Shown: positions 1 through 64,000 of the stretch, one piece after another
Layout: each line of letters starts with the position of its first letter
Numbering within the stretch: the stretch's first letter is position 1
Assembly: GCA_017469935.1 (NCBI GenBank)
Contig: JAFUFL010000074.1
Location: 1 to 64,000, forward strand
Direction of reading: 5' to 3'
DNA length: 64,000 nucleotides
Source of the DNA: Lachnospiraceae bacterium
GTDB taxonomy: Bacteria > Bacillota > Clostridia > Lachnospirales > Lachnospiraceae
Translations under genes and position numbers: made by a program
The notes under the pieces: model-generated
The model's input: the letters and a program-made list of their open reading frames with translations, nothing else
What the model was told of the DNA's origin: nothing
Databases searched by the model: none

Positions 1-7
1 AAAAGTG

Positions 8-169
8 TAACTATTCAGCACCACAAGTCCCAAATGCTGCGCATTCGGGACTGTGGGCGTCCAGAGGCGCTCCGCGCCTTGTCCGCCCCGGAAAAAAGAT
101 CAAAATAAGAGCCGGGGAGCTCGCTCGCCGGAACGTTTTTGATTTTTTTTCCGGGGTGCTGAATAATTA
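8..169. repeat. 162-bp MITE-like hairpin element, copy 1
   Basis: Non-coding element bounded by near-perfect terminal inverted repeats, TAACTATTCAGCACC at the left and GGTGCTGAATAATTA at the right. It is the reverse complement, with a few changes, of the element at 59697-59858; a truncated relative lies at 5352-5415. Inside, two complementary arms (CCCCGGAAAAAAGATC and its partner) flank a GC-rich centre, so the element folds into hairpins. No ORF is plausible in it. Moved or mobilised DNA is inferred from the TIRs and the dispersed copies; no transposase is visible in the window. Confidence 0.75.
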
Positions 170-193
170 CAAAAAAGTAATTACAAAATTCCC

Positions 194-222
194 TTGCATC
201 CAAGAGCCCGATATGGTAAAGT
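194..222 (+). promoter_or_regulatory. Probable sigma-A promoter for tRNA-Glu
   Basis: TTGCAT (194-199) and TAAAGT (217-222) separated by 17 bp. The predicted start is about 20 nt upstream of the mature tRNA 5' end. Supported by pattern only. Confidence 0.45.
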
Positions 223-247
223 AAGTCTTGCTTCAAACAAAGCATAT

Positions 248-319
248 GGCTCGTTGGTCAAGGGGTCAAGACGCCGCCCTCTCACGGCGGAATCATGGGT
301 TCGATTCCCGTACGAGCTA
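248..319 (+). tRNA. tRNA-Glu (anticodon CTC)
   Basis: Cloverleaf folds by eye. The acceptor stem GGCTCGT pairs with ACGAGCT at 312-318, with A319 as discriminator. The anticodon stem CCGCC/GGCGG (274-278/286-290) encloses a 7-nt loop with anticodon CTC at 281-283, and the T-arm contains GGTTCGATTCC. The D-loop and overall sequence resemble bacterial tRNA-Glu, which normally has TTC; this CTC isoacceptor reads GAG. CCA is not encoded (AC then GAA follows). Confidence 0.93.
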
Positions 320-326
320 CGAATAG

Positions 327-356
327 ACTGTCAGAGAAATCTGGCAGTTTTTTTTT
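327..356 (+). terminator. Rho-independent terminator after tRNA-Glu
   Basis: Stem ACTGTCAGA (327-335) pairs with TCTGGCAGT (340-348) with one mismatch and a 4-nt loop, followed by an uninterrupted run of nine T. It closes the tRNA transcript just before udk. Confidence 0.85.
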
Positions 357-417
357 GCCCAAGCTGATGGTATCATTGTATAGACAGTTAGGACTTCTGA
401 TCCCGAGGGAGGTAAAT

Positions 418-1044
418 ATGGACAGTATCGTGATCGGCATCGCCGGCGGAACCGGATCCGGAAAATCGACATTTACGAACAGACTCAAGGAAGCATTCGG
501 TGATCGTGTATCAGTGATCTATTACGACAATTATTACAAGTCACACGATGACATCCCCCTTGAGGAGAGAAAGCTGATCAACTATGACCATCCGGATTCT
601 TTTGAGACGGATCTTTTGGTGGAGCATCTGCAGAAGCTCAAAAATGGCGAATCGATCGAATGTCCGGTGTACGATTATACGGTCCACAACAGGACCGATA
701 AGACGATCCGGATCAATCCTGCGGAGGTCATTATCGTCGAGGGAATTCTGGTGCTCTACGATCCGCGCCTGAAGGACCTGATGAATATCAAGATTTATGT
801 GGACGCGGACGCCGACGAGAGAATTCTCCGGAGAGTGATCCGCGATGTGAAGGAGCGCGGCAGAGACGTGGAAGGGATCGCCCAGCAGTATCTGACGACG
901 GTCAAGCCGATGCACTATATTTTTGTGGAGCCGACAAAATACAGCGCGGACCTGGTCATCAACAGCGGACTCAACGACGTCGCCTTTGACGTGATCAAGG
1001 TGAAGATTGATACGCTTCTGAAGGACCAGAAGACGGAGCAGTAG
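418..1044 (+). CDS. udk: Uridine kinase
   Basis: Phosphorylates uridine and cytidine to UMP/CMP in pyrimidine salvage, in the cytoplasm. The 208-residue product has the usual Udk length. The P-loop GGTGSGKS is at residues 10-17, followed by the Udk-typical YYDNYYK and NYDHPDSF segments and a lid region RRVIRDVKERGR. The start at 418 is chosen because GAGGGAGG lies just upstream and the protein then begins directly at the P-loop strand; the frame stays open upstream through the tRNA but without a good ribosome site. A thymidine kinase gene follows 36 bp downstream on the same strand, so the two nucleoside salvage genes are probably co-transcribed. Assignment to the uridine kinase family is firm; exact nucleoside preference is inferred. 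Confidence 0.93.
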   Translation: MDSIVIGIAGGTGSGKSTFTNRLKEAFGDRVSVIYYDNYYKSHDDIPLEERKLINYDHPDSFETDLLVEHLQKLKNGESIECPVYDYTVHNRTDKTIRINPAEVIIVEGILVLYDPRLKDLMNIKIYVDADADERILRRVIRDVKERGRDVEGIAQQYLTTVKPMHYIFVEPTKYSADLVINSGLNDVAFDVIKVKIDTLLKDQKTEQ

Positions 1045-1080
1045 AATATATTCGGACACATATTTGGAAACGGTGGAAAA

Positions 1081-1644
1081 ATGATCACTACTTTTACCGG
1101 CCCTATGCACAGCGGCAAGAGCGAAACAATGATCAGGTATTACAACAAGATCTACAATAAGGACAGCATTCTTGTCTTTAAGCCCAAGGTGGATACCAGG
1201 GACGAAGGTATTATAAAGAGCAAGGGCAGCAGCAAATCCATTGACGCGATCTGTATCCAAGAGCTCGGTGAGATCACAAATTATGTGACGGAGGACATCA
1301 CGAACATCTTTATCGATGAGATCCAGTTCATGAAGGGCAGTGTCAAAACATTGCTGAGCCTCTCGATTATGGATGACATCGACATTTACTGCGCGGGCCT
1401 GAATATGACGTCGGAGCAGGAGCCCTTCGGGATCATGCCGCAGGTGCTGGCCGTCAGCGACAAGGTCATCAATACCTATTCGTCCTGCAATGTGTGCGGA
1501 AGGAAAGCAATCTACACATACTACGACGGCAACAAAGAGAGCGACGTCCTGGTCGGCGACGAAGGCTACAAGTCCCTCTGCAGGAGGTGCCTGCGAAGGA
1601 TCCTGGTCAAAAAGGGCGATAACAGATTGACAAATCTGCATTAG
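1081..1644 (+). CDS. tdk: Thymidine kinase (type II, zinc-binding)
   Basis: Converts thymidine to dTMP in DNA precursor salvage. The 187-residue protein has the type II thymidine kinase layout: P-loop GPMHSGKS at residues 7-14, the Walker B-like IFIDEIQF near residue 78, and a C-terminal zinc site built from CNVCGRKA and CRRC. The catalytic Glu is expected within DEIQF. A weak purine-rich ribosome site (ACGGTGGAAAA) precedes the ATG. It lies between udk and trpS on the same strand. The window also carries thyA, so dTMP can be made both by salvage and de novo. Confidence 0.93.
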   Translation: MITTFTGPMHSGKSETMIRYYNKIYNKDSILVFKPKVDTRDEGIIKSKGSSKSIDAICIQELGEITNYVTEDITNIFIDEIQFMKGSVKTLLSLSIMDDIDIYCAGLNMTSEQEPFGIMPQVLAVSDKVINTYSSCNVCGRKAIYTYYDGNKESDVLVGDEGYKSLCRRCLRRILVKKGDNRLTNLH

Positions 1645-1745
1645 AACGGCCAAGGCGCGCCGCCAAACCAAGCAGAAGCATATTTGCTGAACAATAAGAA
1701 TAGAAATGAAAAATAGAAATGAAAATAGAAAGGAACAAAAAACTG

Positions 1746-2873
1746 ATGAATGAGACACAGAGACAGATTATCCTCACAGGTGACCGCCCCACGGGACGCC
1801 TTCACCTCGGCCACTATGTCGGCTCCCTGAAGCGCCGCGTGGAACTTCAGAATTCCGGCAAATTTGATGAGATCAATATTTTGATCGCCGATGACCAGGC
1901 GCTGACGGACAACGCCGACAACCCCGGCAAGATCAGGGACAACATCATCAATGTCGTGCTGGATTATCTGTCTGTGGGACTTGATCCTGCCAAAACAACG
2001 ATTTGCGTACAGTCGGCCCTTCCGGCGCTGCACGCGCTCACTTTCTATTATATGAACCTGGTCACGACGGCGCGCCTCTCCCGCAACCCTACCGTCAAGG
2101 CGGAGATGCAGATGCGCGGGTTTGCCGATGAGGGACTTCCGGCGGGATTCTTTACCTATCCCGTGTCCCAGGCGGCGGACATCACGGCTTTTGACGCGAC
2201 GGTCGTGCCGGTCGGAGAGGACCAGCTGCCGATGATCGAACAGACCAGGGAGATCGTGCAGAAGTTCAACAATACCTACGGCGAGACGCTGGTCATGCCC
2301 AGAGCCATGATCCCCGAGAATGAGACGCAGCGCCGTCTTCCCGGCGTGGACGGAAAGGCCAAGATGAGCAAATCACTCGGAAACTGCATTTACCTCAGTG
2401 ACAGCTCCAAGACGGTCAAAAAACAGGTCAACGGAAAGATGTTCACAGATCCCACGCACCTTCGGATCGAAGATCCCGGCCACACGGAAGGAAACGTCGT
2501 GTTCACGTACCTGGATGCTCTCTGCACGGACGCACACTTTGCGGAGTACCTGCCCGAGTACGCGAATCTCGAGGAGATGAAGGAACACTATCGCAGAGGA
2601 GGACTCGGCGACGGCGTCTGCAAGAAGTTCCTGATCAACGTCCTCGAAGAAGAGCTGAGCCCCATCCGCGCGGAGCGCGCCAAGTGGGAGGCGGACATCG
2701 ACGCGGTCTATGATATCCTTCTGGAAGGAACCCGCAAGGCCCAGGAGACGACGAACCGCACTCTCGAGCGCGTCAGAAAAGCGATGAGGATTGACTATTT
2801 TGACGACCGCAGGATCGTGAAAGAGTGGGAGGCACTTCTCAAAGAAGCCCAGCCCAGAGGAGGAAGACGCTGA
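1746..2873 (+). CDS. trpS: Tryptophan--tRNA ligase
   Basis: Charges tRNA-Trp. Class I synthetase signatures are clear: the N-terminal [13 protein letters not shown], with the HIGH-type motif at residues 20-23, and KMSKS at about residues 206-210. At 375 residues it is longer than the classic ~330-residue bacterial form. The ATG at 1746 is preferred because AGAAAGGAA sits about 12 nt upstream; an in-frame ATG at 1719 would add nine residues with a poor ribosome site. Functionally it is linked to the Trp T-box at 52.1 kb, which senses the charging state that this enzyme sets. No T-box is seen upstream of trpS itself. Confidence 0.93.
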
Positions 2874-3208
2874 GATCCGGGAATGGGAGAACAGGAAATT
2901 CTCGGCCGGATTTTTATGAGAAAAGAAATAAATGACGGATTGTCAGAGCGAGAACGGACTTTCATTTGGGGAAGTCCGTTCTTACTTTGTGTAAGAGGCA
3001 TTTTTGGCGATAAATAAGCGATATACTCCTTTTAAAGAAGCTGCCATGTCGTGTATAATAAGCATGATAGCTTACAGTATACGCGCGTGCGGGCGGACAG
3101 CGGCAGGGCAGGCAAAAAAGTGCATGCGGCGCGGCGGCCCGCGAGCGAAACCGGATCAGATTCCGGAATAGAATACTATTAAATGCGTTTTAAAAGGAGA
3201 GGAAGGAA
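2874..3208. other. Intergenic region between trpS and glgA, no gene seen
   Basis: Holds a perfect 11-bp inverted repeat (AGAACGGACTT at 2951-2961, AAGTCCGTTCT at 2972-2982) followed by only a weak T-rich tract, so it is at best a modest terminator. The remainder is the glgA promoter and a ~150-nt GC-rich leader with no riboswitch class that I recognise. Confidence 0.6.
3031..3059 (+). promoter_or_regulatory. Probable glgA promoter
   Basis: TATAAT at 3054-3059 with a weak TTTAAA at 3031-3036, 17 bp spacing. It would give a leader of about 140 nt before glgA. Confidence 0.5.
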
Positions 3209-5275
3209 ATGGCCGAGAAGAAAGCAGCTGCAAAGGAAGCTCAGGAGCAGGCGGTAAAGGAAGTCAAGGAAGAAGCCGTAACCGCAGAGGCAGAGGCACC
3301 CAAGGCAGCCGGAAAGACCACGAGAACCAGAAAGACCAAGGCAGCCGCGGCTGAGAAGAAGGAAGAGACAGCGAAACCCGCAAAGAAGACGGCAGCCAAG
3401 AAGACAACCGCCAAAAAAGCGACAGCGAAAAAAGCCGCTGACAAGGCGGACGGTGAGAAAGCTCCTGCTAAAAAGACTACGAGAACCAGAAAGACCGCGG
3501 CTAAGAAAGCCGAGGCTCCTGCAGCAAACATTGAGAATCCCGTAGTTTCAAAGATCAAAGAAGGCGCTGTACCGATCATCGAGAAGGTCAAGGAAGAAGT
3601 CAAGGCTGCAGAGCCGGAGCTCGAAGTTGTCAAAGAAGCTCCCGCGGCAGAGGCTAAGGAAGAAGCTCCTGTGGCAGAGGCCAAAGAAGAGGCTCCTGCA
3701 GCAGAAGCTAAAGAAGAGGCTCCCGCGGCAGAAGAAGCTAAGGAAGAGGCTCCTGCGGCAGAAGAAGTAAAGGAAGAGGCCCCTGCGGAAGAGGCAGCTC
3801 CCGCTGAGCTCGAACTGCCCCAGCCAAGAAGAAGCATCGCTTTCATCGGTTCCGAGTGCTATCCTTTCGTCAAGACCGGCGGACTCGGCGACGTCATGTA
3901 CGCGCTTCCCAAGGCTCTGATCAAGCAGAACTGCGATGTCAAGGTCATTCTTCCCAGATATAAGTGCATCCCTCAGAAGTACCAGGAGAAGATGGTCTAC
4001 CGCGGTGCTTTCCACATGGATCTGTGCGCCGACGGACGCACCTACTATGTAGGCATTATGGAATATGTGTGGGACGGCGTTGTCTATGATTTCATCGACA
4101 ATGAAGAGTTCTTCAGCGAAGGCAAGCCTTATACCAACCTTGTCGACGATATTCCGAAGTATTGCTATTTTGGCAAGGCTGCGCTGGCGGCACTCAACTA
4201 TATGGACTGGATCCCGGATGTGATCCACTGCCACGACTGGCAGGCGGGCCTTGTGCCGATCTATCTGCGCACCATGTTCGACAATACGCCGATCGCGCGC
4301 TCCAAGGTCATGATCACGATCCACAACCTCAGATTCCAGGGAATCTACAACATTCCTACCATCAAGTACTGGTCCGGCCTTCCGGATTATGTCTTCAACA
4401 AGGATGTGCTCAAGCAGGGCTATGACGACGCCAACATGTTCAAGGGCGGCCTGGCATATTCTAACGTGATCACCACGGTCAGCGGAACTTACGCACAGGA
4501 GATCCAGACTCCTTTCTACGGCGAGAACCTGGATGCCCACCTGCGCTATCATTCCGGCAAGCTCCACGGCATTGTCAACGGCATCGACTACGATATGTGG
4601 AATCCCGCCGAGGACAAGCTCCTCGAAGCTCCTTACAGTGTAGAGGATGTCATCGCGAAGAAGAAAGCCAACAAGACGGCTCTGCAGGAAGAGCTGGGCC
4701 TTGAGAAGGATGAGGGCAAGTTCGTCATCGGCCTGATCTCCCGTCTGACCAACCAGAAGGGCCTTGACCTTGTCAATGCGATCATTCCGGATCTGATCGA
4801 CGGAAATACGCAGATCGTAGTCCTGGGTACCGGCGACGCCGTTTACGAGGATTCCTTCCGCTACTACGAGAACGCTTACAAGGGAAGTGTCTGCTCCAAC
4901 ATCATGTACGATGAGGGAAGAGCGCACAAGATCTATGCGGGCTGCGACGCTCTGCTGGTTCCTTCCCAGTTCGAGCCCTGCGGACTGACACAGCTGATCG
5001 CCATGCACTACGGCACAGTGCCGATCGTCCGCGAGACCGGCGGCCTCAAGGATACGGTCGATCCTTACAACAAGTACACCGGCGAAGGCAACGGCTTCAC
5101 ATTCGACAGATATGAGTCCGGACTTCTTCTGGATGCCTGCAACAGAGCCAAGACTCTGTACTTCGAGAACCGCGACGGCTGGGATACCATGGTACAGCGC
5201 GATATGAACAAGGACGTCTCCTGGGAGGCTTCCGCGAAGCAGTACCGCGATCTGTATGTGCAGATGACACAGTAA
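3209..5275 (+). CDS. glgA: Glycogen synthase (GT5) with a long basic/acidic N-terminal extension
   Basis: Transfers glucose from ADP-glucose to alpha-1,4-glucan. The catalytic part begins near residue 206 (RRSIAFIGSE), with the ADP-glucose-binding KTGGLGDV at residues 222-229 and the C-terminal GT5 block FEPCGLTQ followed by ETGGLKDTV. Canonical GlgA has the KTGGL loop near residue 15, so about 205 residues are extra. That extension has a Lys/Ala/Thr-rich, histone H1-like half (repeats such as KKTAAKK and TTRTRKT) and an acidic half with EEAPAAEAK-type repeats. The start at 3209 has an excellent AGGAGAGGAAGG ribosome site and no internal start is as good. No other glg gene is adjacent. The enzyme call is firm; the role of the extension is unknown. 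Confidence 0.92.
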   Translation: MAEKKAAAKEAQEQAVKEVKEEAVTAEAEAPKAAGKTTRTRKTKAAAAEKKEETAKPAKKTAAKKTTAKKATAKKAADKADGEKAPAKKTTRTRKTAAKKAEAPAANIENPVVSKIKEGAVPIIEKVKEEVKAAEPELEVVKEAPAAEAKEEAPVAEAKEEAPAAEAKEEAPAAEEAKEEAPAAEEVKEEAPAEEAAPAELELPQPRRSIAFIGSECYPFVKTGGLGDVMYALPKALIKQNCDVKVILPRYKCIPQKYQEKMVYRGAFHMDLCADGRTYYVGIMEYVWDGVVYDFIDNEEFFSEGKPYTNLVDDIPKYCYFGKAALAALNYMDWIPDVIHCHDWQAGLVPIYLRTMFDNTPIARSKVMITIHNLRFQGIYNIPTIKYWSGLPDYVFNKDVLKQGYDDANMFKGGLAYSNVITTVSGTYAQEIQTPFYGENLDAHLRYHSGKLHGIVNGIDYDMWNPAEDKLLEAPYSVEDVIAKKKANKTALQEELGLEKDEGKFVIGLISRLTNQKGLDLVNAIIPDLIDGNTQIVVLGTGDAVYEDSFRYYENAYKGSVCSNIMYDEGRAHKIYAGCDALLVPSQFEPCGLTQLIAMHYGTVPIVRETGGLKDTVDPYNKYTGEGNGFTFDRYESGLLLDACNRAKTLYFENRDGWDTMVQRDMNKDVSWEASAKQYRDLYVQMTQ

Positions 5276-5309
5276 GACGCGTCAGCTCGGATTTTTGAAC
5301 AATAACTAA

Positions 5310-5350
5310 AAACTGCCTCACCGAAGGAATTTTCGGTGAGGCAGTTTTTT
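5310..5350. terminator. Bidirectional terminator between glgA and murT
   Basis: A 15-bp stem (AAACTGCCTCACCGA at 5310-5324 with its complement at 5333-5347) has A residues on the left and a T run on the right, so it can serve both convergent genes. Confidence 0.85.
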
Positions 5351-5351
5351 G

Positions 5352-5415
5352 TTATTATTCAGCACCCCGGGAAAAAGATCAAAATAAGGGCCGGGGAGCT
5401 CACTCCCAGAACTCC
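5352..5415. repeat. Truncated copy of the 162-bp MITE-like element (copy 2)
   Basis: TTATTCAGCACC followed by CCGGGAAAAAGATCAAAATAAG matches the left part of the copy at 59697-59858. Similarity fades after about 64 bp inside the 3' end of murT. The element-derived bases supply or abut the murT stop codon (TGA on the minus strand at 5400-5402). It is a remnant: the right half and right terminal repeat are missing. Confidence 0.65.
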
Positions 5416-6779
5416 TTGTTTCCGGTCTTGGGGCCCAGCGCCGAGCGAAGCTCCATCATGGCCGTATAGTTGGGAAGGAGGAAAGTAGTGCATTTCTCCT
5501 GTTCGAGCTCATCGACGAGCTTCGTATAGTCCGTCACCAGCTCCATGCGGCTCTCATCGGCGCCCGCCCTCACAAGGCGGTCGTAGAGGTCCTGCGCCTT
5601 ATCGCCGCAGACGTAGAGTTTTCGCAGATAAGGATCTGTGCAGAGTTTCTCGTAGTCCGTGTTCTCAATCCAGGATATATCGTGGCCGTCGCCGGTCCTG
5701 TTGTTGAGGCAGAGAACGGCGTTGAAATCATCCTTAAAACTGGTCACATAGGTGAAGGCCTGATTGCAGCCCGCCGGGTTCTTGACGAGGATCATCTGCA
5801 AAACGTTGTCGCCGAGGTGGAAGGTCTCCATGCGCCCGAAAGCGGACTGCACATTGGAGAGCGCCTGAATGGCCTCCGAGACGGGAAGGCCGAGGGCTTT
5901 ATAGGCGGCGATACAGGCGGCGGCATTGTAGACATTGTAGACGGCGGGGAGGGAGACGTAGACTTCCTCTGTATTTTGGCCCATCTGCACGTGGAAGGTG
6001 CTGCCGTTTGTATCCGCGCTGTCTATAGAAGTGACCGCGACGTCGGGAGCGATGCGGCTGTATCCGCACTTCGGGCAGCGGAATCCGCCAAGGTGGGCGT
6101 AAATGTGGTAGTCATATTCGTAATCGCCGCCGCACTTGGGGCATTTGCCGGCGTCTGTCAGATCCACATCGCCCTGTTCGCCGACGCTGCTCGCAAGGCC
6201 GTAGCGGATCACCTTATTGGGATTTCCGAGCGAGAGAGAGGAGGACTGCGTGTCGTCGGCGTTGAGGACCAGCACGGAACCGGGGCTGAGCTTTACGCCT
6301 TTTCCGATTTCTGCCAGTGTGTTCTCGACGCTGCCGAAGCGGTCCGCCTGGTCGCCGAACAGGTTGGTCACGACGATTGCCTTGGGATGGATCAGGGGAA
6401 CGACCTGCTTGAGGGCGGCTTCGTCCACCTCAAGAACGGCGTAATGATTGCGCGGCCTTCCCAGCCAGTCGGTGTCGCACAGAAGGTCGGAGGTGATGCC
6501 GTGCAGGAGGTTTGCCCCCGACTTGTCGCGGTGGCAGTCATAGCCGCTCTCGGAGAGGGCGTGCTCGATCATATTGCAGGTGGTGGTCTTTCCGTTGGTG
6601 CCCGTCACGACAACGATCTCCATGTCTTCAGCCGGCACGGAGAGTATGTTCCGGGAGATCTTCATGGCGATTGTGCCGGGGAGGGCCGTGCCTCCGCGGC
6701 CGGTCTTTCTGAGGACCGCGCGGGTCAGTTTGCAGGATGCTATGGAAAGCATAGCCTGGAGTTTATTAGGTTTCTTCAT
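5400..6779 (-). CDS. murT: Lipid II isoglutaminyl synthase subunit MurT (Mur ligase/DUF1727)
   Basis: With the glutaminase GatD, MurT amidates the alpha-carboxyl of D-Glu in lipid II. The 459-residue protein has a Mur-ligase ATP loop GTNGKTTT at residues 60-67, a four-cysteine zinc ribbon (CPKCGG and RCPKCGYS) characteristic of MurT, and a C-terminal DUF1727-type region. The partner gatD, usually next to murT, is not adjacent: upstream is a 390-bp non-coding region and downstream is convergent glgA. The ribosome site before the ATG is weak. Its 3' end touches a truncated MITE-like element. The family call is firm; whether it works with a GatD encoded elsewhere is inference. Confidence 0.88.
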   Translation of the reverse strand: MKKPNKLQAMLSIASCKLTRAVLRKTGRGGTALPGTIAMKISRNILSVPAEDMEIVVVTGTNGKTTTCNMIEHALSESGYDCHRDKSGANLLHGITSDLLCDTDWLGRPRNHYAVLEVDEAALKQVVPLIHPKAIVVTNLFGDQADRFGSVENTLAEIGKGVKLSPGSVLVLNADDTQSSSLSLGNPNKVIRYGLASSVGEQGDVDLTDAGKCPKCGGDYEYDYHIYAHLGGFRCPKCGYSRIAPDVAVTSIDSADTNGSTFHVQMGQNTEEVYVSLPAVYNVYNAAACIAAYKALGLPVSEAIQALSNVQSAFGRMETFHLGDNVLQMILVKNPAGCNQAFTYVTSFKDDFNAVLCLNNRTGDGHDISWIENTDYEKLCTDPYLRKLYVCGDKAQDLYDRLVRAGADESRMELVTDYTKLVDELEQEKCTTFLLPNYTAMMELRSALGPKTGNKEFWE

Positions 6780-7169
6780 TCTTTTTACCTTTTTTACTGC
6801 CGCCGATCTGCGGCGGGACGAATTTGTGATCTGTTTTCTTCAGCGCCGCTTTGCGGATGCCGGCATTTGATGATGGGGCTGACTCGTTCCGCGGGCATTG
6901 AATTGTAACTATTGTGCATTTTAGCACTAGTTGCGGAAGTTTGGAACGGAATGTTTTTGCAAGAATGCATATATCTTTGTATCTTCCTGCGGGTTATACT
7001 TTGATGACTGAAGCAAAAGCGCGGAAATATAACAATTCTATAAGGTTTGTGCCAGGGCATGAAAAATACCGGAAAAAATAGTATAATTATATATCTATGC
7101 ATGATCCATGCCTGCATCGCTTGCTTACTACATTGTTTACATACATAGGAACTGAAAGGAGAGTTGCCG
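6780..7169. other. Divergent intergenic region murT/dxs, no gene seen
   Basis: About 390 bp with no convincing ORF on either strand (a 107-residue minus-strand frame looks random). A TATAAT at 7082-7087 lacks a good -35 at normal spacing but is the best candidate -10 for dxs. Confidence 0.5.
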
Positions 7170-9035
7170 ATGGCACTGCTCGATCAAATAAAAGGACCTA
7201 ATGACATAAAGAAACTGTCGCCGAACGAATTAGACGCTCTTGCAGAAGAGATCAGACGTTTTCTGGTGCGAAATGTCAGCCTGACGGGAGGGCACCTCGC
7301 CAGCAACCTGGGAGTCGTGGAGCTCACGATGGCGCTGCATCTGTCGCTGGATCTCCCCAAGGACAAGATCGTATGGGATGTCGGACACCAGTCTTATACC
7401 CACAAGATTCTGACGGGCCGGAAAGACGTTTTTTCAACTCTTCGCCAGTACGGCGGAGTCAGCGGATTTCCCAAGCGCGCCGAGAGCGATTGCGACGTCT
7501 ATGACTCGGGGCACAGCTCGACGTCGATCAGTGCCGCGCTGGGCATGGCCCGCGCCAGAGACCTTCTGGGAGAGAAGAGGACCATTGTCGCTGTGATCGG
7601 GGACGGCGCCCTGACGGGAGGAGTGGCCTACGAGGCGCTCAATGACGCCTCCCAGCTCGGCTCCAACCTGATCATTATATTAAACGATAACAACATGTCC
7701 ATTTCACCGAACGTGGGAGGGTTGTCCAGCTACCTGAGCGAGATCCGCACATCGGACGGCTATATCCAGCTGAGGGATAAGATCCATGATTCGCTGAGCG
7801 ATGCCGTTCCGGGCGTCGTCAAAGGCATCAGCCGCGCCAAGCAGTCGCTCAAGTCGCTGATGGTACCGGGCATGTTCTTTGAGGAGATGGGGATCACTTA
7901 TCTGGGGCCCATCGACGGACACAATATCAAGAACATCGCAAAATCCATCGAGGTCGCAAAGCGCGTCAACAAGACCGTCCTGATCCATGTCTGCACCAAG
8001 AAAGGAAAAGGATACCTGCCCGCAGAGAGAAAACCCGCCCAGTTTCACGGGACGCCGCCCTTTGTTGTCAAAACAGGGCAGCCCGCAAAGGCTGTGAAGG
8101 CGGAATCCTATACGGATGTATTCTCCTCCGAGGTGCTCAAGATTGCGGAAGCCGATCCCGCAATGGTCGCCATCACGGCAGCCATGGAGGACGGCGTAGG
8201 CCTTCGCTCCTTCCATATAAGGCACCCCAAGCGATTTTTTGACGTGGGGATCGCGGAGCAGCACGCGGTATCGTTCGCGGCCGGTCTCGCCGCCGGCGGT
8301 CTTAAGCCGATCTTCGCCGTCTATTCGACCTTCCTTCAGCGCGCTTACGACGAGATCGTGGAGGACGTATGTCTCCAGAAGCTGCCGGTCGTGTTTGCTG
8401 TGGACCGGGCGGGCCTCGTGGGCGCAGACGGGGAGACCCACCAGGGAATCTTCGATCTGTCCTATTTCTCGTCCATGCCGGGCATGACGGTCATGGCGCC
8501 CAAGAACGGGCAGGAACTGCGGGATATGCTCCGGTTTGCCATGGAACTGGGAGGACCTGCGGCCATCCGCTATCCGCGCGGCGCGGCCTATACGGGCCTT
8601 AGCGAGTTCCGGGCCCCGATCGAGACCGGAAAAGCGGAGATGCTCTATGATGAGGGAGGAATCCTGCTTCTGGCGGTCGGAAATATGGTCAAGACGGCCC
8701 TTAAGGTCAGAGATGCGCTGAAAGAACTGGGGCTGAAATGTTCAATCGTCAACGCGCGCTTTGTGGTACCAATGGACACGGAACTGCTGCGGGAAGCGGC
8801 GGGAAAGTACTCCATGATCGTTACCATGGAGGAGAATGTATACAGCGGCGGCTTTGGAGAGCATGTCGCCGCGTGGTACGCGAGACAGGGGTTGAATGTG
8901 TCCCTTGTGCAGATCGCTATTCCGGATATGTTTGTGACGCACGGTTCTCCCGCGCAGCTGAGCAGGCTGACGGGGATCGATGCGGAGTCGGTTGTCGCTA
9001 AGATCCTGGGTGTGTCAGGGGGACGTATCAGCTGA
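7170..9035 (+). CDS. dxs: 1-deoxy-D-xylulose-5-phosphate synthase
   Basis: First enzyme of the MEP isoprenoid pathway; condenses pyruvate with glyceraldehyde-3-phosphate using thiamine diphosphate. The 621-residue protein shows the ThDP-binding GDGALTGG near residue 144 with the downstream NDNNMSISPNVG, the catalytic Glu region DVGIAEQHAV, and the C-terminal transketolase domain. The ATG at 7170 follows GAAAGGAGAG at good spacing; an in-frame TTG two codons earlier is less likely. The last codons (GGRIS, stop) lie in a REP-like repeat, so the C-terminus has been set by repeat DNA. The gene converges on dxr, another MEP enzyme, across that repeat. Confidence 0.95.
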   Translation: MALLDQIKGPNDIKKLSPNELDALAEEIRRFLVRNVSLTGGHLASNLGVVELTMALHLSLDLPKDKIVWDVGHQSYTHKILTGRKDVFSTLRQYGGVSGFPKRAESDCDVYDSGHSSTSISAALGMARARDLLGEKRTIVAVIGDGALTGGVAYEALNDASQLGSNLIIILNDNNMSISPNVGGLSSYLSEIRTSDGYIQLRDKIHDSLSDAVPGVVKGISRAKQSLKSLMVPGMFFEEMGITYLGPIDGHNIKNIAKSIEVAKRVNKTVLIHVCTKKGKGYLPAERKPAQFHGTPPFVVKTGQPAKAVKAESYTDVFSSEVLKIAEADPAMVAITAAMEDGVGLRSFHIRHPKRFFDVGIAEQHAVSFAAGLAAGGLKPIFAVYSTFLQRAYDEIVEDVCLQKLPVVFAVDRAGLVGADGETHQGIFDLSYFSSMPGMTVMAPKNGQELRDMLRFAMELGGPAAIRYPRGAAYTGLSEFRAPIETGKAEMLYDEGGILLLAVGNMVKTALKVRDALKELGLKCSIVNARFVVPMDTELLREAAGKYSMIVTMEENVYSGGFGEHVAAWYARQGLNVSLVQIAIPDMFVTHGSPAQLSRLTGIDAESVVAKILGVSGGRIS

Positions 9036-9168
9036 CACATTTTGAGAGTGAAAAGGGGACGTATCGGTAGATACGTCCCCTTTTGTCACTCAAAAATGTG
9101 TCAGCAGATACGTCCCCGTGACACACATCACTCAAAAATGTGTCAGCTGATACGTCCCCGTGACACAC
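9012..9168. repeat. REP-like repeat cluster between dxs and dxr
   Basis: Three copies of a unit related to GTGTCAGCAGATACGTCCCC plus GTGACAC. One (9012-9039) is inverted, and two are direct tandem 42-bp copies (9085-9126 and 9127-9168, differing at only a couple of positions). Between them sits a perfect hairpin, 9051-9065 with 9070-9084 (AAAAGGGGACGTATC arm), with T-runs on both strands that could terminate both convergent genes. The same unit occurs at 26152-26232. The form resembles REP sequences mobilised by RAYT-type transposases; that link is inference, as no such gene is in the window. Confidence 0.8.
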
Positions 9169-9178
9169 CCGTGACACA

Positions 9179-10318
9179 TCACCACTTCGCGAGCAGCTCG
9201 TCCACTTCTTTCTCCGTCTCGAAGACCTCATCGATGGTAGGGTTCTCTATGAACCGGCAGCTCTCCATGCAGTGCTGGATCATCTGCGTGATCTCCTGAT
9301 ACCGGATCATGCCGCGCAGGAACGCCTGAACAGCGAGCTCATCGGCTGCGTTGAAGACTGTAGGCAGGTTTCCGCCTTTGCCGATGGCCTTGTAGGCCAG
9401 TGCGAGCGCAGGGAATGTTTCCATATCGGGCTTTTCGAAAGTCATCTGTCCCAGCTTGTAGAAATCCATTTTCTCTCCGCCCATGGGCCTGCGCTCCGGG
9501 TAGTAGAGGGCGTACTGGATCGGAAGGCGCATGTCCGGAACGCCGAGCTCCGCGATGATCGCGCCGTCCTCGTATTCCACCATGGAGTGGATGACGCTCT
9601 GCGGATGCACGAGTACCTGAATCTGAGAGGGATCCACGTCGAAGAGCCATTTGGCCTCGATGACCTCAAGTCCTTTGTTTACGAGCGTGGAGGAGTCGAT
9701 CGTGATCTTCTGGCCCATTGCCCAGGTGGGGTGGCGAAGCGCGTCCTGCGGGGTCACGTTCTCCAGGTCTTTCGCTTTTTTGCCGCGGAAGGGTCCGCCG
9801 GAAGCGGTGAGCCAGATCTTGGCGATCTTGTTGCCTTTCTCCCCGTTCAGGGACTGGAAGATCGCGCTGTGTTCGCTGTCCACGGGGAGGATAGGAACGC
9901 CCTTCTCAGCGGCCAGAGGCATGATGATGTGGCCCGCCGTGACAAGGGTCTCTTTGTTTGCCAGGGCAATCTTCTTGCCGGATTCGATGGCGGCGACGGT
10001 AGGGCGCACGCCCACCATGCCCATGATGGCGGTGACAAAATAGTCATAGCCTTCCATGGATGCCACTTCCAGAATACCGTCCATTCCCGACAGGACTTTG
10101 ACATCCAGGTCCTTTACGCGGATCCGGAGATCTCCGGCCGCGTCTTCGTCGTACATCACTGCGACGCGGGGACGGAACTCGCGGATCTGCGACTCGATCA
10201 GATCCACGCTCTTATTGGCGCACAGCGCCGTCACTTCGATATCTTTCTGTTCTCTTGCTACGTCCAGGGTCTGCTTACCGATGGAACCGGTAGAACCCAG
10301 TATCGCTATTTTTTTCAT
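9179..10318 (-). CDS. dxr: 1-deoxy-D-xylulose-5-phosphate reductoisomerase
   Basis: Second MEP-pathway enzyme, converting DXP to 2-C-methylerythritol-4-phosphate with NADPH. The 379-residue product begins with the Rossmann motif GSTGSIG (residues 8-14) and carries the conserved VDSEHSAIFQ and TASGGPFR active-site segments. The length is normal. Its stop codon directly abuts the REP-like cluster. The next gene upstream, an AGCS symporter on the same strand, ends 65 bp before the start. In many Firmicutes dxr sits with cdsA and rseP; here it does not, and it faces dxs tail to tail instead. Confidence 0.95.
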   Translation of the reverse strand: MKKIAILGSTGSIGKQTLDVAREQKDIEVTALCANKSVDLIESQIREFRPRVAVMYDEDAAGDLRIRVKDLDVKVLSGMDGILEVASMEGYDYFVTAIMGMVGVRPTVAAIESGKKIALANKETLVTAGHIIMPLAAEKGVPILPVDSEHSAIFQSLNGEKGNKIAKIWLTASGGPFRGKKAKDLENVTPQDALRHPTWAMGQKITIDSSTLVNKGLEVIEAKWLFDVDPSQIQVLVHPQSVIHSMVEYEDGAIIAELGVPDMRLPIQYALYYPERRPMGGEKMDFYKLGQMTFEKPDMETFPALALAYKAIGKGGNLPTVFNAADELAVQAFLRGMIRYQEITQMIQHCMESCRFIENPTIDEVFETEKEVDELLAKW

Positions 10319-10383
10319 ACATTATGCCTTTCTTAATACGATGATGTCTGAACCAATTGAAAATAAAATTATCGAGATACAAA

Positions 10384-11832
10384 TTACATGCGAATGCCCG
10401 TGTCGCCTCCGACATCGGCGGGCGTATCGTCTTCGGGCCTGTCCTTCCAGACATCGGTATTGGTGAGCCCTATATTGGACTCATGGAAGACGGGATCCAG
10501 CCCGCGGGCCATCTGGGACTCGTAGTCGTCCAGGGCCTTGAACGCGATCTTCCCCAGAAGGAGGATGGCGACGATATTGACCACCGCCTCCAGTCCCATG
10601 GTGATGTCAGCCAGGCTCCATGCCACATCGAGACTGTTTCCGGCGCCGATGAAGACCATGATGGCGGCGGCCACGCGGAAGATGGCCATCACGACAGGGT
10701 TCTTCGTGATGAACAGGATATTGGCCTCCGCGTAGAAGTAGTTGCCGATGATGGACGTAAAAGCAAACAGGCAGACGATCACGGTGACAAAGTGAATGCC
10801 GATGGGACCGATGACCTTGGCCACGCACTGCTGCAGCAGCGGAATTCCGGAGTAGCCGCTGGCCGCCCAGTCGCCGGTCAGAAGGATCAGGAAAACGGTG
10901 GTGGAGCAGATCAGCAGCGTATCGATGTAGACGGAGATGATCTGGGCAAGGCCCTGCTTGGCGGGGTGGGAGACCGTCGCGGAGGCACTGGCGTTGGGAG
11001 CGGAACCCATACCAGCTTCATTGGAGAAGAGTCCGCGCTTAATGCCGAGCACCATGCAGGATCCGGTAAAACCGCCGAAAATAGAGCGGAAGTTGAAGGC
11101 GTCCTTCATGATGATCGCGAGAACACCGGGGAGCCGCGTGATATTGGTCACGATGACAAACAGACCGACCGCGATGTAGAGACCGGCCATGACGGGGACC
11201 AGCACGGACGAGATCTTTCCGATGACGTCGCCCGAGAAGAAAATAAAGAGCGCCGCGATCGCCAGGATCAGTCCGATGGCGGTGGGCAGAACGCTGTTTT
11301 CAATGTCAGGCGTGTAGACGGAAAAGGCCGATACGATGTTGTAGGCCTGCAGGCCGTTGAAGCCGAAGGCGAAGGTCGCGATCAGGGAAATGGCAAAGAC
11401 AACGCCGAGCCATCTCGCGTTCAGCGCCCGCTCAATATAGTAAGCGGGGCCGCCCTTGAAGGAGTCTCCCTCCTTCTTTTTGTAAATCTGCGCCAGAGTA
11501 CTCTCGACAAAGGCGGACGCCGAGCCGAGGACGGCCATCAGCCACATCCAGAAAGCGGCGCCGGGGCCGCCGGTGATGATCGCGGTCGCAACGCCGGCCA
11601 TGTTGCCGGTACCGACGCGGGAGGCGGTGGCAATCATAAGAGCCTGGAAAGAAGACACGCCCTTATCGCCCTCTTTTTTCTCCATCATGCACTGCAGCGC
11701 GTCTTTAAAGCGGCGGATCTGGACACATCTCGTCCGGACCGTGAAATAAATGCCGCTGCCTGCCAAAAGATAGATCAGAAGCCAGGTGTACAGCATGTCA
11801 TCAATTTGCGTAAGGATGCTTTCTAAACTCAT
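10384..11832 (-). CDS. AGCS-family alanine/glycine:cation symporter
   Basis: Multi-spanning membrane transporter coupling uptake of alanine or glycine to Na+ or H+. The 482-residue protein has the family's marks: an N-terminal segment TRCVQIRRFKDAL, the GTGNMAGVATAI signature, the GGPAYYIE motif, and roughly ten to eleven hydrophobic helices. The start ATG at 11832 follows AGGAGG. The leader upstream was inspected for a glycine riboswitch and none was recognised. Substrate (Ala, Gly or both) cannot be settled from sequence. Confidence 0.9.
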   Translation of the reverse strand: MSLESILTQIDDMLYTWLLIYLLAGSGIYFTVRTRCVQIRRFKDALQCMMEKKEGDKGVSSFQALMIATASRVGTGNMAGVATAIITGGPGAAFWMWLMAVLGSASAFVESTLAQIYKKKEGDSFKGGPAYYIERALNARWLGVVFAISLIATFAFGFNGLQAYNIVSAFSVYTPDIENSVLPTAIGLILAIAALFIFFSGDVIGKISSVLVPVMAGLYIAVGLFVIVTNITRLPGVLAIIMKDAFNFRSIFGGFTGSCMVLGIKRGLFSNEAGMGSAPNASASATVSHPAKQGLAQIISVYIDTLLICSTTVFLILLTGDWAASGYSGIPLLQQCVAKVIGPIGIHFVTVIVCLFAFTSIIGNYFYAEANILFITKNPVVMAIFRVAAAIMVFIGAGNSLDVAWSLADITMGLEAVVNIVAILLLGKIAFKALDDYESQMARGLDPVFHESNIGLTNTDVWKDRPEDDTPADVGGDTGIRM

Positions 11833-11847
11833 ATGAAGGTCCTCCTA

Positions 11848-11877
11848 TTGTATACAATTGATTCACTTCTCTATACT
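11848..11877 (+). promoter_or_regulatory. Candidate promoter for the PfkB kinase gene
   Basis: TTGTAT (11848-11853), 18 bp, TATACT (11872-11877). A second -10-like TATAAT occurs at 11929-11934 without a clear -35. Pattern only. Confidence 0.35.
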
Positions 11878-12064
11878 ACCATATGCCAAACAGATTTAAC
11901 AACAAGGCATTTCCCGCGGCAGGTAGTGTATAATGAGAAGGCCGGCAGTGCAGGCAATCTGCGCGGCCGGGTGAACCGCGCCGCGAGTCTTGAAGAAGAG
12001 GAGAGACAGTGCGGGTGCCCGGGCATGTTCGCCGGAGAACAGAGAGGATGGAGGAAACTGAGAA

Positions 12065-12991
12065 ATGAAAACGGAAGTCCTGTGTGTCGGACAGGCAGTT
12101 GTGGACTGCATCACGAGAGGCGTGGAAGAAGATCCCTTCGGAAGGGGAAAAACGCGCGCGCAGAGCATCACGCTGAGCCTCGGCGGCGACGCGGTAAATG
12201 AGTCCTTCGTGCTCGCCTCCCTCGGGCACCGCGTCGGACTTATGTGCGCCGTGGGAGATGACCTGGCGGGCCGATTTGTGATGAACGAAGCTTCGCGCAG
12301 GGGACTCGACGCCTCCGGAGTGACAATGGTCCCGGGACTCGTGACGCCGGTGGCCAACATGTTCGTCAAATTGGACGGCAGCCGGAGCTCGGTGACCAGC
12401 GCCGCTTCCATGCTGCCCGGCTATGAGCCCAGCGCCGATTTCATCCGCGGCTGTGTCAGCGAAGGGGCGCGCATTGTATCTTTTGCCAGCTTATTCCGGG
12501 CGCCTCTGGATCAGGTCCACGTCGTGTGTGAACTGGTCCGGGCTGCCCACGAGAGCGGGGCGGTCGTCTGTGCGGACACCAAAATACCGACCTTCCGGAA
12601 GATGGACCTGTCGGAACTGGAGCCGGTACTGCCCATGATCGACTATATTTTTCCCAATGATACGGAGGCGGCGTTCCTGGCCGGGATGGACGGCGGAGCG
12701 GACCTGACGGAAGAAGAACTTCGCGAGATGGCGGATGCGCTTCTTGCAAAGGGAATCGGCCACGTGGTCATAAAGACGGGAGAGAAAGGCTGCTATGCGG
12801 CTTCGCAAGGCGGTCACTTCACGGTTCCTGCCCGCAAGGTCCCCGTCGTGGACACCACGGGCGCCGGCGACAACCTGGTCGCGGGCTTTATGGACGCGCT
12901 GCTCGCCGGCCGGAGCTTCAGGGAATGCTGTGAGGCCGGGATCTGGACCGCAGCAGAGAGCGTGCAGCATCTGGGAGCCACACCAAACTGA
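12065..12991 (+). CDS. PfkB-family carbohydrate kinase
   Basis: ATP-dependent sugar or nucleoside kinase of the ribokinase/PfkB superfamily, 308 residues. Visible marks are the N-terminal VGQAVVDCI strand, the glycine pair in LGGDAVNES, the PNDTEAAFL region, and the C-terminal signature DTTGAGDNLVAGF with the catalytic Asp. The substrate is not evident: genes on both sides (AGCS transporter, thyA) give no sugar context, and neither RbsK- nor FruK-specific features stand out. It has its own upstream region of about 230 bp and is followed by a hairpin, so it is probably monocistronic. Confidence 0.8.
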   Translation: MKTEVLCVGQAVVDCITRGVEEDPFGRGKTRAQSITLSLGGDAVNESFVLASLGHRVGLMCAVGDDLAGRFVMNEASRRGLDASGVTMVPGLVTPVANMFVKLDGSRSSVTSAASMLPGYEPSADFIRGCVSEGARIVSFASLFRAPLDQVHVVCELVRAAHESGAVVCADTKIPTFRKMDLSELEPVLPMIDYIFPNDTEAAFLAGMDGGADLTEEELREMADALLAKGIGHVVIKTGEKGCYAASQGGHFTVPARKVPVVDTTGAGDNLVAGFMDALLAGRSFRECCEAGIWTAAESVQHLGATPN

Positions 12992-13004
12992 AGAAAGAGG
13001 TTTA

Positions 13005-13043
13005 CAGCCCCGCGAGTGTGGATAAATCCGTCTCGCGGGGCTG
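13005..13043. terminator. Hairpin between convergent PfkB kinase and thyA
   Basis: A 12-bp perfect stem, CAGCCCCGCGAG at 13005-13016 with 13032-13043. The T-rich tail is weak. Confidence 0.5.
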
Positions 13044-13122
13044 CAGTATTTGATTCTTATTACTTCAAGGGCCGCCTCTGCGGGCGGCGCGGGCGTCCTG
13101 ATCAGGACGGCAATCCCGCCGG

Positions 13123-13965
13123 TCAGATCCCCAGCTCAAACTTGAGCTGCGGCTTCATGGGATTGTAGTCGATCATTTCGAAATCATCGATCGTGAAGTC
13201 CTCGAACCGGCATCCCTTTTCTTTGTGGAGAATGAGCTGCGGCTTCTGCGCGTCATCCGCCATCGCCTCGGCGCGGCGCAGCATCTCCTGCGCGTTGTCC
13301 ATGTGGCGGTCGTAGATCTGCTCGTTGGCGACGAAATGTGTGAAGACGCCGGGCTCATAACCGGTGACCTTCGCGATCATCATGAGCAGTGCGGCGTACT
13401 GGATCTCATTGATCCCGCCGGCGCCGGAGGCGGTCAGCATATCGCCGCTTCGCTGGATCATGCTCATGTCCAGGAAGTCTCCGCGCACATTCCACATGGT
13501 GAGAAAAGCGCAGGGCGCCAGCCCCTTCGTCTCATGAAGATCGGTTTCCTGCCAGAGGGAGACCACTTTTCTTCTGCCGTAAGGGTCTTTTTTGATGTCT
13601 TCGATGAGATTGTGGATCAGATCGTAGCGCTTGACCGTCGCGCCGTATCGCTGTCCGATCGTGCCGTCGCCGATATCCCAGGGATCCCACCACGTGACGC
13701 CCAGGTCCCTCATCTCGGAGAGGACATTTGTCGGGTGCTGGTAGATCGTGAAGATCTCACGGATCCCGGTCTTCCAGGCCTGGCGCCGCAGCGTGCAGAT
13801 GGGAAATTCCCCTTTGCTGAGGTCGTATTTGCGCATCACATGGTTGACGCTGATGGTGTAGGCCGGCGTGCCGTCCTCATATCTGGGACGCGGATTTACA
13901 TCCTCATACCCGTTTTCCAGAATATTGTGAATATCGTCGACGAGATATTTATCTGCCTTGGTCAT
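13123..13965 (-). CDS. thyA: Thymidylate synthase (ThyA family, divergent)
   Basis: Methylates dUMP to dTMP using methylene-tetrahydrofolate. The 280-residue protein keeps the catalytic cysteine (LAPCAF), the dUMP phosphate-binding QRSGD, the Asn-containing GINEIQYA block and the conserved Tyr of NEQIY. It departs from the standard family: the His normally following the catalytic Cys (PCH) is Ala, and the His normally two residues before that Tyr is Gln. The start at 13965 is chosen for the AAAGGA about 10 nt upstream and because the protein then begins in the expected place; the frame continues upstream as likely non-coding sequence. The neighbour ddh is divergent. Confidence 0.85.
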   Translation of the reverse strand: MTKADKYLVDDIHNILENGYEDVNPRPRYEDGTPAYTISVNHVMRKYDLSKGEFPICTLRRQAWKTGIREIFTIYQHPTNVLSEMRDLGVTWWDPWDIGDGTIGQRYGATVKRYDLIHNLIEDIKKDPYGRRKVVSLWQETDLHETKGLAPCAFLTMWNVRGDFLDMSMIQRSGDMLTASGAGGINEIQYAALLMMIAKVTGYEPGVFTHFVANEQIYDRHMDNAQEMLRRAEAMADDAQKPQLILHKEKGCRFEDFTIDDFEMIDYNPMKPQLKFELGI

Positions 13966-14160
13966 GGAAATCTGTTCCTTTCTCCGAAAAAAGAAATCTT
14001 TTATTAGATGCGCGTTCGCAACAGAAGCGCGGTGGCGCGATAGAGGTACCGGGCCAAAATAGAGGTTCCGGGCCGGCTTTTCCTGTCGCGCAGGCCGTAT
14101 GGACCATACCCATCTTAGCATTTTATAGTGTCCGGTTCCACAAATTTCGCATTCTTTTGC

Positions 14161-14189
14161 TTGCCATGGGGAGCAAATACGTGTATATT
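14161..14189 (+). promoter_or_regulatory. ddh promoter
   Basis: TTGCCA (14161-14166), 17 bp, TATATT (14184-14189), giving a leader of about 40 nt before the ddh start. Confidence 0.6.
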
Positions 14190-14233
14190 CTTTTTAGTAT
14201 TCTTGTATACAATATTATATGGAGGACATTGCA

Positions 14234-15220
14234 ATGGCTATTAAAGTAGGAATTTTCGGATACGGAAACCTTGGCAGGGGCGTGGAGCAGGCGATCCGCC
14301 GCAATCCCGATATGGAGCTTGTCGGCGTATTTACCCGCCGCGATCCCGCAGCTCTTAAGATCAAGACTCCCGGCGTCAAAGTTTACGGGGAAGACGCACT
14401 CGTAAATCAGGAAGTTCCTATGGACGTACTGATCCTCTGCGGCGGCAGCGCGACAGACCTGCCGGTTCAGGGACCCAAGTACGCGGCTCTCTACAATATC
14501 ATCGACAGCTTTGATACACACGCACATATTCCGGAGCATTTCGCGGATGTGGATGCAGCAGCTAAGAAGGCCGGAAAGATCGGCATCATTTCCTGCGGCT
14601 GGGATCCCGGAATGTTCTCACTTAACAGAGTATATGCGAGCGCGGTCCTTCCGGGCGGAACACCTTACACCTTCTGGGGCAAGGGCGTGAGCCAGGGACA
14701 CTCCGACGCGGTCCGCAGAATCGAGGGCGTTCTCGACGCAAGACAGTACACAATCCCTGTTCCCGCAGCTCTGGAGGCAGTCCGCGCAGGCAAGGCCCCT
14801 GAACTGACCACCAGAGAAAAGCACACAAGAGAGTGCTTCGTTGTCGCCGAGGAAGGCGCGGATCTCGCCCGCATTGAGAACGAGATCAAGACCATGCCCA
14901 ACTATTTTGACGAGTATGACACGACCGTACACTTCATCTCGGCAGAAGAGATGGCCCGCGACCACGCAGGACTTCCTCACGGCGGAAGCGTCCTGTACTC
15001 CGGCGTGACAGGTGCGGACGACGAGCACACACACGTTATCGAGTATTCCCTGAAGCTGGATTCCAACCCCGAGTTTACAGGAAGCGTCCTGGTCGCATTC
15101 GCGAGAGCGGCCTTCAGACTCAATCAGGAAGGACAGTGCGGCTGCAAGACCGTACTGGATATCGCGCCTGCTTACCTCAGCGCGATGAGCGGCGAGGAGC
15201 TGAGGGCGCACATGCTCTGA
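14234..15220 (+). CDS. ddh: meso-diaminopimelate D-dehydrogenase
   Basis: NADPH-dependent reductive amination of tetrahydrodipicolinate to meso-diaminopimelate, a one-step route to lysine and the peptidoglycan cross-link residue. The 328-residue protein starts with the dinucleotide fold GIFGYGNLGRG and contains the Ddh-specific substrate-side segments SCGWDPGMFS and FWGKGVSQGHSDA. The ATG at 14234 follows GGAGG by 8 nt; an upstream in-frame ATG at 14219 overlaps that ribosome site. It is followed by a terminator, so the gene stands alone. Assignment is firm. Confidence 0.95.
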   Translation: MAIKVGIFGYGNLGRGVEQAIRRNPDMELVGVFTRRDPAALKIKTPGVKVYGEDALVNQEVPMDVLILCGGSATDLPVQGPKYAALYNIIDSFDTHAHIPEHFADVDAAAKKAGKIGIISCGWDPGMFSLNRVYASAVLPGGTPYTFWGKGVSQGHSDAVRRIEGVLDARQYTIPVPAALEAVRAGKAPELTTREKHTRECFVVAEEGADLARIENEIKTMPNYFDEYDTTVHFISAEEMARDHAGLPHGGSVLYSGVTGADDEHTHVIEYSLKLDSNPEFTGSVLVAFARAAFRLNQEGQCGCKTVLDIAPAYLSAMSGEELRAHML

Positions 15221-15258
15221 TCCGGATGGTCATAAAATCAATACTATAAAGTGCAGCG

Positions 15259-15295
15259 GCCCTGTTCACTTCAGGTGGACAGGGCTGTTCTTCTT
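15259..15295 (+). terminator. Terminator after ddh
   Basis: GCCCTGTTCAC (15259-15269) pairs with GTGGACAGGGC (15275-15285), followed by a T-rich tract TGTTCTTCTTTT. Confidence 0.7.
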
Positions 15296-15425
15296 TTGTG
15301 CGCCGCGCTTTTCACGGCGCCCCCGGAAAACGCCTCCCCTGAACTGCTGACAGTAAAAGAGGAAGCTGTTATACTTTTAAGGAATAAGATTACCCTTTAT
15401 AAGTTTACTTTTTTGGAGGGAATGC

Positions 15426-16928
15426 ATGAACTGTCCTAATTGTGGAAACTATGTCTCAGGCATCGTGGCAGTGTGTCCCGTATGCGGGAGGAAATTATCG
15501 AGTACGAATCAGGCGGACGGCAGGATCGAGCAGCAATGGAAAAACAATCCGAAGTTTACGCAGCCTGCTGTGAGCGAAGGCCCGGATCAGAGAAAAATCA
15601 TTGCAGTGATCTCGGTGATCGTTGTGCTCATAGTCGCAGGCGGGTTCGCCGCGATCTTCCACTCTCTGAAACAAACGGAAGCGAAGCCGAGTGAGACCGT
15701 GCAGGCGGCCGCAGATCCGGCGGAAGGCGGGCAGAGTGCAAAAGCGGAGCAGGAGCCCGTACAAGAACAGGAGAAGGAACCCGGGCAATCTCCGGAGCAG
15801 ATACAGAGCGGGGAGCAGCAGCCTTCCCAGAATCAGGAGCAGCAGCCTTCCCAGAATCAGGAGCAGGCGCAGCAGTCGGAAGCTCCTGAAGAGAATGCGG
15901 AAAGTGCGCCGACAGAGAGGGGTGCGGCGGCGGAGCGAAATTCCGAACTGTACTATTTCAGAGCGCTGCTTGAGGGAGAGGAACTGAGTCTGTATGATGC
16001 ACTCTATGATATCTCGAGAGTGGACACGGTAGAGACCGAAAAAGAACTGTATTTGAGCGTCAATCCCGAATCTGACGATTTCTCCGAGATGTTATCGAAG
16101 GCCAGGTCTTTTTTGACGGCGGATCATCCGGAGCTTTTCTATATCCGTACATTCTCGTATATGTATAATACAGAACCGGACCAGAACGGCAAATACCGGG
16201 TCACGCTGCGCTGCGGCGATTTTGTGCCCGCCGATCATGCACAGGAGCTGGAAGAAATGGAGAGGGCAGCTGACGAGCTACTTTCCCGGATAGACACTTC
16301 GCAGTCCCCTGCCCGGATCGCACTGCAAATCCACGACGAGATTCTGGATCTTGTGCAGTATGATTATGAAACGTATGAGAGTCAGAAGAATTTTGACTAT
16401 GCGTACAGCGCTTACGGAGCACTTGTGGCGAACAGCAGCGGAGAGCCCAACAAGGCCGTCTGTGCGGGCTACGCGGCCGCTTACGAATATCTGCTTCAGA
16501 AAGAAGGAATCGTGGCCCTTGTAGTCGGCGGCAATGCCTGGTCGCAATCGGAACCGGCCGGTTCCCATTCCTGGAATCTCGTTAAACTCGACGGCGACTG
16601 GTATGAGACGGACTGCACCTGGGACGACAATGTTCATGACGGTTACGGCGAGGAAGAAGATCCGAGGCTGCAGGAAGCGATCAATGACGAGTATTTCCGG
16701 AATACGACGGACCACTATCTGTTTCAGGTAACAACGGAGAAAATTGAGAATTTTGATCCCGGAGATGACTATACATACACATTCGATGACGGAGGATGGG
16801 CGACATTCCTGGGAAAGAGCGGGAGATCCCGCTCCACCCTGGACGATGTACAGGAGACGGGAGATTATGCGACCCCTTACGCGCCGATTGCGGAAGGAAC
16901 GAAATATTCCTATGAAAACATAAGGTGA
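15426..16928 (+). CDS. Membrane-anchored transglutaminase-like protein with N-terminal zinc ribbon
   Basis: The 500-residue protein has four parts. Residues 1-26 form a zinc ribbon (CPNCG then CPVCGRK). About residues 60-80 are a transmembrane helix. Next comes a Gln/Glu/Pro-rich linker of about 70 residues with the 8-residue repeat QQPSQNQE. The C-terminal transglutaminase/protease-like domain has a Cys346 (KAVCAGYA), His381 (SHSWN), Asp396 (ETDCTWDD) triad. The topology suggests a cytoplasmic ribbon and an extracellular enzymatic domain. It is unclear whether it cross-links, deamidates or cleaves. TTTGGAGGG precedes the start and a strong terminator follows; it appears monocistronic. Confidence 0.82.
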   Translation: MNCPNCGNYVSGIVAVCPVCGRKLSSTNQADGRIEQQWKNNPKFTQPAVSEGPDQRKIIAVISVIVVLIVAGGFAAIFHSLKQTEAKPSETVQAAADPAEGGQSAKAEQEPVQEQEKEPGQSPEQIQSGEQQPSQNQEQQPSQNQEQAQQSEAPEENAESAPTERGAAAERNSELYYFRALLEGEELSLYDALYDISRVDTVETEKELYLSVNPESDDFSEMLSKARSFLTADHPELFYIRTFSYMYNTEPDQNGKYRVTLRCGDFVPADHAQELEEMERAADELLSRIDTSQSPARIALQIHDEILDLVQYDYETYESQKNFDYAYSAYGALVANSSGEPNKAVCAGYAAAYEYLLQKEGIVALVVGGNAWSQSEPAGSHSWNLVKLDGDWYETDCTWDDNVHDGYGEEEDPRLQEAINDEYFRNTTDHYLFQVTTEKIENFDPGDDYTYTFDDGGWATFLGKSGRSRSTLDDVQETGDYATPYAPIAEGTKYSYENIR

Positions 16929-16954
16929 GAACACGGATCAGGCCGCAGTAAACG

Positions 16955-16991
16955 GGCCCCTGTCCACTAAGTGGTGGACAGGGGCCTTTTT
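16955..16991 (+). terminator. Terminator after the transglutaminase-like gene
   Basis: A 13-bp perfect stem (GGCCCCTGTCCAC at 16955-16967, partner at 16974-16986) followed by TTTTT. It lies just before the stop of the convergent XRE gene. Confidence 0.88.
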
Positions 16992-16999
16992 GTAAGATC

Positions 17000-17350
17000 T
17001 CAGTCATTGTCATCGCGATGGGACCGCAGCTGTGAGTACATGTTCAGATAGGTGAGAAGAAGCCGCTGCTCCTCGGTGTCATGGGCGCGAAGAATTTCCA
17101 AAATACAGGACGGAAGCAGAAGTGAGACGTCGTCGCTGCCGGTTCCCTTGAGCAGATAGTCGAGACTGCAATGAAAATAATCGCTGAGAAAAAGATATTT
17201 TTCCAGCGAAAAGAGAGCGGCTCCGCGCTCTGCGTGGCTGACGTGTTTTACGGAACAATCCAGCAGTTCGGCCAGTTTTTCCTGGGTCAGACCGTTTACA
17301 CTCCTGAGGTATGAAATTCTTTTACCGATTTCGGCTTTGTAGTTGTCCAT
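17000..17350 (-). CDS. XRE-family transcriptional regulator
   Basis: A 116-residue protein with an N-terminal Cro/cI-type helix-turn-helix (RISYLRSVNGLTQEKLAELL, then a recognition helix around VSHAERG, about residues 10-65) and a short C-terminal region. The start at 17350 is preferred because GGAGAAG lies just upstream; the frame extends 18 codons further without a better site. Its promoter region abuts a strong plus-strand promoter (17413-17441), and a shared self-palindromic TTGCAA could act as -35 for both directions. Target genes are unknown; that divergent transcript is the obvious candidate. Confidence 0.82.
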   Translation of the reverse strand: MDNYKAEIGKRISYLRSVNGLTQEKLAELLDCSVKHVSHAERGAALFSLEKYLFLSDYFHCSLDYLLKGTGSDDVSLLLPSCILEILRAHDTEEQRLLLTYLNMYSQLRSHRDDND

Positions 17351-17412
17351 AGTTCTTCTCCACGAACTAATTTTATGAAGTTTAGAACTTTGATAAAACA
17401 ACATATAAGGTT

Positions 17413-17441
17413 TTGCAAAACGGACCTATCAGGTTTATAAT
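17413..17441 (+). promoter_or_regulatory. Strong sigma-A promoter with no ORF downstream
   Basis: TTGCAA (17413-17418), exactly 17 bp, TATAAT (17436-17441). TTGCAA is its own reverse complement and on the minus strand is followed 17 bp later by TATCAA, giving a possible divergent promoter for the XRE gene at 17000-17350. Confidence 0.65.
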
Positions 17442-17447
17442 CAGCAT

Positions 17448-17530
17448 TGAGATATGTTTTTGGCTAAAAAGGCCGGCGTCCGCAGATATGCCAACTCCCT
17501 GATTATACGATCGGACGCCGCGCCTTTTTT
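17448..17530 (+). ncRNA. Candidate small RNA ending in a terminator hairpin
   Basis: A consensus promoter at 17413-17441 is followed, with no ORF, by a stem CGGCGTCCG (17474-17482) / CGGACGCCG (17512-17520) with a ~29-nt loop and then CGCCTTTTTT. Both neighbouring genes lie on the other strand, so this transcript does not belong to them. It would be about 80 nt long. It matches no small-RNA family that I recognise; the call rests on promoter and terminator alone. Confidence 0.45.
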
Positions 17531-17576
17531 GCGTCAGGGCACGGCTCTGCAAAAAAATACTGTCATGCATTATGGA

Positions 17577-17604
17577 AAAAGCCCTGCCGTACGGCAGGGC
17601 TTTT
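17577..17604. terminator. Palindromic terminator downstream of coaBC
   Basis: A 28-nt perfect palindrome (AAAAGCCCTGCCGT and its complement). On the minus strand it ends in TTTT and lies about 75 bp beyond the coaBC stop. Confidence 0.7.
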
Positions 17605-17677
17605 GATTGGAAGTAATATAAGCCTTTATAGAGTTTATCGATTTAAACGCGGCCCGGTCTGAAAATGATCGGAACGC

Positions 17678-18877
17678 TCACAGCTGCAGCAGCCGGTCCA
17701 GAAGCCTCATGGCGACGTTTTCTTTGCTCATGATTTCCAGCTGCTCCGTGCTGTCCTTTGTAATAAAGGTCACTACGTTTGTATCTGTCCCGAAACCGGC
17801 GCCGGCCACCTTGACATTGTTGGCGACGATCATATCCAGGTTCTTTTTCTTGAGCTTGGTCCGCGCCTTGTTCTCCAGGTCGGATGTTTCCATGGCGAAT
17901 CCGCACAGAATCTGTCCCTCGGGTTTATGTTCTCCGAGATACTGCAGGGTATCTTCCGTGCGCGCCAGGCTCAGGCTGAGGTCGTTGTCCGCCTTCTTGA
18001 TCTTCTCGTCGCTGACGCTGACGGGGCGGTAATCCGCAACGGCAGCAGCCTTAATGATGATGTCCTGCTCGGCAGAGACGGCTGTGACCGCGCAGAAAAG
18101 ATCGTGAGCAGAGGTAATGGGAACAAGCTTTACCCCGAGAGGGGGCGTCAGGGATACAGGTCCCGACACCAGTGTCACATCGGCGCCGCGAAGGGCGGCG
18201 GCGTGCGCGATGGCGTAGCCCATTTTGCCGCTGGAATGGTTTGTGATGAAACGGACGGGATCGAGCGATTCCCGCGTAGGCCCGGCGGTGACCAGAATCT
18301 TCTTCCCGGTAAGGTCCTTGGGGCAGGCGATCTCCGCAAGAATATGGTCGACGAGCACGGCGGGCTCGGGGAGCTTCCCTTTTCCCTCGTCGCCGCAGGC
18401 GAGCAGTCCGCTGGAAGGCTCAATGATCTTCACGCCGCGCTGCCTTAAAACGGCGAGATTTGCCTGGGTGGCGGGGTGCTCATACATTTTCGTGTTCATG
18501 GCGGGCGAGACGAGCACCGGGCACGTGCAGGCGAGCAGAGTGGTGGAGAGCATGTCGTCCGCGATCCCGTAAGCCATCTTGGCGATGATATTGGCCGTCG
18601 CGGGGGCAACGATGACGAGATCCGCTTTTTTGGCAAGTGCTATGTGCTCCACTTCGATGGGATGATCGGAAGGATAATTGCGGTCGAAAGTGTCGGTAAT
18701 GCATTTGCGGTTTGTAAGTGTCTCAAAAGTGATCGGAGAGATGAATTTCGCGGCATTCTCCGTCATGATCACATGGACCTGCGCGTGCTGTTTCATAAGG
18801 CGGCTTGCCAGGTCAGCGGCCTTGTAGGCGGCAATACTTCCGGTGACGCCGAGCAGGACTGTTTTTCCTTTGAGCAT
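17678..18877 (-). CDS. coaBC: Bifunctional phosphopantothenoylcysteine decarboxylase/synthetase
   Basis: Carries out two consecutive steps of coenzyme A synthesis: ligation of cysteine to 4'-phosphopantothenate (CoaB, C-terminal half) and FMN-dependent decarboxylation (CoaC, N-terminal half). The 399-residue length fits the fused form. Visible signatures are GVTGSIAAYKA at the N-terminus, SPAMNTKMYEHPA of the flavoprotein decarboxylase, and the synthetase block AGPTRESLDPVRFITNHSSGKMG. The gene lies directly downstream of coaX on the same strand, making a two-gene CoA operon. The ribosome site AAAGGAGA precedes the ATG. Confidence 0.95.
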   Translation of the reverse strand: MLKGKTVLLGVTGSIAAYKAADLASRLMKQHAQVHVIMTENAAKFISPITFETLTNRKCITDTFDRNYPSDHPIEVEHIALAKKADLVIVAPATANIIAKMAYGIADDMLSTTLLACTCPVLVSPAMNTKMYEHPATQANLAVLRQRGVKIIEPSSGLLACGDEGKGKLPEPAVLVDHILAEIACPKDLTGKKILVTAGPTRESLDPVRFITNHSSGKMGYAIAHAAALRGADVTLVSGPVSLTPPLGVKLVPITSAHDLFCAVTAVSAEQDIIIKAAAVADYRPVSVSDEKIKKADNDLSLSLARTEDTLQYLGEHKPEGQILCGFAMETSDLENKARTKLKKKNLDMIVANNVKVAGAGFGTDTNVVTFITKDSTEQLEIMSKENVAMRLLDRLLQL

Positions 18878-18931
18878 GTCTGTTCTCCTTTTAGTTCCTT
18901 TGACGCAAAATAGCGATACAGCAGGTGCTGC

Positions 18932-19696
18932 TCAGCTGTTTCTCTCGTAAATATAGCGGAGACCGCGCAGCAGGAGCAGGTCATCCGTGATAATGTCGTG
19001 CTTGCACAGCGGAACGATCGTGCCGGCAAGGCCTCCCGTCGCCACTACGGTCGTCTTCACACCGATCTCTTCTTCAATGCGGTCGATCATCCCGTCGAGC
19101 ATGGAGGCGCTTCCGTAGAGAATGCCGCTCTTCATGCAGTCGTTGGTGTTGGTGCCGATGAGCCGTTTGGGCGGATCGAGGCTGATCCTGGGCAGCTGCG
19201 AGGTCCTGGACGTAAGGGAATCCAGAGAGACGCGCAGGCCGGGAAGGATCATGCCGCCGCGATAGTTCTTGTCTTTATCGACAACGGTGATGGTCGTGGC
19301 GGTTCCCATATCAATAAGGATCAGGGGACAGCTGTAATCGCGGACGCCGGCGACGGCGGCGACGATCAGGTCGGCGCCAACCTGGGCCGGGTTGTCCATG
19401 CAGATCTTGAGTCCGTTCTTAAGTCCGGGTCCCACGATCTTGACATGGCATTTCACTATTTTGCCGAGAGCCTCGGTCATGATCGCCGTGATCGGCGGGA
19501 CTACGGAAGCGATGATCGCGCCGGTGATCATGGAGCGGTCGATCTCGTGGAGATCGAGGACATTCTTGAATGCGAGCGCGTATTCGAGCGCCGTCTTGCT
19601 GTGGTCGGTGGCGAGACGCTCGGAAAAGAGAATGTCTTCCCCGTCGATGCACCCGATCACCATGTTCGTGTTGCCGATGTCTATAGCGAAAAGCAT
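18932..19696 (-). CDS. coaX: Type III pantothenate kinase
   Basis: Phosphorylates pantothenate, the committing step of CoA synthesis; type III enzymes are not feedback-inhibited by CoA. The 254-residue protein has the ASKHA fold marks: DIGNTNMVIG at residues 6-15, the QVGADLIVAAVAG block, IDMGTATTITVVD, and the C-terminal ATGGLA. A clear GGGAGG ribosome site precedes the ATG. It is followed 54 bp later by coaBC on the same strand, so pantothenate enters and is carried through three steps by one operon. Confidence 0.94.
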   Translation of the reverse strand: MLFAIDIGNTNMVIGCIDGEDILFSERLATDHSKTALEYALAFKNVLDLHEIDRSMITGAIIASVVPPITAIMTEALGKIVKCHVKIVGPGLKNGLKICMDNPAQVGADLIVAAVAGVRDYSCPLILIDMGTATTITVVDKDKNYRGGMILPGLRVSLDSLTSRTSQLPRISLDPPKRLIGTNTNDCMKSGILYGSASMLDGMIDRIEEEIGVKTTVVATGGLAGTIVPLCKHDIITDDLLLLRGLRYIYERNS

Positions 19697-19810
19697 GTTG
19701 TACCTCCCTTTAATCCGTTCAGGATTCGATCAATTCGGATTCAAGTCATTTTCAACCGGTTCAGGGCATGCGGAGCGGGCCGCGCCGCTGTCCGTACCAT
19801 GTGGAGTATA

Positions 19811-20353
19811 TCATTTAGGGTTCGGGAATGGCAAGGTCTCCCTGGAAAGGAAGCGGCTGTCGCATTCAAAGGGAAGGGGAACGTCGATTCCCCTGCTGCG
19901 CATGCTTCGAAGCTTGAAATTCATAAGTCCCGGCGTTGTGCCCAGGGCCAGGCAGAGGCTGTCGAGATCCGACCGGGACGCACCCGCCGTATCCATCACT
20001 TCCTCGTCCGGAAGAAGAAGGTCCGCGGCGAACAGATTGGCCTCGTACTCGGTGCTGCTGCGCTTGTCGTAGACCGCCGTATCAAAGAGCGGGGCAGTCT
20101 TGAGTTCCTGCGCGTGCAGCACAATGTGGCCAAGTTCATGGGCTGCCACGATCCGCTGCTCGTACAGAGGAAGATTTCCGTTCAGGCCGACAAAATACTG
20201 CCGCAGCATATAGCGGGTAAATCCCTTGGTGTGCGTCAGGTCATAATAAAAGCGGACCTGCACGTGCATGGCGCTCAGAAGTTCGAAAGGGTCGCGGGTC
20301 CCGTATCGGCGGATCAGCCCGGCCGCTTTGTGATAGACGTAAAGTCTGCTCAT
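19811..20353 (-). CDS. ImmA/IrrE-family metallo-endopeptidase
   Basis: Zinc peptidase of the family that cleaves XRE-type repressors (ImmA of ICEBs1, IrrE/PprI of Deinococcus). The 180-residue protein has the gluzincin helix HELGH at residues 72-76 and the third-ligand region TEYEANLFAADLLLP about 30 residues later. It follows an XRE gene by 11 bp on the same strand, the usual order for a repressor/anti-repressor pair. Divergent from the pair is a Y-family polymerase with a LexA box. The family call is firm; cleavage of the adjacent XRE protein and a role in the damage response are inferred from this arrangement. Confidence 0.87.
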   Translation of the reverse strand: MSRLYVYHKAAGLIRRYGTRDPFELLSAMHVQVRFYYDLTHTKGFTRYMLRQYFVGLNGNLPLYEQRIVAAHELGHIVLHAQELKTAPLFDTAVYDKRSSTEYEANLFAADLLLPDEEVMDTAGASRSDLDSLCLALGTTPGLMNFKLRSMRSRGIDVPLPFECDSRFLSRETLPFPNPK

Positions 20354-20364
20354 AGGCCGCCTCC

Positions 20365-20985
20365 TCAGACATTCCCTTCGGAGGAAGCAGTGCCGTGCGG
20401 CGGCGGATTACCCGCGTTTTCCGGATCCGGGCCGATGCCGGCGGAAGTGCTCTGCGCATTTTCCGGATCCGGGCCGGTGCCGGCGGAAGTGCTCTGCGTA
20501 TTTTCCGGATTCGGACCGGTGCCGGCGGAAGCGCTCTGCGCGTTTTCGGGATCCGAACCGGTGCCGGCGGGAGCGGCCTGCCCGCCCCTGTATTTGCCGG
20601 GCGTGAATTTCCGGGCATTTTCCTTGGCTTCCCAGAACATTTCCATAAAATGCTTCCCGATCATGTCTATGTCTTCGGGAGAGAGGTCGCCTCCGGCGAA
20701 CATGGCGCGGGTGCTGTCGAGAAAGGCCTGCGCCTGCTGCCGGCCGCGCGTGCCGTACTTCTCCTGTGCTCTTGTCACAAACAGTTCCTGTTCGCCCCTG
20801 AGATATTCTTCACTGCATCCGAGGGCGGAAGCCAGCCGGGCATAGAGAGCCTGGCTGCGCGGATATTTGCCTTCCGTCTCCCAGTTGCGCACGGTGCGCC
20901 TGGTCACACCCGTCATCGCGGCCAGCTCTTCCTGGGAATAGCCGTTCTTTATGCGAAGTTCCCTGACTTTTTCTCCGAAAGTCAT
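20365..20985 (-). CDS. XRE-family regulator paired with ImmA, with a 14-residue repeat tail
   Basis: The 206-residue protein has a Cro/cI helix-turn-helix at residues 1-60 (LRIKNGYSQEELAAMTGVTR), a middle helical segment around SPEDIDMIGKHFMEMFWEAKENARKF, and a tail of four tandem 14-residue units of the type AGTGPDPENAQSTS. The tail is encoded by 42-bp direct repeats. Likely represses its own operon and possibly the divergent dinB through palindromes at 21037-21172. The tail may be the site where ImmA acts, or only a spacer; this is not decidable here. The start has GGAGTACAGAGC upstream, a modest ribosome site. Confidence 0.83.
   Translation of the reverse strand: MTFGEKVRELRIKNGYSQEELAAMTGVTRRTVRNWETEGKYPRSQALYARLASALGCSEEYLRGEQELFVTRAQEKYGTRGRQQAQAFLDSTRAMFAGGDLSPEDIDMIGKHFMEMFWEAKENARKFTPGKYRGGQAAPAGTGSDPENAQSASAGTGPNPENTQSTSAGTGPDPENAQSTSAGIGPDPENAGNPPPHGTASSEGNV
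20411..20578. repeat. Four tandem 42-bp repeats inside the XRE gene
   Basis: The plus-strand unit begins TTTTCCGGATCCGGGCC and is repeated at about 20417, 20459, 20501 and 20543. The first two copies are nearly identical and the last is more diverged. All changes keep the reading frame. Confidence 0.8.
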
Positions 20986-21036
20986 GCTCTGTACTCCTTG
21001 TATTTTATGAGATGTATTCTGTGAAAGGTTAGTGGG

Positions 21037-21051
21037 GGAAATTTAATTTCC
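21037..21051. promoter_or_regulatory. Operator-like palindrome O1
   Basis: GGAAATTTAATTTCC, a near-perfect dyad upstream of the XRE gene. Related sequences occur at 21137-21151 and 21158-21172, within the same divergent region. Confidence 0.5.
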
Positions 21052-21097
21052 TCTATTGTAACTTCTGTTTCCGCGTCTGTCAACGCAAAAAAACCCC

Positions 21098-21126
21098 TTG
21101 ACACGAATATACGTTCGAAATATACT
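21098..21126 (+). promoter_or_regulatory. dinB promoter with embedded LexA box
   Basis: Consensus promoter TTGACA (21098-21103), 17 bp, TATACT (21121-21126). The spacer contains CGAATATACGTTCG (21104-21117), which fits the Gram-positive LexA/Din box CGAACRNRYGTTCG at all but one specified position. LexA bound here would block RNA polymerase directly. Confidence 0.8.
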
Positions 21127-21136
21127 GTTTACAAGA

Positions 21137-21172
21137 GGAAATTAAAATTCTTTAGAAGGAAATTTAAATTCC
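21137..21172. promoter_or_regulatory. Operator-like repeats O2 and O3
   Basis: GGAAATTAAAATTCT at 21137-21151 and GGAAATTTAAATTCC at 21158-21172 start 21 bp apart, two helical turns, just downstream of the dinB promoter. They match O1 across the promoter, suggesting sites for the divergent XRE regulator. Confidence 0.5.
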
Positions 21173-21199
21173 TCGGTATTTTGACATCGGGCGGTAATT

Positions 21200-22462
21200 A
21201 TGGACAGAGTGATACTTCACTCGGACTGCAACTGCTTTTATGCCAGTGTCGAGATGCTGCACCATCCCGAACTGGACGGAAAGCCGCTGGCGGTCGGAGG
21301 AGATCCCGAGCAGAGGCACGGGATCATATTGACGGCAAACTATATAGCCAAGAGGGCGGGCGTGAAGACGGGAGAGGCGCTCTGGCAGGCCCGGCAGGCC
21401 TGTCCGGACCTGGTCATCGTTCCCCCGAGGATGGACCTGTACCTGCGCTTTTCGGAGCTGGCAAGGGAGATCTACCGGGATTATTCGGACCTGATGGAGC
21501 CGTACGGCCTCGATGAGTGCTGGATCGACTGCACGCAGAGCGGACAGTGCCTGGGGAGCGGCCCGGAGCTGGCGGAGGAGATCTCCTCCCGGATCAAGCG
21601 GGAGCTGGGGATCACGGTCAGCATCGGGGTCAGCTGGAACAAGATCTTTGCCAAGTTCGGCTCCGATTACCGGAAGCCGGATGCCATTACGGTGATCGAC
21701 AGGGACAATTACAGGCAGATCGTGTGGGAGAGCAACGTGTCGGACCTTCTGTTTGTGGGGAGGGCGACACAGAGGAAGCTCTACCGGTACGGGATCCTCA
21801 CGATCGGGGACCTGGCGCGGACAGATCCGTCTCTTTTGCAGGATATATTCGGGAAGATCGGGCTGGTCCTGTCCGCGTTCGCGAGAGGAGAGGACCGGAC
21901 ACCGGTGGCGCCCGACAGGAGCGAGATCCCCGTTAAGAGCATCGGCAACAGCACGACCACGCCGCGGGACCTGACCTCGGAGCAGGACGTGAAGATGGTG
22001 ATCTACATGCTGGCGGAGAGCGTCGCGTCGCGCCTGCGGCGCCACGGCTTTGTGGGCGATGTGGTGGAGATCTATGTGAGGGATAAGGAGCTGTGCGGCT
22101 TTTGTCGTCAGCACAAGACGGACCTGCCGACAAATATCTCCGAGGAGATCGCCGCGGAGGCCATTCGGCTCTTCAGGGAGAACTATGACTGGAAGAGGCC
22201 GATCCGCAGCCTGGGAGTGAGGGTCTCTCACCTGAAAATGGAGGGCTGTCCGTATCAGCTCAGTCTTTTTACGGATCCGGAGCGGAGAGAGAAGCAGCTG
22301 AAAGCGGATCTGGCGGTGGATGAGATCCGGAGCCGGTTCGGGTCCAAGGCGGTGCGCCGGGGGCTGATGCATGTGGACACGAAACTGTCCGCGGATGACG
22401 CCGAGACCCATGTCGTGCACCCGCACGGCTATTTCGAGAGAGGGAACCGGACGGGCGTCTGA
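21200..22462 (+). CDS. dinB: Y-family DNA polymerase (DinB/Pol IV type)
   Basis: Translesion polymerase that copies damaged templates. The 420-residue protein has the N-terminal metal site Asp9 with the aromatic gate residues FY (HSDCNCFYASVE), the second acidic pair Asp105-Glu106 (YGLDECWID), the GVSWNKIFAKFGSDYRKPD palm segment, and a C-terminal little-finger domain ending without a clear beta-clamp motif, though CPYQLSLF resembles the QLxLF type. The promoter carries a LexA box. A 126-residue gene follows on the same strand, and an XRE/ImmA pair is divergent. The start at 21200 lacks a strong ribosome site (GGGCGGTAATT). The symbol follows the closest family. Confidence 0.9.
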   Translation: MDRVILHSDCNCFYASVEMLHHPELDGKPLAVGGDPEQRHGIILTANYIAKRAGVKTGEALWQARQACPDLVIVPPRMDLYLRFSELAREIYRDYSDLMEPYGLDECWIDCTQSGQCLGSGPELAEEISSRIKRELGITVSIGVSWNKIFAKFGSDYRKPDAITVIDRDNYRQIVWESNVSDLLFVGRATQRKLYRYGILTIGDLARTDPSLLQDIFGKIGLVLSAFARGEDRTPVAPDRSEIPVKSIGNSTTTPRDLTSEQDVKMVIYMLAESVASRLRRHGFVGDVVEIYVRDKELCGFCRQHKTDLPTNISEEIAAEAIRLFRENYDWKRPIRSLGVRVSHLKMEGCPYQLSLFTDPERREKQLKADLAVDEIRSRFGSKAVRRGLMHVDTKLSADDAETHVVHPHGYFERGNRTGV

Positions 22463-22552
22463 CGCTGAACGGTTGCGATATTCCGGAGGGCCGACCGCAC
22501 GCGGCATGGGCGGCTGTCTTCGCGAATCTTTAAGATAAGGAGGGACAATAAG

Positions 22553-22933
22553 ATGCCTCATACAGATACGAATATCAGCAGGGATGCCTTGCAGAGCTAT
22601 GGCATGCAGCCGACAAGGAGACCGGGCGGAGAGCGGCCCGGGTCGATTCGGAGCGGCAGTCCGATCCGGGTTTACGGCGACGGGGAGGAGACAGGCCCGG
22701 CCAAGGTCTATGTGGACGTGCTGGCGGAATTTACCCGCGAGGGATTCCTGAGGCCGTGCCGGATCACATGGGAAGACGGGAGAAAGTATGTGATCGACAG
22801 AGTCAAGAGGTGCGAACGCCGCGCCAGCCGCAAGGCGGGCGGGATGGGGCTCATGTATACCTGCATGGTGGCGGGACAGGAAGTGAACCTCTTTTACGAA
22901 GAAAATCAGAGGTGGTTTGTGACCAGAAAATAA
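22553..22933 (+). CDS. Small conserved-looking protein downstream of dinB
   Basis: The 126-residue product has a disordered N-terminus of about 45 residues (Arg/Gly/Ser-rich) and a compact C-terminal part: VYVDVLAEF, RPCRITWEDGRKYVIDRVK, then MYTCMVAGQEVNLFYEENQRWFV. The 'W-x-GR-x-Y-x-V' pattern recalls small DUF6504-like domains found beside Y-family polymerases in other bacteria; I could not verify this. A good AAGGAGGG ribosome site lies upstream, 90 bp after dinB, so it is probably in the same SOS-type transcript. Function unknown; an accessory factor for the polymerase is a guess from position. Confidence 0.7.
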   Translation: MPHTDTNISRDALQSYGMQPTRRPGGERPGSIRSGSPIRVYGDGEETGPAKVYVDVLAEFTREGFLRPCRITWEDGRKYVIDRVKRCERRASRKAGGMGLMYTCMVAGQEVNLFYEENQRWFVTRK

Positions 22934-22958
22934 ATATTTCATTAAAATTACAAAATAA

Positions 22959-22987
22959 TTCAAAATTTGTTACAAATGTGTTATAAT
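22959..22987 (+). promoter_or_regulatory. Promoter of the NlpC/P60 wall protein gene
   Basis: TTCAAA (22959-22964), 17 bp, TATAAT (22982-22987), in a sharply AT-rich stretch directly after the preceding gene. Confidence 0.55.
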
Positions 22988-23067
22988 TTGGTCTGTAGAT
23001 GAAACCATGCGCGAAGGCATACGGGAAAGCGGATGCCGACCGCATGACAGTTTGGAGATCAAATTTT

Positions 23068-24249
23068 ATGAAGACGAAATTTGCAGCAATTATCGGAATG
23101 ATCCTGATCATGACATCGGCTGCGCTGCCCGTACAGGCGGCCGCCGCGGCATCCGATACGGGATTTTCCCGGAGCGGGGCCCTGGCGGAAGGGGTCTCCT
23201 ACGCCGATAAAACGAGGGAATTCCGTTATCTGAGGAACGGATGGTATTTCCTGGACGGAAACTGGTACTACGTCCGCAGCGGAAAGGCGGTCACCGGCTG
23301 GGCGAAATATAACGGCAAGTGGTATTTTCTCGACAAAGAGGGAGTCATGAAGACCGGCTGGATCAGGGACAACGGCAAGTGGTACTATCTGGCGGCGGAA
23401 GGAGAGATGAAGACCGGCTGGCTCAAGGACGGCGGGAAATGGTATTATCTGGCGTCGAACGGAGCGATGAAGACCGGCTGGGTAAAGGTCAGCGGGAAAT
23501 GGTACTATCTGGCGTCGAACGGAGCGATGAAGACCGGCTGGGTGAAGGTCAGGGGACTCTGGTATTATCTGGCGGCAAACGGACAGATGAAGACCGGCTG
23601 GGTGACGGACGGCGGAAAGAAGTATTATCTGACGGCGGGCGGAGCGATGAAGACCGGGTGGCTGCAAGTCGGCGGCAAGAAGTATTACCTGACGTCGAGC
23701 GGAGCGATGAAGACCGGCTGGCTCAAGGACGGCGGCAAAAAATACTATTTTGACACAAACGGAGTACTTAACGAAGAGAAAACGAAAGAGGCGAACGGAG
23801 AAGTGACGGATGCCTCGAAGAAGGCGGAGAGCGGCGCCGCGCAGAGCGCGCAGAAGACTGCGGCGGCGAAGAGCACGCAGAAGACTGCGGTAGCGAAGAC
23901 CAAGGGCGAAATGGTAGCCGCCTACGCGCTTCAGTTTGTGGGCAACCCTTATGTGTACGGCGGATGCAGCCTCACGGAAGGGACGGACTGCTCCGGTTTT
24001 GTAATGCTGATCTACCGCCATTTCGGCGTAAATCTTCCTCACTATGATGCGGCGATCCGCACCAGGGGAAAGAGCGTCCCTTCTCTTAATGAGGCAAAGG
24101 CAGGGGATATCATCTGCTATTACGGGCATGTCGCGATCTATCTGGGAGACGGAAGGATCGTCCACGCGTCCAACAGCAGGGACGGAATAAAGATCAGTGA
24201 GAGAGCGGATTACAGGACCATTGCCGGGATCCGAAGGATCTTCGACTGA
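23068..24249 (+). CDS. Secreted NlpC/P60 endopeptidase with cell-wall-binding repeats
   Basis: The 393-residue exported protein is likely to cut peptide stems of peptidoglycan. A signal peptide (MKTKFAAIIGMILIM... ending near VQA) leads to about nine choline/wall-binding-type repeats of 20 residues (WYYLASNGAMKTGW pattern, residues ~50-235), an Ala/Lys-rich linker, and the C-terminal NlpC/P60 domain with Cys308 (TDCSGF), His354 (GHVAIY) and His366. In the DNA the repeats are 60-bp tandem units from about 23281 to 23760. The ATG at 23068 is chosen because the signal peptide starts there with GGAG upstream; the longer frame from 22999 adds an unlikely charged leader. The gene for a barnase-like lipoprotein follows 17 bp later. 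Confidence 0.9.
   Translation: MKTKFAAIIGMILIMTSAALPVQAAAAASDTGFSRSGALAEGVSYADKTREFRYLRNGWYFLDGNWYYVRSGKAVTGWAKYNGKWYFLDKEGVMKTGWIRDNGKWYYLAAEGEMKTGWLKDGGKWYYLASNGAMKTGWVKVSGKWYYLASNGAMKTGWVKVRGLWYYLAANGQMKTGWVTDGGKKYYLTAGGAMKTGWLQVGGKKYYLTSSGAMKTGWLKDGGKKYYFDTNGVLNEEKTKEANGEVTDASKKAESGAAQSAQKTAAAKSTQKTAVAKTKGEMVAAYALQFVGNPYVYGGCSLTEGTDCSGFVMLIYRHFGVNLPHYDAAIRTRGKSVPSLNEAKAGDIICYYGHVAIYLGDGRIVHASNSRDGIKISERADYRTIAGIRRIFD
23281..23760. repeat. 60-bp tandem repeats coding for wall-binding modules
   Basis: Units beginning GGAGCGATGAAGACCGGCTG recur every 60 bp (23341, 23401, 23461, 23521, 23581, 23641, 23701) with high identity, especially 23461 versus 23521. Such repeats are prone to copy-number change by recombination. 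Confidence 0.88.
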
Positions 24250-24266
24250 ACGGAAGGGAGATTGCC

Positions 24267-24938
24267 ATGAAAAAAAGAAGGAGTTTATGGCTGTGTCTGC
24301 TGCTGACCGCGATCCTTTCGATCGGTCTGCTGACGGGATGCGGCAAGGGAAGCGGCAAGCCGCAGGATCAGGCATCTTCGCAGCAGAGCGCGTCCGTGCA
24401 GACGCAGGAGGTGCAGCAGGAAGCTGAACAGGGATCCGGGCAGAATGGGGATGAGCTGGTCCTCTATGGCGACGAGGATATGTCGGACGATGCGTACGCC
24501 GAAGATGAAGAGACGGTGTACGAGGAGGACAATACCGGCCAGGAGTCGGCCTCCCCGGGAAGCGACTCCGCAGCGGCTGCAAAGAGCGAAGGGCAGCAGC
24601 AGGCGCGCATCGATGAGAACGGCAGCTATACGACGAAAGAGGACGTCGCGCTCTATATCCATACCTACGGAAAGCTTCCGAATAATTTTATCACCAAGAA
24701 AGAAGCAGAGAAACTGGGCTGGACCGGAGGCTCGCTGGAGCCGTACGCGCCGGGCAAATGCATCGGCGGGAGCTATTTTGGCAATTACGAAGGGCTGCTC
24801 CCGGACGGAAACTACAAGGAATGCGACATCGATACACTCGGGAAGAAAAAGAGAGGGGCAAAGCGGATCATATATTCCGATGATGGGAGAATTTATTACA
24901 CACCGGATCATTACGAAACATTTGAGCAGCTTTACTGA
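24267..24938 (+). CDS. Barnase-family ribonuclease displayed as a lipoprotein
   Basis: The 223-residue product starts with a lipoprotein signal (lipobox LLTGC, Cys25), then an acidic, Gln-rich linker, and from about residue 126 a barnase-like domain: ALYIHTYGKLPNNFITKKEAEKLGW, PGKCIGG, EGLLP, KRIIYSDDGRIYY, DHYETF. Residues equivalent to the catalytic Glu73, Arg87 and His102 of barnase appear to be Glu185, Arg200 and His215, with spacing preserved. An active, membrane-tethered RNase facing outward is inferred. A barstar-like gene follows 18 bp downstream. Barnase itself is freely secreted; the lipid anchor is the unusual part. Confidence 0.88.
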   Translation: MKKRRSLWLCLLLTAILSIGLLTGCGKGSGKPQDQASSQQSASVQTQEVQQEAEQGSGQNGDELVLYGDEDMSDDAYAEDEETVYEEDNTGQESASPGSDSAAAAKSEGQQQARIDENGSYTTKEDVALYIHTYGKLPNNFITKKEAEKLGWTGGSLEPYAPGKCIGGSYFGNYEGLLPDGNYKECDIDTLGKKKRGAKRIIYSDDGRIYYTPDHYETFEQLY

Positions 24939-24956
24939 TGTTAAGGAGCGCAGATC

Positions 24957-25238
24957 ATGAACAACAGTTATATAATAGATCTGGCGGGAGTCGAGGATCG
25001 CACGGAGCTTCACGACCGCATAGAACAGGGAATACAGGTCCCCGAGTGGTACGGGCGAAATCTGGACGCGCTGTATGACGTGCTGACGGAGCCGCAGTTC
25101 GGAGGCGGGTGCCTGATCTGTTTCATAGGATGCTCGCAGATCGGAGAGGGCATGAAGAGATATCTGTCCGCGATGAAGCAGATGTGCAAGGCGGCTTGCG
25201 AGGAAAACCGAGGTCTTACGATCGAGTTTCTGGACTAG
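24957..25238 (+). CDS. Barstar-family ribonuclease inhibitor
   Basis: A 93-residue cytoplasmic protein with the barstar core: a strand YIIDL, helix DRTELHDRIEQGI, and the signature PEWYGRNLDALYDVL in which the Asp after NL is a main barnase contact, followed by a C-terminal strand LTIEFLD. It protects the producer from the RNase encoded immediately upstream (24267-24938). The ribosome site AAGGAGCG is good and the spacing of 18 bp implies translation from the same message. No other immunity candidate is nearby. Confidence 0.88.
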   Translation: MNNSYIIDLAGVEDRTELHDRIEQGIQVPEWYGRNLDALYDVLTEPQFGGGCLICFIGCSQIGEGMKRYLSAMKQMCKAACEENRGLTIEFLD

Positions 25239-25279
25239 CGCCGCGGCAGGATTATCGGGATTATTGAGAGGTGTTTTTG

Positions 25280-25990
25280 GTGCATGGCGAACGAGTAGTG
25301 GTCATTACGGATATACACGGATGTCTGGACGACTGCAGGAGACTTCTGGACAAAATGGAGTTTGACAAGTCCAGGGACAGGCTGATCAATCTCGGAGATA
25401 CGATCGACCGCGGTCCCCGGATCTATGAAACGTTTGTATTCCTGCGGGAGCTTAAGGAAGAAATGGGAGAGCGCTGCGTCCTGATCAGGGGCAATCATGA
25501 ACAGATGATGCTGGATGCCACGAGAAAGTCGTTGAACAGGAGGACCTATAAAGAATTATGGTACCTGAACAGCGGGGAGAAAACGGTGTTTTCCTTTATC
25601 AGCCACAAGCATAAGATCAATGAGTTCCGGGACTGGTATGAGCAGATGCCTTATTATTACACGGAGGAGAGGTTTCAGTGCGTGCACGCCTGCCTGAAAA
25701 ATGAGGATCCGAAGAAGAACAGTGTGGAGACGCTCATTTGGGGACGGGACACGGACTATACGGGAAAACTGGTGCTGACCGGGCATACGCCCTACAGGGT
25801 TCCCCTGTATTTCTGCGGGAAAGGCTCCGTGGATCCGATCGGGGAAGGAATGTGGGGGGCTCTTCCCGAAAAAGGTATGATCGGGCTGGATACGGGATGC
25901 GTATATGGCAACCGGCTGACGGGAATGGTGATCGAGGATGACCGGTTTAAGGTCTTATCGGTCAGATCGAGTATAGCGCAGGAGGGATGA
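25280..25990 (+). CDS. Calcineurin-like metallophosphoesterase (ApaH/PrpE-like)
   Basis: The 236-residue phosphatase has the two-metal motifs in order: DIHGC (residues ~10-14), GDTIDRGP, and GNHE, followed by TGHTPY and a late GLDTGCVYG. This is the bacterial PPP/ApaH-like pattern, acting on phosphoproteins or on diadenosine polyphosphates; sequence alone does not decide. I choose the GTG at 25280, which lies 8 nt after GAGAGG; an in-frame GTG at 25271 overlaps that site. It follows the barstar gene by about 40 bp and may share its transcript. A large hairpin terminator follows. Confidence 0.85.
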   Translation: MHGERVVVITDIHGCLDDCRRLLDKMEFDKSRDRLINLGDTIDRGPRIYETFVFLRELKEEMGERCVLIRGNHEQMMLDATRKSLNRRTYKELWYLNSGEKTVFSFISHKHKINEFRDWYEQMPYYYTEERFQCVHACLKNEDPKKNSVETLIWGRDTDYTGKLVLTGHTPYRVPLYFCGKGSVDPIGEGMWGALPEKGMIGLDTGCVYGNRLTGMVIEDDRFKVLSVRSSIAQEG

Positions 25991-26046
25991 TTCCCGCCTC
26001 CGCAGGCAGCGGCTCGCCGGGCGGGCCCCGAAAAGAGTGACAAAAA

Positions 26047-26107
26047 GGACGGTTCTTCGGATACATTCGGAATAGGAATGTATCGGAGGAACCGCCCTTA
26101 TTTTTTT
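26047..26107 (+). terminator. Large terminator hairpin after the metallophosphatase
   Basis: The arms 26047-26068 and 26076-26097 pair over about 20 positions with a few G-U or mismatched bases, followed by TTATTTTTTT. The GGACGGTTCTTC core recalls RAYT-associated REP hairpins. Confidence 0.75.
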
Positions 26108-26151
26108 ACGCTGTTTTGGTACAGAATCCGTCAGACAGGCCGACTCTGTTC

Positions 26152-26232
26152 GGGGATAAAGTGTGTCAGCAGATACGTCCCCGTGACACACAGGGATAAA
26201 GTTTGTCAGCGGATACGTCCCCGTGACACAAA
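26152..26232. repeat. REP-like repeat pair between convergent genes
   Basis: Two tandem ~40-bp units, each with GTCAGCAGATACGTCCCC or a one-base variant plus GTGACACA, directly abutting the metY stop codon. This is the same family as the cluster at 9012-9168; both sites lie between convergent genes. Confidence 0.8.
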
Positions 26233-27501
26233 TCAGCCGAGCGCCTGCTCGAGGTCGGCGATGATGTCGTTTGCGTTCTCCAGGCCGACGGAGAGACGGA
26301 TCAGATCCGGTCCGACGCCGCCCGCGATCAGCTCTTCGTCGGTGAGCTGGCGGTGCGTGGAGTTCGCGGGATGAAGGACGCAGGTGTGCGCATCTGCCAC
26401 GTGGGTGGCGATCATGGCGACTTTGAGGTGCTTCATGAACTCCTCGGCGGCGGCGCGTCCGCCCTTGATGCCGAAGGAGATGACGCCGCAGGTGCCATTA
26501 GGCATATACTTCTGGGCGCGCTCATAGTATTTATCGCCGGGAAGGCCGGGGTATGTGACCCAGGCGATCTTGTCGTGGCCTTTGAGGTACTGCGCGACCT
26601 TGAGGGCGTTCTCGCAGTGTCTGGGCATGCGGACGGCGAGGGACTCGAGGCCGAGATTGAGGAAGAAGGCGTTCATGGGAGCCTGGATCGAGCCGAAGTC
26701 TCTCATGAGCTGGGCCGTGCACTTAGTGATGAAGGCGCCGCCCATTCCGAATTTCTCGGCATAAGTGATCCCGTGATAGGAATCATCGGGAGTGGTAAGG
26801 CCCGGGAATTTATCGGCGTGGGCCATCCAGTCGAACTTTCCGCCGTCAATGATCGCGCCGCCTACGGCCGTGTCATGTCCGTCCATGTATTTGGTCGTGG
26901 AATGGGTGACAATGTCGGCTCCCCACTCGAAGGGGCGGCAGTTGATGGGGGTGGCAAAAGTATTGTCGACGATGAGCGGAACGCCGTGGGCATGAGCCGC
27001 CTTGGCAAATCTCTCGATATCGAAGACGACCAGGGCGGGATTGGCGATGGTCTCGCCGAAGACAGCCTTGGTGTTGGGCTTGAAAGCATTCTCAAGCTCT
27101 TCATCGGTGCAGTCGGGATCGATAAAGGTGAAGTCGATCCCCATCTTGCGCATAGTCACGTTGAAGAGGTTGAAGGTGCCGCCGTATATAGTGGAAGCAC
27201 AGACGACGTGATCTCCGCAGGTGGCGATATTAAACACGCTGAAGAAGTTGGCGGCCTGTCCGGAAGAGGTGAGCATTCCCGCGGTGCCTCCCTCAAGAGC
27301 CGTAATCTTGGCTGCTACCATGTCATTGGTGGGATTCTGAAGACGGGTGTAAAAGTATCCGGACGCTTCCAGGTCGAACAGCTTGCCCATGTCCTCGCTG
27401 GTATCATATTTAAAAGTTGTGCTCTGGATGATCGGGATCATCCTGGACTCACCGTTCTTCGGTGTGTAGCCGGCCTGGATGCACATAGTTTCTCTTTCCA
27501 T
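26233..27501 (-). CDS. metY: O-acetylhomoserine aminocarboxypropyltransferase (sulfhydrylase)
   Basis: PLP enzyme that makes homocysteine (or methionine from methanethiol) from O-acetylhomoserine and sulfide. The 422-residue length and motifs fit MetY rather than MetB: TRLQNPTNDMVAAKI near the N-terminus, SSGQAANFF, VDNTFATPINCRPFEWGADIV, and the PLP-lysine segment HSTTKYMDGH. The C-terminus has SVGLENANDIIADL. A GGAGG ribosome site lies upstream, and its promoter is at 27578-27606. No SAM or Met T-box element is seen in the ~70-nt leader. Confidence 0.92.
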   Translation of the reverse strand: MERETMCIQAGYTPKNGESRMIPIIQSTTFKYDTSEDMGKLFDLEASGYFYTRLQNPTNDMVAAKITALEGGTAGMLTSSGQAANFFSVFNIATCGDHVVCASTIYGGTFNLFNVTMRKMGIDFTFIDPDCTDEELENAFKPNTKAVFGETIANPALVVFDIERFAKAAHAHGVPLIVDNTFATPINCRPFEWGADIVTHSTTKYMDGHDTAVGGAIIDGGKFDWMAHADKFPGLTTPDDSYHGITYAEKFGMGGAFITKCTAQLMRDFGSIQAPMNAFFLNLGLESLAVRMPRHCENALKVAQYLKGHDKIAWVTYPGLPGDKYYERAQKYMPNGTCGVISFGIKGGRAAAEEFMKHLKVAMIATHVADAHTCVLHPANSTHRQLTDEELIAGGVGPDLIRLSVGLENANDIIADLEQALG

Positions 27502-27577
27502 TTTTCTACCTCCGCTGCTTATTTCAGGCCCTGCCTGCTTTTCGGCTTCTTTCGGGCACTGATTATTTATCCCTTAC

Positions 27578-27606
27578 ATATTAAAAGAAGTTGAAGCGTA
27601 TGGCAA
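27578..27606 (-). promoter_or_regulatory. metY promoter
   Basis: On the minus strand TTGCCA (27606-27601), 17 bp, TAATAT (27583-27578). Confidence 0.55.
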
Positions 27607-27714
27607 ACACAATTTGGAAATGCTATCATAAGTTTATGGAGCGGGCGGAAAGAATTCCCTGCGAGTTCACGGCCCGCAGGACGAAAAGTATGTACCAACG
27701 GGGAGGTCAGATAT

Positions 27715-29355
27715 ATGGCACAGGACAACAGAATTTATGTTACAGGGCACAAGAATCCGCACGCGGATTCCGTGGCTGCTGCCATCGCCTATGCGGAGTA
27801 TAAGAAAGAACAGGGGTTTGACGCCATTCCCTGTGTTCTTGGCAAGATCAACAAGGAATCACAGTATCTTCTGGAAAGATTCGGGTTTGAGAAGCCCCGG
27901 CTTCTTGAGACGGCGCAAGTGCGCCTCGATGAAGTAGATCTGGCTGCGCCCCTTTCGATCACGCCGGAGACGACCATCTTCGAGACGGTCGAGATGATGA
28001 AGAGAGAAGGACGGGAAGGCTTTGCGGTCGTAGATGAGGAAAACAGGGTGATCGGCTGGGTGTCCAAATCGGATTTTGCCAACATCGCTCTCAATGACAC
28101 AAAGTTCTCCCACGGTATGCTGAAGGAGACCCCCACGGAATATATCGCCAAGACGATCAGCGGCACGATTGTCTATGACGATGAGCAGCGCCATCTCAAC
28201 GGCCAGGTCAGCATCCTGACCATGACCAACAAGGATAACCTGGAGGATTACGAGGTCGCGGACCGCATCGTGATCACGGGCGGCAATAAGAAGGCCCAGA
28301 AGATCCTGATCGAAAAGGGAGCCGGCATGCTGATCATTATCTGGGAGAAAGGTGTGGATGACAGCGTGCTCAAGATGGCAAAAGAGCATCACTGCACACT
28401 GATTCTTTCCGGTTTCGGGGCTATGAACACGTCAAGGTATCTGTATTTTGCCCCGCCTGTGAGAATGATGATGACGCGCAAGCCCATGAAGTTCTACGGG
28501 CATGAGCTGGCGGAGGATGCGAGCCGCAAGATGGCGCGCACGCAGTACAGGGCATTTCCGGTCGTGGATGACGAAAATCACCTGCTCGGATACGTTATGC
28601 GCTACCATATCCTCAACTACAACGACAAACAGCTGATCCTGGTGGACCACAACGAGTTCTCCCAGTCCGTCAAGGGCATTGAGAAGGCGAGAGTGCTGGA
28701 GGTTATCGATCACCACAGAGTTACGGATTTTTCCACTTCCAGGCCCGTGAGCTTCCGAAATGAGATCGTAGGCAGTACATGCACGATCATCGCGACAATT
28801 TTCAGGGAGAACCAGGTTCCGATCGAGGAGAACCTCGCCGGACTGATGCTGGGAGGACTGCTGTCCGACACGATGAACCTGCAGACGCCCACGACGACGG
28901 ATAAGGACAGGCATACGGCCAATATTCTGGCGGCCCTGGCAGGGCTGGACCTCGACCGGTTCTCGGAGGAGCTCTTCTCCGTGACGGAGGACGAGGGCGG
29001 ATCCCTCGAGGAACTGATGAGCCGCGACATTGTATTTGAGGATGTCATGGGCGTTCGCCTGATGCTGGCCAAGGTCAATGTGCCCCAGGTCGAGCCTTAC
29101 AGAGACAGGGCGGAAGATATGCAGCAGGCGCTGGATATACTGACCAGGAACAAGAACGCGGACATGGGCGTTTTGTCCATCACTTCCGCGCTGGAGAACC
29201 GGTCGATCCTGTTCGCGTCGGGTGATAAGGCAAAATGGCTCTTTGAGGCTTATCCGGACCACGAAGGCGAGCAGCACAGCGTGCAGGAGGGACTCGTCTC
29301 GCGCAAGATGCAGATGCTGCCGAAGATCTCCAAAGTTATTAACAAGTACGCATAA
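27715..29355 (+). CDS. Manganese-dependent inorganic pyrophosphatase with CBS and DRTGG domains
   Basis: Hydrolyses pyrophosphate to phosphate. The 546-residue protein is a family II (DHH) pyrophosphatase split by a regulatory insert: the N-terminal metal motif TGHKNPHADS (residues 9-18), a first CBS motif around residues 75-125, a DRTGG-like middle, a second CBS around 260-300, and then DHN, DHHRVTDF and the C-terminal DHHA2 domain. CBS-containing members of this family are known to be regulated by adenine nucleotides. A GGGAGG ribosome site precedes the ATG and a strong terminator follows. Confidence 0.92.
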   Translation: MAQDNRIYVTGHKNPHADSVAAAIAYAEYKKEQGFDAIPCVLGKINKESQYLLERFGFEKPRLLETAQVRLDEVDLAAPLSITPETTIFETVEMMKREGREGFAVVDEENRVIGWVSKSDFANIALNDTKFSHGMLKETPTEYIAKTISGTIVYDDEQRHLNGQVSILTMTNKDNLEDYEVADRIVITGGNKKAQKILIEKGAGMLIIIWEKGVDDSVLKMAKEHHCTLILSGFGAMNTSRYLYFAPPVRMMMTRKPMKFYGHELAEDASRKMARTQYRAFPVVDDENHLLGYVMRYHILNYNDKQLILVDHNEFSQSVKGIEKARVLEVIDHHRVTDFSTSRPVSFRNEIVGSTCTIIATIFRENQVPIEENLAGLMLGGLLSDTMNLQTPTTTDKDRHTANILAALAGLDLDRFSEELFSVTEDEGGSLEELMSRDIVFEDVMGVRLMLAKVNVPQVEPYRDRAEDMQQALDILTRNKNADMGVLSITSALENRSILFASGDKAKWLFEAYPDHEGEQHSVQEGLVSRKMQMLPKISKVINKYA

Positions 29356-29410
29356 AAATATACGCATAAAAATACAGGAATAATTGCCCTGATTGATCTT
29401 ACAGGCAAGC

Positions 29411-29442
29411 GAAAGCCCCGGCACATGGCCGGGGCTTTCTGC
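29411..29442. terminator. Terminator after the pyrophosphatase gene
   Basis: A 12-bp perfect stem GAAAGCCCCGGC (29411-29422) / 29428-29439, just before the stop of the convergent cellobiose phosphorylase gene. Short T tract. Confidence 0.65.
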
Positions 29443-29473
29443 ATAAGGAGGATGATTTACGATACATAAGGGG

Positions 29474-31984
29474 TTATCCCATGATTACTTCTACGTTGTA
29501 TTCTTTCTGCCCTTTGACGTAAGGGATCACGTGTCCGGCTACTTCCTTGCCGTCTACGATCATTTTCTTCACACCCTTCTCGACATGATCCGGATTCTTG
29601 ACGCTGATGTTGTATACGCCTTCTCTGTAGGCGCGGGTGAGCTCGAAGTCGCCGAAATCATCGGGGATGCAGGGATCGATGCTCAGGCCGTTCAGAGTGG
29701 GATAGACGCCCAGAATGTACTGGGAGATATCCGTGAAGGTCCATGCGGCGGTACCTGTCAGCCAGCTGTTCTTGCCTTCGCCGAAGTTGGGAGCCTCGGG
29801 TCCTGCTACCATCTGGGAATAGACATAAGGCTCTGTCCTGTGGATCTCACTGAACTCCTCCACGCAGGAAGGGCATGTCTTCCAGTAGATCTCGAAGGCT
29901 CTGTTGCCGCGTCCCATGACCGTCTCCGCAATCGAGACCCAAGGGTTGTTGTGGCAGAAGATGCCGCCGTTTTCCTTGTATCCCGGAGGATAGGAGGAGA
30001 CTTCGCCGAGTTCCACATGGTACCTGGTATAGGCGGGTTTCAAAAGAGCGATGCCGTACTTGGAATCGAGGATCTCCTTGACGCTGTCCAGAGCCTGGAG
30101 CGCCTGCCCCGTCTCCTTGCCGACGCCGGCCAGTACGCAGAAGCCCTGGGGCTCAATGTAGATCTGGCCTTCTTCGCACTCGTGAGAGCCGATCTTGTGG
30201 CTGTAGGCATCATAGGCGCGGACGAACCACTTGCCGTCCCAGCCGTCCGTGAGCAGTGCCTTCTCCATGATGTCGCGCTCCGCGCGCATGGCGGCCGCCT
30301 CATCGTGAAGGCCGATGAGATCGCACAGTGCGGCGTATTCCTCGGAATACTTGACGAACATGCCGCCGATGAATACGGACTCGGCCACGGGGCCTTCGCT
30401 GGGACCGGAGGTCTGGAAGGACTCACCGGAGTGCTCGGAGAAGCAGTTGAGGTTGAGGCAGTCGTTCCAGTCGGCGCGGCCGATCAGAGGAAGTCCGTGA
30501 GGGCCCTTGTGGGTGATCGTGTAGTTCACGCTCCTGCGCAGGTGCTCCATGAGGGGCTGCGCCAGGGAGACGTCGTTATCGAAAGGAACGGACTCGTCCA
30601 AAATAGTGACGTCGCCGGTCTCCCGGATATAAGCGCTGACTGCGGCGATGAGCCAGAGCGGATCGTCGTTGAAGCCGCTGCCGATGTCGGCGTTGCCCTT
30701 CTTGGTGAGGGGCTGGTACTGGTGATAAGCGCTGCCGTCGGGGAACTGGGTGGACGCGATGTCGATGATCCTCTCCCTTGCGCGCTCGGGCACCAGGTGC
30801 ACGAAGCCGAGCAGATCCTGGCAGGAATCTCGGAAGCCCATTCCTCTGCCGATGCCGGACTCATAATAGGAAGCACTTCTGGACATATTGAAAGTGATCA
30901 TGCACTGGTACTGGTTCCAGATGTTGACCATTCTGTCCACCTCGGGGCGGGAGCTCTTGACGTGGAACTTGGAGAGAAGCTCACCCCAATAGCTGCGCAG
31001 TGTCTCGTAAGCGGCAATAACGCTCTCGCGGTCGTGATATTTGCGGATCATGGCGCGGGCGCGGGTCTTGTTGATGACGCCGTAGGATTCCCATTTCTCA
31101 TCGACGGGATTCTCCACATAGGTCAGCTGGAAGATCACGCTTGTGCTCTCACCGGGAGCAAGCGTGATGTCGAGCTCATAGACGGCGCAGGGAGACCAGC
31201 CGCTGGCAACCGTATTCTTGCAGGATCCGTTCTCGACCACTTCGGGAAGAGCAGTGCTTCTGTAGTCGCCGATGAAGGAGCGTCTGTCCGTATCGAACCC
31301 GTCGATCGGGCGGTTTACGGAGAAGACGGCGTACATGTTGCGGCGCTCTCTGTACTCGGTGCGGTGATAAATGGCAGCGTAATCGAGTTCGCTGTAATTA
31401 TCGATGGAAGTGGAGGCGGGCTTCTTCAGTCCGCTGATTTCGTAACCGAGATTGGATTCTATTTCGACCTCACCTGTCGAAAGGTTTCGCTGGAAGTTTT
31501 TCTGGTCGTCGTCCGCGTCCCAGAGGCACCACTCTACATAAGGAAATACTTTGAGCTTTTTCTCGCTGTCAGACTCGTTCTTAAGATCGAGGAGCATGAC
31601 TTCGCAGGTATCGCCCATGGGGACGAAGTTGAGCTGATTTACACGGACGCCGTTCTTGGAGGAGCTGAATTTGGAGTATCCCATGCCGTGTCTGCACTCG
31701 TAGCTGTCCAGATCGGTCTTGGAAGGCTGCCAGGCGGTGTTCCAGACGGTATCTCCATCCTTAATATATATGTACTTTCCGTTTCCGTCGTAGGGAACAT
31801 CGTTATATCTGTATCGTGTGATCCTCAGCAGCCGGGCATCCTTATAAAAGGAATAACCGCCGCAGGTATTGGAGATGAGTGTGAAGAAGTCCTGGTTTCC
31901 AAGGTAGTTGATCCAGGGAAGAGGAGTCTTGGGAGTTGTGATGACATACTCCCTGTTAGAGTCATCGAAATAGCCGAATTTCAT
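29474..31984 (-). CDS. Cellobiose phosphorylase (GH94)
   Basis: Phosphorolyses cellobiose to glucose-1-phosphate and glucose inside the cell, saving an ATP. The 836-residue protein matches the GH94 cellobiose phosphorylase form: the N-terminal [15 protein letters not shown] and [12 protein letters not shown], then [17 protein letters not shown], and the catalytic region [11 protein letters not shown] (general acid expected at Asp508), followed by [21 protein letters not shown]. The start at 31984 is preferred because GGAGGGTATT precedes it; the ATG four codons upstream overlaps that site. Divergent from a LacI regulator and an ABC sugar importer, which supports a cellobiose or cellodextrin role. 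Confidence 0.93.
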
Positions 31985-32036
31985 AATACCCTCCATTTTT
32001 TCGAAGTGTTAAGTAACGATAAACTTACATGCTCTT

Positions 32037-32065
32037 ATTATAGTTTTAGTAAAAAGCAAGCACAA
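32037..32065 (-). promoter_or_regulatory. Cellobiose phosphorylase promoter
   Basis: Minus strand TTGTGC (32065-32060), 17 bp, TATAAT (32042-32037). A LacI-type operator lies 21 bp upstream of the -35. Confidence 0.6.
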
Positions 32066-32085
32066 TCGTAACAATGGCTAAAAAA

Positions 32086-32099
32086 CGAAAACGTTTTAG
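32086..32099. promoter_or_regulatory. LacI-family operator 1
   Basis: CGAAAACGTTTTAG has the AAACGTTT core with central CG typical of LacI/CcpA-family operators. Located between the divergent phosphorylase and lacI-type genes. Confidence 0.6.
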
Positions 32100-32213
32100 A
32101 ATAAATTAGACAAAAGGGCCGAATTGGATGTGGATTTCGAACAAATTGAGGCCACAGGTTTTGTATATTTATCACAATTTTGTAAATATGACTCAAAAAC
32201 AGTCAAAATTGTC

Positions 32214-32262
32214 TTGAAAAATGTGGAAAACGGATATACAGTATAGTTACAAAAACGTTTAA
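32214..32262 (+). promoter_or_regulatory. Promoter of the LacI regulator with operator 2
   Basis: TTGAAA (32214-32219), 17 bp, TACAGT (32237-32242), followed by AAAAACGTTTAAG at 32251-32262. The operator covers the start of transcription, suggesting autoregulation. Confidence 0.5.
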
Positions 32263-32325
32263 GAAATTTAAACGAATTCGCTTCGAAAAACAGACGAGAC
32301 TTTTTCAGATAGACAGGAGGCGGAA

Positions 32326-33351
32326 ATGGTTTCGATGAAAGACCTGGCTGCTGCCTGCAATGTCTCAATAGCGACGGTGAGCAAAGCGCTGAATGACCAG
32401 CACGACGTCAGTGCCAAGACAAAGGAAATGGTCAGGAAGAAAGCCAAGGAGCTTGGATATTTTCCCAACTCGGCCGCGAAAGCTCTTAAGACGAACCGGT
32501 CACATAATATAGGAGTCCTTTTTGTGGACGAGGCCCAGAGCGGCCTGACCCATGACTTCTTCGCCAATGTGCTGGACAGTTTCAAGAGAACGATAGAGCT
32601 CAGGGACTATGATCTGACATTGGTCAACTGCAGCAAGACCCACAGCGGTTCCATGACTTATTTGGAAAGAGCCAGATACAGAGGATTGGACGGCGTGGCA
32701 ATAGCCTGTATCGATTTCAAAGATCCGGAAGTGATCGAACTTGTCGACAGCAGTATCCCGGTCGTGACGATCGATTACATTTTCAACAACAGGATCGCGG
32801 TGATCTCGGACAACGTAAAGGGAATGAGAGATCTTGTCACTTACGTTTACGAGATGGGACACAGAAAGATCGCTTACATCCACGGAAACGATACTTCCGT
32901 AACACAGGCGAGAATCTCTTCCTTCTATACAACCTGCACACAGCTCGGAATCGAAGTTCCGGAGGACTACATCAAGAGAGCGGACTACAGGGATACGGAA
33001 GGAACCTACCACAGAACGATGGAGCTGCTGGACCTGAGCGATCCGCCGACCTGCATTCTCTATCCGGATGACTTCGCCGGCTTCGGCGGAATCAACGCGA
33101 TCCGGGAGAGAGGCCTCCGGGTACCGGAAGACATATCCGTCGCCGGGTATGACGGAATACGGATCGGAAGGCACATCGAGCCGAAGCTCACGACGATCCG
33201 CCAGGATACGGAATCGATCGGAAGGCAGGCGGCCGAGAACCTGATCAGGCTGATCGAGCACCCCAGGTCCACGATCATTCGTCCGATCGTTGTGGAGGGA
33301 GAACTCTACAAGGGAAGCACTGTAAAAGATATCAACAGAATCGCCGAATGA
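32326..33351 (+). CDS. LacI-family transcriptional regulator of the cellobiose cluster
   Basis: The 341-residue protein has the N-terminal helix-turn-helix MKDLAAACNVSIATVSKALN (residues 4-23) with the hinge around NSAAKALKTN, and a periplasmic-binding-like effector domain containing the family-typical GLRVPEDISVAGYDG. It is flanked by cellobiose phosphorylase (divergent) and the sugar importer (downstream), and operators of the LacI type lie in the divergent region. The likely effector is cellobiose, a cellodextrin or a phosphorylated product; this is inferred from context. AGGAGGCGG precedes the ATG. Confidence 0.9.
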   Translation: MVSMKDLAAACNVSIATVSKALNDQHDVSAKTKEMVRKKAKELGYFPNSAAKALKTNRSHNIGVLFVDEAQSGLTHDFFANVLDSFKRTIELRDYDLTLVNCSKTHSGSMTYLERARYRGLDGVAIACIDFKDPEVIELVDSSIPVVTIDYIFNNRIAVISDNVKGMRDLVTYVYEMGHRKIAYIHGNDTSVTQARISSFYTTCTQLGIEVPEDYIKRADYRDTEGTYHRTMELLDLSDPPTCILYPDDFAGFGGINAIRERGLRVPEDISVAGYDGIRIGRHIEPKLTTIRQDTESIGRQAAENLIRLIEHPRSTIIRPIVVEGELYKGSTVKDINRIAE

Positions 33352-33382
33352 TAAATCGTTAAAGAAATTGTTCGGCAAGGCA

Positions 33383-33446
33383 ATGTACTAAGTAATACGG
33401 ATGAACTGCACAAAAAAATAGTACATAAAGCTATGTACTAAGTAAT
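33383..33446. repeat. Direct and inverted repeats upstream of the sugar-binding protein gene
   Basis: ATGTACTAAGTAAT occurs twice, at 33383-33396 and 33433-33446, exactly 50 bp apart. The second copy also forms a 9-bp inverted repeat, TAGTACATA (33419-33427) with TATGTACTA (33432-33440). Possible regulator sites or a processed leader hairpin. Confidence 0.55.
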
Positions 33447-33537
33447 CACGGCAAATACCATGAAAATGGTTTGCATATAACACCAATAATAACCGTACAC
33501 AATAGTGTGTGCGGCAAATTAAAAGGGAGGTCACCTA

Positions 33538-34992
33538 ATGAAAAAAAGAACACTTAGTCTGATTCTTGCGTCAGCAATGGTTGCCGGTTCTCTTATGGGA
33601 TGCGGCGGCGGATCTGCTTCTTCGACTGCACCGGCAGAAGAGCCCGCAGCAGAAGCTCCCGCAGAAGAGGCTGCTGAGCCTGCAGCAGAACCCGCGGCAG
33701 AAGAGCCCGCAGCAGAGGCTCCCGCAGGCGCAGCGGTAGTCAACATCTACTGCTGGAACAACGAGTTCCCCAACAGAATGATGGATCACTATCCGGGATT
33801 CGTTGCAAATGATCCCGCTGACTCCACCAAGGGCGGCAAGATCGGCGACACAGTCATCAACTTCGTCGTTACCGACAACAAGGACAACATGTATCAGAAC
33901 AAGCTGGACGAGGCTCTTGCAGCTCAGGAAACAGCAGCTGATAACGACAAAGTAGACATCTTCCTGATCGAAGCTGACTACGCTATGAAGTACACAGATC
34001 CCGAAGTCAACGTAGCAATGCCTCTTGACGAGCTGGGAATCACAGATGCTGATCTTTCCAAGCAGTTCCAGTACACCAAGGATGTCGTTACGGACGCTGA
34101 CGGCAAGATCCGCGGATCTTCCTGGCAGGCATGCTCCGGCGGTCTGATCTTCAACAGAGAGATCGCTAAGCAGGTTCTCGGTTCTGATGACCTCGAGACA
34201 GTTCAGGCTGCAGTTGCTGACTGGGATGCATTCAATGCAACCGCTCAGAAGATGAAAGACGCAGGCTACAAGATCGTTGCTACCGTTAACGATACTTTCC
34301 GCGTATACTCCAACAACGTATCCGGCAAGTGGGTACAGGACGGCCAGATCGTAGTTGATGACAATGTTAAGAAGTGGGCAGACGATTCCAAGGCTCTCGT
34401 AGATGCAGGCATGACTACAACCAACGATATGTGGAGTGATGACTGGAGCAAGGGCTTCCAGGCACCCGGCGATGTATTCTGCTACTTTGGACCCGCATGG
34501 CTGATCAACTTCTCCATGGGCGCGGATCCTTCCAAGGATGATGACGGTTCCATCGCACACGCAGGCGGCTGGGGACTTGTAAACGGACCTCAGGGCTTCT
34601 ACTGGGGCGGCACATGGATCTGCGCAGCACAGGGCACAGACAATGCTGACATCGTTAAGGATATCATCCTCAACATGACAACCAATGACGACATCATGAA
34701 GGACATCGCTGTTAAGGATTCCGATTGCGTCAACAACAAGGACGTCCTCAACGCACTTGCAACCGACGAGACATTCGGAAACGCTATCCTGGGCGGCCAG
34801 AACCCTTATCAGATGCTCTCCGACGGCGCTGAGAAGATCGACCTGAGCAACCTTTCTCCTTATGATCAGGCTTGCGTAGAAGAGTATCAGAACGCTATGA
34901 AGAACTTCTTCGACGGCAACGCAACTTATGATGAGGCTCTTGCACAGTTCAAGACAGCTGTAGGCGAGAAGCACCCTGAGCTCGCACAGTAA
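33538..34992 (+). CDS. Sugar ABC transporter solute-binding lipoprotein (first paralogue)
   Basis: Captures the sugar outside the membrane and delivers it to the permease pair at 35234-37024. The 484-residue product has a lipoprotein signal (LMGCGGG lipobox), an Ala/Glu/Pro-rich linker of about 45 residues and a type 1 carbohydrate-binding fold: VVNIYCWNNEF, SWQACSGGLIFNREIAKQVLG, VLGGQNPYQML. Ribosome site AAAGGGAGG is strong. Codon use is biased towards highly expressed forms. Two diverged relatives follow the permeases (37151 and 38685). Cellobiose or longer beta-glucosides are the likely ligand, from the phosphorylase next door. Confidence 0.9.
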   Translation: MKKRTLSLILASAMVAGSLMGCGGGSASSTAPAEEPAAEAPAEEAAEPAAEPAAEEPAAEAPAGAAVVNIYCWNNEFPNRMMDHYPGFVANDPADSTKGGKIGDTVINFVVTDNKDNMYQNKLDEALAAQETAADNDKVDIFLIEADYAMKYTDPEVNVAMPLDELGITDADLSKQFQYTKDVVTDADGKIRGSSWQACSGGLIFNREIAKQVLGSDDLETVQAAVADWDAFNATAQKMKDAGYKIVATVNDTFRVYSNNVSGKWVQDGQIVVDDNVKKWADDSKALVDAGMTTTNDMWSDDWSKGFQAPGDVFCYFGPAWLINFSMGADPSKDDDGSIAHAGGWGLVNGPQGFYWGGTWICAAQGTDNADIVKDIILNMTTNDDIMKDIAVKDSDCVNNKDVLNALATDETFGNAILGGQNPYQMLSDGAEKIDLSNLSPYDQACVEEYQNAMKNFFDGNATYDEALAQFKTAVGEKHPELAQ

Positions 34993-35059
34993 TCGGATCT
35001 GAGAACGGACCGGCAGTACGGAAAGCAACAAGTACTGAAATTAAGTTCAAGTAATTTAA

Positions 35060-35096
35060 AAGGGCCTGTCCTGCTTGATGGGCAGGCCCTTGTTTT
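35060..35096 (+). terminator. Attenuating hairpin between binding protein and permeases
   Basis: AAGGGCCTGTCC (35060-35071) pairs with 35080-35091 with one G-U, followed by TGTTTT. In such a position it would let binding-protein mRNA accumulate over permease mRNA. Confidence 0.7.
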
Positions 35097-35233
35097 ACGA
35101 AAAAATCCTGTTTTATGAGGGCCGAATACATGGTTTTAAGATCCGGAGGACGCCCCGTACCGGATAAACGCCTGGCGCGGAGCGCGCTGCGGGTTTTAAA
35201 AAAGGCACTGCATAATTTCAGAGGGAGGTAAGG

Positions 35234-36151
35234 ATGGAAAAAACGGTACAAAAGAGCAATAACGTTAACAAACACAACCGGTGGGGATATGTATTTCTCA
35301 TTCCCTTCGTTGTCGTGTTCGTTGTCTTTCAGCTGATCCCGCTGATCAGCACAATCTACAACAGCTTTTTTGAAAACTACAAGAGCGGACTGAAACAGGT
35401 CGGACCTAATTTCATCGGAATCCAGAATTATATAACACTGTTTAAGAGCGGAGATCTGCCGACTTATTTCAAGAATACGATGATCATGTGGATCCTGGGC
35501 TTTGTACCCCAGATCCTGGTATCGCTTCTTCTCGGTGCCTGGTTCACGGATCCTTCTCTCAGACTTAAATTCCAGAGATTCTTCAAGACAGTTATTTATC
35601 TTCCCAACCTGATCATGGCGTCCGCTTTCTCAATGCTGTTCTTCACATTGTTCAGCGACAGCGGCCCGATCAACTCGATCCTCGTATCGATCGGTATTTT
35701 TGCAAAACCTTACAGCTTCATGTCCCACATTTGGAGCGTCAGGGGCCTGGTAGCGATGATGAACTTCCTGATGTGGTTCGGCAACACGACGATCCTTCTG
35801 ATGGCAGGTATGATGGGTATCGATCAGTCGCTCTTTGAGGCGGCGGAAGTGGACGGCGCTACGGCGACCGATATTTTCTTCAAGATCACACTTCCCCTTC
35901 TTCGCCCGATCCTGATCTACGTTATGATCACTTCCCTGATCGGCGGTCTGCAGATGTTCGATGTTCCTCAGATCCTGACCAACGGCAAGGGCGATCCGAT
36001 GAGAAGTTCCATGACTCTGATCATGTACTTGAACAAGCACCTGTTCAGTAAGAACTACGGCATGGCCGGTGCGCTTTCCGTTATCCTGCTGATTATCACG
36101 GGTATCCTGAGCATGATCGTGTTCAAGGTCTCCGCAACCAATGAAAAGTAA
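35234..36151 (+). CDS. Sugar ABC transporter permease (MalF/UgpA type)
   Basis: The 305-residue inner-membrane subunit has about six transmembrane helices and the EAA loop EAAEVDGATATDIFFKITLPLL, which contacts the ATPase. The order binding protein, MalF-type, MalG-type permease is standard for carbohydrate importers of this class. The ribosome site GAGGGAGG is strong; the next gene starts 12 bp downstream. No ATPase gene is in the cluster, so a shared MsmK-like ATPase elsewhere is implied. Confidence 0.92.
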   Translation: MEKTVQKSNNVNKHNRWGYVFLIPFVVVFVVFQLIPLISTIYNSFFENYKSGLKQVGPNFIGIQNYITLFKSGDLPTYFKNTMIMWILGFVPQILVSLLLGAWFTDPSLRLKFQRFFKTVIYLPNLIMASAFSMLFFTLFSDSGPINSILVSIGIFAKPYSFMSHIWSVRGLVAMMNFLMWFGNTTILLMAGMMGIDQSLFEAAEVDGATATDIFFKITLPLLRPILIYVMITSLIGGLQMFDVPQILTNGKGDPMRSSMTLIMYLNKHLFSKNYGMAGALSVILLIITGILSMIVFKVSATNEK

Positions 36152-36163
36152 GGAGGAGGAATC

Positions 36164-37024
36164 ATGAGCGAGAGCAAAGCAAATAAACAAACAAATTCTG
36201 TACACGCGAGAAGAGCGATCGCCTACATCGTGCTGATCATCCTCTCTTTCCTCTGCCTGGTATGGTTCTACGTGCTGTTTATCAACGCGACGCGTTCCAA
36301 TAACCAGTTGAAATCCGGATTTACTCCGCTTCCCAGCAAATACCTGGTGCAGAACATGAGAAACCTGTTCAACGGCGCGACTCCCGTTGTGCAAGGTATG
36401 ATCAACTCCCTGATCATTGCGGCCTGCAGCGCAGTATTGTGTGTATACTTTTCAACAATGACTGCCTATGGCATTCACGCTTACGAGTTCAAGGGCAAAA
36501 AAGCGATCTTCACTTTCATCCTTGCCATCATGATGATCCCTACGCAGGTCAGCGCACTCGGTTTCATCCGCTTGATGAACCAGATGAAGCTCACTGACAC
36601 CTATATTCCGCTGATCATTCCTTCGATCGCGGCCCCGGTTACTTTCTTCTACATGAAGCAGTACATGGAGTCGAACCTTCCCGCATCCCTGATTGAGGCG
36701 GCGAGAATCGACGGTGCGAGCGAGATCACGATCTTCAACTCGATCATCCTTCCTCTTATGAAGCCGGCGATCGCGGTTCAGGCGATCTTCACCTTCGTGG
36801 CAAGCTGGAATAACTACTTCACACCGAACCTGATCATCAGCAGCAAGATGAAGAAGACCCTTCCCATTTTGCTCGCAGAGCTGCGTAACTCCGACTGGAA
36901 GACCTTTGATATGGGCCAGGTCTACGCAATGATCGCATTCGCAATCTTCCCTGTTATCGTCGTTTACCTGCTTCTTTCCAAGTACATTGTCGGCGGCGTA
37001 ACAGCAGGCGGTGTAAAAGAATAA
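36164..37024 (+). CDS. Sugar ABC transporter permease (MalG type)
   Basis: The 286-residue partner permease has six predicted helices and the EAA loop EAARIDGASEITIFNSIILPLM. It begins 12 bp after the MalF-type gene with AAGGAGGAGG, and its C-terminus is the family-typical GGVTAGGVKE. It pairs with the upstream permease to form the channel for the cellobiose-cluster importer. Confidence 0.92.
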   Translation: MSESKANKQTNSVHARRAIAYIVLIILSFLCLVWFYVLFINATRSNNQLKSGFTPLPSKYLVQNMRNLFNGATPVVQGMINSLIIAACSAVLCVYFSTMTAYGIHAYEFKGKKAIFTFILAIMMIPTQVSALGFIRLMNQMKLTDTYIPLIIPSIAAPVTFFYMKQYMESNLPASLIEAARIDGASEITIFNSIILPLMKPAIAVQAIFTFVASWNNYFTPNLIISSKMKKTLPILLAELRNSDWKTFDMGQVYAMIAFAIFPVIVVYLLLSKYIVGGVTAGGVKE

Positions 37025-37046
37025 CAATCTCAGATCAAATACTTCT

Positions 37047-37080
37047 AAACGGCGCATCCGAATTCGGATGCGCCGTTTTG
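37047..37080. terminator. Palindromic hairpin after the permease genes
   Basis: A perfect 32-nt palindrome, AAACGGCGCATCCGAA and its complement (37047-37078), ending in TTTTG. It separates the importer from the two extra binding-protein genes. Confidence 0.7.
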
Positions 37081-37150
37081 CATGTCCGAAAACTGTGGTA
37101 CAATACAACAATACAGCGACCTTCAAGGACACTGTGATGAAAGGAAAGAG

Positions 37151-38662
37151 ATGAGAATAAAAAGAATGACAGCGGCAGTGCTCTCGGCACTGCTCGCCAT
37201 CAGCTGTACCGGATGTGCCGCAGTGACAGACCTGATGGAACAACACAATATAAAGATTCCGTTCCTGACGGGAGCGGGGCAGGAGAATGCGGCGGAAGGA
37301 GAGACCGCTGCCGCCGCCGCTACGGGGGCGGGGGCGGAGACGGCCAGTGAGCAGGAACCGCAGGAAGAACTCTCCCCGGAGGAGATCCGCAGGCAGAGCG
37401 AGGGAAAGGTGCTGAATATATTCTGCTGGGACGAGTCCCTGGAATCACTTTTCATCATGTATTACCCCGGCTACGAGGATCTGGAAGACAGGAAGGGCCG
37501 CATCGGAAACGTCACCATAAACTGGGTGATCCCGGAGGAAGAAGATAAGTACATGGACCTTGTCGCCGAGAAGCTCCTGACGGCGGAGTATCTGCAGCCG
37601 GATGAGAGAGTGGATCTGTATCTGGCTCCGGAAGAGGACCTGGCAATCTATGTGAACAGCGATTACTCTCTCGACGTCAGGGAGAAGGTGGGCCTTACGG
37701 ACGAGGAGCTCGAGGACCAGTTTGCTTTTACGCAGCAGATGGCCTCCACGGATGAGGGAATTCTCAAGGCAGTGACCTGGAAGGCCTCGCCGGGCGTCTT
37801 CGTCTATCGAAGATCCATCGCGAAAGAAGTTCTCGGCACCGATGACCCCGGCGCGGTCCAGAAGGAAGTGGAGGACTGGACGAAGTTCCAGGCGACGGCC
37901 GTCGCGATGGGAAAGAAGAAGTACTACATGCTCTCGGGCTATTACGACGCCTTTACCGCTTTCCGGTTCAGCGCGGAAAAACACTGGGAGAATGACGGCA
38001 CGCTCGTGATCCCCGATGCCATGATGCAGTGGCGGAATATGATGGCAACCTTCACTAAAAACAACTATCACAACAAGACCCAGATCGGAGAAGCCGAGTG
38101 GGTGGCCGACCAGGGACCTTCGGGAAAAGTTTTCGGATTTTTCCGGGCAATCGGCGATATTGATTCCAGAATGGCCGCCTATTCCCTGCAGGACGCGGAT
38201 CTGGCTCCCCAGGCGGGGAACGGTATTTACGGAGACTACGCGGTCTGCTGCGGTCCTCAGACTTTCAGCAGCGGCGGCGCGTGGATCCTGGCCTCCCCCA
38301 GCTCGGACAACCTGCTCCTGGACAAGGAAATCATGGAGAACCTGACCTGCAACAGCACGCTCCTCTATAAGATCGCGCAGAATGAAGAGCTCTTCACGAA
38401 TACGGTCTCCGGAATGAGGAGGCTTGCAAGCGAAGGCGTGACAGACCCTTTTCTCGGCGGACAAAACGCGATTGAGATCTATTATCAGGCGGCCTCCCGG
38501 CTTTCCTGCCTGCCCGCCGGCAATTATGACAGATGGATGTCCGATACCTTCCGAAACAGCATGATCAAGTCCTACACAGGGGAGATGACGCAGGATGAGG
38601 CCATGGAATATTTTTACCAGCGCGTGGGAGCGCGCTATCCCGAACTGACGATAGATAACTAA
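37151..38662 (+). CDS. Solute-binding-like lipoprotein (second paralogue)
   Basis: The 503-residue product has a lipobox (AISCTGC), an Ala/Glu-rich linker and a fold clearly related to the binding protein at 33538: VLNIFCWDESL, then TWKASPGVFVYRRSIAKEVLGTDD, CCGPQTFSSGGAWILA and FLGGQNAIEIYY. Identity is moderate and the ligand-side residues differ (for example no YWGGTW). The start at 37151 follows AAGGAAAG; the longer frame from 37082 begins in non-coding sequence. It lies after a terminator hairpin, so it may be expressed separately from the importer. Possible roles are capture of a different sugar or sensing; this is inferred. Confidence 0.85.
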   Translation: MRIKRMTAAVLSALLAISCTGCAAVTDLMEQHNIKIPFLTGAGQENAAEGETAAAAATGAGAETASEQEPQEELSPEEIRRQSEGKVLNIFCWDESLESLFIMYYPGYEDLEDRKGRIGNVTINWVIPEEEDKYMDLVAEKLLTAEYLQPDERVDLYLAPEEDLAIYVNSDYSLDVREKVGLTDEELEDQFAFTQQMASTDEGILKAVTWKASPGVFVYRRSIAKEVLGTDDPGAVQKEVEDWTKFQATAVAMGKKKYYMLSGYYDAFTAFRFSAEKHWENDGTLVIPDAMMQWRNMMATFTKNNYHNKTQIGEAEWVADQGPSGKVFGFFRAIGDIDSRMAAYSLQDADLAPQAGNGIYGDYAVCCGPQTFSSGGAWILASPSSDNLLLDKEIMENLTCNSTLLYKIAQNEELFTNTVSGMRRLASEGVTDPFLGGQNAIEIYYQAASRLSCLPAGNYDRWMSDTFRNSMIKSYTGEMTQDEAMEYFYQRVGARYPELTIDN

Positions 38663-38684
38663 TGGACAGCGAAGGAGATCATGT

Positions 38685-40187
38685 ATGAGGCAAAATATCG
38701 CGGCGCTGCTCGCAGCTTCTTTATTATTAGGTTTATGTGCCGGGTGCGGCGCATCGGACGAGAAAGCGGAGTCCGCAGACACTTCGAAAAGCGTATATGT
38801 CGCTTATGACGCCGGCGCGACGGCACAGGAAGCTGCCGCGGAAGAAGAGAAGCAGGAGAAGGTTTTCGTCATTTACTGCATCGGAGAAGATTTCAGGAAC
38901 CGCGTCCGGGACTTTTATCCCGGCTATGAGTCGGAAGGAGAGGACAGTGGCCGGATTGGAGATGTTCGGGTGCAGTGGAATGTCTATTCCGATGCGCAGG
39001 AGTACAGAGAAGATCTGGACGAGCGGCTCGGCATGCAGGCGGATCGGGACACGGGAGCTCTGAAGGAAGATAGTGGCCCGAATGAGAAAGTCGACCTGTT
39101 CGTAGTGGACGAGGCTTTTCTGAGAGATTATGTGGAATCGGGCTGGTCACTGGATGTAAAAGCGGGGGCAGGGCTCACGGAGGAGGAGCTGTCGGACCAG
39201 TTCCTCTACACGCAGCAGATGGCGACGGACGCAGAAGGAAAACTTAAGGCGGTGAGCTGGCAGGCCACGCCCGGCGTATTCGCTTATCGCAGGTCCATTG
39301 CCAAAGAAGTGCTGGGGACGGATGAGCCGGAAAAAGTGCAGGAGGCGGTCTCAGACTGGGAGACTTTCGCGCAGACGGCGCAGACCATGAAGGAAGCCGG
39401 CTACTATATGCTCTCCGCATACGGCGACGCCTACCGGGTCTACGCCGACAATGTGACAAGTGCCTGGGTGGAAGACGGAGCCCTGAATATCGATCCTCAT
39501 CTGGAGGACTGGGCAGTTCAGACCCGCGAATTTGCAGAGAACGGCTATATTCACGGAACGGAACAGTGGAGCGAGGAGTGGAGAGCGGACCACACGGGAG
39601 ACGGCGAAGTTTTCGGCTTCTTCTATTCGAGCTGGGGCATTCACTACACGCTGCAGAGAAAGGCGGACGGAGAGACAGACAGCGAGGAAGACGGAGGCGA
39701 AGAGAGCGAAGAGGTCTCCAGCGCTTCCGGCGATTACGCCGTTTGCCGCGGCCCGGAGCCCAGCCATTACGGCGGGCAGTGGATCATCGCGGCGGCGGGC
39801 GGCGATGACACGGAGCTGGCCGGTTCCATCATGAGAGAGCTGACCTGCAACCCGGAGATCATGAAAAAGATCACGAGGGATATCCGCGAAGTCACGAACA
39901 CGGTCAGCGGAATGACGGAGCTCGGGCAGAGCGACTATAAAGCGGAAGTTCTGGGCGGGCAGAACCCGATCCCGGTCTATGTGGAGTCGGCAAAGCTTCT
40001 GTCCAAGAGGCACACAACTTCCTATGACGATGACCTGGATCTGGGATTTCAGGTCACCATGCAGGACTATTTTGACGGAAAAGTGTCTGAGACAGACGCG
40101 CTGGAGACTTTCCGAAAGGTCGCACTGAGCAGGTACGAGGAGCTGGAGGACGTCTCCGGGGATGAAGAAGGGGAAGAAGAGGAGTAA
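38685..40187 (+). CDS. Solute-binding-like lipoprotein (third paralogue)
   Basis: The 500-residue lipoprotein (lipobox GLCAGC) is closest to the preceding gene: SWQATPGVFAYRRSIAKEVLGTDEP, GGQWIIAAAGGDD, VLGGQNPIPVYVESAK. It carries an extra acidic insertion (GETDSEEDGGEESEEVSS) and ends in an acidic tail (GDEEGEEEE). It begins 22 bp after the second paralogue with GAAGGAGA, so the two are co-transcribed. No permease accompanies them, so they either feed the upstream permeases or have left transport altogether. Confidence 0.85.
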   Translation: MRQNIAALLAASLLLGLCAGCGASDEKAESADTSKSVYVAYDAGATAQEAAAEEEKQEKVFVIYCIGEDFRNRVRDFYPGYESEGEDSGRIGDVRVQWNVYSDAQEYREDLDERLGMQADRDTGALKEDSGPNEKVDLFVVDEAFLRDYVESGWSLDVKAGAGLTEEELSDQFLYTQQMATDAEGKLKAVSWQATPGVFAYRRSIAKEVLGTDEPEKVQEAVSDWETFAQTAQTMKEAGYYMLSAYGDAYRVYADNVTSAWVEDGALNIDPHLEDWAVQTREFAENGYIHGTEQWSEEWRADHTGDGEVFGFFYSSWGIHYTLQRKADGETDSEEDGGEESEEVSSASGDYAVCRGPEPSHYGGQWIIAAAGGDDTELAGSIMRELTCNPEIMKKITRDIREVTNTVSGMTELGQSDYKAEVLGGQNPIPVYVESAKLLSKRHTTSYDDDLDLGFQVTMQDYFDGKVSETDALETFRKVALSRYEELEDVSGDEEGEEEE

Positions 40188-40216
40188 GTTCTCTGCCTTT
40201 TAAAGAATGACGGAAA

Positions 40217-40253
40217 AAAGGAGATGCTGTCGGGTGTACAGCATCTCCTTTTC
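40217..40253. terminator. Bidirectional terminator between the binding-protein and lipid-kinase genes
   Basis: A 14-bp stem, AAAGGAGATGCTGT (40217-40230) with 40238-40251, has A-rich and T-rich flanks on opposite sides. Confidence 0.8.
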
Positions 40254-40283
40254 TATGCATGATCTATTAATTCATTTGCGAGT

Positions 40284-41276
40284 CTACATCATCAGCTGCA
40301 GCTTGTGAGGGTACAGGTCGATCGTGATCTTGCTGGACTTGCACAGGACTTCTCCGTCCGTGTGGACCCAGAGAGGAATCGCGCTGCTGATCGTAAAGCT
40401 CTTGCCGCGGTCCGTGAACAAGCCCTTGAAGCCGAGATGTTTCCCGTCGTAGGCCGTCGGGAAAATGCGGAAGAAGTTCATTCGATTCAGGTTGCCCGCG
40501 CCGAACAGGTTGAGAACGCCGTCACTGTTGACTGCATCGGGGCAGAATTTGAAGCCGCCGCCCTCGTAGCAGGTGTTCATGACCACCGCAAAGAGTGTTC
40601 GCGGACGGTAAGTATCCTTGCCGTCGCAGGTGATCTTCATTCCGACCATAGGGCTGGCCAGGATCATGTGGATCGCCTCCGAGATATAGACGAGTTTTCC
40701 CATGCGGATCCTGCCGAGGATGGTCTTGAGGAAAGAGCCGTCCGCCTGCCGGCAGACAGCCGCGTCAAATCCGATCCCCGCGCTGATATTGAAGAGCCTC
40801 GTATTGTCGGATTCGTCGGACAAAGGCGAGTACCCGGTCCTGCCGGTGACGGGCTTATGCGTGAAGGCATCCAGGATGGAGGAGCGATTGTGGTAAGTGA
40901 TCCTGCCGATGTCGCAGGTGCGCACGGTCTCGCCCTTCAGGATGGTCTCTATGAGCTCTTCCCGGGTCTTCTTAATGCCCAGCCCTTTGATGAGGTCGTT
41001 TCCGGATCCGGTCTGGATGAAGCCGACCTTTGTCTTTTCGAAATCACGGATCCCGTTGACGACGGCATTCATGGTCCCGTCTCCGCCCAGAATGATCAGG
41101 CGGCACTCTTCTCCGCGGGAGGTGAGATCTTCGCAGATGTCTTCCACCTTGTTCTGTGCGGAGGAAAAATATACCTTATAGGGCACTCCGCTGTTCTTAA
41201 AGAGAGCTTCTGTTTTGTCCCACTGGCTCTTGCCGCGGCCTGAACTGCTTGTCGGATTAACTATCACATGAAACAT
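40284..41276 (-). CDS. Diacylglycerol kinase-family lipid kinase (YegS/DagK type)
   Basis: ATP-dependent lipid kinase that probably returns diacylglycerol to phosphatidate. The 330-residue protein has NPTSSSGRGKS at the N-terminus, the catalytic-domain signature GGDGTMNAVVNGI, and TGSGNDLIKGLG, followed by the C-terminal beta-sandwich domain ending in IPLWVHTDGEV. The start at 41276 follows GGAGG by five nucleotides; the frame's upstream extension is unsupported. It is divergent from the riboswitch-controlled folate transporter gene. Confidence 0.9.
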   Translation of the reverse strand: MFHVIVNPTSSSGRGKSQWDKTEALFKNSGVPYKVYFSSAQNKVEDICEDLTSRGEECRLIILGGDGTMNAVVNGIRDFEKTKVGFIQTGSGNDLIKGLGIKKTREELIETILKGETVRTCDIGRITYHNRSSILDAFTHKPVTGRTGYSPLSDESDNTRLFNISAGIGFDAAVCRQADGSFLKTILGRIRMGKLVYISEAIHMILASPMVGMKITCDGKDTYRPRTLFAVVMNTCYEGGGFKFCPDAVNSDGVLNLFGAGNLNRMNFFRIFPTAYDGKHLGFKGLFTDRGKSFTISSAIPLWVHTDGEVLCKSSKITIDLYPHKLQLMM

Positions 41277-41394
41277 AACTGCCTCCGTATTTCGCTGCTT
41301 TCGCGAAGATTCTTCCAAATATATTACCATATTCCCCGCTAAGTTTGTCATATTTCACAGAACCTTTTCTTTTTATATATGGTATGATGTGTTT

Positions 41395-41512
41395 GTAGGC
41401 AGAGTAGGACTGTGCGCGTAAAGTGCCGGGTGGACAGGGAGTTGTCATCCGGACGAAAAGTCGGAAGATCTTCCGGACTTGCGGTGGACGGTCCGCATCC
41501 CGCTGCTGCATA
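41395..41512 (+). promoter_or_regulatory. Tetrahydrofolate (THF) riboswitch
   Basis: Conserved THF-riboswitch blocks appear in order: AGAGTAGG (41401), GCGCGTAAAGTGCCGGG (41414), GGGAGTTGTC (41437), ACGAAAAGTC, TTGCGGTGGACG (41479) and CCGCATCCCGCTGCTGC (41493). P1 pairs GCAG with CTGC at the ends. It lies directly upstream of a folate-family ECF S component, the typical partner. Downstream, CTCCTTA (41529-41535) can pair with TAAGGAG over the folT ribosome site, so control is probably at translation initiation. Confidence 0.88.
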
Positions 41513-41528
41513 GAATGTGAGAGGCAAT

Positions 41529-41569
41529 CTCCTTATGTAGCATGGATCGTTTCAGCTATGTAAGGAGGT
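41529..41569 (+). promoter_or_regulatory. Ribosome-site-sequestering hairpin of the folT leader
   Basis: CTCCTTATGTAGC (from 41529) is largely complementary to GCTATGTAAGGAG ending at 41567, which contains the ribosome site for the ATG at 41577. No long T-run follows, arguing against termination. Confidence 0.65.
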
Positions 41570-41576
41570 TTTTATT

Positions 41577-42146
41577 ATGGCTGAGAACAACAGATTCATG
41601 GAAAGTTCTCTCTGGCTCCGGTCACTGGGAGAATTCAGGCGGCTCAATGTAGTCGCGTTCTGCGGTATGATGTGCGCGCTGGCCATGGTGCTGAATATGG
41701 TGGCTTCGATCTCCGTCGGGCCCTATATTAGGATCGGTTTCTCGGGGCTTCCCAACCAGGTGGTGGCTTATCTGTTCGGCCCCGCCGTGGGCGGAATCTT
41801 CGGCGCCGCGCTCGACGTGATCAAGTACCTGATCAAGCCGGACGGAGCTTTTTTCCCGGGGTTTACGATCAGCGCCGCGCTGGGAGGCATGATCTACGGC
41901 ACCCTTCTTTACAAAAAGAAAGTCACGCTGCCCAGAGTATTTGCCGCGCAGCTTCTGGTGAAGGTCGCAGTCAATATCCTGCTCAACACGCTGTGGCTCA
42001 ACATGCTGTACGGAAAGGGATTTATGGCACTGCTTCCCGCCAGGGTCGTCTCCAACGCGGTGATGCTGCCGATCGACACGGCGATCATGTATGTGATGCT
42101 GCAGGCGGTGGACAGGACGATCAGAAAGTACTTTGAGCAAAAATAA
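41577..42146 (+). CDS. folT: Folate-family ECF transporter S component
   Basis: Membrane substrate-binding subunit of an energy-coupling-factor importer for folates. The 189-residue protein has about six hydrophobic helices and the folate S-component pattern MCALAMVLNMV, YIRIGFSGLPN and GPAVGGIFGAALDVIKYLIKP. ECF ATPases and EcfT are not nearby and must come from a shared module. It is preceded by a THF riboswitch, which reports folate status, and followed by a terminator. Together with thyA in this window it ties folate supply to dTMP synthesis. Confidence 0.92.
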   Translation: MAENNRFMESSLWLRSLGEFRRLNVVAFCGMMCALAMVLNMVASISVGPYIRIGFSGLPNQVVAYLFGPAVGGIFGAALDVIKYLIKPDGAFFPGFTISAALGGMIYGTLLYKKKVTLPRVFAAQLLVKVAVNILLNTLWLNMLYGKGFMALLPARVVSNAVMLPIDTAIMYVMLQAVDRTIRKYFEQK

Positions 42147-42158
42147 CGGATGCGGAAG

Positions 42159-42182
42159 AGGCTGCGAAGGCAGCCTTTTTCT
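42159..42182 (+). terminator. Terminator after folT
   Basis: AGGCTGC (42159-42165) pairs with GCAGCCT (42170-42176) through a GAAG tetraloop, then TTTTCTTT. Confidence 0.8.
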
Positions 42183-42378
42183 TTGTCGAAATATACCAAA
42201 ATGCTAGTTTATGACGGTTTTGCGCCATATTAACAGACAAAGATATAAAAGGGCACTATTTTGCTATATCTGAGGAGGGCGGACGGAGATTATAATTACC
42301 ACAATCAGCATTTGAACGGCACAGCGGCCCGCTTTTGGGCCTTAAAGAATGGACTTCTGTGAAAGGAACGGTAAAAAA

Positions 42379-44559
42379 ATGGCTGTACAGGTACAGGAAA
42401 ACGGCAGATTATTCACAATCAGCACAAAGAATACAACTTATCAGATGAAAGCAGACCGCTACGGCGTGCTACTTCATCTCTATTACGGGCGCAGGTGTGA
42501 GGGCTCCATGGAGTATCTTCTCACCTATGCGGACAGAGGATATGCCGCCAATATTAATGACGCCGGGAGCGACCGTACTTATTCCCTGGACGTGCTTCCT
42601 CAGGAATTTCCCTGCGACGGGACCGGAGACATGCGAAGTCCGGCGCTCAGCCTGGAGTACGGGAACAGGATCCGCGGCTGCGACATGAGGTTCGCGGGCT
42701 ATACGGTCAGGGAAGGAAAATATGGCCTTAAGGGACTTCCGGCGGTTTATGCGGAGGAAGGGGAGTCGCAGACGCTGGAGATCGTCCTGCGCGACACGGC
42801 AGGCCTGGCGGAAGTGACGCTCCTGTACGGAGTGCTGCCGGAACTGGACATCATCACCAGAAGTGTCCTGGTCCGCAATATATCGGAAAATGAGATTCGT
42901 ATCGAAAAGATCATGAGCGCGAACCTGGACTTTGTCGGCGGAAGGTATGACCTGATCACTTTCTATGGCCGCCACTGCATGGAGAGAAATTTCCAGAGGA
43001 CGCCCGTCGCCCATATGGAGCAGTGTATCGGAAGCAGAAGAGGCACTTCCTCCCACCAGTTCAACCCGATGATGATCCTGGCGGGTCCGGATACGACCGA
43101 GACCGCCGGAAGCTGCTATTCCATGCAGTTTGTGTACAGCGGCGGATTCAGCGGGAGCGCCGGAATGGATCAGTATGACCAGACCAGAATGCAGATGGGG
43201 CTTATGACAGAGAAGTTCTCCTATCCGCTTATGCCCGGTGAAGTCTTTACGGCACCGGAAGTGATCATGAGCTACAGCGCGCAGGGACTGGGAACGCTGT
43301 CCAATAACCTGCAGGAGTGCATCCGAAAGCATGTCTGCCGCGGCAAGTGGCGCGACAAAGTGAGACCGGTCCTTCTCAACAGCTGGGAAGCATACTACAT
43401 GGATTTCGACGGGGCGGACATACTGGCTCTGGCGGAGCAGGCGGCAGAACTGGGCATGGATATGCTCGTTCTCGATGATGGCTGGTTCGGAAAGAGAGAC
43501 GACGATACCTCCGGACTGGGAGACTGGTATGTAAATGAAGAAAAGCTCGGCGGAAAGATGAAGGAGCTGATCTACTGGGTCCACAGGAAGGGACTGAAAT
43601 TCGGCTTATGGATCGAGCCGGAGATGATCAATGAGGACAGCGACCTGTACAGGGAGCACCCCGACTGGGCCATGGCGATCCCGGGCAGAAAGCCGGTGAG
43701 AGGCAGAATGCAGCTGGTCCTTGACTTCTCCAGGAAAGAAGTGGTGGATTACGTTTTCGAGAGCATATGCAAAGTGCTCGATGAAGATACGATCGACTAT
43801 GTCAAGTGGGATTACAACCGCAGTATTGCGGATGTCTATTCTCACACCGCGTCCGACCAGGGAAGAGTTCTCTACGACTATATCCTGGGGCTCTACGATT
43901 TCCTGGAAAGGCTGTCGCAGAGGTATCCCGATATGCTGATCGAGGGCTGCAGCGGCGGAGGCGGAAGGTTTGACGCCGGCATGCTCTACTACACGCCGCA
44001 GATCTGGTGCAGTGACAACACAGACGCTATTGACAGGCTCAGGATCCAGTACGGGACATCCTTTGGATATCCCGCCAGCTGTGTGGGCGCACATGTCTCG
44101 GTGAGCCCCAACGAACAGAACGGCAGAGTGACGCCCCTAAAGACAAGAGGGATCACTGCCATGTCCGGAACCTTCGGCTATGAGCTCAATCCGGAGAAAT
44201 TGTCTGCGGAGGAAAAGAACGAGATCCGCACGCAGGTCGCAAGGAGAAAGGAAGTGGCAGAGCTCATACATAACGGTAAGTATTACAGACTTACGAGTCC
44301 CTTTGACGGAGAGGCGGCCGCCTGGGAATTTGTCTCGGAAGACGGGACGGATGTCCTTCTGAACGTGGTCAATCTGGAGATCCACGGGAACAGGCCGGTC
44401 ACATATATCCGCCTGCAGGGGCTGTCATCCGGAGCCGCTTACCGCGACGAGGAGAGCGGAAGAGTATATCCCGCGGACGCGCTCATGGAGGCAGGGCTTC
44501 CCATGCCCGCTCCCTTCGGCGAATACGGGGCGCTGCAGATCCGCTTTAAAATGGTCTGA
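42379..44559 (+). CDS. Alpha-galactosidase (GH36)
   Basis: Cleaves terminal alpha-galactosyl residues from raffinose-family oligosaccharides and melibiose. The 726-residue, signal-less (cytoplasmic) enzyme has the GH36 central barrel with LDDGWFGKRDDD, the nucleophile Asp478 in VKWDYNR and the acid/base region CSDNTDAIDR near residue 546, matching the usual spacing. AAAGGAA precedes the ATG at 42379; the frame extends ten codons upstream without a better site. Two AraC regulators and an msmEFG-like importer follow, forming an alpha-galactoside utilisation cluster. Confidence 0.93.
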   Translation: MAVQVQENGRLFTISTKNTTYQMKADRYGVLLHLYYGRRCEGSMEYLLTYADRGYAANINDAGSDRTYSLDVLPQEFPCDGTGDMRSPALSLEYGNRIRGCDMRFAGYTVREGKYGLKGLPAVYAEEGESQTLEIVLRDTAGLAEVTLLYGVLPELDIITRSVLVRNISENEIRIEKIMSANLDFVGGRYDLITFYGRHCMERNFQRTPVAHMEQCIGSRRGTSSHQFNPMMILAGPDTTETAGSCYSMQFVYSGGFSGSAGMDQYDQTRMQMGLMTEKFSYPLMPGEVFTAPEVIMSYSAQGLGTLSNNLQECIRKHVCRGKWRDKVRPVLLNSWEAYYMDFDGADILALAEQAAELGMDMLVLDDGWFGKRDDDTSGLGDWYVNEEKLGGKMKELIYWVHRKGLKFGLWIEPEMINEDSDLYREHPDWAMAIPGRKPVRGRMQLVLDFSRKEVVDYVFESICKVLDEDTIDYVKWDYNRSIADVYSHTASDQGRVLYDYILGLYDFLERLSQRYPDMLIEGCSGGGGRFDAGMLYYTPQIWCSDNTDAIDRLRIQYGTSFGYPASCVGAHVSVSPNEQNGRVTPLKTRGITAMSGTFGYELNPEKLSAEEKNEIRTQVARRKEVAELIHNGKYYRLTSPFDGEAAAWEFVSEDGTDVLLNVVNLEIHGNRPVTYIRLQGLSSGAAYRDEESGRVYPADALMEAGLPMPAPFGEYGALQIRFKMV

Positions 44560-44579
44560 GACACTCGTTTACGAACACG

Positions 44580-44619
44580 ATCATCCGGATCAGCTGACAG
44601 GCTGATCCGGATGATTTTT
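44580..44619. terminator. Terminator between alpha-galactosidase and AraC genes
   Basis: A 15-bp perfect stem (44580-44594 / 44601-44615) ending in TTTTT. The stop codon of the convergent AraC gene (44590-44592) lies inside the stem. Confidence 0.88.
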
Positions 44620-45477
44620 GTTTCCTTCTTGTCGGCCGGCCACTGCATTGGCGTTTCTCCACTTTCTGGGTGAGACGCCGTAAACGCTTTTAAAAGCGCG
44701 GGAGAAGTGCAGCTGGTTGGGATAGCCGACGGCACAACCGATCTCATTGATCGTATAATGTGTCATTTTCAGAAGCTCGGCCGCTTTGATCATGCGGTAA
44801 CTGATCAGAAACTCCTGTGGGGATTTGCCCACGGAGTCCTTGAATATTTTGCCGAAGTAACTGCGGTTGAGACCGGAGCTCTCAGCAATGTTCTCCACGG
44901 AAATATCATGCATGTAGTTATGCTCTATATAGGCAAGAGCTTCCTTGATATAAAAGTCCCTGACTTTGCCGCTGCTGGGCTTGTAGTCGCTGACAGACCT
45001 GGTCAGGGCGTCGATAAATATGTAGAGGTGTCCGATCAAATGGAAGGGCGCCTCTTTTTTGTTGCGGACGATGTAGAGCATCTCATCCCGCATCTTCTCT
45101 TCAAATTCGCGATGGACCGGATTGTAGAGAGGCTTATTGACGGACAGACCGGTGAGTTCAAGGGACTCCCGGGCCCTGAGGCCGTCAAATTCGATCCAGC
45201 AGTACTCCCAGGGAATGCGGTAGTCGGCCACATATGTTGTGATCTGACCGGGAGAGATCAGAAATCCCTGTCCCGCTTTCAGCTCCGCTCTGTTCTCATG
45301 CCCTTTGCCGTCCTGCCACATAAACATTCCCTTGCCGCTGAGAATATAGTGAAACAGAAAGTGATTGCGGATCGCGGGACCAAAGGAATGGGCCGGTTCG
45401 CAGTCCTCCCTTCCAAATTGGTAAAGCCCAAGATCGACAAAATTCATACTCGGAAACAAAGTAAAATCTTGTGCCAT
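44590..45477 (-). CDS. AraC-family regulator (cupin + HTH), alpha-galactoside cluster
   Basis: The 295-residue activator-type protein has an N-terminal cupin-like effector domain (FHYILSGKGMF, residues ~40-110) and two C-terminal helix-turn-helix motifs (ISVENIAESSGLNRSYFGKIFK; then IGCAVGYPNQLHFSRAFKSVYGVSP). This is the MsmR/RafR layout. It converges on the alpha-galactosidase gene and is divergent from a second AraC gene. Likely responds to raffinose, melibiose or galactose; the ligand is inferred from the neighbours. Confidence 0.88.
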   Translation of the reverse strand: MAQDFTLFPSMNFVDLGLYQFGREDCEPAHSFGPAIRNHFLFHYILSGKGMFMWQDGKGHENRAELKAGQGFLISPGQITTYVADYRIPWEYCWIEFDGLRARESLELTGLSVNKPLYNPVHREFEEKMRDEMLYIVRNKKEAPFHLIGHLYIFIDALTRSVSDYKPSSGKVRDFYIKEALAYIEHNYMHDISVENIAESSGLNRSYFGKIFKDSVGKSPQEFLISYRMIKAAELLKMTHYTINEIGCAVGYPNQLHFSRAFKSVYGVSPRKWRNANAVAGRQEGNKNHPDQPVS

Positions 45478-45660
45478 ATTTCGTCAGCCTCCTCAAATAT
45501 CCCATTATGCGTGCTTATATATGAAAATTCATAGAAAAACGGCAAAATGGTATAAATGCTGTTCTATTAAGCTATTATAAGTCGAATTTTGGCATATTAC
45601 AATGAATTCACAATCGGAATGGAGCCACAATGATCACAATTTCGTCAAGGGGATAACTAA

Positions 45661-46566
45661 TTGAAAGAGCGCAGAAAAGAGGAAATTCTGGAATACAGTG
45701 ATTTCTTTCGGGAGGGCAAAGAAAGATCCGGAACGGCGACAGGGATTTCCCTGGATTTTTGCGGGTTTGAGCATTGCCTTCCCAGGCACAGCTATGGACC
45801 ATATGTCAGAAACAACTATGTGATTCATGCGGTGATCAGCGGAAAAGGAATTCTCGATTATGCCGGAAAGAGATGGGAAATTCGGGGAGGGCAGATGTTT
45901 GTCCTGTTTCCGGGTGCGGAGGCAACTTATTATGCTGACAAGAACGATCCCTGGTATTACTGCTGGCTTGGGTTTGACGGGCGTTCGGCGGGCAAAATAG
46001 TGGAGAGCATAGGGTTTTCCGAGCAGACACCGGTGCTTACACTGAGCGACGTCTCCAGGATCGAGAGCGAGATCCGGAAGATGCTCGAAGCAAGAGAGCT
46101 GACCCTGGACTGTCAGCTGCGCAGAAATGCCGGAATGCTGGAGATCCTCTCCACCATGATCAGGGACAGCGTCGAGAGAGAGACGGCTGACGGCAGTCCC
46201 AATATCTACTCATATTCGGAATACGCGGTCCGATATATCAACAATCATTTCTCGGAAAAAGTCAGGATCCAGGATCTGGCGGATCACATCGGTATATCCA
46301 GAAGTTACCTGGTAAAGCTGGTGAAGCAGGAGACGGGAATGTCTCCCCAGGAATATCTCATAGAAACAAGGATGAGAAGAGCCTCGGACCTTTTGAGCAG
46401 GACAAACGATTCCATAAGAGTCGTGGCGGCGGAATGCGGCTATGATGATGCTTTGGCATTCTCTAAAGTTTTCAAGTCCCGATTCGGCCTCAATCCCACG
46501 GAATACAGAGAAAAGTACAGCAAAAACAGTGCCTCAAGGGGCAGGAAAACGGAACAGGGTCATTGA
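45661..46566 (+). CDS. AraC-family regulator (second), upstream of the msm-type importer
   Basis: The 301-residue protein has a cupin-like N-terminal domain (HAVISGKGILDYAGK) and C-terminal AraC HTH pair (VRIQDLADHIGISRSYLVKLVKQ; VVAAECGYDDALAFSKVFKSRFGLNPTEY). Start codon is TTG at 45661 with AAGGGGATAA upstream. It shares the domain order of the divergent AraC protein but only modest sequence, so the two probably sense related sugars at different promoters. Motifs containing GGCAAAATG occur upstream (45541) and downstream (46621) and are candidate binding sites. Confidence 0.87.
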   Translation: MKERRKEEILEYSDFFREGKERSGTATGISLDFCGFEHCLPRHSYGPYVRNNYVIHAVISGKGILDYAGKRWEIRGGQMFVLFPGAEATYYADKNDPWYYCWLGFDGRSAGKIVESIGFSEQTPVLTLSDVSRIESEIRKMLEARELTLDCQLRRNAGMLEILSTMIRDSVERETADGSPNIYSYSEYAVRYINNHFSEKVRIQDLADHIGISRSYLVKLVKQETGMSPQEYLIETRMRRASDLLSRTNDSIRVVAAECGYDDALAFSKVFKSRFGLNPTEYREKYSKNSASRGRKTEQGH

Positions 46567-46794
46567 CAAATATCACAAATATACGGCGCCAGTATTTGTG
46601 CTATTTGTTTAATAATACATGGCAAAATGACTGTAATATGTTTATTTGCTATCAAAATGACGAAAAAAAGACAAAAAAACACATCATTCTATACCTATAC
46701 TACATCAATCCATGTTCGGTACTGCCCGATGCGGATACACTGTTGTAGTCAGATACAGGCCTGTAAGGGCCGATTGTAAGAAGGAGGGTAGTTT
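46567..46794. promoter_or_regulatory. Regulatory region before the msmE-like gene
   Basis: AT-rich 228-bp region with no ORF. It contains an inverted repeat CACAAATA (46574-46581) / TATTTGTG (46593-46600), GGCAAAATGA at 46621, and -10-like TATACC and TATACT around 46690-46705 without a good -35, as expected for an activator-dependent promoter. Confidence 0.45.
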
Positions 46795-48153
46795 ATGAAA
46801 ATGAAAAAAGTAATGGCACTTGCTCTGGCAGGAGTTATGGCACTTTCTCTTGCGGCTTGCGGCGGCGGGTCAAGCGCCAGCACGAGCTCCGGCAGCGCGG
46901 ATTCCGGCAGTGCGGATGCGGGATCGGGCTCTGCTTCATCCGGCGCACTGACCATCAACATCTGGGACGCCAACCAGCAGGCAGGCATCCAGGAGATCTG
47001 CAATGACTGGACCGCCAAGGGCAATCCGGAAGTCAAGGTTGAGGTCATTGACTGGGATAACTACTGGACACTGCTTGAGGCAGGCGCTTCCGGCGGACAG
47101 CTTGCGGATGTGTTCTGGATGCACTCCGACTATTCCCAGATCTACATGGAGAATGACATTCTTCTGGATTTGACAAGCTACATCGAAAAAGACGGCGTTG
47201 ACATGAGCATCTATTATCCCGACATCGCAGCGATCTACACACGCGGCGACGGCAAGATCTTCGCTCTGCCCAAGGATCACGACACGATCGCGCTTCTCTA
47301 TAACAAGGCACTCTTTGATCAGGCCGGTATTGCTTATCCGACCGATGAGTGGACCTATGAGGATATGTATGAAGCGGCGAAGGCGATCACAGAGGCAACG
47401 CCCGCTGACACATACGGCTATGCTCTGAACACGTCCAATGACCAGGACGGCTGGTACAACTACATTTATTCCTACGGCGGAAATGTAGTCAACACAGAGA
47501 AGACAGATACGGGTATTGATTCCGCTGAGTCCAAGGCTGCTATGGAAATGGTCCGCAAGATGCTCACCGTCGCAACTCCTCAGGCAGTTGTTGCCGAGTC
47601 CGGCACAGACTCCCTGTTCCAGTCCGGCAAGGTCGGCATGATCACACAGGGTTCCTGGATGATCAATTCCTTCTATACCGCTGAGAACAGCAAGGATTAC
47701 GCATGGGCGGAAATCCCTTACTGCGACAGAAACGGCGACGGCACCTGCCAGAAGGAAGAGAGATGGACCTGCTACAACGGCCTCGGCTGGGCAGCAGCTG
47801 CCAATACGGCAAATCCCGATGCGGCCGCAAGCCTGATCGAGTATCTCTGCTCCAAGGATGCACAGGTCAAGCAGGCACAGCTGGGCGTTACCATGGCCGG
47901 TATCCCCGGAATCTCTGAAGACTTTGCAAATGCTTTCGAAGGCATGGATGTTTCCGCATTCACAAAGGTTGAAGAAAACGGCACACTGTATGCCCGTCCC
48001 GGTACACGCAACTCCGGTAAGTGGCAGACTCCCATGAAGCAGGCCGGCGGATTCCTTGACGCATGGCAGGCACCTGAAGATCCTCAGGCTATGTCCGATG
48101 CATGCGACAGAGTCGCAAAGATGATCCGCGACGCGATTGCAGAAGAGCAGTAA
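46795..48153 (+). CDS. Sugar ABC transporter solute-binding lipoprotein (MsmE-like)
   Basis: The 452-residue extracellular binding protein has a lipoprotein signal (lipobox SLAACGGG), a short Ser/Gly/Ala-rich linker, and a carbohydrate-binding fold with LPKDHDTIALLYNKALFDQAG and GKVGMITQGSWMI. AGAAGGAGGG is a strong ribosome site. It is the first gene of an importer with two permeases at 48282-50035, beside alpha-galactosidase, so raffinose, stachyose or melibiose is the likely ligand. Confidence 0.9.
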   Translation: MKMKKVMALALAGVMALSLAACGGGSSASTSSGSADSGSADAGSGSASSGALTINIWDANQQAGIQEICNDWTAKGNPEVKVEVIDWDNYWTLLEAGASGGQLADVFWMHSDYSQIYMENDILLDLTSYIEKDGVDMSIYYPDIAAIYTRGDGKIFALPKDHDTIALLYNKALFDQAGIAYPTDEWTYEDMYEAAKAITEATPADTYGYALNTSNDQDGWYNYIYSYGGNVVNTEKTDTGIDSAESKAAMEMVRKMLTVATPQAVVAESGTDSLFQSGKVGMITQGSWMINSFYTAENSKDYAWAEIPYCDRNGDGTCQKEERWTCYNGLGWAAAANTANPDAAASLIEYLCSKDAQVKQAQLGVTMAGIPGISEDFANAFEGMDVSAFTKVEENGTLYARPGTRNSGKWQTPMKQAGGFLDAWQAPEDPQAMSDACDRVAKMIRDAIAEEQ

Positions 48154-48217
48154 GGCTCTGTGAACCAGTCGCAGAAGAAATAATCGGATTCTGTTCTTAA
48201 ACGATACCTGAAGTATT

Positions 48218-48260
48218 GCGGGCTGCCGCCTTGCGGCGGCAGCCCGCATATAGATTTTTT
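48218..48260 (+). terminator. Attenuating hairpin between msmE-like gene and permeases
   Basis: A 13-bp perfect GC-rich stem (48218-48230 / 48235-48247, TTGC loop), with T7 only after a nine-base gap. Likely partial termination or an mRNA stabiliser for the binding-protein transcript. Confidence 0.65.
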
Positions 48261-48281
48261 TCATGAAAGAGGGGGCAAAAC

Positions 48282-49175
48282 ATGAAAGAAAAGAAAAAAA
48301 TGACGCCCAGAGCAAGAAACGAGGCGTTATGGGGATATGCTTTTGTGGCGCCTACCATTCTCGGACTGATCATCCTGAACTTTTATCCGGCGATCAACAC
48401 GGTCTATCAGTCATTCTGCAAGACCGGTGATTTCGGTAAGGGAAATACATTTGTAGGACTTGCCAATTACTCGAAGGCATTCGCTGACCCGGAGATCCTG
48501 CAGTCGCTTCTCAATACAATAAAATACGCCATCATCGAGGTGCCGCTGGGCGTGGTGATCGCGCTGCTCCTCGCAGTATTTCTGAACGGCAAGCTGAAAG
48601 GCGTCTCCGTGTTCCGCACGATCTTCTTCCTCCCGATGGTCTGCGCTCCGGCAGCTGTCGCGATGGTCTGGAAGTGGCTCTATAACCAGCAGTTCGGACT
48701 TTTCAACAACGTTTTCCACACGAATATCGCGTGGATCTCCGACCCCAAGATCGCATGGATCTCCGTCGGTGTGATCGGTGTATGGTCGATCATCGGCTAT
48801 AACATGGTCCTGTTTATTTCGGGACTGAAAGAGATCCCCGGAGATTACTACGAAGCGGCTTCGATCGACGGTGCGACCGGCATCAACCAGTTCTTCAACA
48901 TCACAGTCCCGCTTCTTAGCCCGACCACGTTCTTTATAGTGCAGACCCGTGTCATCGGCGCCCTGACCATCTTCGACCTCATGTTCATGGTCATGGATAA
49001 GACAAATGCGGCGCTGCCCAAAGTTCAGTCTACCGTATATGTATTCTATAAATATACATTTGACCAGGGCAACAAGGGCTATGGCGCAGCGATCGTAATG
49101 ATCCTCGTCGCCTTTATCATGGTCGTCACAGTGATCATGCAGCGCGCCGAGAAACATTTCGTATTCTATAACTGA
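48282..49175 (+). CDS. Sugar ABC transporter permease (MsmF-like)
   Basis: The 297-residue inner-membrane protein has six predicted helices and the EAA loop EAASIDGATGINQFFNITVPLL. It begins with a basic cytoplasmic segment (KEKKKMTPRARN) and GAGGGGG ribosome site, and is followed 17 bp later by the second permease. It serves the alpha-galactoside cluster. Confidence 0.92.
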   Translation: MKEKKKMTPRARNEALWGYAFVAPTILGLIILNFYPAINTVYQSFCKTGDFGKGNTFVGLANYSKAFADPEILQSLLNTIKYAIIEVPLGVVIALLLAVFLNGKLKGVSVFRTIFFLPMVCAPAAVAMVWKWLYNQQFGLFNNVFHTNIAWISDPKIAWISVGVIGVWSIIGYNMVLFISGLKEIPGDYYEAASIDGATGINQFFNITVPLLSPTTFFIVQTRVIGALTIFDLMFMVMDKTNAALPKVQSTVYVFYKYTFDQGNKGYGAAIVMILVAFIMVVTVIMQRAEKHFVFYN

Positions 49176-49192
49176 GAAAGGGGGAATGATTC

Positions 49193-50035
49193 ATGGAAAG
49201 TGCACATACCAAAGATACGATCAGGAGAACTATCGTCTATGTGATCCTTGTCATCATGGCTTTTATCATGCTGGTTCCCTTCGCCTGGATGATCCTGACG
49301 GCACTCAAGACAAACCAGGAAGCAATTTCGGTCGATCCTTTCTATATTTTGCCTCACAACGGCTGGCACTGGGAGACATTCGGAGAGGTCTGGAAGAGCT
49401 ATAACTTCGTGCTTCTGTATAAGAACACGCTGCTCATGATCTTCTTCCGCGTTCTCTGCGCATGCCTGACCGCTACCATGGCGGGATACGCATTCGGACG
49501 TCTGAACTTCCCCGGAAAGAATTTCCTTTTCTCACTCGTACTGATCCAGATGATGATCCCTTCCACGATCTTCATCATTCCTCAGTATCTGATGGTCTCA
49601 TCACTGGGGTGGCTCAATACCACGGCCGGACTTGTGTTCCCCGGTATTGTCACCGCCTTCGGTACTTATCTTCTAAAGACGGGCTATCAAGGCCTGCCGA
49701 AAGATCTGGAGGAGGCAGCGGGCATTGACGGCTGCAACATCGGACAGAAGTTCCTGCTGATCATGATGCCGCTCACAAGATCCTCCATGGTATCGCTCGG
49801 CATCTTCACGGCTCTGTTTGCTTTCAAGGACCTCATGTGGCCCATGATCGTCTGCTCAAGCGTTCAGACTACGACACTTGCCGCCGGCCTTGCAAAGGCG
49901 CAGGGACAGTACGGCAGCAACTATCCGCAAATGATGGCTGCCGCGGTTCTCGCAGTCGTACCCATGATCGTGATCTATGTGATCTTCCAGAAGCAGTTCG
50001 TCGAAGGTATTGCAACATCCGGCGGAAAACTGTAA
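49193..50035 (+). CDS. Sugar ABC transporter permease (MsmG-like)
   Basis: The 280-residue partner permease has six predicted helices and the EAA loop EAAGIDGCNIGQKFLLIMMPL. The C-terminus FVEGIATSGGKL is typical of MalG-type subunits. It follows the MsmF-like gene and is closed by a strong terminator. Again no ATPase gene is present. Confidence 0.92.
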   Translation: MESAHTKDTIRRTIVYVILVIMAFIMLVPFAWMILTALKTNQEAISVDPFYILPHNGWHWETFGEVWKSYNFVLLYKNTLLMIFFRVLCACLTATMAGYAFGRLNFPGKNFLFSLVLIQMMIPSTIFIIPQYLMVSSLGWLNTTAGLVFPGIVTAFGTYLLKTGYQGLPKDLEEAAGIDGCNIGQKFLLIMMPLTRSSMVSLGIFTALFAFKDLMWPMIVCSSVQTTTLAAGLAKAQGQYGSNYPQMMAAAVLAVVPMIVIYVIFQKQFVEGIATSGGKL

Positions 50036-50055
50036 GGAAAACTGACTTCGCAAGA

Positions 50056-50086
50056 ATGAGCTGCAGCTATGCAGCTCATTTTTTTC
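50056..50086 (+). terminator. Terminator after the msm-type permeases
   Basis: ATGAGCTGCA (50056-50065) pairs with TGCAGCTCAT (50070-50079), followed by seven T. Confidence 0.88.
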
Positions 50087-50139
50087 GGGCAGAAAATCAT
50101 GTATAGTAGTAGGAGAAATCTGTGTCCGGGGGACGGATT

Positions 50140-50853
50140 ATGAATAAGAAAAGAGGAGGCTTTGCGAAGTGGTGCAAGGCCGAGAAAGAGAAGATTTCCG
50201 GAATTTCCGGCACGTCAAAAAAGATCGGGTACATCTGGGAGTATTATAAGCTCTGGATCATCGGGATCGTTTTCGCGATTTGGTTTGTGACCTTTGCTGT
50301 CCGCCAGTACACTACGAACCTGAAAGATTACCGGTGCTTTATGGTCTTCGCCAACACCTATGCCGACGCCGGCGATGAGTCGAAGCTCCGGAAGGACTAT
50401 GTCGAGTACGCCGGCATCGACCTGACGAAGCAGGCCGTGCATTTTGACTCTGCCTCCTATTTTGACTACCTCAAAGGTGTGACCGGAAACAGCTATTTCG
50501 AGGCTTTCGTGGCCTACGCGGACAGCGGGACGCTGGACGGGATCGTGATGGGAAAGGATTCCCTGACGGCCCTGGGAAAGACCGGGCGGCTCCTGGACCT
50601 GAATAGTGAGGCGTGCAGTTCGATCCGGGCAAAATATGGAGACCGCTTTCTGTATGCGGTTCCGCTTGACGAGGAATACGGCGGCAAAGAGGTGCCGGTC
50701 TGCATTGACATCAGCGACAGCCGGCTTGTGAGCGAGTACGGGATCTATTCGGAACCCATAGCGCTGGGAATCGGCGCCCTGTCGAAAAACGTGGACGCCG
50801 TGGAACTGTTTCTGGATTTTCTGTATTCCGATCCTGCGGGCAAGGATTCTTAA
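50140..50853 (+). CDS. Membrane-anchored protein of unknown function
   Basis: The 237-residue protein has a basic cytoplasmic N-terminus (about 35 residues), one transmembrane helix (LWIIGIVFAIWFVTFAV, residues ~40-57) and an extracellular domain with FMVFANTYAD, GIVMGKDSLTALGKTGRLLDL and PVCIDISDSRL. This recalls a degenerate solute-binding fold, but I do not recognise a family. The ATG at 50140 follows GGGGGACGG; a GTG six codons earlier is less likely. It starts a three-gene membrane set (50140-52051) placed after a terminator, next to a sugar importer. Confidence 0.65.
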   Translation: MNKKRGGFAKWCKAEKEKISGISGTSKKIGYIWEYYKLWIIGIVFAIWFVTFAVRQYTTNLKDYRCFMVFANTYADAGDESKLRKDYVEYAGIDLTKQAVHFDSASYFDYLKGVTGNSYFEAFVAYADSGTLDGIVMGKDSLTALGKTGRLLDLNSEACSSIRAKYGDRFLYAVPLDEEYGGKEVPVCIDISDSRLVSEYGIYSEPIALGIGALSKNVDAVELFLDFLYSDPAGKDS

Positions 50854-50870
50854 GCACAGGGGGATTTGTC

Positions 50871-51281
50871 ATGCTCTACTATATAACTCTGTTTCTGGTC
50901 TTCTGGGCTCTGATCTATACGGCAGCCAGATTTCTCCAGTATTTTCGAATCGTCAAAAATTATAAAGAAGAGACGCAGGCCACGGTAAAGCAGGTCAGGG
51001 ACCATGAACCGGCGGGCAAAAAGGAGCCGCCGGCTCTCGATGTTGTCCTGGTGTATGAGATTGGCGGAGAGGAGAAGACCTCTGAGGTAGTTGTGCCCAG
51101 GGAACTGGCGGCGCGCTACCAGGTGGGGAGCAAAGTCGGGATCCGCTACTATGTGGAAGAAAACGGCACGGTGCATGTCGCCACGGCCGGAGATGCGCCG
51201 CGAAAGCTCATGTACGCCTATCTGGGCGCGTTCATCCTTGAGCTCGTGATCTACGTCGTGATCTGGCGCATTCTGCTGTAA
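50871..51281 (+). CDS. Small two-helix membrane protein (DUF3592-like)
   Basis: The 136-residue protein has an N-terminal helix (YYITLFLVFWALIYTAA), a middle soluble beta-rich part (KEETQATVKQVRDHEP, VGSKVGIRYYVEENGTVHVA) and a C-terminal helix (LGAFILELVIYVVIWRILL). The layout, with 'A-x-V' strand and 'VGxxVxIRYxxxNP-like' segment, resembles DUF3592; this is a pattern judgement. It lies 17 bp after the preceding gene and 14 bp before the YesL-type gene, so all three are one transcript. Confidence 0.6.
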   Translation: MLYYITLFLVFWALIYTAARFLQYFRIVKNYKEETQATVKQVRDHEPAGKKEPPALDVVLVYEIGGEEKTSEVVVPRELAARYQVGSKVGIRYYVEENGTVHVATAGDAPRKLMYAYLGAFILELVIYVVIWRILL

Positions 51282-51295
51282 GCTCGGGAGGACTT

Positions 51296-52051
51296 ATGAA
51301 CACTTTTATACAGGGATTTCTGGACAACGACAGTTTCTTCGGAAAATTTATGACCAAGCTCGGCATCATTATTGCCGCCAATATCATGTTCGTACTGCTG
51401 AGCATCCCGTTTTTTACCATCGGGGCAGGATTCTGCGCCCTCTATCACGTCATGTTCCGGACGCTGCGAAACGCCGATGGAGTCGTCAATCCGTTTAAAG
51501 AATTCTGGGCCGGACTGAGGTCTAACTTTAAGCAGGCGACGATTTCCTGGCTCCTGTTTGTCCTTCTGATCGCATTTTTGTTGATGGATATCCGGATCTG
51601 CAATGCGGCCGGCGGCGCGCTCGACATTCTTAAGATCGGCGCCTATGTCATCGGGATCGCGGGCATCGCGCTGTACCTGTATCTGATTCCCGTGATGACA
51701 GCTTTCAAGGATACGCTGCCGCATCTGATCCGCAACGCTTTCTTTTTTCTCGGGAAAAAGCCTTGGAAGGCGGCTGTCATACTGTTTTTTGACATCTTCC
51801 CTATGGTTCTGACTTTCTCGGACCTGCAGACGCTGCCTCTGTACGCTTTTCTGTGGGTGCTGTGCGGGTTCGGCCTGCAGGCCATGCTGGCGGCGACGCT
51901 TCTACTGCCGGAATTTGAGCCTTATCTTGCGGCGGGCAAGGAAGAGGCGGGGGAAGGCGGCGATGCGCAGGAGCCTGCGCCCGAAGGCCCCGGGCCTCAC
52001 GACAAGACAGAGGAGGAAATACTGGAAGAAATGCAGAAGCTGGGAATGTAG
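51296..52051 (+). CDS. YesL/DUF624-family membrane protein
   Basis: The 251-residue protein has five or so hydrophobic helices and the DUF624 features: an N-terminal KFMTKLGIIIAANIMFVLLSIPFFTIGAG followed by ALYHVMFRTLRN and NPFKEFWAGLRSNFKQA. The C-terminus is an acidic/Pro-rich tail. YesL proteins commonly accompany carbohydrate ABC importers in Firmicutes, where their role is not settled. CTCGGGAGG is the ribosome site. Confidence 0.85.
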   Translation: MNTFIQGFLDNDSFFGKFMTKLGIIIAANIMFVLLSIPFFTIGAGFCALYHVMFRTLRNADGVVNPFKEFWAGLRSNFKQATISWLLFVLLIAFLLMDIRICNAAGGALDILKIGAYVIGIAGIALYLYLIPVMTAFKDTLPHLIRNAFFFLGKKPWKAAVILFFDIFPMVLTFSDLQTLPLYAFLWVLCGFGLQAMLAATLLLPEFEPYLAAGKEEAGEGGDAQEPAPEGPGPHDKTEEEILEEMQKLGM

Positions 52052-52077
52052 AGTGCTCTGAGGGCTCCAATTAACAG

Positions 52078-52107
52078 TTGACAAGATAACGGATTAACGT
52101 TTATAGT
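52078..52107 (+). promoter_or_regulatory. trp operon promoter
   Basis: TTGACA (52078-52083), 18 bp, TATAGT (52102-52107), directly upstream of the T-box leader. Confidence 0.7.
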
Positions 52108-52114
52108 AATAAAA

Positions 52115-52431
52115 AGCTAAAACTTAACAGCGATGCAAACCGATGAAGTGGAGATAAAGCAGAAGGGGCCCTTACAGAGAGACCGGGCAGGTGAGAGCCG
52201 GTCAGAACGCTGTTCTGCAAATGGACCACGGAGGGCGCATTCAACGGCCGCGCGGCGGCTCAGTATAATGCGACGTGAGGGCATACGTCAGTTGCCGGGA
52301 ATTTGTTGGAATTCCGACAAGAGTGCGCGGTACGTTTTTATATCGCGCAAATCAGGGTGGCACCGCGGATCCGATCCCAGGAGAAAGATTCGTCCCTGAC
52401 AGGATACAGTTGTCCTGTCAGGGACTTTTTT
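52115..52431 (+). promoter_or_regulatory. T-box leader (tRNA-Trp sensing) of the trp operon
   Basis: The leader carries the conserved T-box sequence AGGGTGGCACCGCGG (52354-52368) followed by a terminator (52392-52431). The UGGC bulge would pair with a tRNA ending GCCA, consistent with tRNA-Trp having discriminator G. In Stem I, TGG at 52222-52224 followed by ACC is the probable Trp specifier codon. Uncharged tRNA-Trp would stabilise the antiterminator and turn on trpD-C-FB-A. The stretch 52052-52520 holds no gene. Confidence 0.9.
52392..52431 (+). terminator. T-box-controlled terminator
   Basis: A 13-bp perfect stem GTCCCTGACAGGA (52392-52404) with 52413-52425, followed by TTTTTT. Confidence 0.92.
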
Positions 52432-52520
52432 ATGCACACGAAGGTTAAGGCTTCAAGATTAAAGTTTCTGGCAGACCAAAAGAGTGCCCGGCAAAAGGGG
52501 CACCGGAAATGGAGGGAACT

Positions 52521-53558
52521 ATGATCAAAGAAGCAATCATCAAAATCGTCAACAAGGGAGATCTCACTTACAGCGAGGCCAAAGAGGTCATGACGGAGAT
52601 CATGAGCGGGCAGACCACCCCGACGCAGAACGCGGCATTTCTCGCAGCTCTTTCGACCAAGAGCACCAAGGCCGAGACCATCGACGAGATCACGGGCTGC
52701 GCCGTCGCCATGAGAAATAAGGCCATTCCGGTAGAGCACGAGGGCATGGAAGTCCTTGAGATCGTCGGAACCGGCGGCGACAACGCCCACACCTTTAATA
52801 TCTCCACCACCTCCGCCATGATCGCGGCGGCGGCGGGCGCCAAGGTCGCCAAGCACGGCAACAGGGCGGCGTCTTCCGACAGCGGCGCGGCGGACTGCCT
52901 GGAGGCACTGGGGGTAAATATTCAGCAGTCTCCGCAGATGTGCACAAAGCTCCTCGAGGAGGTCGGCGTGTGCTTCATGTTCGCACAGAAGTACCACACC
53001 TCCATGAAGTACGTCGGAGCGATCCGAAGGGAGCTGGGATTCAGGACGGTGTTCAATATTTTGGGCCCGCTCACCAATCCGGCCAGACCCGAGTACTTCA
53101 TGCTGGGCGTCTACGATGAGTATCTCTGTGAGCCGGTCGCCAAGGTTCTCTCCTCGATGGGAGTCAAACACGCGCTGGTCGTGTATGGAAGAGACAAGAT
53201 GGACGAGGTCTCGCCGAGCTGTGAGACAACGGTCTGCGAGCTCAGGGACGGCTTCTACAGAACGATCGTGATTAAGCCCGAAGATTTTGGAATGGTCAGA
53301 GGGGAGAAGAGTGAGATCGTCGGCGGGACGCCGGACGAGAACGCGGCGCTGACGAGAGGCATCCTTAAGGGCGAGATCACAGGCACAAAGAGAAACGCGG
53401 TGCTCCTCAATGCCGGATGCGCGATCTACGCGGCCAACAAGGCGGAAAGCATAGCGGACGGAATCCGGATCGCAGCCGAGATGATCGACAGCGGAAAGGC
53501 TCTGGCAGTTCTCGACCGCTTTATAAAAGTTTCCAATGAAAGGACAGCGGAACAATGA
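52521..53558 (+). CDS. trpD: Anthranilate phosphoribosyltransferase
   Basis: Joins anthranilate to PRPP, the second tryptophan-specific step. The 345-residue protein has the family marks: [15 protein letters not shown] (PRPP site), [21 protein letters not shown], and [13 protein letters not shown]. There is no glutaminase domain, so it is the stand-alone form. The ATG at 52521 is chosen because GGAGGGA sits directly upstream; an earlier ATG at 52509 overlaps that site. It is the first gene after the T-box; trpE and trpG, which normally precede it, are absent from the window. The stop overlaps the trpC start (ATGA). Confidence 0.95.
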
Positions 53559-54337
53559 CGATCCTTGACACACTGGCGTCCCATGCGAGGGCGCGGACCC
53601 TTAAGAACAAACTGAAATATCCCGAGGAAGAGATCAAAAAAGAGGCACTCGCCCTTGGCGCGGGCACCGGATTTCCGTTTGAAAAGGCGCTCGCACAGCC
53701 CGGCATGTCCTTTATCTGTGAGGTCAAAAAAGCGTCTCCCTCCAAGGGAATCATCGCCCGCGACTTCCCCTATCTGGAAATTGCCCGGGAGTATGAAGAG
53801 GCCGGCGCCTCAGCCATCTCCTGCCTGACGGAACCGGATTTTTTCATGGGGAGTGACGAGTACCTGAGGAAGATCGCGGCCGCCGTAAAGATCCCGGTCC
53901 TGCGAAAGGACTTTACCGTAGATCCGTATATGATCTACGAGGCCAAAGTGCTGGGGGCCTCCGCCGTCCTTCTGATCTGCGCCATCCTGACGGATGAAGA
54001 GCTTATCGAATACGGCGCCCTGGCCAGGTCTCTGGGACTGTCGGCCCTTGTGGAGGCGCACGACGAGCGGGAAGTGGAGCGCGCGCTCAGGGTGGACAAG
54101 GCGGTCATCGGCGTCAACAACCGGGACCTGAGGAATTTCACGGTGGACTGCCGCAACAGTGTGAGGCTGAGGAAAATGGTTCCCGGCGACAGGCTGTTCG
54201 TATCGGAGAGCGGCATACAGACGCCGAAGGACATAGAAATCCTTCGTGAGTGCGGGATCGACGCGGTCCTGATCGGGGAGACACTGATGAAGAGCCCCGA
54301 TAAGGCCGCCGAGCTGCGGTGCCTGAAAGGCGAGTGA
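53555..54337 (+). CDS. trpC: Indole-3-glycerol phosphate synthase
   Basis: Closes the indole ring, giving indole-3-glycerol phosphate. The 260-residue TIM-barrel protein shows [45 protein letters not shown] and SESGI, including the catalytic Lys and Glu residues of the family. The start overlaps the trpD stop by four bases, indicating translational coupling. Its last nine codons (AELRCLKGE, stop) have been duplicated twice in the spacer that follows. Confidence 0.95.
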
Positions 54338-54421
54338 GCGGCGCTGAGCTGCGATACCTTAAAGGTAGGTGAGCGACGGAGCAGAGCTGCGATACCTTAA
54401 AGGTAATTGAGCGGCGGAGCA
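54311..54421. repeat. Tandem triplication of the trpC 3' end
   Basis: Three units starting GAGCTGCG at 54311 (35 bp, within trpC), 54346 (38 bp) and 54384 (38 bp). Units 2 and 3 still read as A-E-L-R-Y-L-K-G-R/N plus TGA, i.e. copies of the trpC tail including its stop. Units 2 and 3 are nearly identical, so the last duplication is recent. Confidence 0.88.
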
Positions 54422-54448
54422 GACCAAAAGAGCGCAGGAGGTGGCGGG

Positions 54449-56257
54449 ATGACGATGTCGGAGCCTGTAAAGATCAAGATCTGCGGCATGCGCAGACAGG
54501 AGGATATCGAAGCGGCCAACATGTGCAGGCCGGACTATATAGGATTTATCCTGTCGGAGGGATTCCGAAGATCCGTAAAGCCGGAGGAGGCAAGAGCGCT
54601 GGCAAAGCGTCTTGCTCCCGGGATCCGGGTCGTCGGCGTGTTCGTAAACGAGCCGGTGGAAAAGATCGCCGCATGCTGTGACTTCCTGGACCTGATCCAG
54701 CTTCACGGAAAGGAAGACAACGGCTATCTGAAGCGGCTCCGGGAAGCGGCGGACAAACCCGTGATCCAGGCATTTCGGATCGCGGAGGCAGGGGACTTTG
54801 AGAGGGCCCTGCAGAGCAGTGCGGACCTGATCCTGCTGGACAGCGGGACGGGGAGCGGGCAATCTTTTGACTGGAGCCTGATCGGGCAGTCGGAACGGCC
54901 GTGGATCCTGGCAGGAGGTCTCGGCCCGGACAACGTCGCGGAGGCGGCCGCAAGGTTTAGGCCCTATGCGGTGGACCTGAGCAGCGGGGCGGAGACGGAC
55001 GGATGGAAAGATCCGATGAAAATGAGAGCCTGTGTGGAGGCGGTGAGAAAAACGCAGAAAGAGGTGACACAGATGTCCAGAGGAAGATTTGGTAAATTCG
55101 GCGGCCAGTACGTGCCGGAAACACTGATGAATGAGCTGATCCGTTTGGAGGAGCAGTACAACTTTTATAAAAATGACCCGGCTTTTTGCGCCGAGCTGAC
55201 AGAGCTTCTGAACAGCTACGCGGGCAGGCCCTCCCGCCTGTACTACGCGGGCAAAATGACAGAGGACCTGGGAGGAGCCCGGATCTATTTAAAGAGAGAG
55301 GATCTCAATCACACGGGGGCCCACAAGATCAACAACTGTCTGGGACAGGTGCTGCTGGCTAAAAAAATGGGAAAGACCCGCGTGATCGCGGAGACGGGAG
55401 CCGGCCAGCACGGCGTGGCGACGGCGACGGCCGCGGCGCTTTTAGGGCTGGAGTGCGAAGTGTTCATGGGCCGTCTCGACTGCGAGAGGCAGAAGCTCAA
55501 CGTCTTCAGGATGGAGCTTCTGGGCGCCAAGGTGCATCCGGTGGAGAGCGGGACCAAGGTGCTCAAGGACGCGGTCAATGAGACCATGCGCGAGTGGGCG
55601 GGCAGAGTGGAGGACACCCACTACGTGCTCGGATCGGTCATGGGCCCGCATCCCTTCCCGACCATGGTGAGGGATTTCCAGGCGGTCATCTCGAAGGAGG
55701 CGCGCGCGCAGATTCTCGAGGCGCAGGGAAAGCTCCCGGACGCCGTGATCGCCTGTGTGGGCGGCGGCAGCAATGCGATCGGCATGTTCTATCACTTTAT
55801 CGGGGATGAAGGCGTGCGGCTGATCGGCTGCGAAGCGGCGGGCCGCGGCGTGGAGACAGGTGAGCACGCGGCGACCATCACGGACGGAAGCCTTGGCGTC
55901 TTCCACGGGATGAAGTCACTCTTTTGCCAGAATGAGTACGGACAGATCAAGGAAGTCTATTCGATCTCGGCCGGCCTCGACTATCCCGGGATCGGACCGG
56001 AGCACGCCTATCTTCACGATATAGGAAGGGCGGAATATGTCCCTGTCACGGATGATGAAGCCGTGGAGGCCTTTGAGTATCTGGCGAAGACGGAGGGCAT
56101 CATCTGCGCGATCGAGAGCGCGCACGCGGTGGCGCAGGCGAGAAAGATCGCTCCCACCATGGGAAAAGACCAGAGCCTGATCATCTGTCTGTCCGGCCGG
56201 GGAGACAAGGACGTGGCCGCCATCGCGCGTTACAGAGGCATCAGGATCGAAGACTGA
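54449..56257 (+). CDS. trpFB: Fused phosphoribosylanthranilate isomerase / tryptophan synthase beta (TrpF-TrpB)
   Basis: One uninterrupted 602-residue frame covers two enzymes. Residues 1 to about 205 are TrpF ([57 protein letters not shown]). Residues 209-602 are TrpB, starting [17 protein letters not shown], with the PLP lysine in [13 protein letters not shown] and the phosphate loop GGGSNAIG. The ATG at 54449 follows GGAGG. At residue 209 an internal ATG (55073), preceded by GAGGTG six bases upstream, coincides with the normal TrpB N-terminus, so free TrpB may also be made. TrpA, the partner of TrpB, follows 19 bp later. Confidence 0.93.
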
Positions 56258-56276
56258 GCCGGAAAGGGGAAGAGCT

Positions 56277-57056
56277 ATGGCACGAACAATAAAGGATGCT
56301 TTCAAGAACGGAAAGGCTTTTGTCGCGTTTATCACGGCGGGCGATCCGAACCTGGATAAGACGGGGGAATATATTCTCGAGATGGAGCGCGCGGGCGCGG
56401 ATCTCATCGAGATCGGAATCCCCTTCTCGGATCCCATCGCGGAAGGAGTTGTGATCCAGGAGGCGGACCTGCGGGCCCTGCAGTCGGGCACGACTACGGA
56501 CGGCATATTTGACATGGTGGAGAAGCTCCGCCAAAAGACCGACATGCCGCTGGTCTTCATGGGCTATCTCAATCCGGTATTCCACTACGGATATGAGCGG
56601 TTTTTCGCAAGGTGCAAAGAGTGCGGCATCAGCGGGATCATTATTCCCGACCTGCCCTATGAGGAGAAAGGGGAGTGCGAGGAAATCGCGGCGAAGTACG
56701 GCGTGGATGTGATCTCCATGATCGCGCCCACTTCCGCGGCCAGGATCCGGGCAATCGCATCAGAAGCTAAAGGATTTTTGTATGTCGTCTCCTCGATGGG
56801 CGTTACGGGAATCCGGTCCGAGATCAAAACAGACCTTTCCTCCATTCTTTCTGCGGTGCGGGAGGCATCGGACATTCCCGCCGCGGTGGGATTCGGGATC
56901 AACACCCCCGAGCAGGCCGCGAAGGTCGCGCAGATCGCCGACGGTGTGATCGTGGGAAGCGCGATCGTCAAAATCATCGCTCTCTATGGGACCGAGGCCG
57001 GCCCTTATATCCATGATTACGTCAAGGCGATGAAGGATGCGATTGCAAAATATTAA
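56277..57056 (+). CDS. trpA: Tryptophan synthase alpha subunit
   Basis: Cleaves indole-3-glycerol phosphate to indole, which passes through the tunnel to TrpB. The 259-residue TIM barrel has FVAFITAGDPN, the catalytic Glu in LIEIGIPFSDPIAEG, the catalytic Asp region IIPDLPYEEKGE, the GVTGIR loop and GFGINTPEQA. AAAGGGGAAGAGC is the ribosome site. It is the last gene of the trp operon; no clear terminator separates it from the next gene. Confidence 0.95.
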   Translation: MARTIKDAFKNGKAFVAFITAGDPNLDKTGEYILEMERAGADLIEIGIPFSDPIAEGVVIQEADLRALQSGTTTDGIFDMVEKLRQKTDMPLVFMGYLNPVFHYGYERFFARCKECGISGIIIPDLPYEEKGECEEIAAKYGVDVISMIAPTSAARIRAIASEAKGFLYVVSSMGVTGIRSEIKTDLSSILSAVREASDIPAAVGFGINTPEQAAKVAQIADGVIVGSAIVKIIALYGTEAGPYIHDYVKAMKDAIAKY

Positions 57057-57088
57057 GCAAATAAGTAAATGTTAAGAATTAGTTAAAA

Positions 57089-57159
57089 AACTCTCCCTGA
57101 AATGTTGCATTTATGTGATTGATATATTACAATAATGTTACATTTGATAAGGGAGAGTT
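57089..57159 (+). promoter_or_regulatory. Promoter of the wall amidase gene and overlapping anti-ribosome-site repeat
   Basis: TTGCAT (57105-57110), 17 bp, TACAAT (57128-57133) forms a promoter. Around it, AACTCTCCCT (57089-57098) is perfectly complementary to AGGGAGAGTT (57150-57159), the ribosome site of the amidase gene. Only transcripts that start upstream of 57089 (read-through from trpA) would carry both arms. Confidence 0.6.
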
Positions 57160-57163
57160 TATC

Positions 57164-59602
57164 ATGAAAAGATTATTGGCTGTTTTTCTCACATCCTGCA
57201 TGATCGCCGGTCTCGCATCGCCCGCCGGAAGCGGACTGATGACAGAAATCCGTGCTAACACGGAGGCGGCTTTCAGCAATCTCGGATCTTCCGAGGGCAG
57301 AACGGAAAGCGCGGCGGAAGGAGCAGAGAGCTTCGATGAAGCGCTCAGAAGCCTTTACGACAACTCCATGTCCGCCACGGACGAGGAAGTTCTCGCATCC
57401 GCGCAGATGATGCCTTCCGATTTTACGGCGGTAGAATCCGAACTGGGTGACAAAGCCAAGACTCTCATCGATTATCTCAAATATTACGAGGCTTCCAAGA
57501 GCAGTTATATGATCGGCTCCGGGGAGAGCGGAAAGGAATTTTCCGGCAGTGTGATCTCGGAGTGGGACAGACAGGGAGAATATACTTCCCGCGTCATGTC
57601 GGCCGACAACACGCTTCGCACGCTGGTTCCCAGGATCAAAGTCAACAGCTGCTCCGTAGAGGGGAAGAGCACCGTGCTCGACATCTATGAGTGGATGACG
57701 GTCGGATACGCCGCCGATGATGCTTCGGCCGTCAATGCGGCAGCTTACGGCTATACTTTCTCCCTCAAACTCGACTGTGACAGAAAGGGCGAATGGAAGA
57801 TCGCGTCCGTAGAAGATACGGACAGCAACTTTGACTGGATGGAGGAAGAAATTGCTTACTCTCTGCAGGCAGAGAGCGAGGAAACCGATCCGCTCAGAGT
57901 CTTTATGGAAGACGGCGAACAGGAGATGATGGCAGCGGTTGCCGCCACGTCCTATACCTACGACGTATCCAAGGCGATTGCTTACGCCGATAAATACTGC
58001 ATCAATTACAATTCTTCCTACAACAGCTACAAGGGAAGAGGCGGGGACTGCGCGAACTTTGTATCCCAGTGCCTGTATGCGGGCGGCTTTAAGCAGGACT
58101 CTGTCTGGTATAAGCACAGCGTAGCCTGGATCAATGTCATGAAGCAGATCGCGCACTTCAAGCAGTACGGTACCTTCCTGAAAGCCACCGACAGCAACAT
58201 TCTCAAGGGCAATCCGATCTATTTTGACTGGAACGGCGACAGCACCTATGACCACGCGACCATCTGCGTGGGCCGCAATAACAGCGGAAAGCCTATTCTG
58301 GACTCTCATACCAGGGACCTCTATCACGCAAACTGGGACTTCTGGGACTTTGAGAAAGCTGCCACGATCCAGCTTCGCGGATCGAATTCTTCCACCGCGG
58401 CAAGCGGAAAGTGGAAGAGCAATTCCACCGGCAAGTGGTATGAATATGCCGACGGCACCTATCTGACAAGCTGCTTCAAGACGATCGACGGCAAGAGATA
58501 CTACTTCAACAACAGAGGCTATGCGGTCAAAGGGCTGCAGAAGATCAACGGCAATTACTATTTCTTCAATACCTCGACCTGCGTGATGGCGACCGGATGG
58601 GTGACTTACAACGGAAACAGGTATTATTTCGGATCCGACGGTGCGGCTTATACCGAGTGGGAAGAAATCGGGGGCAATTATTACTACTTCAATCCCACCA
58701 CCTGTGTGATGGCCAAGGGATTCTACAAGGTCAAGAACAAGCTCCATTACTTTAACAGCAATGGCGTGGAGCAGTTCGGCTGGATCACGGTAAGCGGCAA
58801 AAAATACTATCTCGACGAATACGGCGTCGTGCAGTTCGGCTGGCAGACAGTCGGCGGCAAAAAATACTATTTTGACACGAACGGAGCCATGGTGACGGGA
58901 ATCGTCCAGATTGACAGCGTAATTTACGAGTTCGATGCCAAGGGCGTTTACAAGGGAAAATCTTCGGCGACGTCGGCGGCGACCGTCGTAGACACCGCAA
59001 AAAATACGACAAAATACGGCTCGGAGAAGGCTCCCGCCGTATCGACCGGCACTAACGGCTGGGTGCAGTCCGGAGACAGCTATTATTACTACGTAAACGG
59101 CAAGATGAAGAAAGGCTGGCTGCAGCTGGACGGAAATTATTACTACCTGGGCATCACCGGCGCGAGACTGACCGGCTGGAAGAGTATCGGCGGTAAGCTG
59201 TACTATTTCACCTCCAAGGGCGTCATGAAGACGGGCTGGCTCAAGGTCAACGGACGTTACTACTACTTTAACAGTGACGGAACGCGGGTGACCGGCTGGA
59301 AGAAGCTGGGCGGAAACTGGTATTATTTCAACAAGTCGAACGGGGCTATGAAGACCGGCTGGCTTCTGACCGGAGGAAAGTACTATTATCTGGCTTCCAA
59401 TGGAAAGATGAAGACCGGCTGGGTCAAGATCAACGGCAAATATTTCTTCTTCAATAAGAGCGGAGACAGGAAGACAGGCTGGCACCACGATGCGGACGGA
59501 CATACCTATTACCTGGACAGCAACGGCGTAATGGCTACCGGAAGAAGGGTCATTAACGGCAGGACCTATTATTTCGATAGCTGGGGCGCACTTCAGGACT
59601 GA
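57164..59602 (+). CDS. Secreted amidase-type wall hydrolase with many wall-binding repeats
   Basis: The 812-residue exported protein has a signal peptide (MKRLLAVFLTSCMIAGLASPAG), an N-terminal region of about 230 residues with no family that I recognise, an Amidase_6-type domain with Cys296 (GGDCANFVSQC) and His364 (YDHATICVG), then about 18-20 choline/wall-binding-type repeats (YYFNSDGTRVTGWKK pattern) broken by a Ser/Thr/Lys linker near residue 610. The start at 57164 is set by GGGAGAG and the signal peptide. It resembles the NlpC/P60 protein at 23068 in anchoring style but has a different catalytic domain. A large hairpin terminator follows. Confidence 0.88.
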   Translation: MKRLLAVFLTSCMIAGLASPAGSGLMTEIRANTEAAFSNLGSSEGRTESAAEGAESFDEALRSLYDNSMSATDEEVLASAQMMPSDFTAVESELGDKAKTLIDYLKYYEASKSSYMIGSGESGKEFSGSVISEWDRQGEYTSRVMSADNTLRTLVPRIKVNSCSVEGKSTVLDIYEWMTVGYAADDASAVNAAAYGYTFSLKLDCDRKGEWKIASVEDTDSNFDWMEEEIAYSLQAESEETDPLRVFMEDGEQEMMAAVAATSYTYDVSKAIAYADKYCINYNSSYNSYKGRGGDCANFVSQCLYAGGFKQDSVWYKHSVAWINVMKQIAHFKQYGTFLKATDSNILKGNPIYFDWNGDSTYDHATICVGRNNSGKPILDSHTRDLYHANWDFWDFEKAATIQLRGSNSSTAASGKWKSNSTGKWYEYADGTYLTSCFKTIDGKRYYFNNRGYAVKGLQKINGNYYFFNTSTCVMATGWVTYNGNRYYFGSDGAAYTEWEEIGGNYYYFNPTTCVMAKGFYKVKNKLHYFNSNGVEQFGWITVSGKKYYLDEYGVVQFGWQTVGGKKYYFDTNGAMVTGIVQIDSVIYEFDAKGVYKGKSSATSAATVVDTAKNTTKYGSEKAPAVSTGTNGWVQSGDSYYYYVNGKMKKGWLQLDGNYYYLGITGARLTGWKSIGGKLYYFTSKGVMKTGWLKVNGRYYYFNSDGTRVTGWKKLGGNWYYFNKSNGAMKTGWLLTGGKYYYLASNGKMKTGWVKINGKYFFFNKSGDRKTGWHHDADGHTYYLDSNGVMATGRRVINGRTYYFDSWGALQD

Positions 59603-59640
59603 GTCCCGAAAAGGCAAAGAGTGACTTGGAGTAATTAGAA

Positions 59641-59692
59641 AGAGGAGGCGGCTGATGAGGATCTGATCCTCAATCAGGCTGCCTCTCTTTTT
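59641..59692 (+). terminator. Terminator after the wall amidase gene
   Basis: A long hairpin in which AGAGGAGGCGGCTGATGAGG pairs with the stretch ending GCCTCT (two or three mismatches), followed by CTTTTT. Confidence 0.8.
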
Positions 59693-59696
59693 GTGT

Positions 59697-59858
59697 AATT
59701 ATTCAGTACCCCGGAAAAAAGATCAAAATAAGGTCCGGGGAGCTCGCTCACCGGAACGTTTTTGATCTTTTTTCCGGGGCGGACAAGGCGCAGAGCGCCT
59801 CTGAAAGCCCACAGTCTCAAATGCGGAGCATTTGGGACGTGGAGTGCTGAATAGTTAT
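59697..59858. repeat. 162-bp MITE-like hairpin element, copy 3
   Basis: Same element as 8-169 in the opposite orientation and the same length. The terminal repeats are TAATTATTCAGTACC and GTGCTGAATAGTTA. Three internal inverted repeats are visible: CCCCGGAAAAAAGATCAAAA with its partner at 59760-59779, GGCGC-AGA-GCGCC, and CAAATGC-GGA-GCATTTG. No ORF. Confidence 0.8.
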
Positions 59859-59878
59859 ATCTTTATGCAAGGATCGGA

Positions 59879-59907
59879 TTGAAATCACTATTAAATTGTG
59901 GTAAATT
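59879..59907 (+). promoter_or_regulatory. Candidate promoter of the MarR/OhrR gene
   Basis: TTGAAA (59879-59884), 17 bp, TAAATT (59902-59907), located just after the MITE-like element. Confidence 0.45.
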
Positions 59908-59995
59908 CGATTGCATGGTACGTCCGTTTGCGCATCCGACACGGTGAGGATAAGCGGCGCCATGAGTTCGATTAAGTTTGGAGGAAATGAGATCC

Positions 59996-60433
59996 ATGAA
60001 CGACAGATATGACTGCCTTAAGCTGAAAAACCAGCTGTGCTTTCCGCTTTATGCCTGCTCGAAGGAGATTATAAGGCGTTACAAGCCTTTTCTCGATAAG
60101 GTCGACCTGACCTATACCCAGTACATAACCATGATGGCTCTGTGGGAAAACGAGAGCATGAACGTGAGGGAGCTGGGCCTTGCGCTCTTTCTTGATTCGG
60201 GAACTCTGACGCCGGTGCTCAAAAAGCTCGAGAACAAGGGATATCTCGAGAGAAAGCGCTCCAAGGAGGATGAGCGAAACCTGATCGTCAGTGTGACACA
60301 GAGGGGATGGGAGCTCAGAGAAGAAGCGCTCAGCATTCCGGAGTCCATGTCCAGCTGCGTCAACCTCGAGCCGGAGGAATCCGCGGAGCTGTACAGGCTT
60401 CTCTATAAAATCCTCGGGAACCCGAGCCTGTAG
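59996..60433 (+). CDS. MarR-family regulator, OhrR type
   Basis: The 145-residue winged-helix repressor has the OhrR-type peroxide-sensing region KNQLCFPLYACSKEI with the reactive Cys at residue 15 (OhrR proteins react through this Cys), then the DNA-binding wing GTLTPVLKKLENKGYLERKRSKEDERN. Organic hydroperoxides would be the signal, by family. The usual target, ohr, is not in the window. The ATG at 59996 is 11 nt after GGAGG; an ATG three codons earlier is too close to that site. Confidence 0.85.
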   Translation: MNDRYDCLKLKNQLCFPLYACSKEIIRRYKPFLDKVDLTYTQYITMMALWENESMNVRELGLALFLDSGTLTPVLKKLENKGYLERKRSKEDERNLIVSVTQRGWELREEALSIPESMSSCVNLEPEESAELYRLLYKILGNPSL

Positions 60434-60569
60434 CCGCCATGCGGCCCTCCCGCAAGGAATCTGCGGGAATTGGGCGGCGGTGATGGCGGATTGCCGTATT
60501 TTATGGTATCATGTCAAATAATATGCGCATCAGCTCGCACGGCGAGCAGTGAGTCAGGAGTAAAAAAAT

Positions 60570-63140
60570 ATGTCAAAACTTACAGATATGATTTTCGGTA
60601 CGCACAGTCAGAGAGAGCTCAGGAGAATAGAGCCTCTTGTGAAGAAGATCGAAGATCTGCGCCCTTCAATGGTTGAGCTCAGCGATGACCAGCTCAGGGC
60701 CAAGACAGACGAGTTTAAGAAGAGACTCTCGGAGGGGGAGACGCTTGACGACATTCTCCCCGAGGCGTACGCGGCGGTCAGAGAGGGCGCCAGAAGGTCA
60801 CTGGGAATGGAGCCTTTCCGCGTCCAGCTGATCGGCGGCATCATCCTGCACCAGGGCCGCATCGCGGAGATGAGGACCGGTGAAGGTAAGACACTGGTAG
60901 CGACAATGCCCGCCTATCTCAACGCCCTCGAGGGAAGAGGCGTACACGTGGTTACGGTCAACGATTACCTGGCCAAGCGTGACGCGGAGTGGATGGGACA
61001 GGTCTATCAGTTCATGGGACTTACGGTCGGCGTCGTCCTTAACAGCATGAGCAGTGAGGAGAGGCAGCAGGCCTATAACTGCGATATTACCTATGTGACC
61101 AATAATGAGCTGGGATTTGACTATCTGCGCGACAACATGGCCATTTACAAAAAGAACCTGGTCCTTCGGGAGCTCCACTACGCCATCATCGACGAGGTTG
61201 ACTCCGTACTGATCGACGAGGCGAGAACGCCTCTGATCATTTCCGGACAGAGCGGCAAGTCCACCAAAATCTATGAGGCCTGCGATATTCTGGCCAAGCA
61301 GATGAAGCGCGGCGAAGATATGGAGGATCTGTCCAAGATCGACGCGATCATGGGCGTGGAGAGAGAAGAGACCGGCGATTTCATCGTCAACGAGAAAGAC
61401 AAGGTCGTCAATCTCACGGCGGAAGGCGTCTCCAAGGTGGAGAAGTTTTTCCATATCCCCAACCTGGCGGATCCCGAGAACCTGGAGATCCAGCACTGCA
61501 TCATCCTGGCGCTCAGAGCGAACAACCTGATGCACAGAGACCACGATTATATCGTCAAGGACGACCAGGTCCTGATCGTCGACGAGTTCACGGGCCGCGT
61601 CATGCCCGGAAGACGTTACAGCGACGGACTGCACCAGGCGATCGAGGCCAAGGAAAACGTCAAGGTCAAAAAAGAGAGTAAGACGCTCGCTACGATCACT
61701 TTCCAGAACTTCTTCAACAAGTTCGACAAGAAATGCGGCATGACCGGTACGGCTCTCACCGAAGAGCGCGAGTTCCGCGAGATCTACGGCATGGACGTCA
61801 TAGAGATCCCCACCAACAAGCCGGTCATCCGAAAAGACCATCAGGACGCGGTCTACAAGACCAAAAAAGAGAAATACAAGGCTGTCGTGGAAGCCGTCAA
61901 GGAAGCCCACGCCAAAGGGCAGCCGGTCCTTGTTGGCACCATCACGATCCAGGTTTCCGAGGATGTCTCCAAGATGCTCAAGAGAGAAGGCATCCCGCAC
62001 AACGTACTGAACGCGAAGTTCCATGAGATGGAAGCGGAAATCGTTGCGCAGGCCGGCCAGCACGGAGCTGTCACGATCGCGACCAACATGGCAGGTCGAG
62101 GCACTGATATCAAGCTCGATGAAGAGGCCAAGGCGGCGGGCGGACTTAAGATTATCGGCACGGAGAGACACGAGTCCAGGCGTATCGATAACCAGCTGCG
62201 AGGCCGAAGCGGACGTCAGGGAGACCCCGGTGAGTCCCGCTTCTACATCTCCCTGGAAGACGACCTCATGCGCCTGTTCGGATCCGACAGGATGATCGCC
62301 ATGTTCAACGCGCTCAAGATCCCCGAAGGCGAGGAGATCTCCCACAAATCGCTCACCAAGGCGGTGGAAGGCGCCCAGAAGAAGATCGAGGCCAACAACT
62401 TCGGAATCCGTAAAAACCTCCTCGATTATGACCAGGTCATGAACGAGCAGAGAGAGATCATGTACAAACAGCGCCGCCAGGTGCTTGACGGGGAGAGCAT
62501 GAGAGATTCCATCCTCAATATGATCTCCGAGATCGTCGAGAGGGCTGTGGACACCAGTATCTCCGAGGACCAGGACAGCGACGACTGGAACCTGACCGAG
62601 CTCAACGAGCTGCTTCTGCCCACCATTCCGCTGAAGGTCATCAACAGAGGAAGGATCAAGGAGCGCACCAAGAACGGCCTCAAGCAGCAGCTCAAGGAAG
62701 AAGCTCTTGAAGCTTATGAGAGCAAGGAATCGGAGTTCCCGGATGAGGAGGCAGTCCGCGAGATCGAGCGCGTCGTCCTCTTAAAGGTTGTGGACAGAAA
62801 GTGGATGGACCATATCGACGACATGGACCAGCTCCGCCAGAGCATCGGCCTGCAGGCACTGGGACAGCACGACCCGCTTGTCGAATACAAGATCGCCGGC
62901 TACGATATGTTTAACGATATGAACCGCTCAATCATGGAGGAGACGGTCCGCGTCCTCTTCCACGTCAAGGTTGAGCAGAAGGTGGAGAGAGAAGAAGTCG
63001 CCAAGGTGACGGGAACCAACAAGGACGAGACCACGGCAAAGGATCCGAAGAGAAGGGTTGAAAAGAAGATCTATCCCAACGATCCCTGCCCTTGCGGAAG
63101 CGGCAAGAAGTACAAGAACTGCCACGGACGGGGAGTCTGA
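60570..63140 (+). CDS. secA: Protein translocase ATPase SecA
   Basis: Motor of the general secretion pathway at SecYEG. The 856-residue protein is full length: MRTGEGKT (Walker A, residues ~101-108), [19 protein letters not shown] (Walker B and DEAD motif), the helicase block [25 protein letters not shown]-type motif, and the C-terminal zinc site [14 protein letters not shown] that also binds SecB or lipids. The start at 60570 follows GTCAGGAGT. prfB follows on the same strand, as in many Firmicutes. Upstream exported products in this window (wall hydrolases, lipoproteins) depend on it. Confidence 0.96.
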
Positions 63141-63195
63141 CGACGTTTCTCCGAAGCGAAAATATATGAAACGGAATTAAGGAGATTTACAGCGA

Positions 63196-64000
63196 ATGAT
63201 CGAATTAGACCAGATGAAGCTCGAACTGCAGCAGTATGAGAAGCCGCTCGAGGAAGTCAGGGATTCACTGGACCTGGATTATAAGAAACAGAGGATCGAG
63301 GAACTTTCCAGGGAGTCAGAAGCTCCGGATTTCTGGAGTGATGCGGATACCGCCAACAAAAAGATGAAACAGCTCAAGGACCTGCAGACGCTCGTGGAAG
63401 AGGCGGACAAGCTCAGTACGTCCTATGAGGAAATGATGATGCTCATCGAGATGGGCAACGAAGAAGATGACCGCTCCGTGATCGAGACGATCAGAGAGGA
63501 CCTGGACGCGTTTAAGGACAAGCTTGAGGATATGAGGCTCTCGACGCTGCTCACAGGGGAATACGATGACTCCAACGCCATCGTGAGCCTGAATGCGGGC
63601 GCCGGCGGCACGGAGAGCTGCGACTGGTGTTCCATGCTCTACAGAATGTATACGCGCTGGGCGGACCGCAAGGGGTTCAGCATCGACGTCATGAACTTCG
63701 TGGACGGCGATGAAGCCGGAATCAAATCCGTGGATTTCCAGATCAACGGCACCAACGCATACGGCTACCTCAAGTCCGAGAGAGGCGTGCACAGACTTGT
63801 CCGCATCTCGCCTTTCAACGCGCAGGGCAAAAGACAGACATCATTCGTCTCCTGCGACGTCATGCCCGATATCGAGAAAGACATTGATATTGTCATCAAT
63901 CCCGACGACATCCGCATCGATACTTATCGAAGCAGCGGCGCGGGCGGACAGCATATCAACAAGACCTCTTCGGCGATCCGGATCACGCACTTCCCTTCGG
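63196..64000 (+). CDS. prfB: Peptide chain release factor 2 (5' part, runs off the window)
   Basis: Terminates translation at UGA and UAA. The 268 visible residues run from MIELDQMKLELQQYEKPLEEV through the domain 1 coiled region to NAGAGGTESCDWCSM and SSGAGGQHINKTSSA, the last holding the catalytic GGQ. The frame from the ATG (63196, GGAGATTTACAGCGA upstream) is continuous. At the place of the usual +1 frameshift (after about 25 codons, CUU-UGA-C) it reads RDSLDLDYKKQ with no UGA. RF2 is favoured over RF1 by the N-terminus and by the position after secA; the SPF recognition motif is expected beyond or near the end of the visible segment. Confidence 0.9.
   Translation, partial: MIELDQMKLELQQYEKPLEEVRDSLDLDYKKQRIEELSRESEAPDFWSDADTANKKMKQLKDLQTLVEEADKLSTSYEEMMMLIEMGNEEDDRSVIETIREDLDAFKDKLEDMRLSTLLTGEYDDSNAIVSLNAGAGGTESCDWCSMLYRMYTRWADRKGFSIDVMNFVDGDEAGIKSVDFQINGTNAYGYLKSERGVHRLVRISPFNAQGKRQTSFVSCDVMPDIEKDIDIVINPDDIRIDTYRSSGAGGQHINKTSSAIRITHFPS

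Follow-up and report, generated by a model that had tools for sequence, protein, structure and literature searches.

The window (the whole 64,000-nucleotide stretch of DNA analysed here) contains a locus in which an XRE repressor and an ImmA-type peptidase face a Y-family polymerase, and sequence comparison indicates that the LexA and XRE/ImmA circuits probably meet at the dinB promoter. We lean towards a reading in which the XRE-ImmA pair would act as a dedicated, protease-relieved repressor of this translesion polymerase, with LexA added in the present clade to give two locks. The four-gene locus comprises xre and immA on the minus strand, divergent from dinB and a partner gene on the plus strand, with the following features:

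19811..20353, minus strand: immA, M78 metallopeptidase (ImmA/IrrE-type), 180 aa, HELGH intact (Pfam M78, 1.1e-15)
20365..20985, minus strand: xre, HTH_3 repressor, 206 aa (HTH_3, 1e-12)
20413..20570, minus strand: tandem repeat with a 42-bp unit (3.8 copies), within the tail of xre
21035..21053, no strand assigned: O3, putative operator for XRE, spanning the predicted start point of xre (90% identity, 10 sister regions)
21055..21083, minus strand: predicted xre-immA promoter, TTGACA-17-TACAAT (-35 at 21083-21078, -10 at 21060-21055)
21098..21126, plus strand: predicted dinB promoter, TTGACA-17-TATACT (-35 at 21098-21103, -10 at 21121-21126)
21104..21117, no strand assigned: LexA-type box CGAATATACGTTCG, within the spacer between the dinB -35 and -10
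21135..21153, no strand assigned: O1, putative operator for XRE, located at the predicted start point of dinB (86% conserved, 10 sister regions)
21156..21174, no strand assigned: O2, putative operator for XRE, within the leader of dinB and offset from O1 by 21 bp (69% conserved)
21200..22462, plus strand: dinB, Y-family polymerase, 420 aa, intact (IMS, 6.1e-43)
22553..22933, plus strand: partner, 126 aa (ORF call, alignment and predicted fold)

Both the ORF calls and Pfam agree with an earlier sequence-only reading, which described a HELGH peptidase and an XRE protein facing dinB and a 126-residue gene. The XRE and M78 HExxH genes are adjacent on the same strand, as in an XRE-ImmA (COG2856) pair. 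That reading hinged on the gene order being conserved in relatives, and we found it retained in 9 sister species (generic HTH matches disregarded), while in 2 further sister genomes the dinB-partner part sits at a contig edge. Downstream, the barstar-like, phosphatase and 24267-24938 genes recur in all 11 sister loci read and cbp in 10 of them; coaX/coaBC flank the opposite side in 5 of the 9 sister loci that have all four genes.

The 214 bp shared by xre and dinB hold the LexA-type box and three related palindromes. Across 10 sister regions, several of which come from close relatives so that conservation is not fully independent, the dinB -35 is 100% and its -10 98% conserved, and the xre-immA promoter stretch facing it 73%. 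The box is 99% identical in these regions, compared with 42% for the rest of the spacer, and no site in the window other than CGAATATACGTTCG comes within one mismatch of CGAACN4GTTCG; at up to two mismatches the pattern is no commoner than chance (30 sites against 35.7 expected). A genome-wide count with a degenerate pattern was weak (15 matches versus 8 in the reversed control), and we therefore read the regions upstream of recA and lexA directly. A LexA-type box with at most one mismatch precedes recA in 12/12 and lexA in 11/11 loci read, and of 12 genomes, 11 have a lexA match that exceeds the cut-off. With its own conserved putative box, and with similar boxes preceding lexA and recA, dinB qualifies as a predicted member of the LexA/SOS regulon; the LexA box previously placed in its promoter holds up as a predicted, conserved spacer site.

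Searching for one 19-mer at up to three mismatches yielded 4 matches where shuffled sequence predicts 0.01; these are three sites, one being scored on both strands. The three related palindromes of the sequence-only reading are thereby confirmed, and they are conserved, but the two on the dinB side fall within the leader, at and downstream of the predicted start point, and the 19-mers extend 2 bp further on either side than the span it gave (21035-21174 instead of 21037-21172). Judged by sequence and conservation, O3 is a palindrome over the pair's own promoter, as expected of an XRE-ImmA pair. Counting against two locks are the lower conservation of O2 and the single base by which the dinB box departs from consensus. 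In the 3.55-Mb genome the exact operator pattern occurs at the dinB locus only (at one mismatch, 16 matches elsewhere versus 11 in the reversed control), on which ground we rejected a DdrO-like genome-wide regulon.

Conservation of the XRE protein among sisters covers residues ~1-150, followed by a repetitive tail whose 42-bp tandem repeat is absent from the sister XREs aligned. A97, G98 and G99 are invariant across 17 aligned XREs and form the start of a loop between two long helices in the predicted structure; fold matches include the ImmR DNA-binding domain and the CapH N-terminal domain. In ImmA, H72, E73, H76 and E102 are invariant across 17 aligned proteins. Its 180 aa comprise the M78 domain only (PF06114, for which we take DUF955 to be the old name); a search admitting E values up to 1 gave no GAF-type match. 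Putative operators tend to change together with the XRE recognition helix: all four loci with an RT(V/I)R(N/G)WE helix carry 2-4 GGAAAT half-sites, and three related loci with RSLYTYE carry 4-6 ACTTCCG sites. Against this tendency count GGAAAT sites at loci lacking the RT(V/I)R(N/G)WE helix (2 in L187, 1 in L197) and the 3 sites within the 1,260-bp region of L268. In 6 of 11 regions, repeated 9-mers of several different sequences exceed every one of the 100 shuffles; in the other five, the observed level was reached by 4, 8, 14, 40 and 68 of 100 shuffles.

To place the locus among its relatives, we compared 80 named dinB loci. A divergent XRE-ImmA pair faces dinB-partner in 11 (9 once near-identical rows are merged), an HdiR-like XRE-S24 gene occupies the same slot in 31, and neither repressor is present in 31; on the dinB tree, the XRE+ImmA state requires at least 6 changes. 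At up to two mismatches, a LexA-type box occurs in 26 of the 31 loci with neither repressor and in 3 of the 31 XRE-S24 loci. This contrast favours the view that XRE-ImmA alone matters at dinB and that the box is a relic of a LexA-controlled promoter or a weak site, as does its one-base deviation from consensus. We consider that view rather unlikely, given that the box is far better conserved than the surrounding spacer and that the recA and lexA boxes likewise have one mismatch. The difference between XRE+ImmA and repressor-less loci in box presence (11/18 versus 27/34) is not significant (p 0.20), and once relatedness is allowed for, mutual exclusion of repressor and LexA box is no more than suggestive (median p 0.125). 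Among the 11 named XRE-ImmA loci, the box is found in 4 at up to one mismatch and in 5 at up to two; most lack it, so dual control would not be general and the predicted junction is special to a few clades. The earlier proposal that two circuits are joined at one polymerase is probably right here, given conserved palindromes and a conserved box, but it extends to only these 5 of the 11 loci. Locus L036 also counts against the favoured reading: its XRE is present and its ImmA lies ~10 kb away.

The pair could instead be a mobile-element leftover that governs only itself, with dinB an accidental neighbour. XRE-ImmA pairs are known as element switches (ImmR/ImmA, in the accounts compared), and the XRE-ImmA/dinB module also occurs on plasmids and phage-like contigs, which makes it likely that the module arose on a mobile element. 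Of four plasmid matches examined, one has XRE-ImmA without an annotated polymerase gene in the stretch, and no Y-polymerase appears in the examined flank of 68 out of 80 viral ImmA loci. The remark that no mobile-element genes are present is true of the dinB locus, but not of the module elsewhere. Even so, we rate the leftover explanation as quite improbable at this locus because the neighbourhood is kept in sister loci. The candidate operators O1 and O2 are conserved at the dinB start point, 10 of the 80 viral loci keep XRE, ImmA, dinB and partner together in a different order (three apparently being one element), and pairing with Y-family polymerases recurs; within the genus, a Y-family polymerase gene is found no more than ~1.3 kb away from 24 of the 34 ImmA matches, counting the present one. 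That XRE-ImmA is a toxin-antitoxin pair beside dinB seems very improbable. Some metallopeptidase/XRE pairs are so described (PMC10538038, in part), and an NCBIfam repressor/antitoxin family matches weakly (31.5 and 25.7 of 335 bits, far below cut-off), but the gene order, the conserved palindromes at both promoters and the exchange with XRE-S24 fit regulation.

Under the favoured reading, a repressor with an antirepressor protease, we infer the following course of events. XRE would be a local repressor whose binding to O3 limits the xre-immA operon and whose binding to O1/O2 at the dinB start point shuts off polymerase and partner. ImmA would be its antirepressor and would respond to a damage signal, for which single-stranded DNA, the activator of PprI and CapP, is the likeliest candidate. 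Once active, it would cut the helical C-terminal domain of XRE, with the invariant AGG loop (residues ~96-99) or its close surroundings as the probable site, freeing dinB. LexA would occupy the second site within the same promoter, so that full dinB expression in this clade would need both LexA self-cleavage (via RecA) and XRE cleavage (via ImmA), an AND gate, after which the polymerase and its beta-domain partner may work jointly at lesions. The chances appear evenly divided for the broader proposition that one chromosomal promoter forms an AND gate of two independent proteolytic damage sensors (RecA/LexA and XRE/ImmA), with XRE-ImmA, XRE-S24 and LexA alone being interchangeable controls swapped at a Clostridia polymerase slot.

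Known systems share parts of this design. In the passages compared from PMC8565304, the phage-type repressor HdiR (XRE-S24, Lactococcus/Streptococcus) controls itself and a UmuC homologue, much as XRE-S24 genes occupy this slot in relatives; HdiR, however, self-cleaves with RecA, whereas here a separate ImmA would cut and a LexA site is added. DdrO/IrrE (PprI) of Deinococcus likewise combines an XRE protein with an M78 peptidase and has operators at or over start points (PMC8072749, in part), and PprI is activated by ssDNA according to the passages compared from PMC10904395. DdrO, in contrast, runs a regulon, and the Deinococcus TLS cassette is under LexA, whereas here a one-locus regulon is predicted, both controls would meet at a single promoter and ImmA is an M78 domain alone. 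As far as the accounts compared go, ImmR/ImmA of ICEBs1 is a similar pair that controls an excising element instead of a chromosomal polymerase, and CapH/CapP (CBASS) similarly has a repressor cut by an ssDNA-activated peptidase, but its target is an immune operon. The peptidase-polymerase link is partly in print already: the passages compared from Aravind 2013 (PMC3765255) report DinB + ImuB-C + DUF955 neighbourhoods, and those from Timinskas 2019 (PMC6511836) YqjH + ImuB-C, mostly in Clostridia. These place the same kinds of genes side by side as at this dinB locus, but the passages describe no operators or dual control, and the word 'XRE' was not found in either main text. Among the matches listed in open-licence PMC literature, which subscription papers mostly fall outside, none concerned XRE-ImmA control of a Y-family polymerase. 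Here and in sisters, an error-prone polymerase appears to be under the SOS repressor plus a private repressor, which would be an unusual mutation control. If true, the SOS and an IrrE-like response, usually seen apart, are wired into one mutagenic gene, and one set of clostridial ImmA/XRE pairs gains a likely target. The natural series from LexA alone through XRE-S24 and XRE-ImmA to XRE-ImmA+LexA would bear on why bacteria alter the licensing of mutagenesis.

The polymerase itself has the features of Pol IV (Y family), with a PRK02406 match above cut-off, an IMS domain and catalytic D9, D105 and E106 (invariant in 13 aligned); towards the C terminus it carries a clamp-type motif, QLSLF. Its partner matched no family in Pfam/NCBIfam searches. 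Pfam DUF6504 was found in 0/21 members and 0/196 class genomes, and the matches of those members, listed up to E 10, did not include Pfam YolD (PF08863), which gives no support for a YolD/UmuD-type protein. Against solved structures nothing was significant (best sequence E 0.58), and the fold search returned no match at E <= 0.001. An hhalign comparison with D. deserti ImuB-C was in register but weak (E 0.004, probability 8). The 91-row partner profile against 6 Deinococcus rows gave E 0.048 (score 16.0), with unrelated xre and immA controls at 0.12 (score 16.3) and 0.82. The predicted structure has a low-confidence N-terminus followed by a six-strand domain. A small beta-rich protein encoded beside a translesion polymerase is what one would expect of a standalone ImuB-C, and the partner is perhaps a standalone ImuB-C-like subunit.

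Two divergent gene pairs make up the locus, and the coordinates and strands of the four genes match the layout described in the sequence-only reading:

19811-20353, minus strand, immA (Pfam M78, 1.1e-15)
20365-20985, minus strand, xre (Pfam HTH_3, 1e-12)
21200-22462, plus strand, dinB (Pfam IMS, 6.1e-43)
22553-22933, plus strand as dinB, partner gene (126 residues)

The xre and immA genes are separated by 11 bp on their common strand, and the HELGH motif of ImmA is intact in the protein alignment. NCBIfam assigns the polymerase to DNA polymerase IV (PRK02406 above cut-off; the top-scoring model, PRK03103, is yet 10 bits below its cut-off), with D9, D105 and E106 invariant in 13 aligned sequences. 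The partner has no Pfam family match. The XRE tail is extended in the window by a 42-bp repeat (20413-20570; 3.8 copies, 90% matches) that is absent from the aligned sister XREs. A second small XRE gene (17000-17404) recurs in several sister loci, and downstream of the partner lies a gene (22999-24249) for a choline-binding NlpC/P60 protein.

Both xre and dinB have good promoters, pointing in opposite directions, and a LexA-type box (21104-21117) takes up most of the dinB -35/-10 spacer. With start points placed by reference to the -10 elements, the candidate operator O3 (21035-21053) covers the predicted xre start, and O1 (21135-21153) and O2 (21156-21174), 21 bp apart, come after that of dinB. 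These three related palindromes, already noted from the sequence, are borne out, as their occurrence in the window is far above chance. In the 3.55-Mb genome the exact operator pattern is found at this locus only (O3 on both strands, O2), and the predicted XRE regulon is therefore this locus; allowing one mismatch adds O1 and the other strand of O2, with 16 matches elsewhere versus 11 for a reversed control pattern. We consider it probable that XRE-ImmA acts as a dedicated, protease-relieved repressor of dinB alongside LexA, placing two locks on one promoter. With both repressors on the dinB promoter, AND would be the simplest logic.

Among 61 genus genomes, taken from a wider group, 10 (own genome included) carry close homologues of XRE and ImmA and 12 carry a close dinB. 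In a different set of 61 relatives searched, 18 have the partner, at whatever distance. Comparison with relatives, proposed earlier as a check, showed that the four-gene order is kept in nine sister species besides the window, in the loci read, and two further species carry dinB-partner at a contig edge. Across 10 aligned sister regions, which are not ten independent tests because some species are close to each other, identity to the window was 100% for the -35, 99% for the LexA-type box, 98% for the -10, 90% for O3, 86% for O1, 69% for O2, 73% for the xre promoter stretch and 42% for the other 99 positions. A LexA-type box with ≤1 mismatch precedes lexA in all 11 loci read and recA in all 12; at ≤2 mismatches there are three per lexA locus and a second at recA in 11 of 12. 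Of the 12 genomes, only G084 gave no lexA above the cut-off.

A scan of named genomes confirmed 567 dinB relatives, and we analyzed the best 80 loci, i.e., the nearest ones, a few of them from one genome (e.g., L203/L206/L229). Their divergent neighbor was XRE+ImmA in 11 (including Pseudoflavonifractor sp. An44, L201), XRE-S24 in 31, neither in 31, and cut off by a contig end in 7, as classified by profiles built from genus loci and six S24 proteins; Pfam confirmed S24 in 4/4 proteins checked and M78 in 4/4 (8 loci in all). Within 350 bp upstream of dinB (≤2 of 10 mismatches; chance rate about 14% by our own arithmetic), these best 80 carried a LexA-type box in 26/31 loci with neither, 3/31 with XRE-S24 and 5/11 with XRE+ImmA. 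A genus set of 26 loci, selected in part by partner or by XRE/ImmA, comprised 11 XRE+ImmA, 7 XRE-S24, 4 neither, 1 XRE only and 3 contig ends. After merging nine duplicate rows, box frequency was 3/35 for S24 versus 27/34 for none (Fisher p 1.3e-9, relatedness ignored), and the difference between XRE+ImmA and none was not significant (11/18 versus 27/34, p 0.20). Once relatedness is taken into account, the contrast between any local repressor and the LexA box is no more than suggestive (median sign-test p 0.125). A quick dinB tree, in which 37 of 94 inner branches are weak, gave at least 6 state changes for XRE+ImmA and at least 17 for the three states.

According to PMC8565304, a UmuC homologue is under HdiR, a self-cleaving repressor. 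HdiR is of the general XRE-S24 kind, whose genes occupy the XRE-ImmA slot in our survey, and this slot exchange together with HdiR-UmuC offers the strongest analogy for the putative role of XRE-ImmA. In Deinococcus both responses coexist, as described in PMC8072749, with LexA directed at the TLS cassette and DdrO at other repair genes; whereas those targets are separate, the window has a LexA-type box and XRE operators predicted at dinB itself. The same paper places DdrO operators close to or over start points, as predicted here for O1-O3. PMC10904395 reports that ssDNA activates cutting of their repressors by PprI and CapP. The XRE model has a helical C-terminal domain in which an invariant AGG opens the loop joining two long helices. 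The model's fold matches (E about 0.002-0.003) include the ImmR and CapH DNA-binding domains as well as whole DdrO, the last with a poor overall fit (rmsd 11.5). Given these precedents, the AGG position and the fold matches, we propose that ImmA may cut XRE near the AGG loop.

Operators appear to follow the repressor, though not as a strict rule. Repeated 9-mers exceeded all 100 shuffles in 6 of 11 regions (window, L171, L106, L187, L197, L201), one motif being common to L171 and L106; they were matched by 8 of 100 shuffles in L185, 4 in L189, 68 in L194, 40 in L203 and 14 in L036. GGAAAT half-sites accompany XREs with RT(V/I)R(N/G)WE (window 4, L185 4, L201 2, L036 4; the latter three XREs 42-50% identical to that of the window), and ACTTCCG sites accompany RSLYTYE in the mutually related L029 (6), L106 (5) and L268 (4); both motifs stand where this fold has its recognition helix. 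GGAAAT also occurs outside this pairing (L187 2, L197 1, L268 3 in a 1,260-bp region), which counts against a strict rule. As in the window, L197 has a LexA-like GAACGTGTGTTC within the dinB -35/-10 spacer.

It is improbable that the pair is a mobile-element leftover governing only itself, with dinB an accidental neighbor. Of the 34 ImmA matches from the 61 genus genomes (own genome included), 24 have a Y-family polymerase gene no more than about 1.3 kb away; in 13 cases this is dinB and in 11 a UmuC-like gene, the latter assigned by a profile built from seven of these same loci. Because the search started from the window's ImmA, such pairs were not sampled at random. Six of the other 10 accompany XRE (in four of them the contig ends on ImmA's side), and profiles found no XRE at four. 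Related loci do occur on mobile elements: among the top 80 of 326 ImmA relatives from viral contigs, the flank examined holds a Y-polymerase in 12. Ten of these 12 (three of them seemingly a single element) have dinB opposite XRE-ImmA-partner, so placed that the partner sits in the XRE-ImmA operon and travels with the peptidase rather than the polymerase (e.g., L273, L278, L283, L285, L288, L302, L306, L310). Four of nine plasmid matches were read: dinB faces XRE-ImmA on Monoglobus pectinilyticus plasmid 12 (L352), Pol IV comes about 1 kb after XRE-ImmA on Monoglobus plasmid 5, XRE-ImmA on pRUMAL02 precedes a gene annotated as 'DNA repair protein' and a YolD-like gene, and the stretch read of a Vescimonas plasmid has XRE-ImmA and no polymerase annotation. 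These viral and plasmid arrangements indicate that the genes of the module keep company across rearrangement and mobility, and the window copy looks domesticated.

Several loci show further features. In L281 and L282 a partner-like gene directly faces XRE-ImmA, with no polymerase by profiles; L352 has predicted tetracycline-resistance genes a few kb from dinB/XRE-ImmA and a second ImmA gene on the far side of dinB. The XRE-ImmA operon is separate from the UmuC-like gene in L118, L119, L120 and L257. By eye, AAAGTTCC repeats lie at the umuC and xre promoters of L118-L120; in L257 they occur at the promoter of umuC and ahead of xre. Among 17 upstream regions read of UmuC-type loci, a LexA-type box was found in none at ≤1 mismatch and in four at ≤2.

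In the AlphaFold model of the partner, residues 1-47 are of low confidence and a six-strand domain starting at residue 50 is modelled confidently; neither fold nor sequence comparison with the PDB gave a significant match. Its alignment with Deinococcus ImuB-C (annotated DUF6504) is in register and weak, an unrelated control scoring as high. Two papers link ImuB-C, DinB and DUF955 peptidases (Aravind 2013, PMC3765255) and place ImuB-C next to two YqjH subgroups mostly from Clostridia (Timinskas 2019, PMC6511836). In 69 of the best 80 of 567 named loci, the partner gene comes after that of the polymerase.
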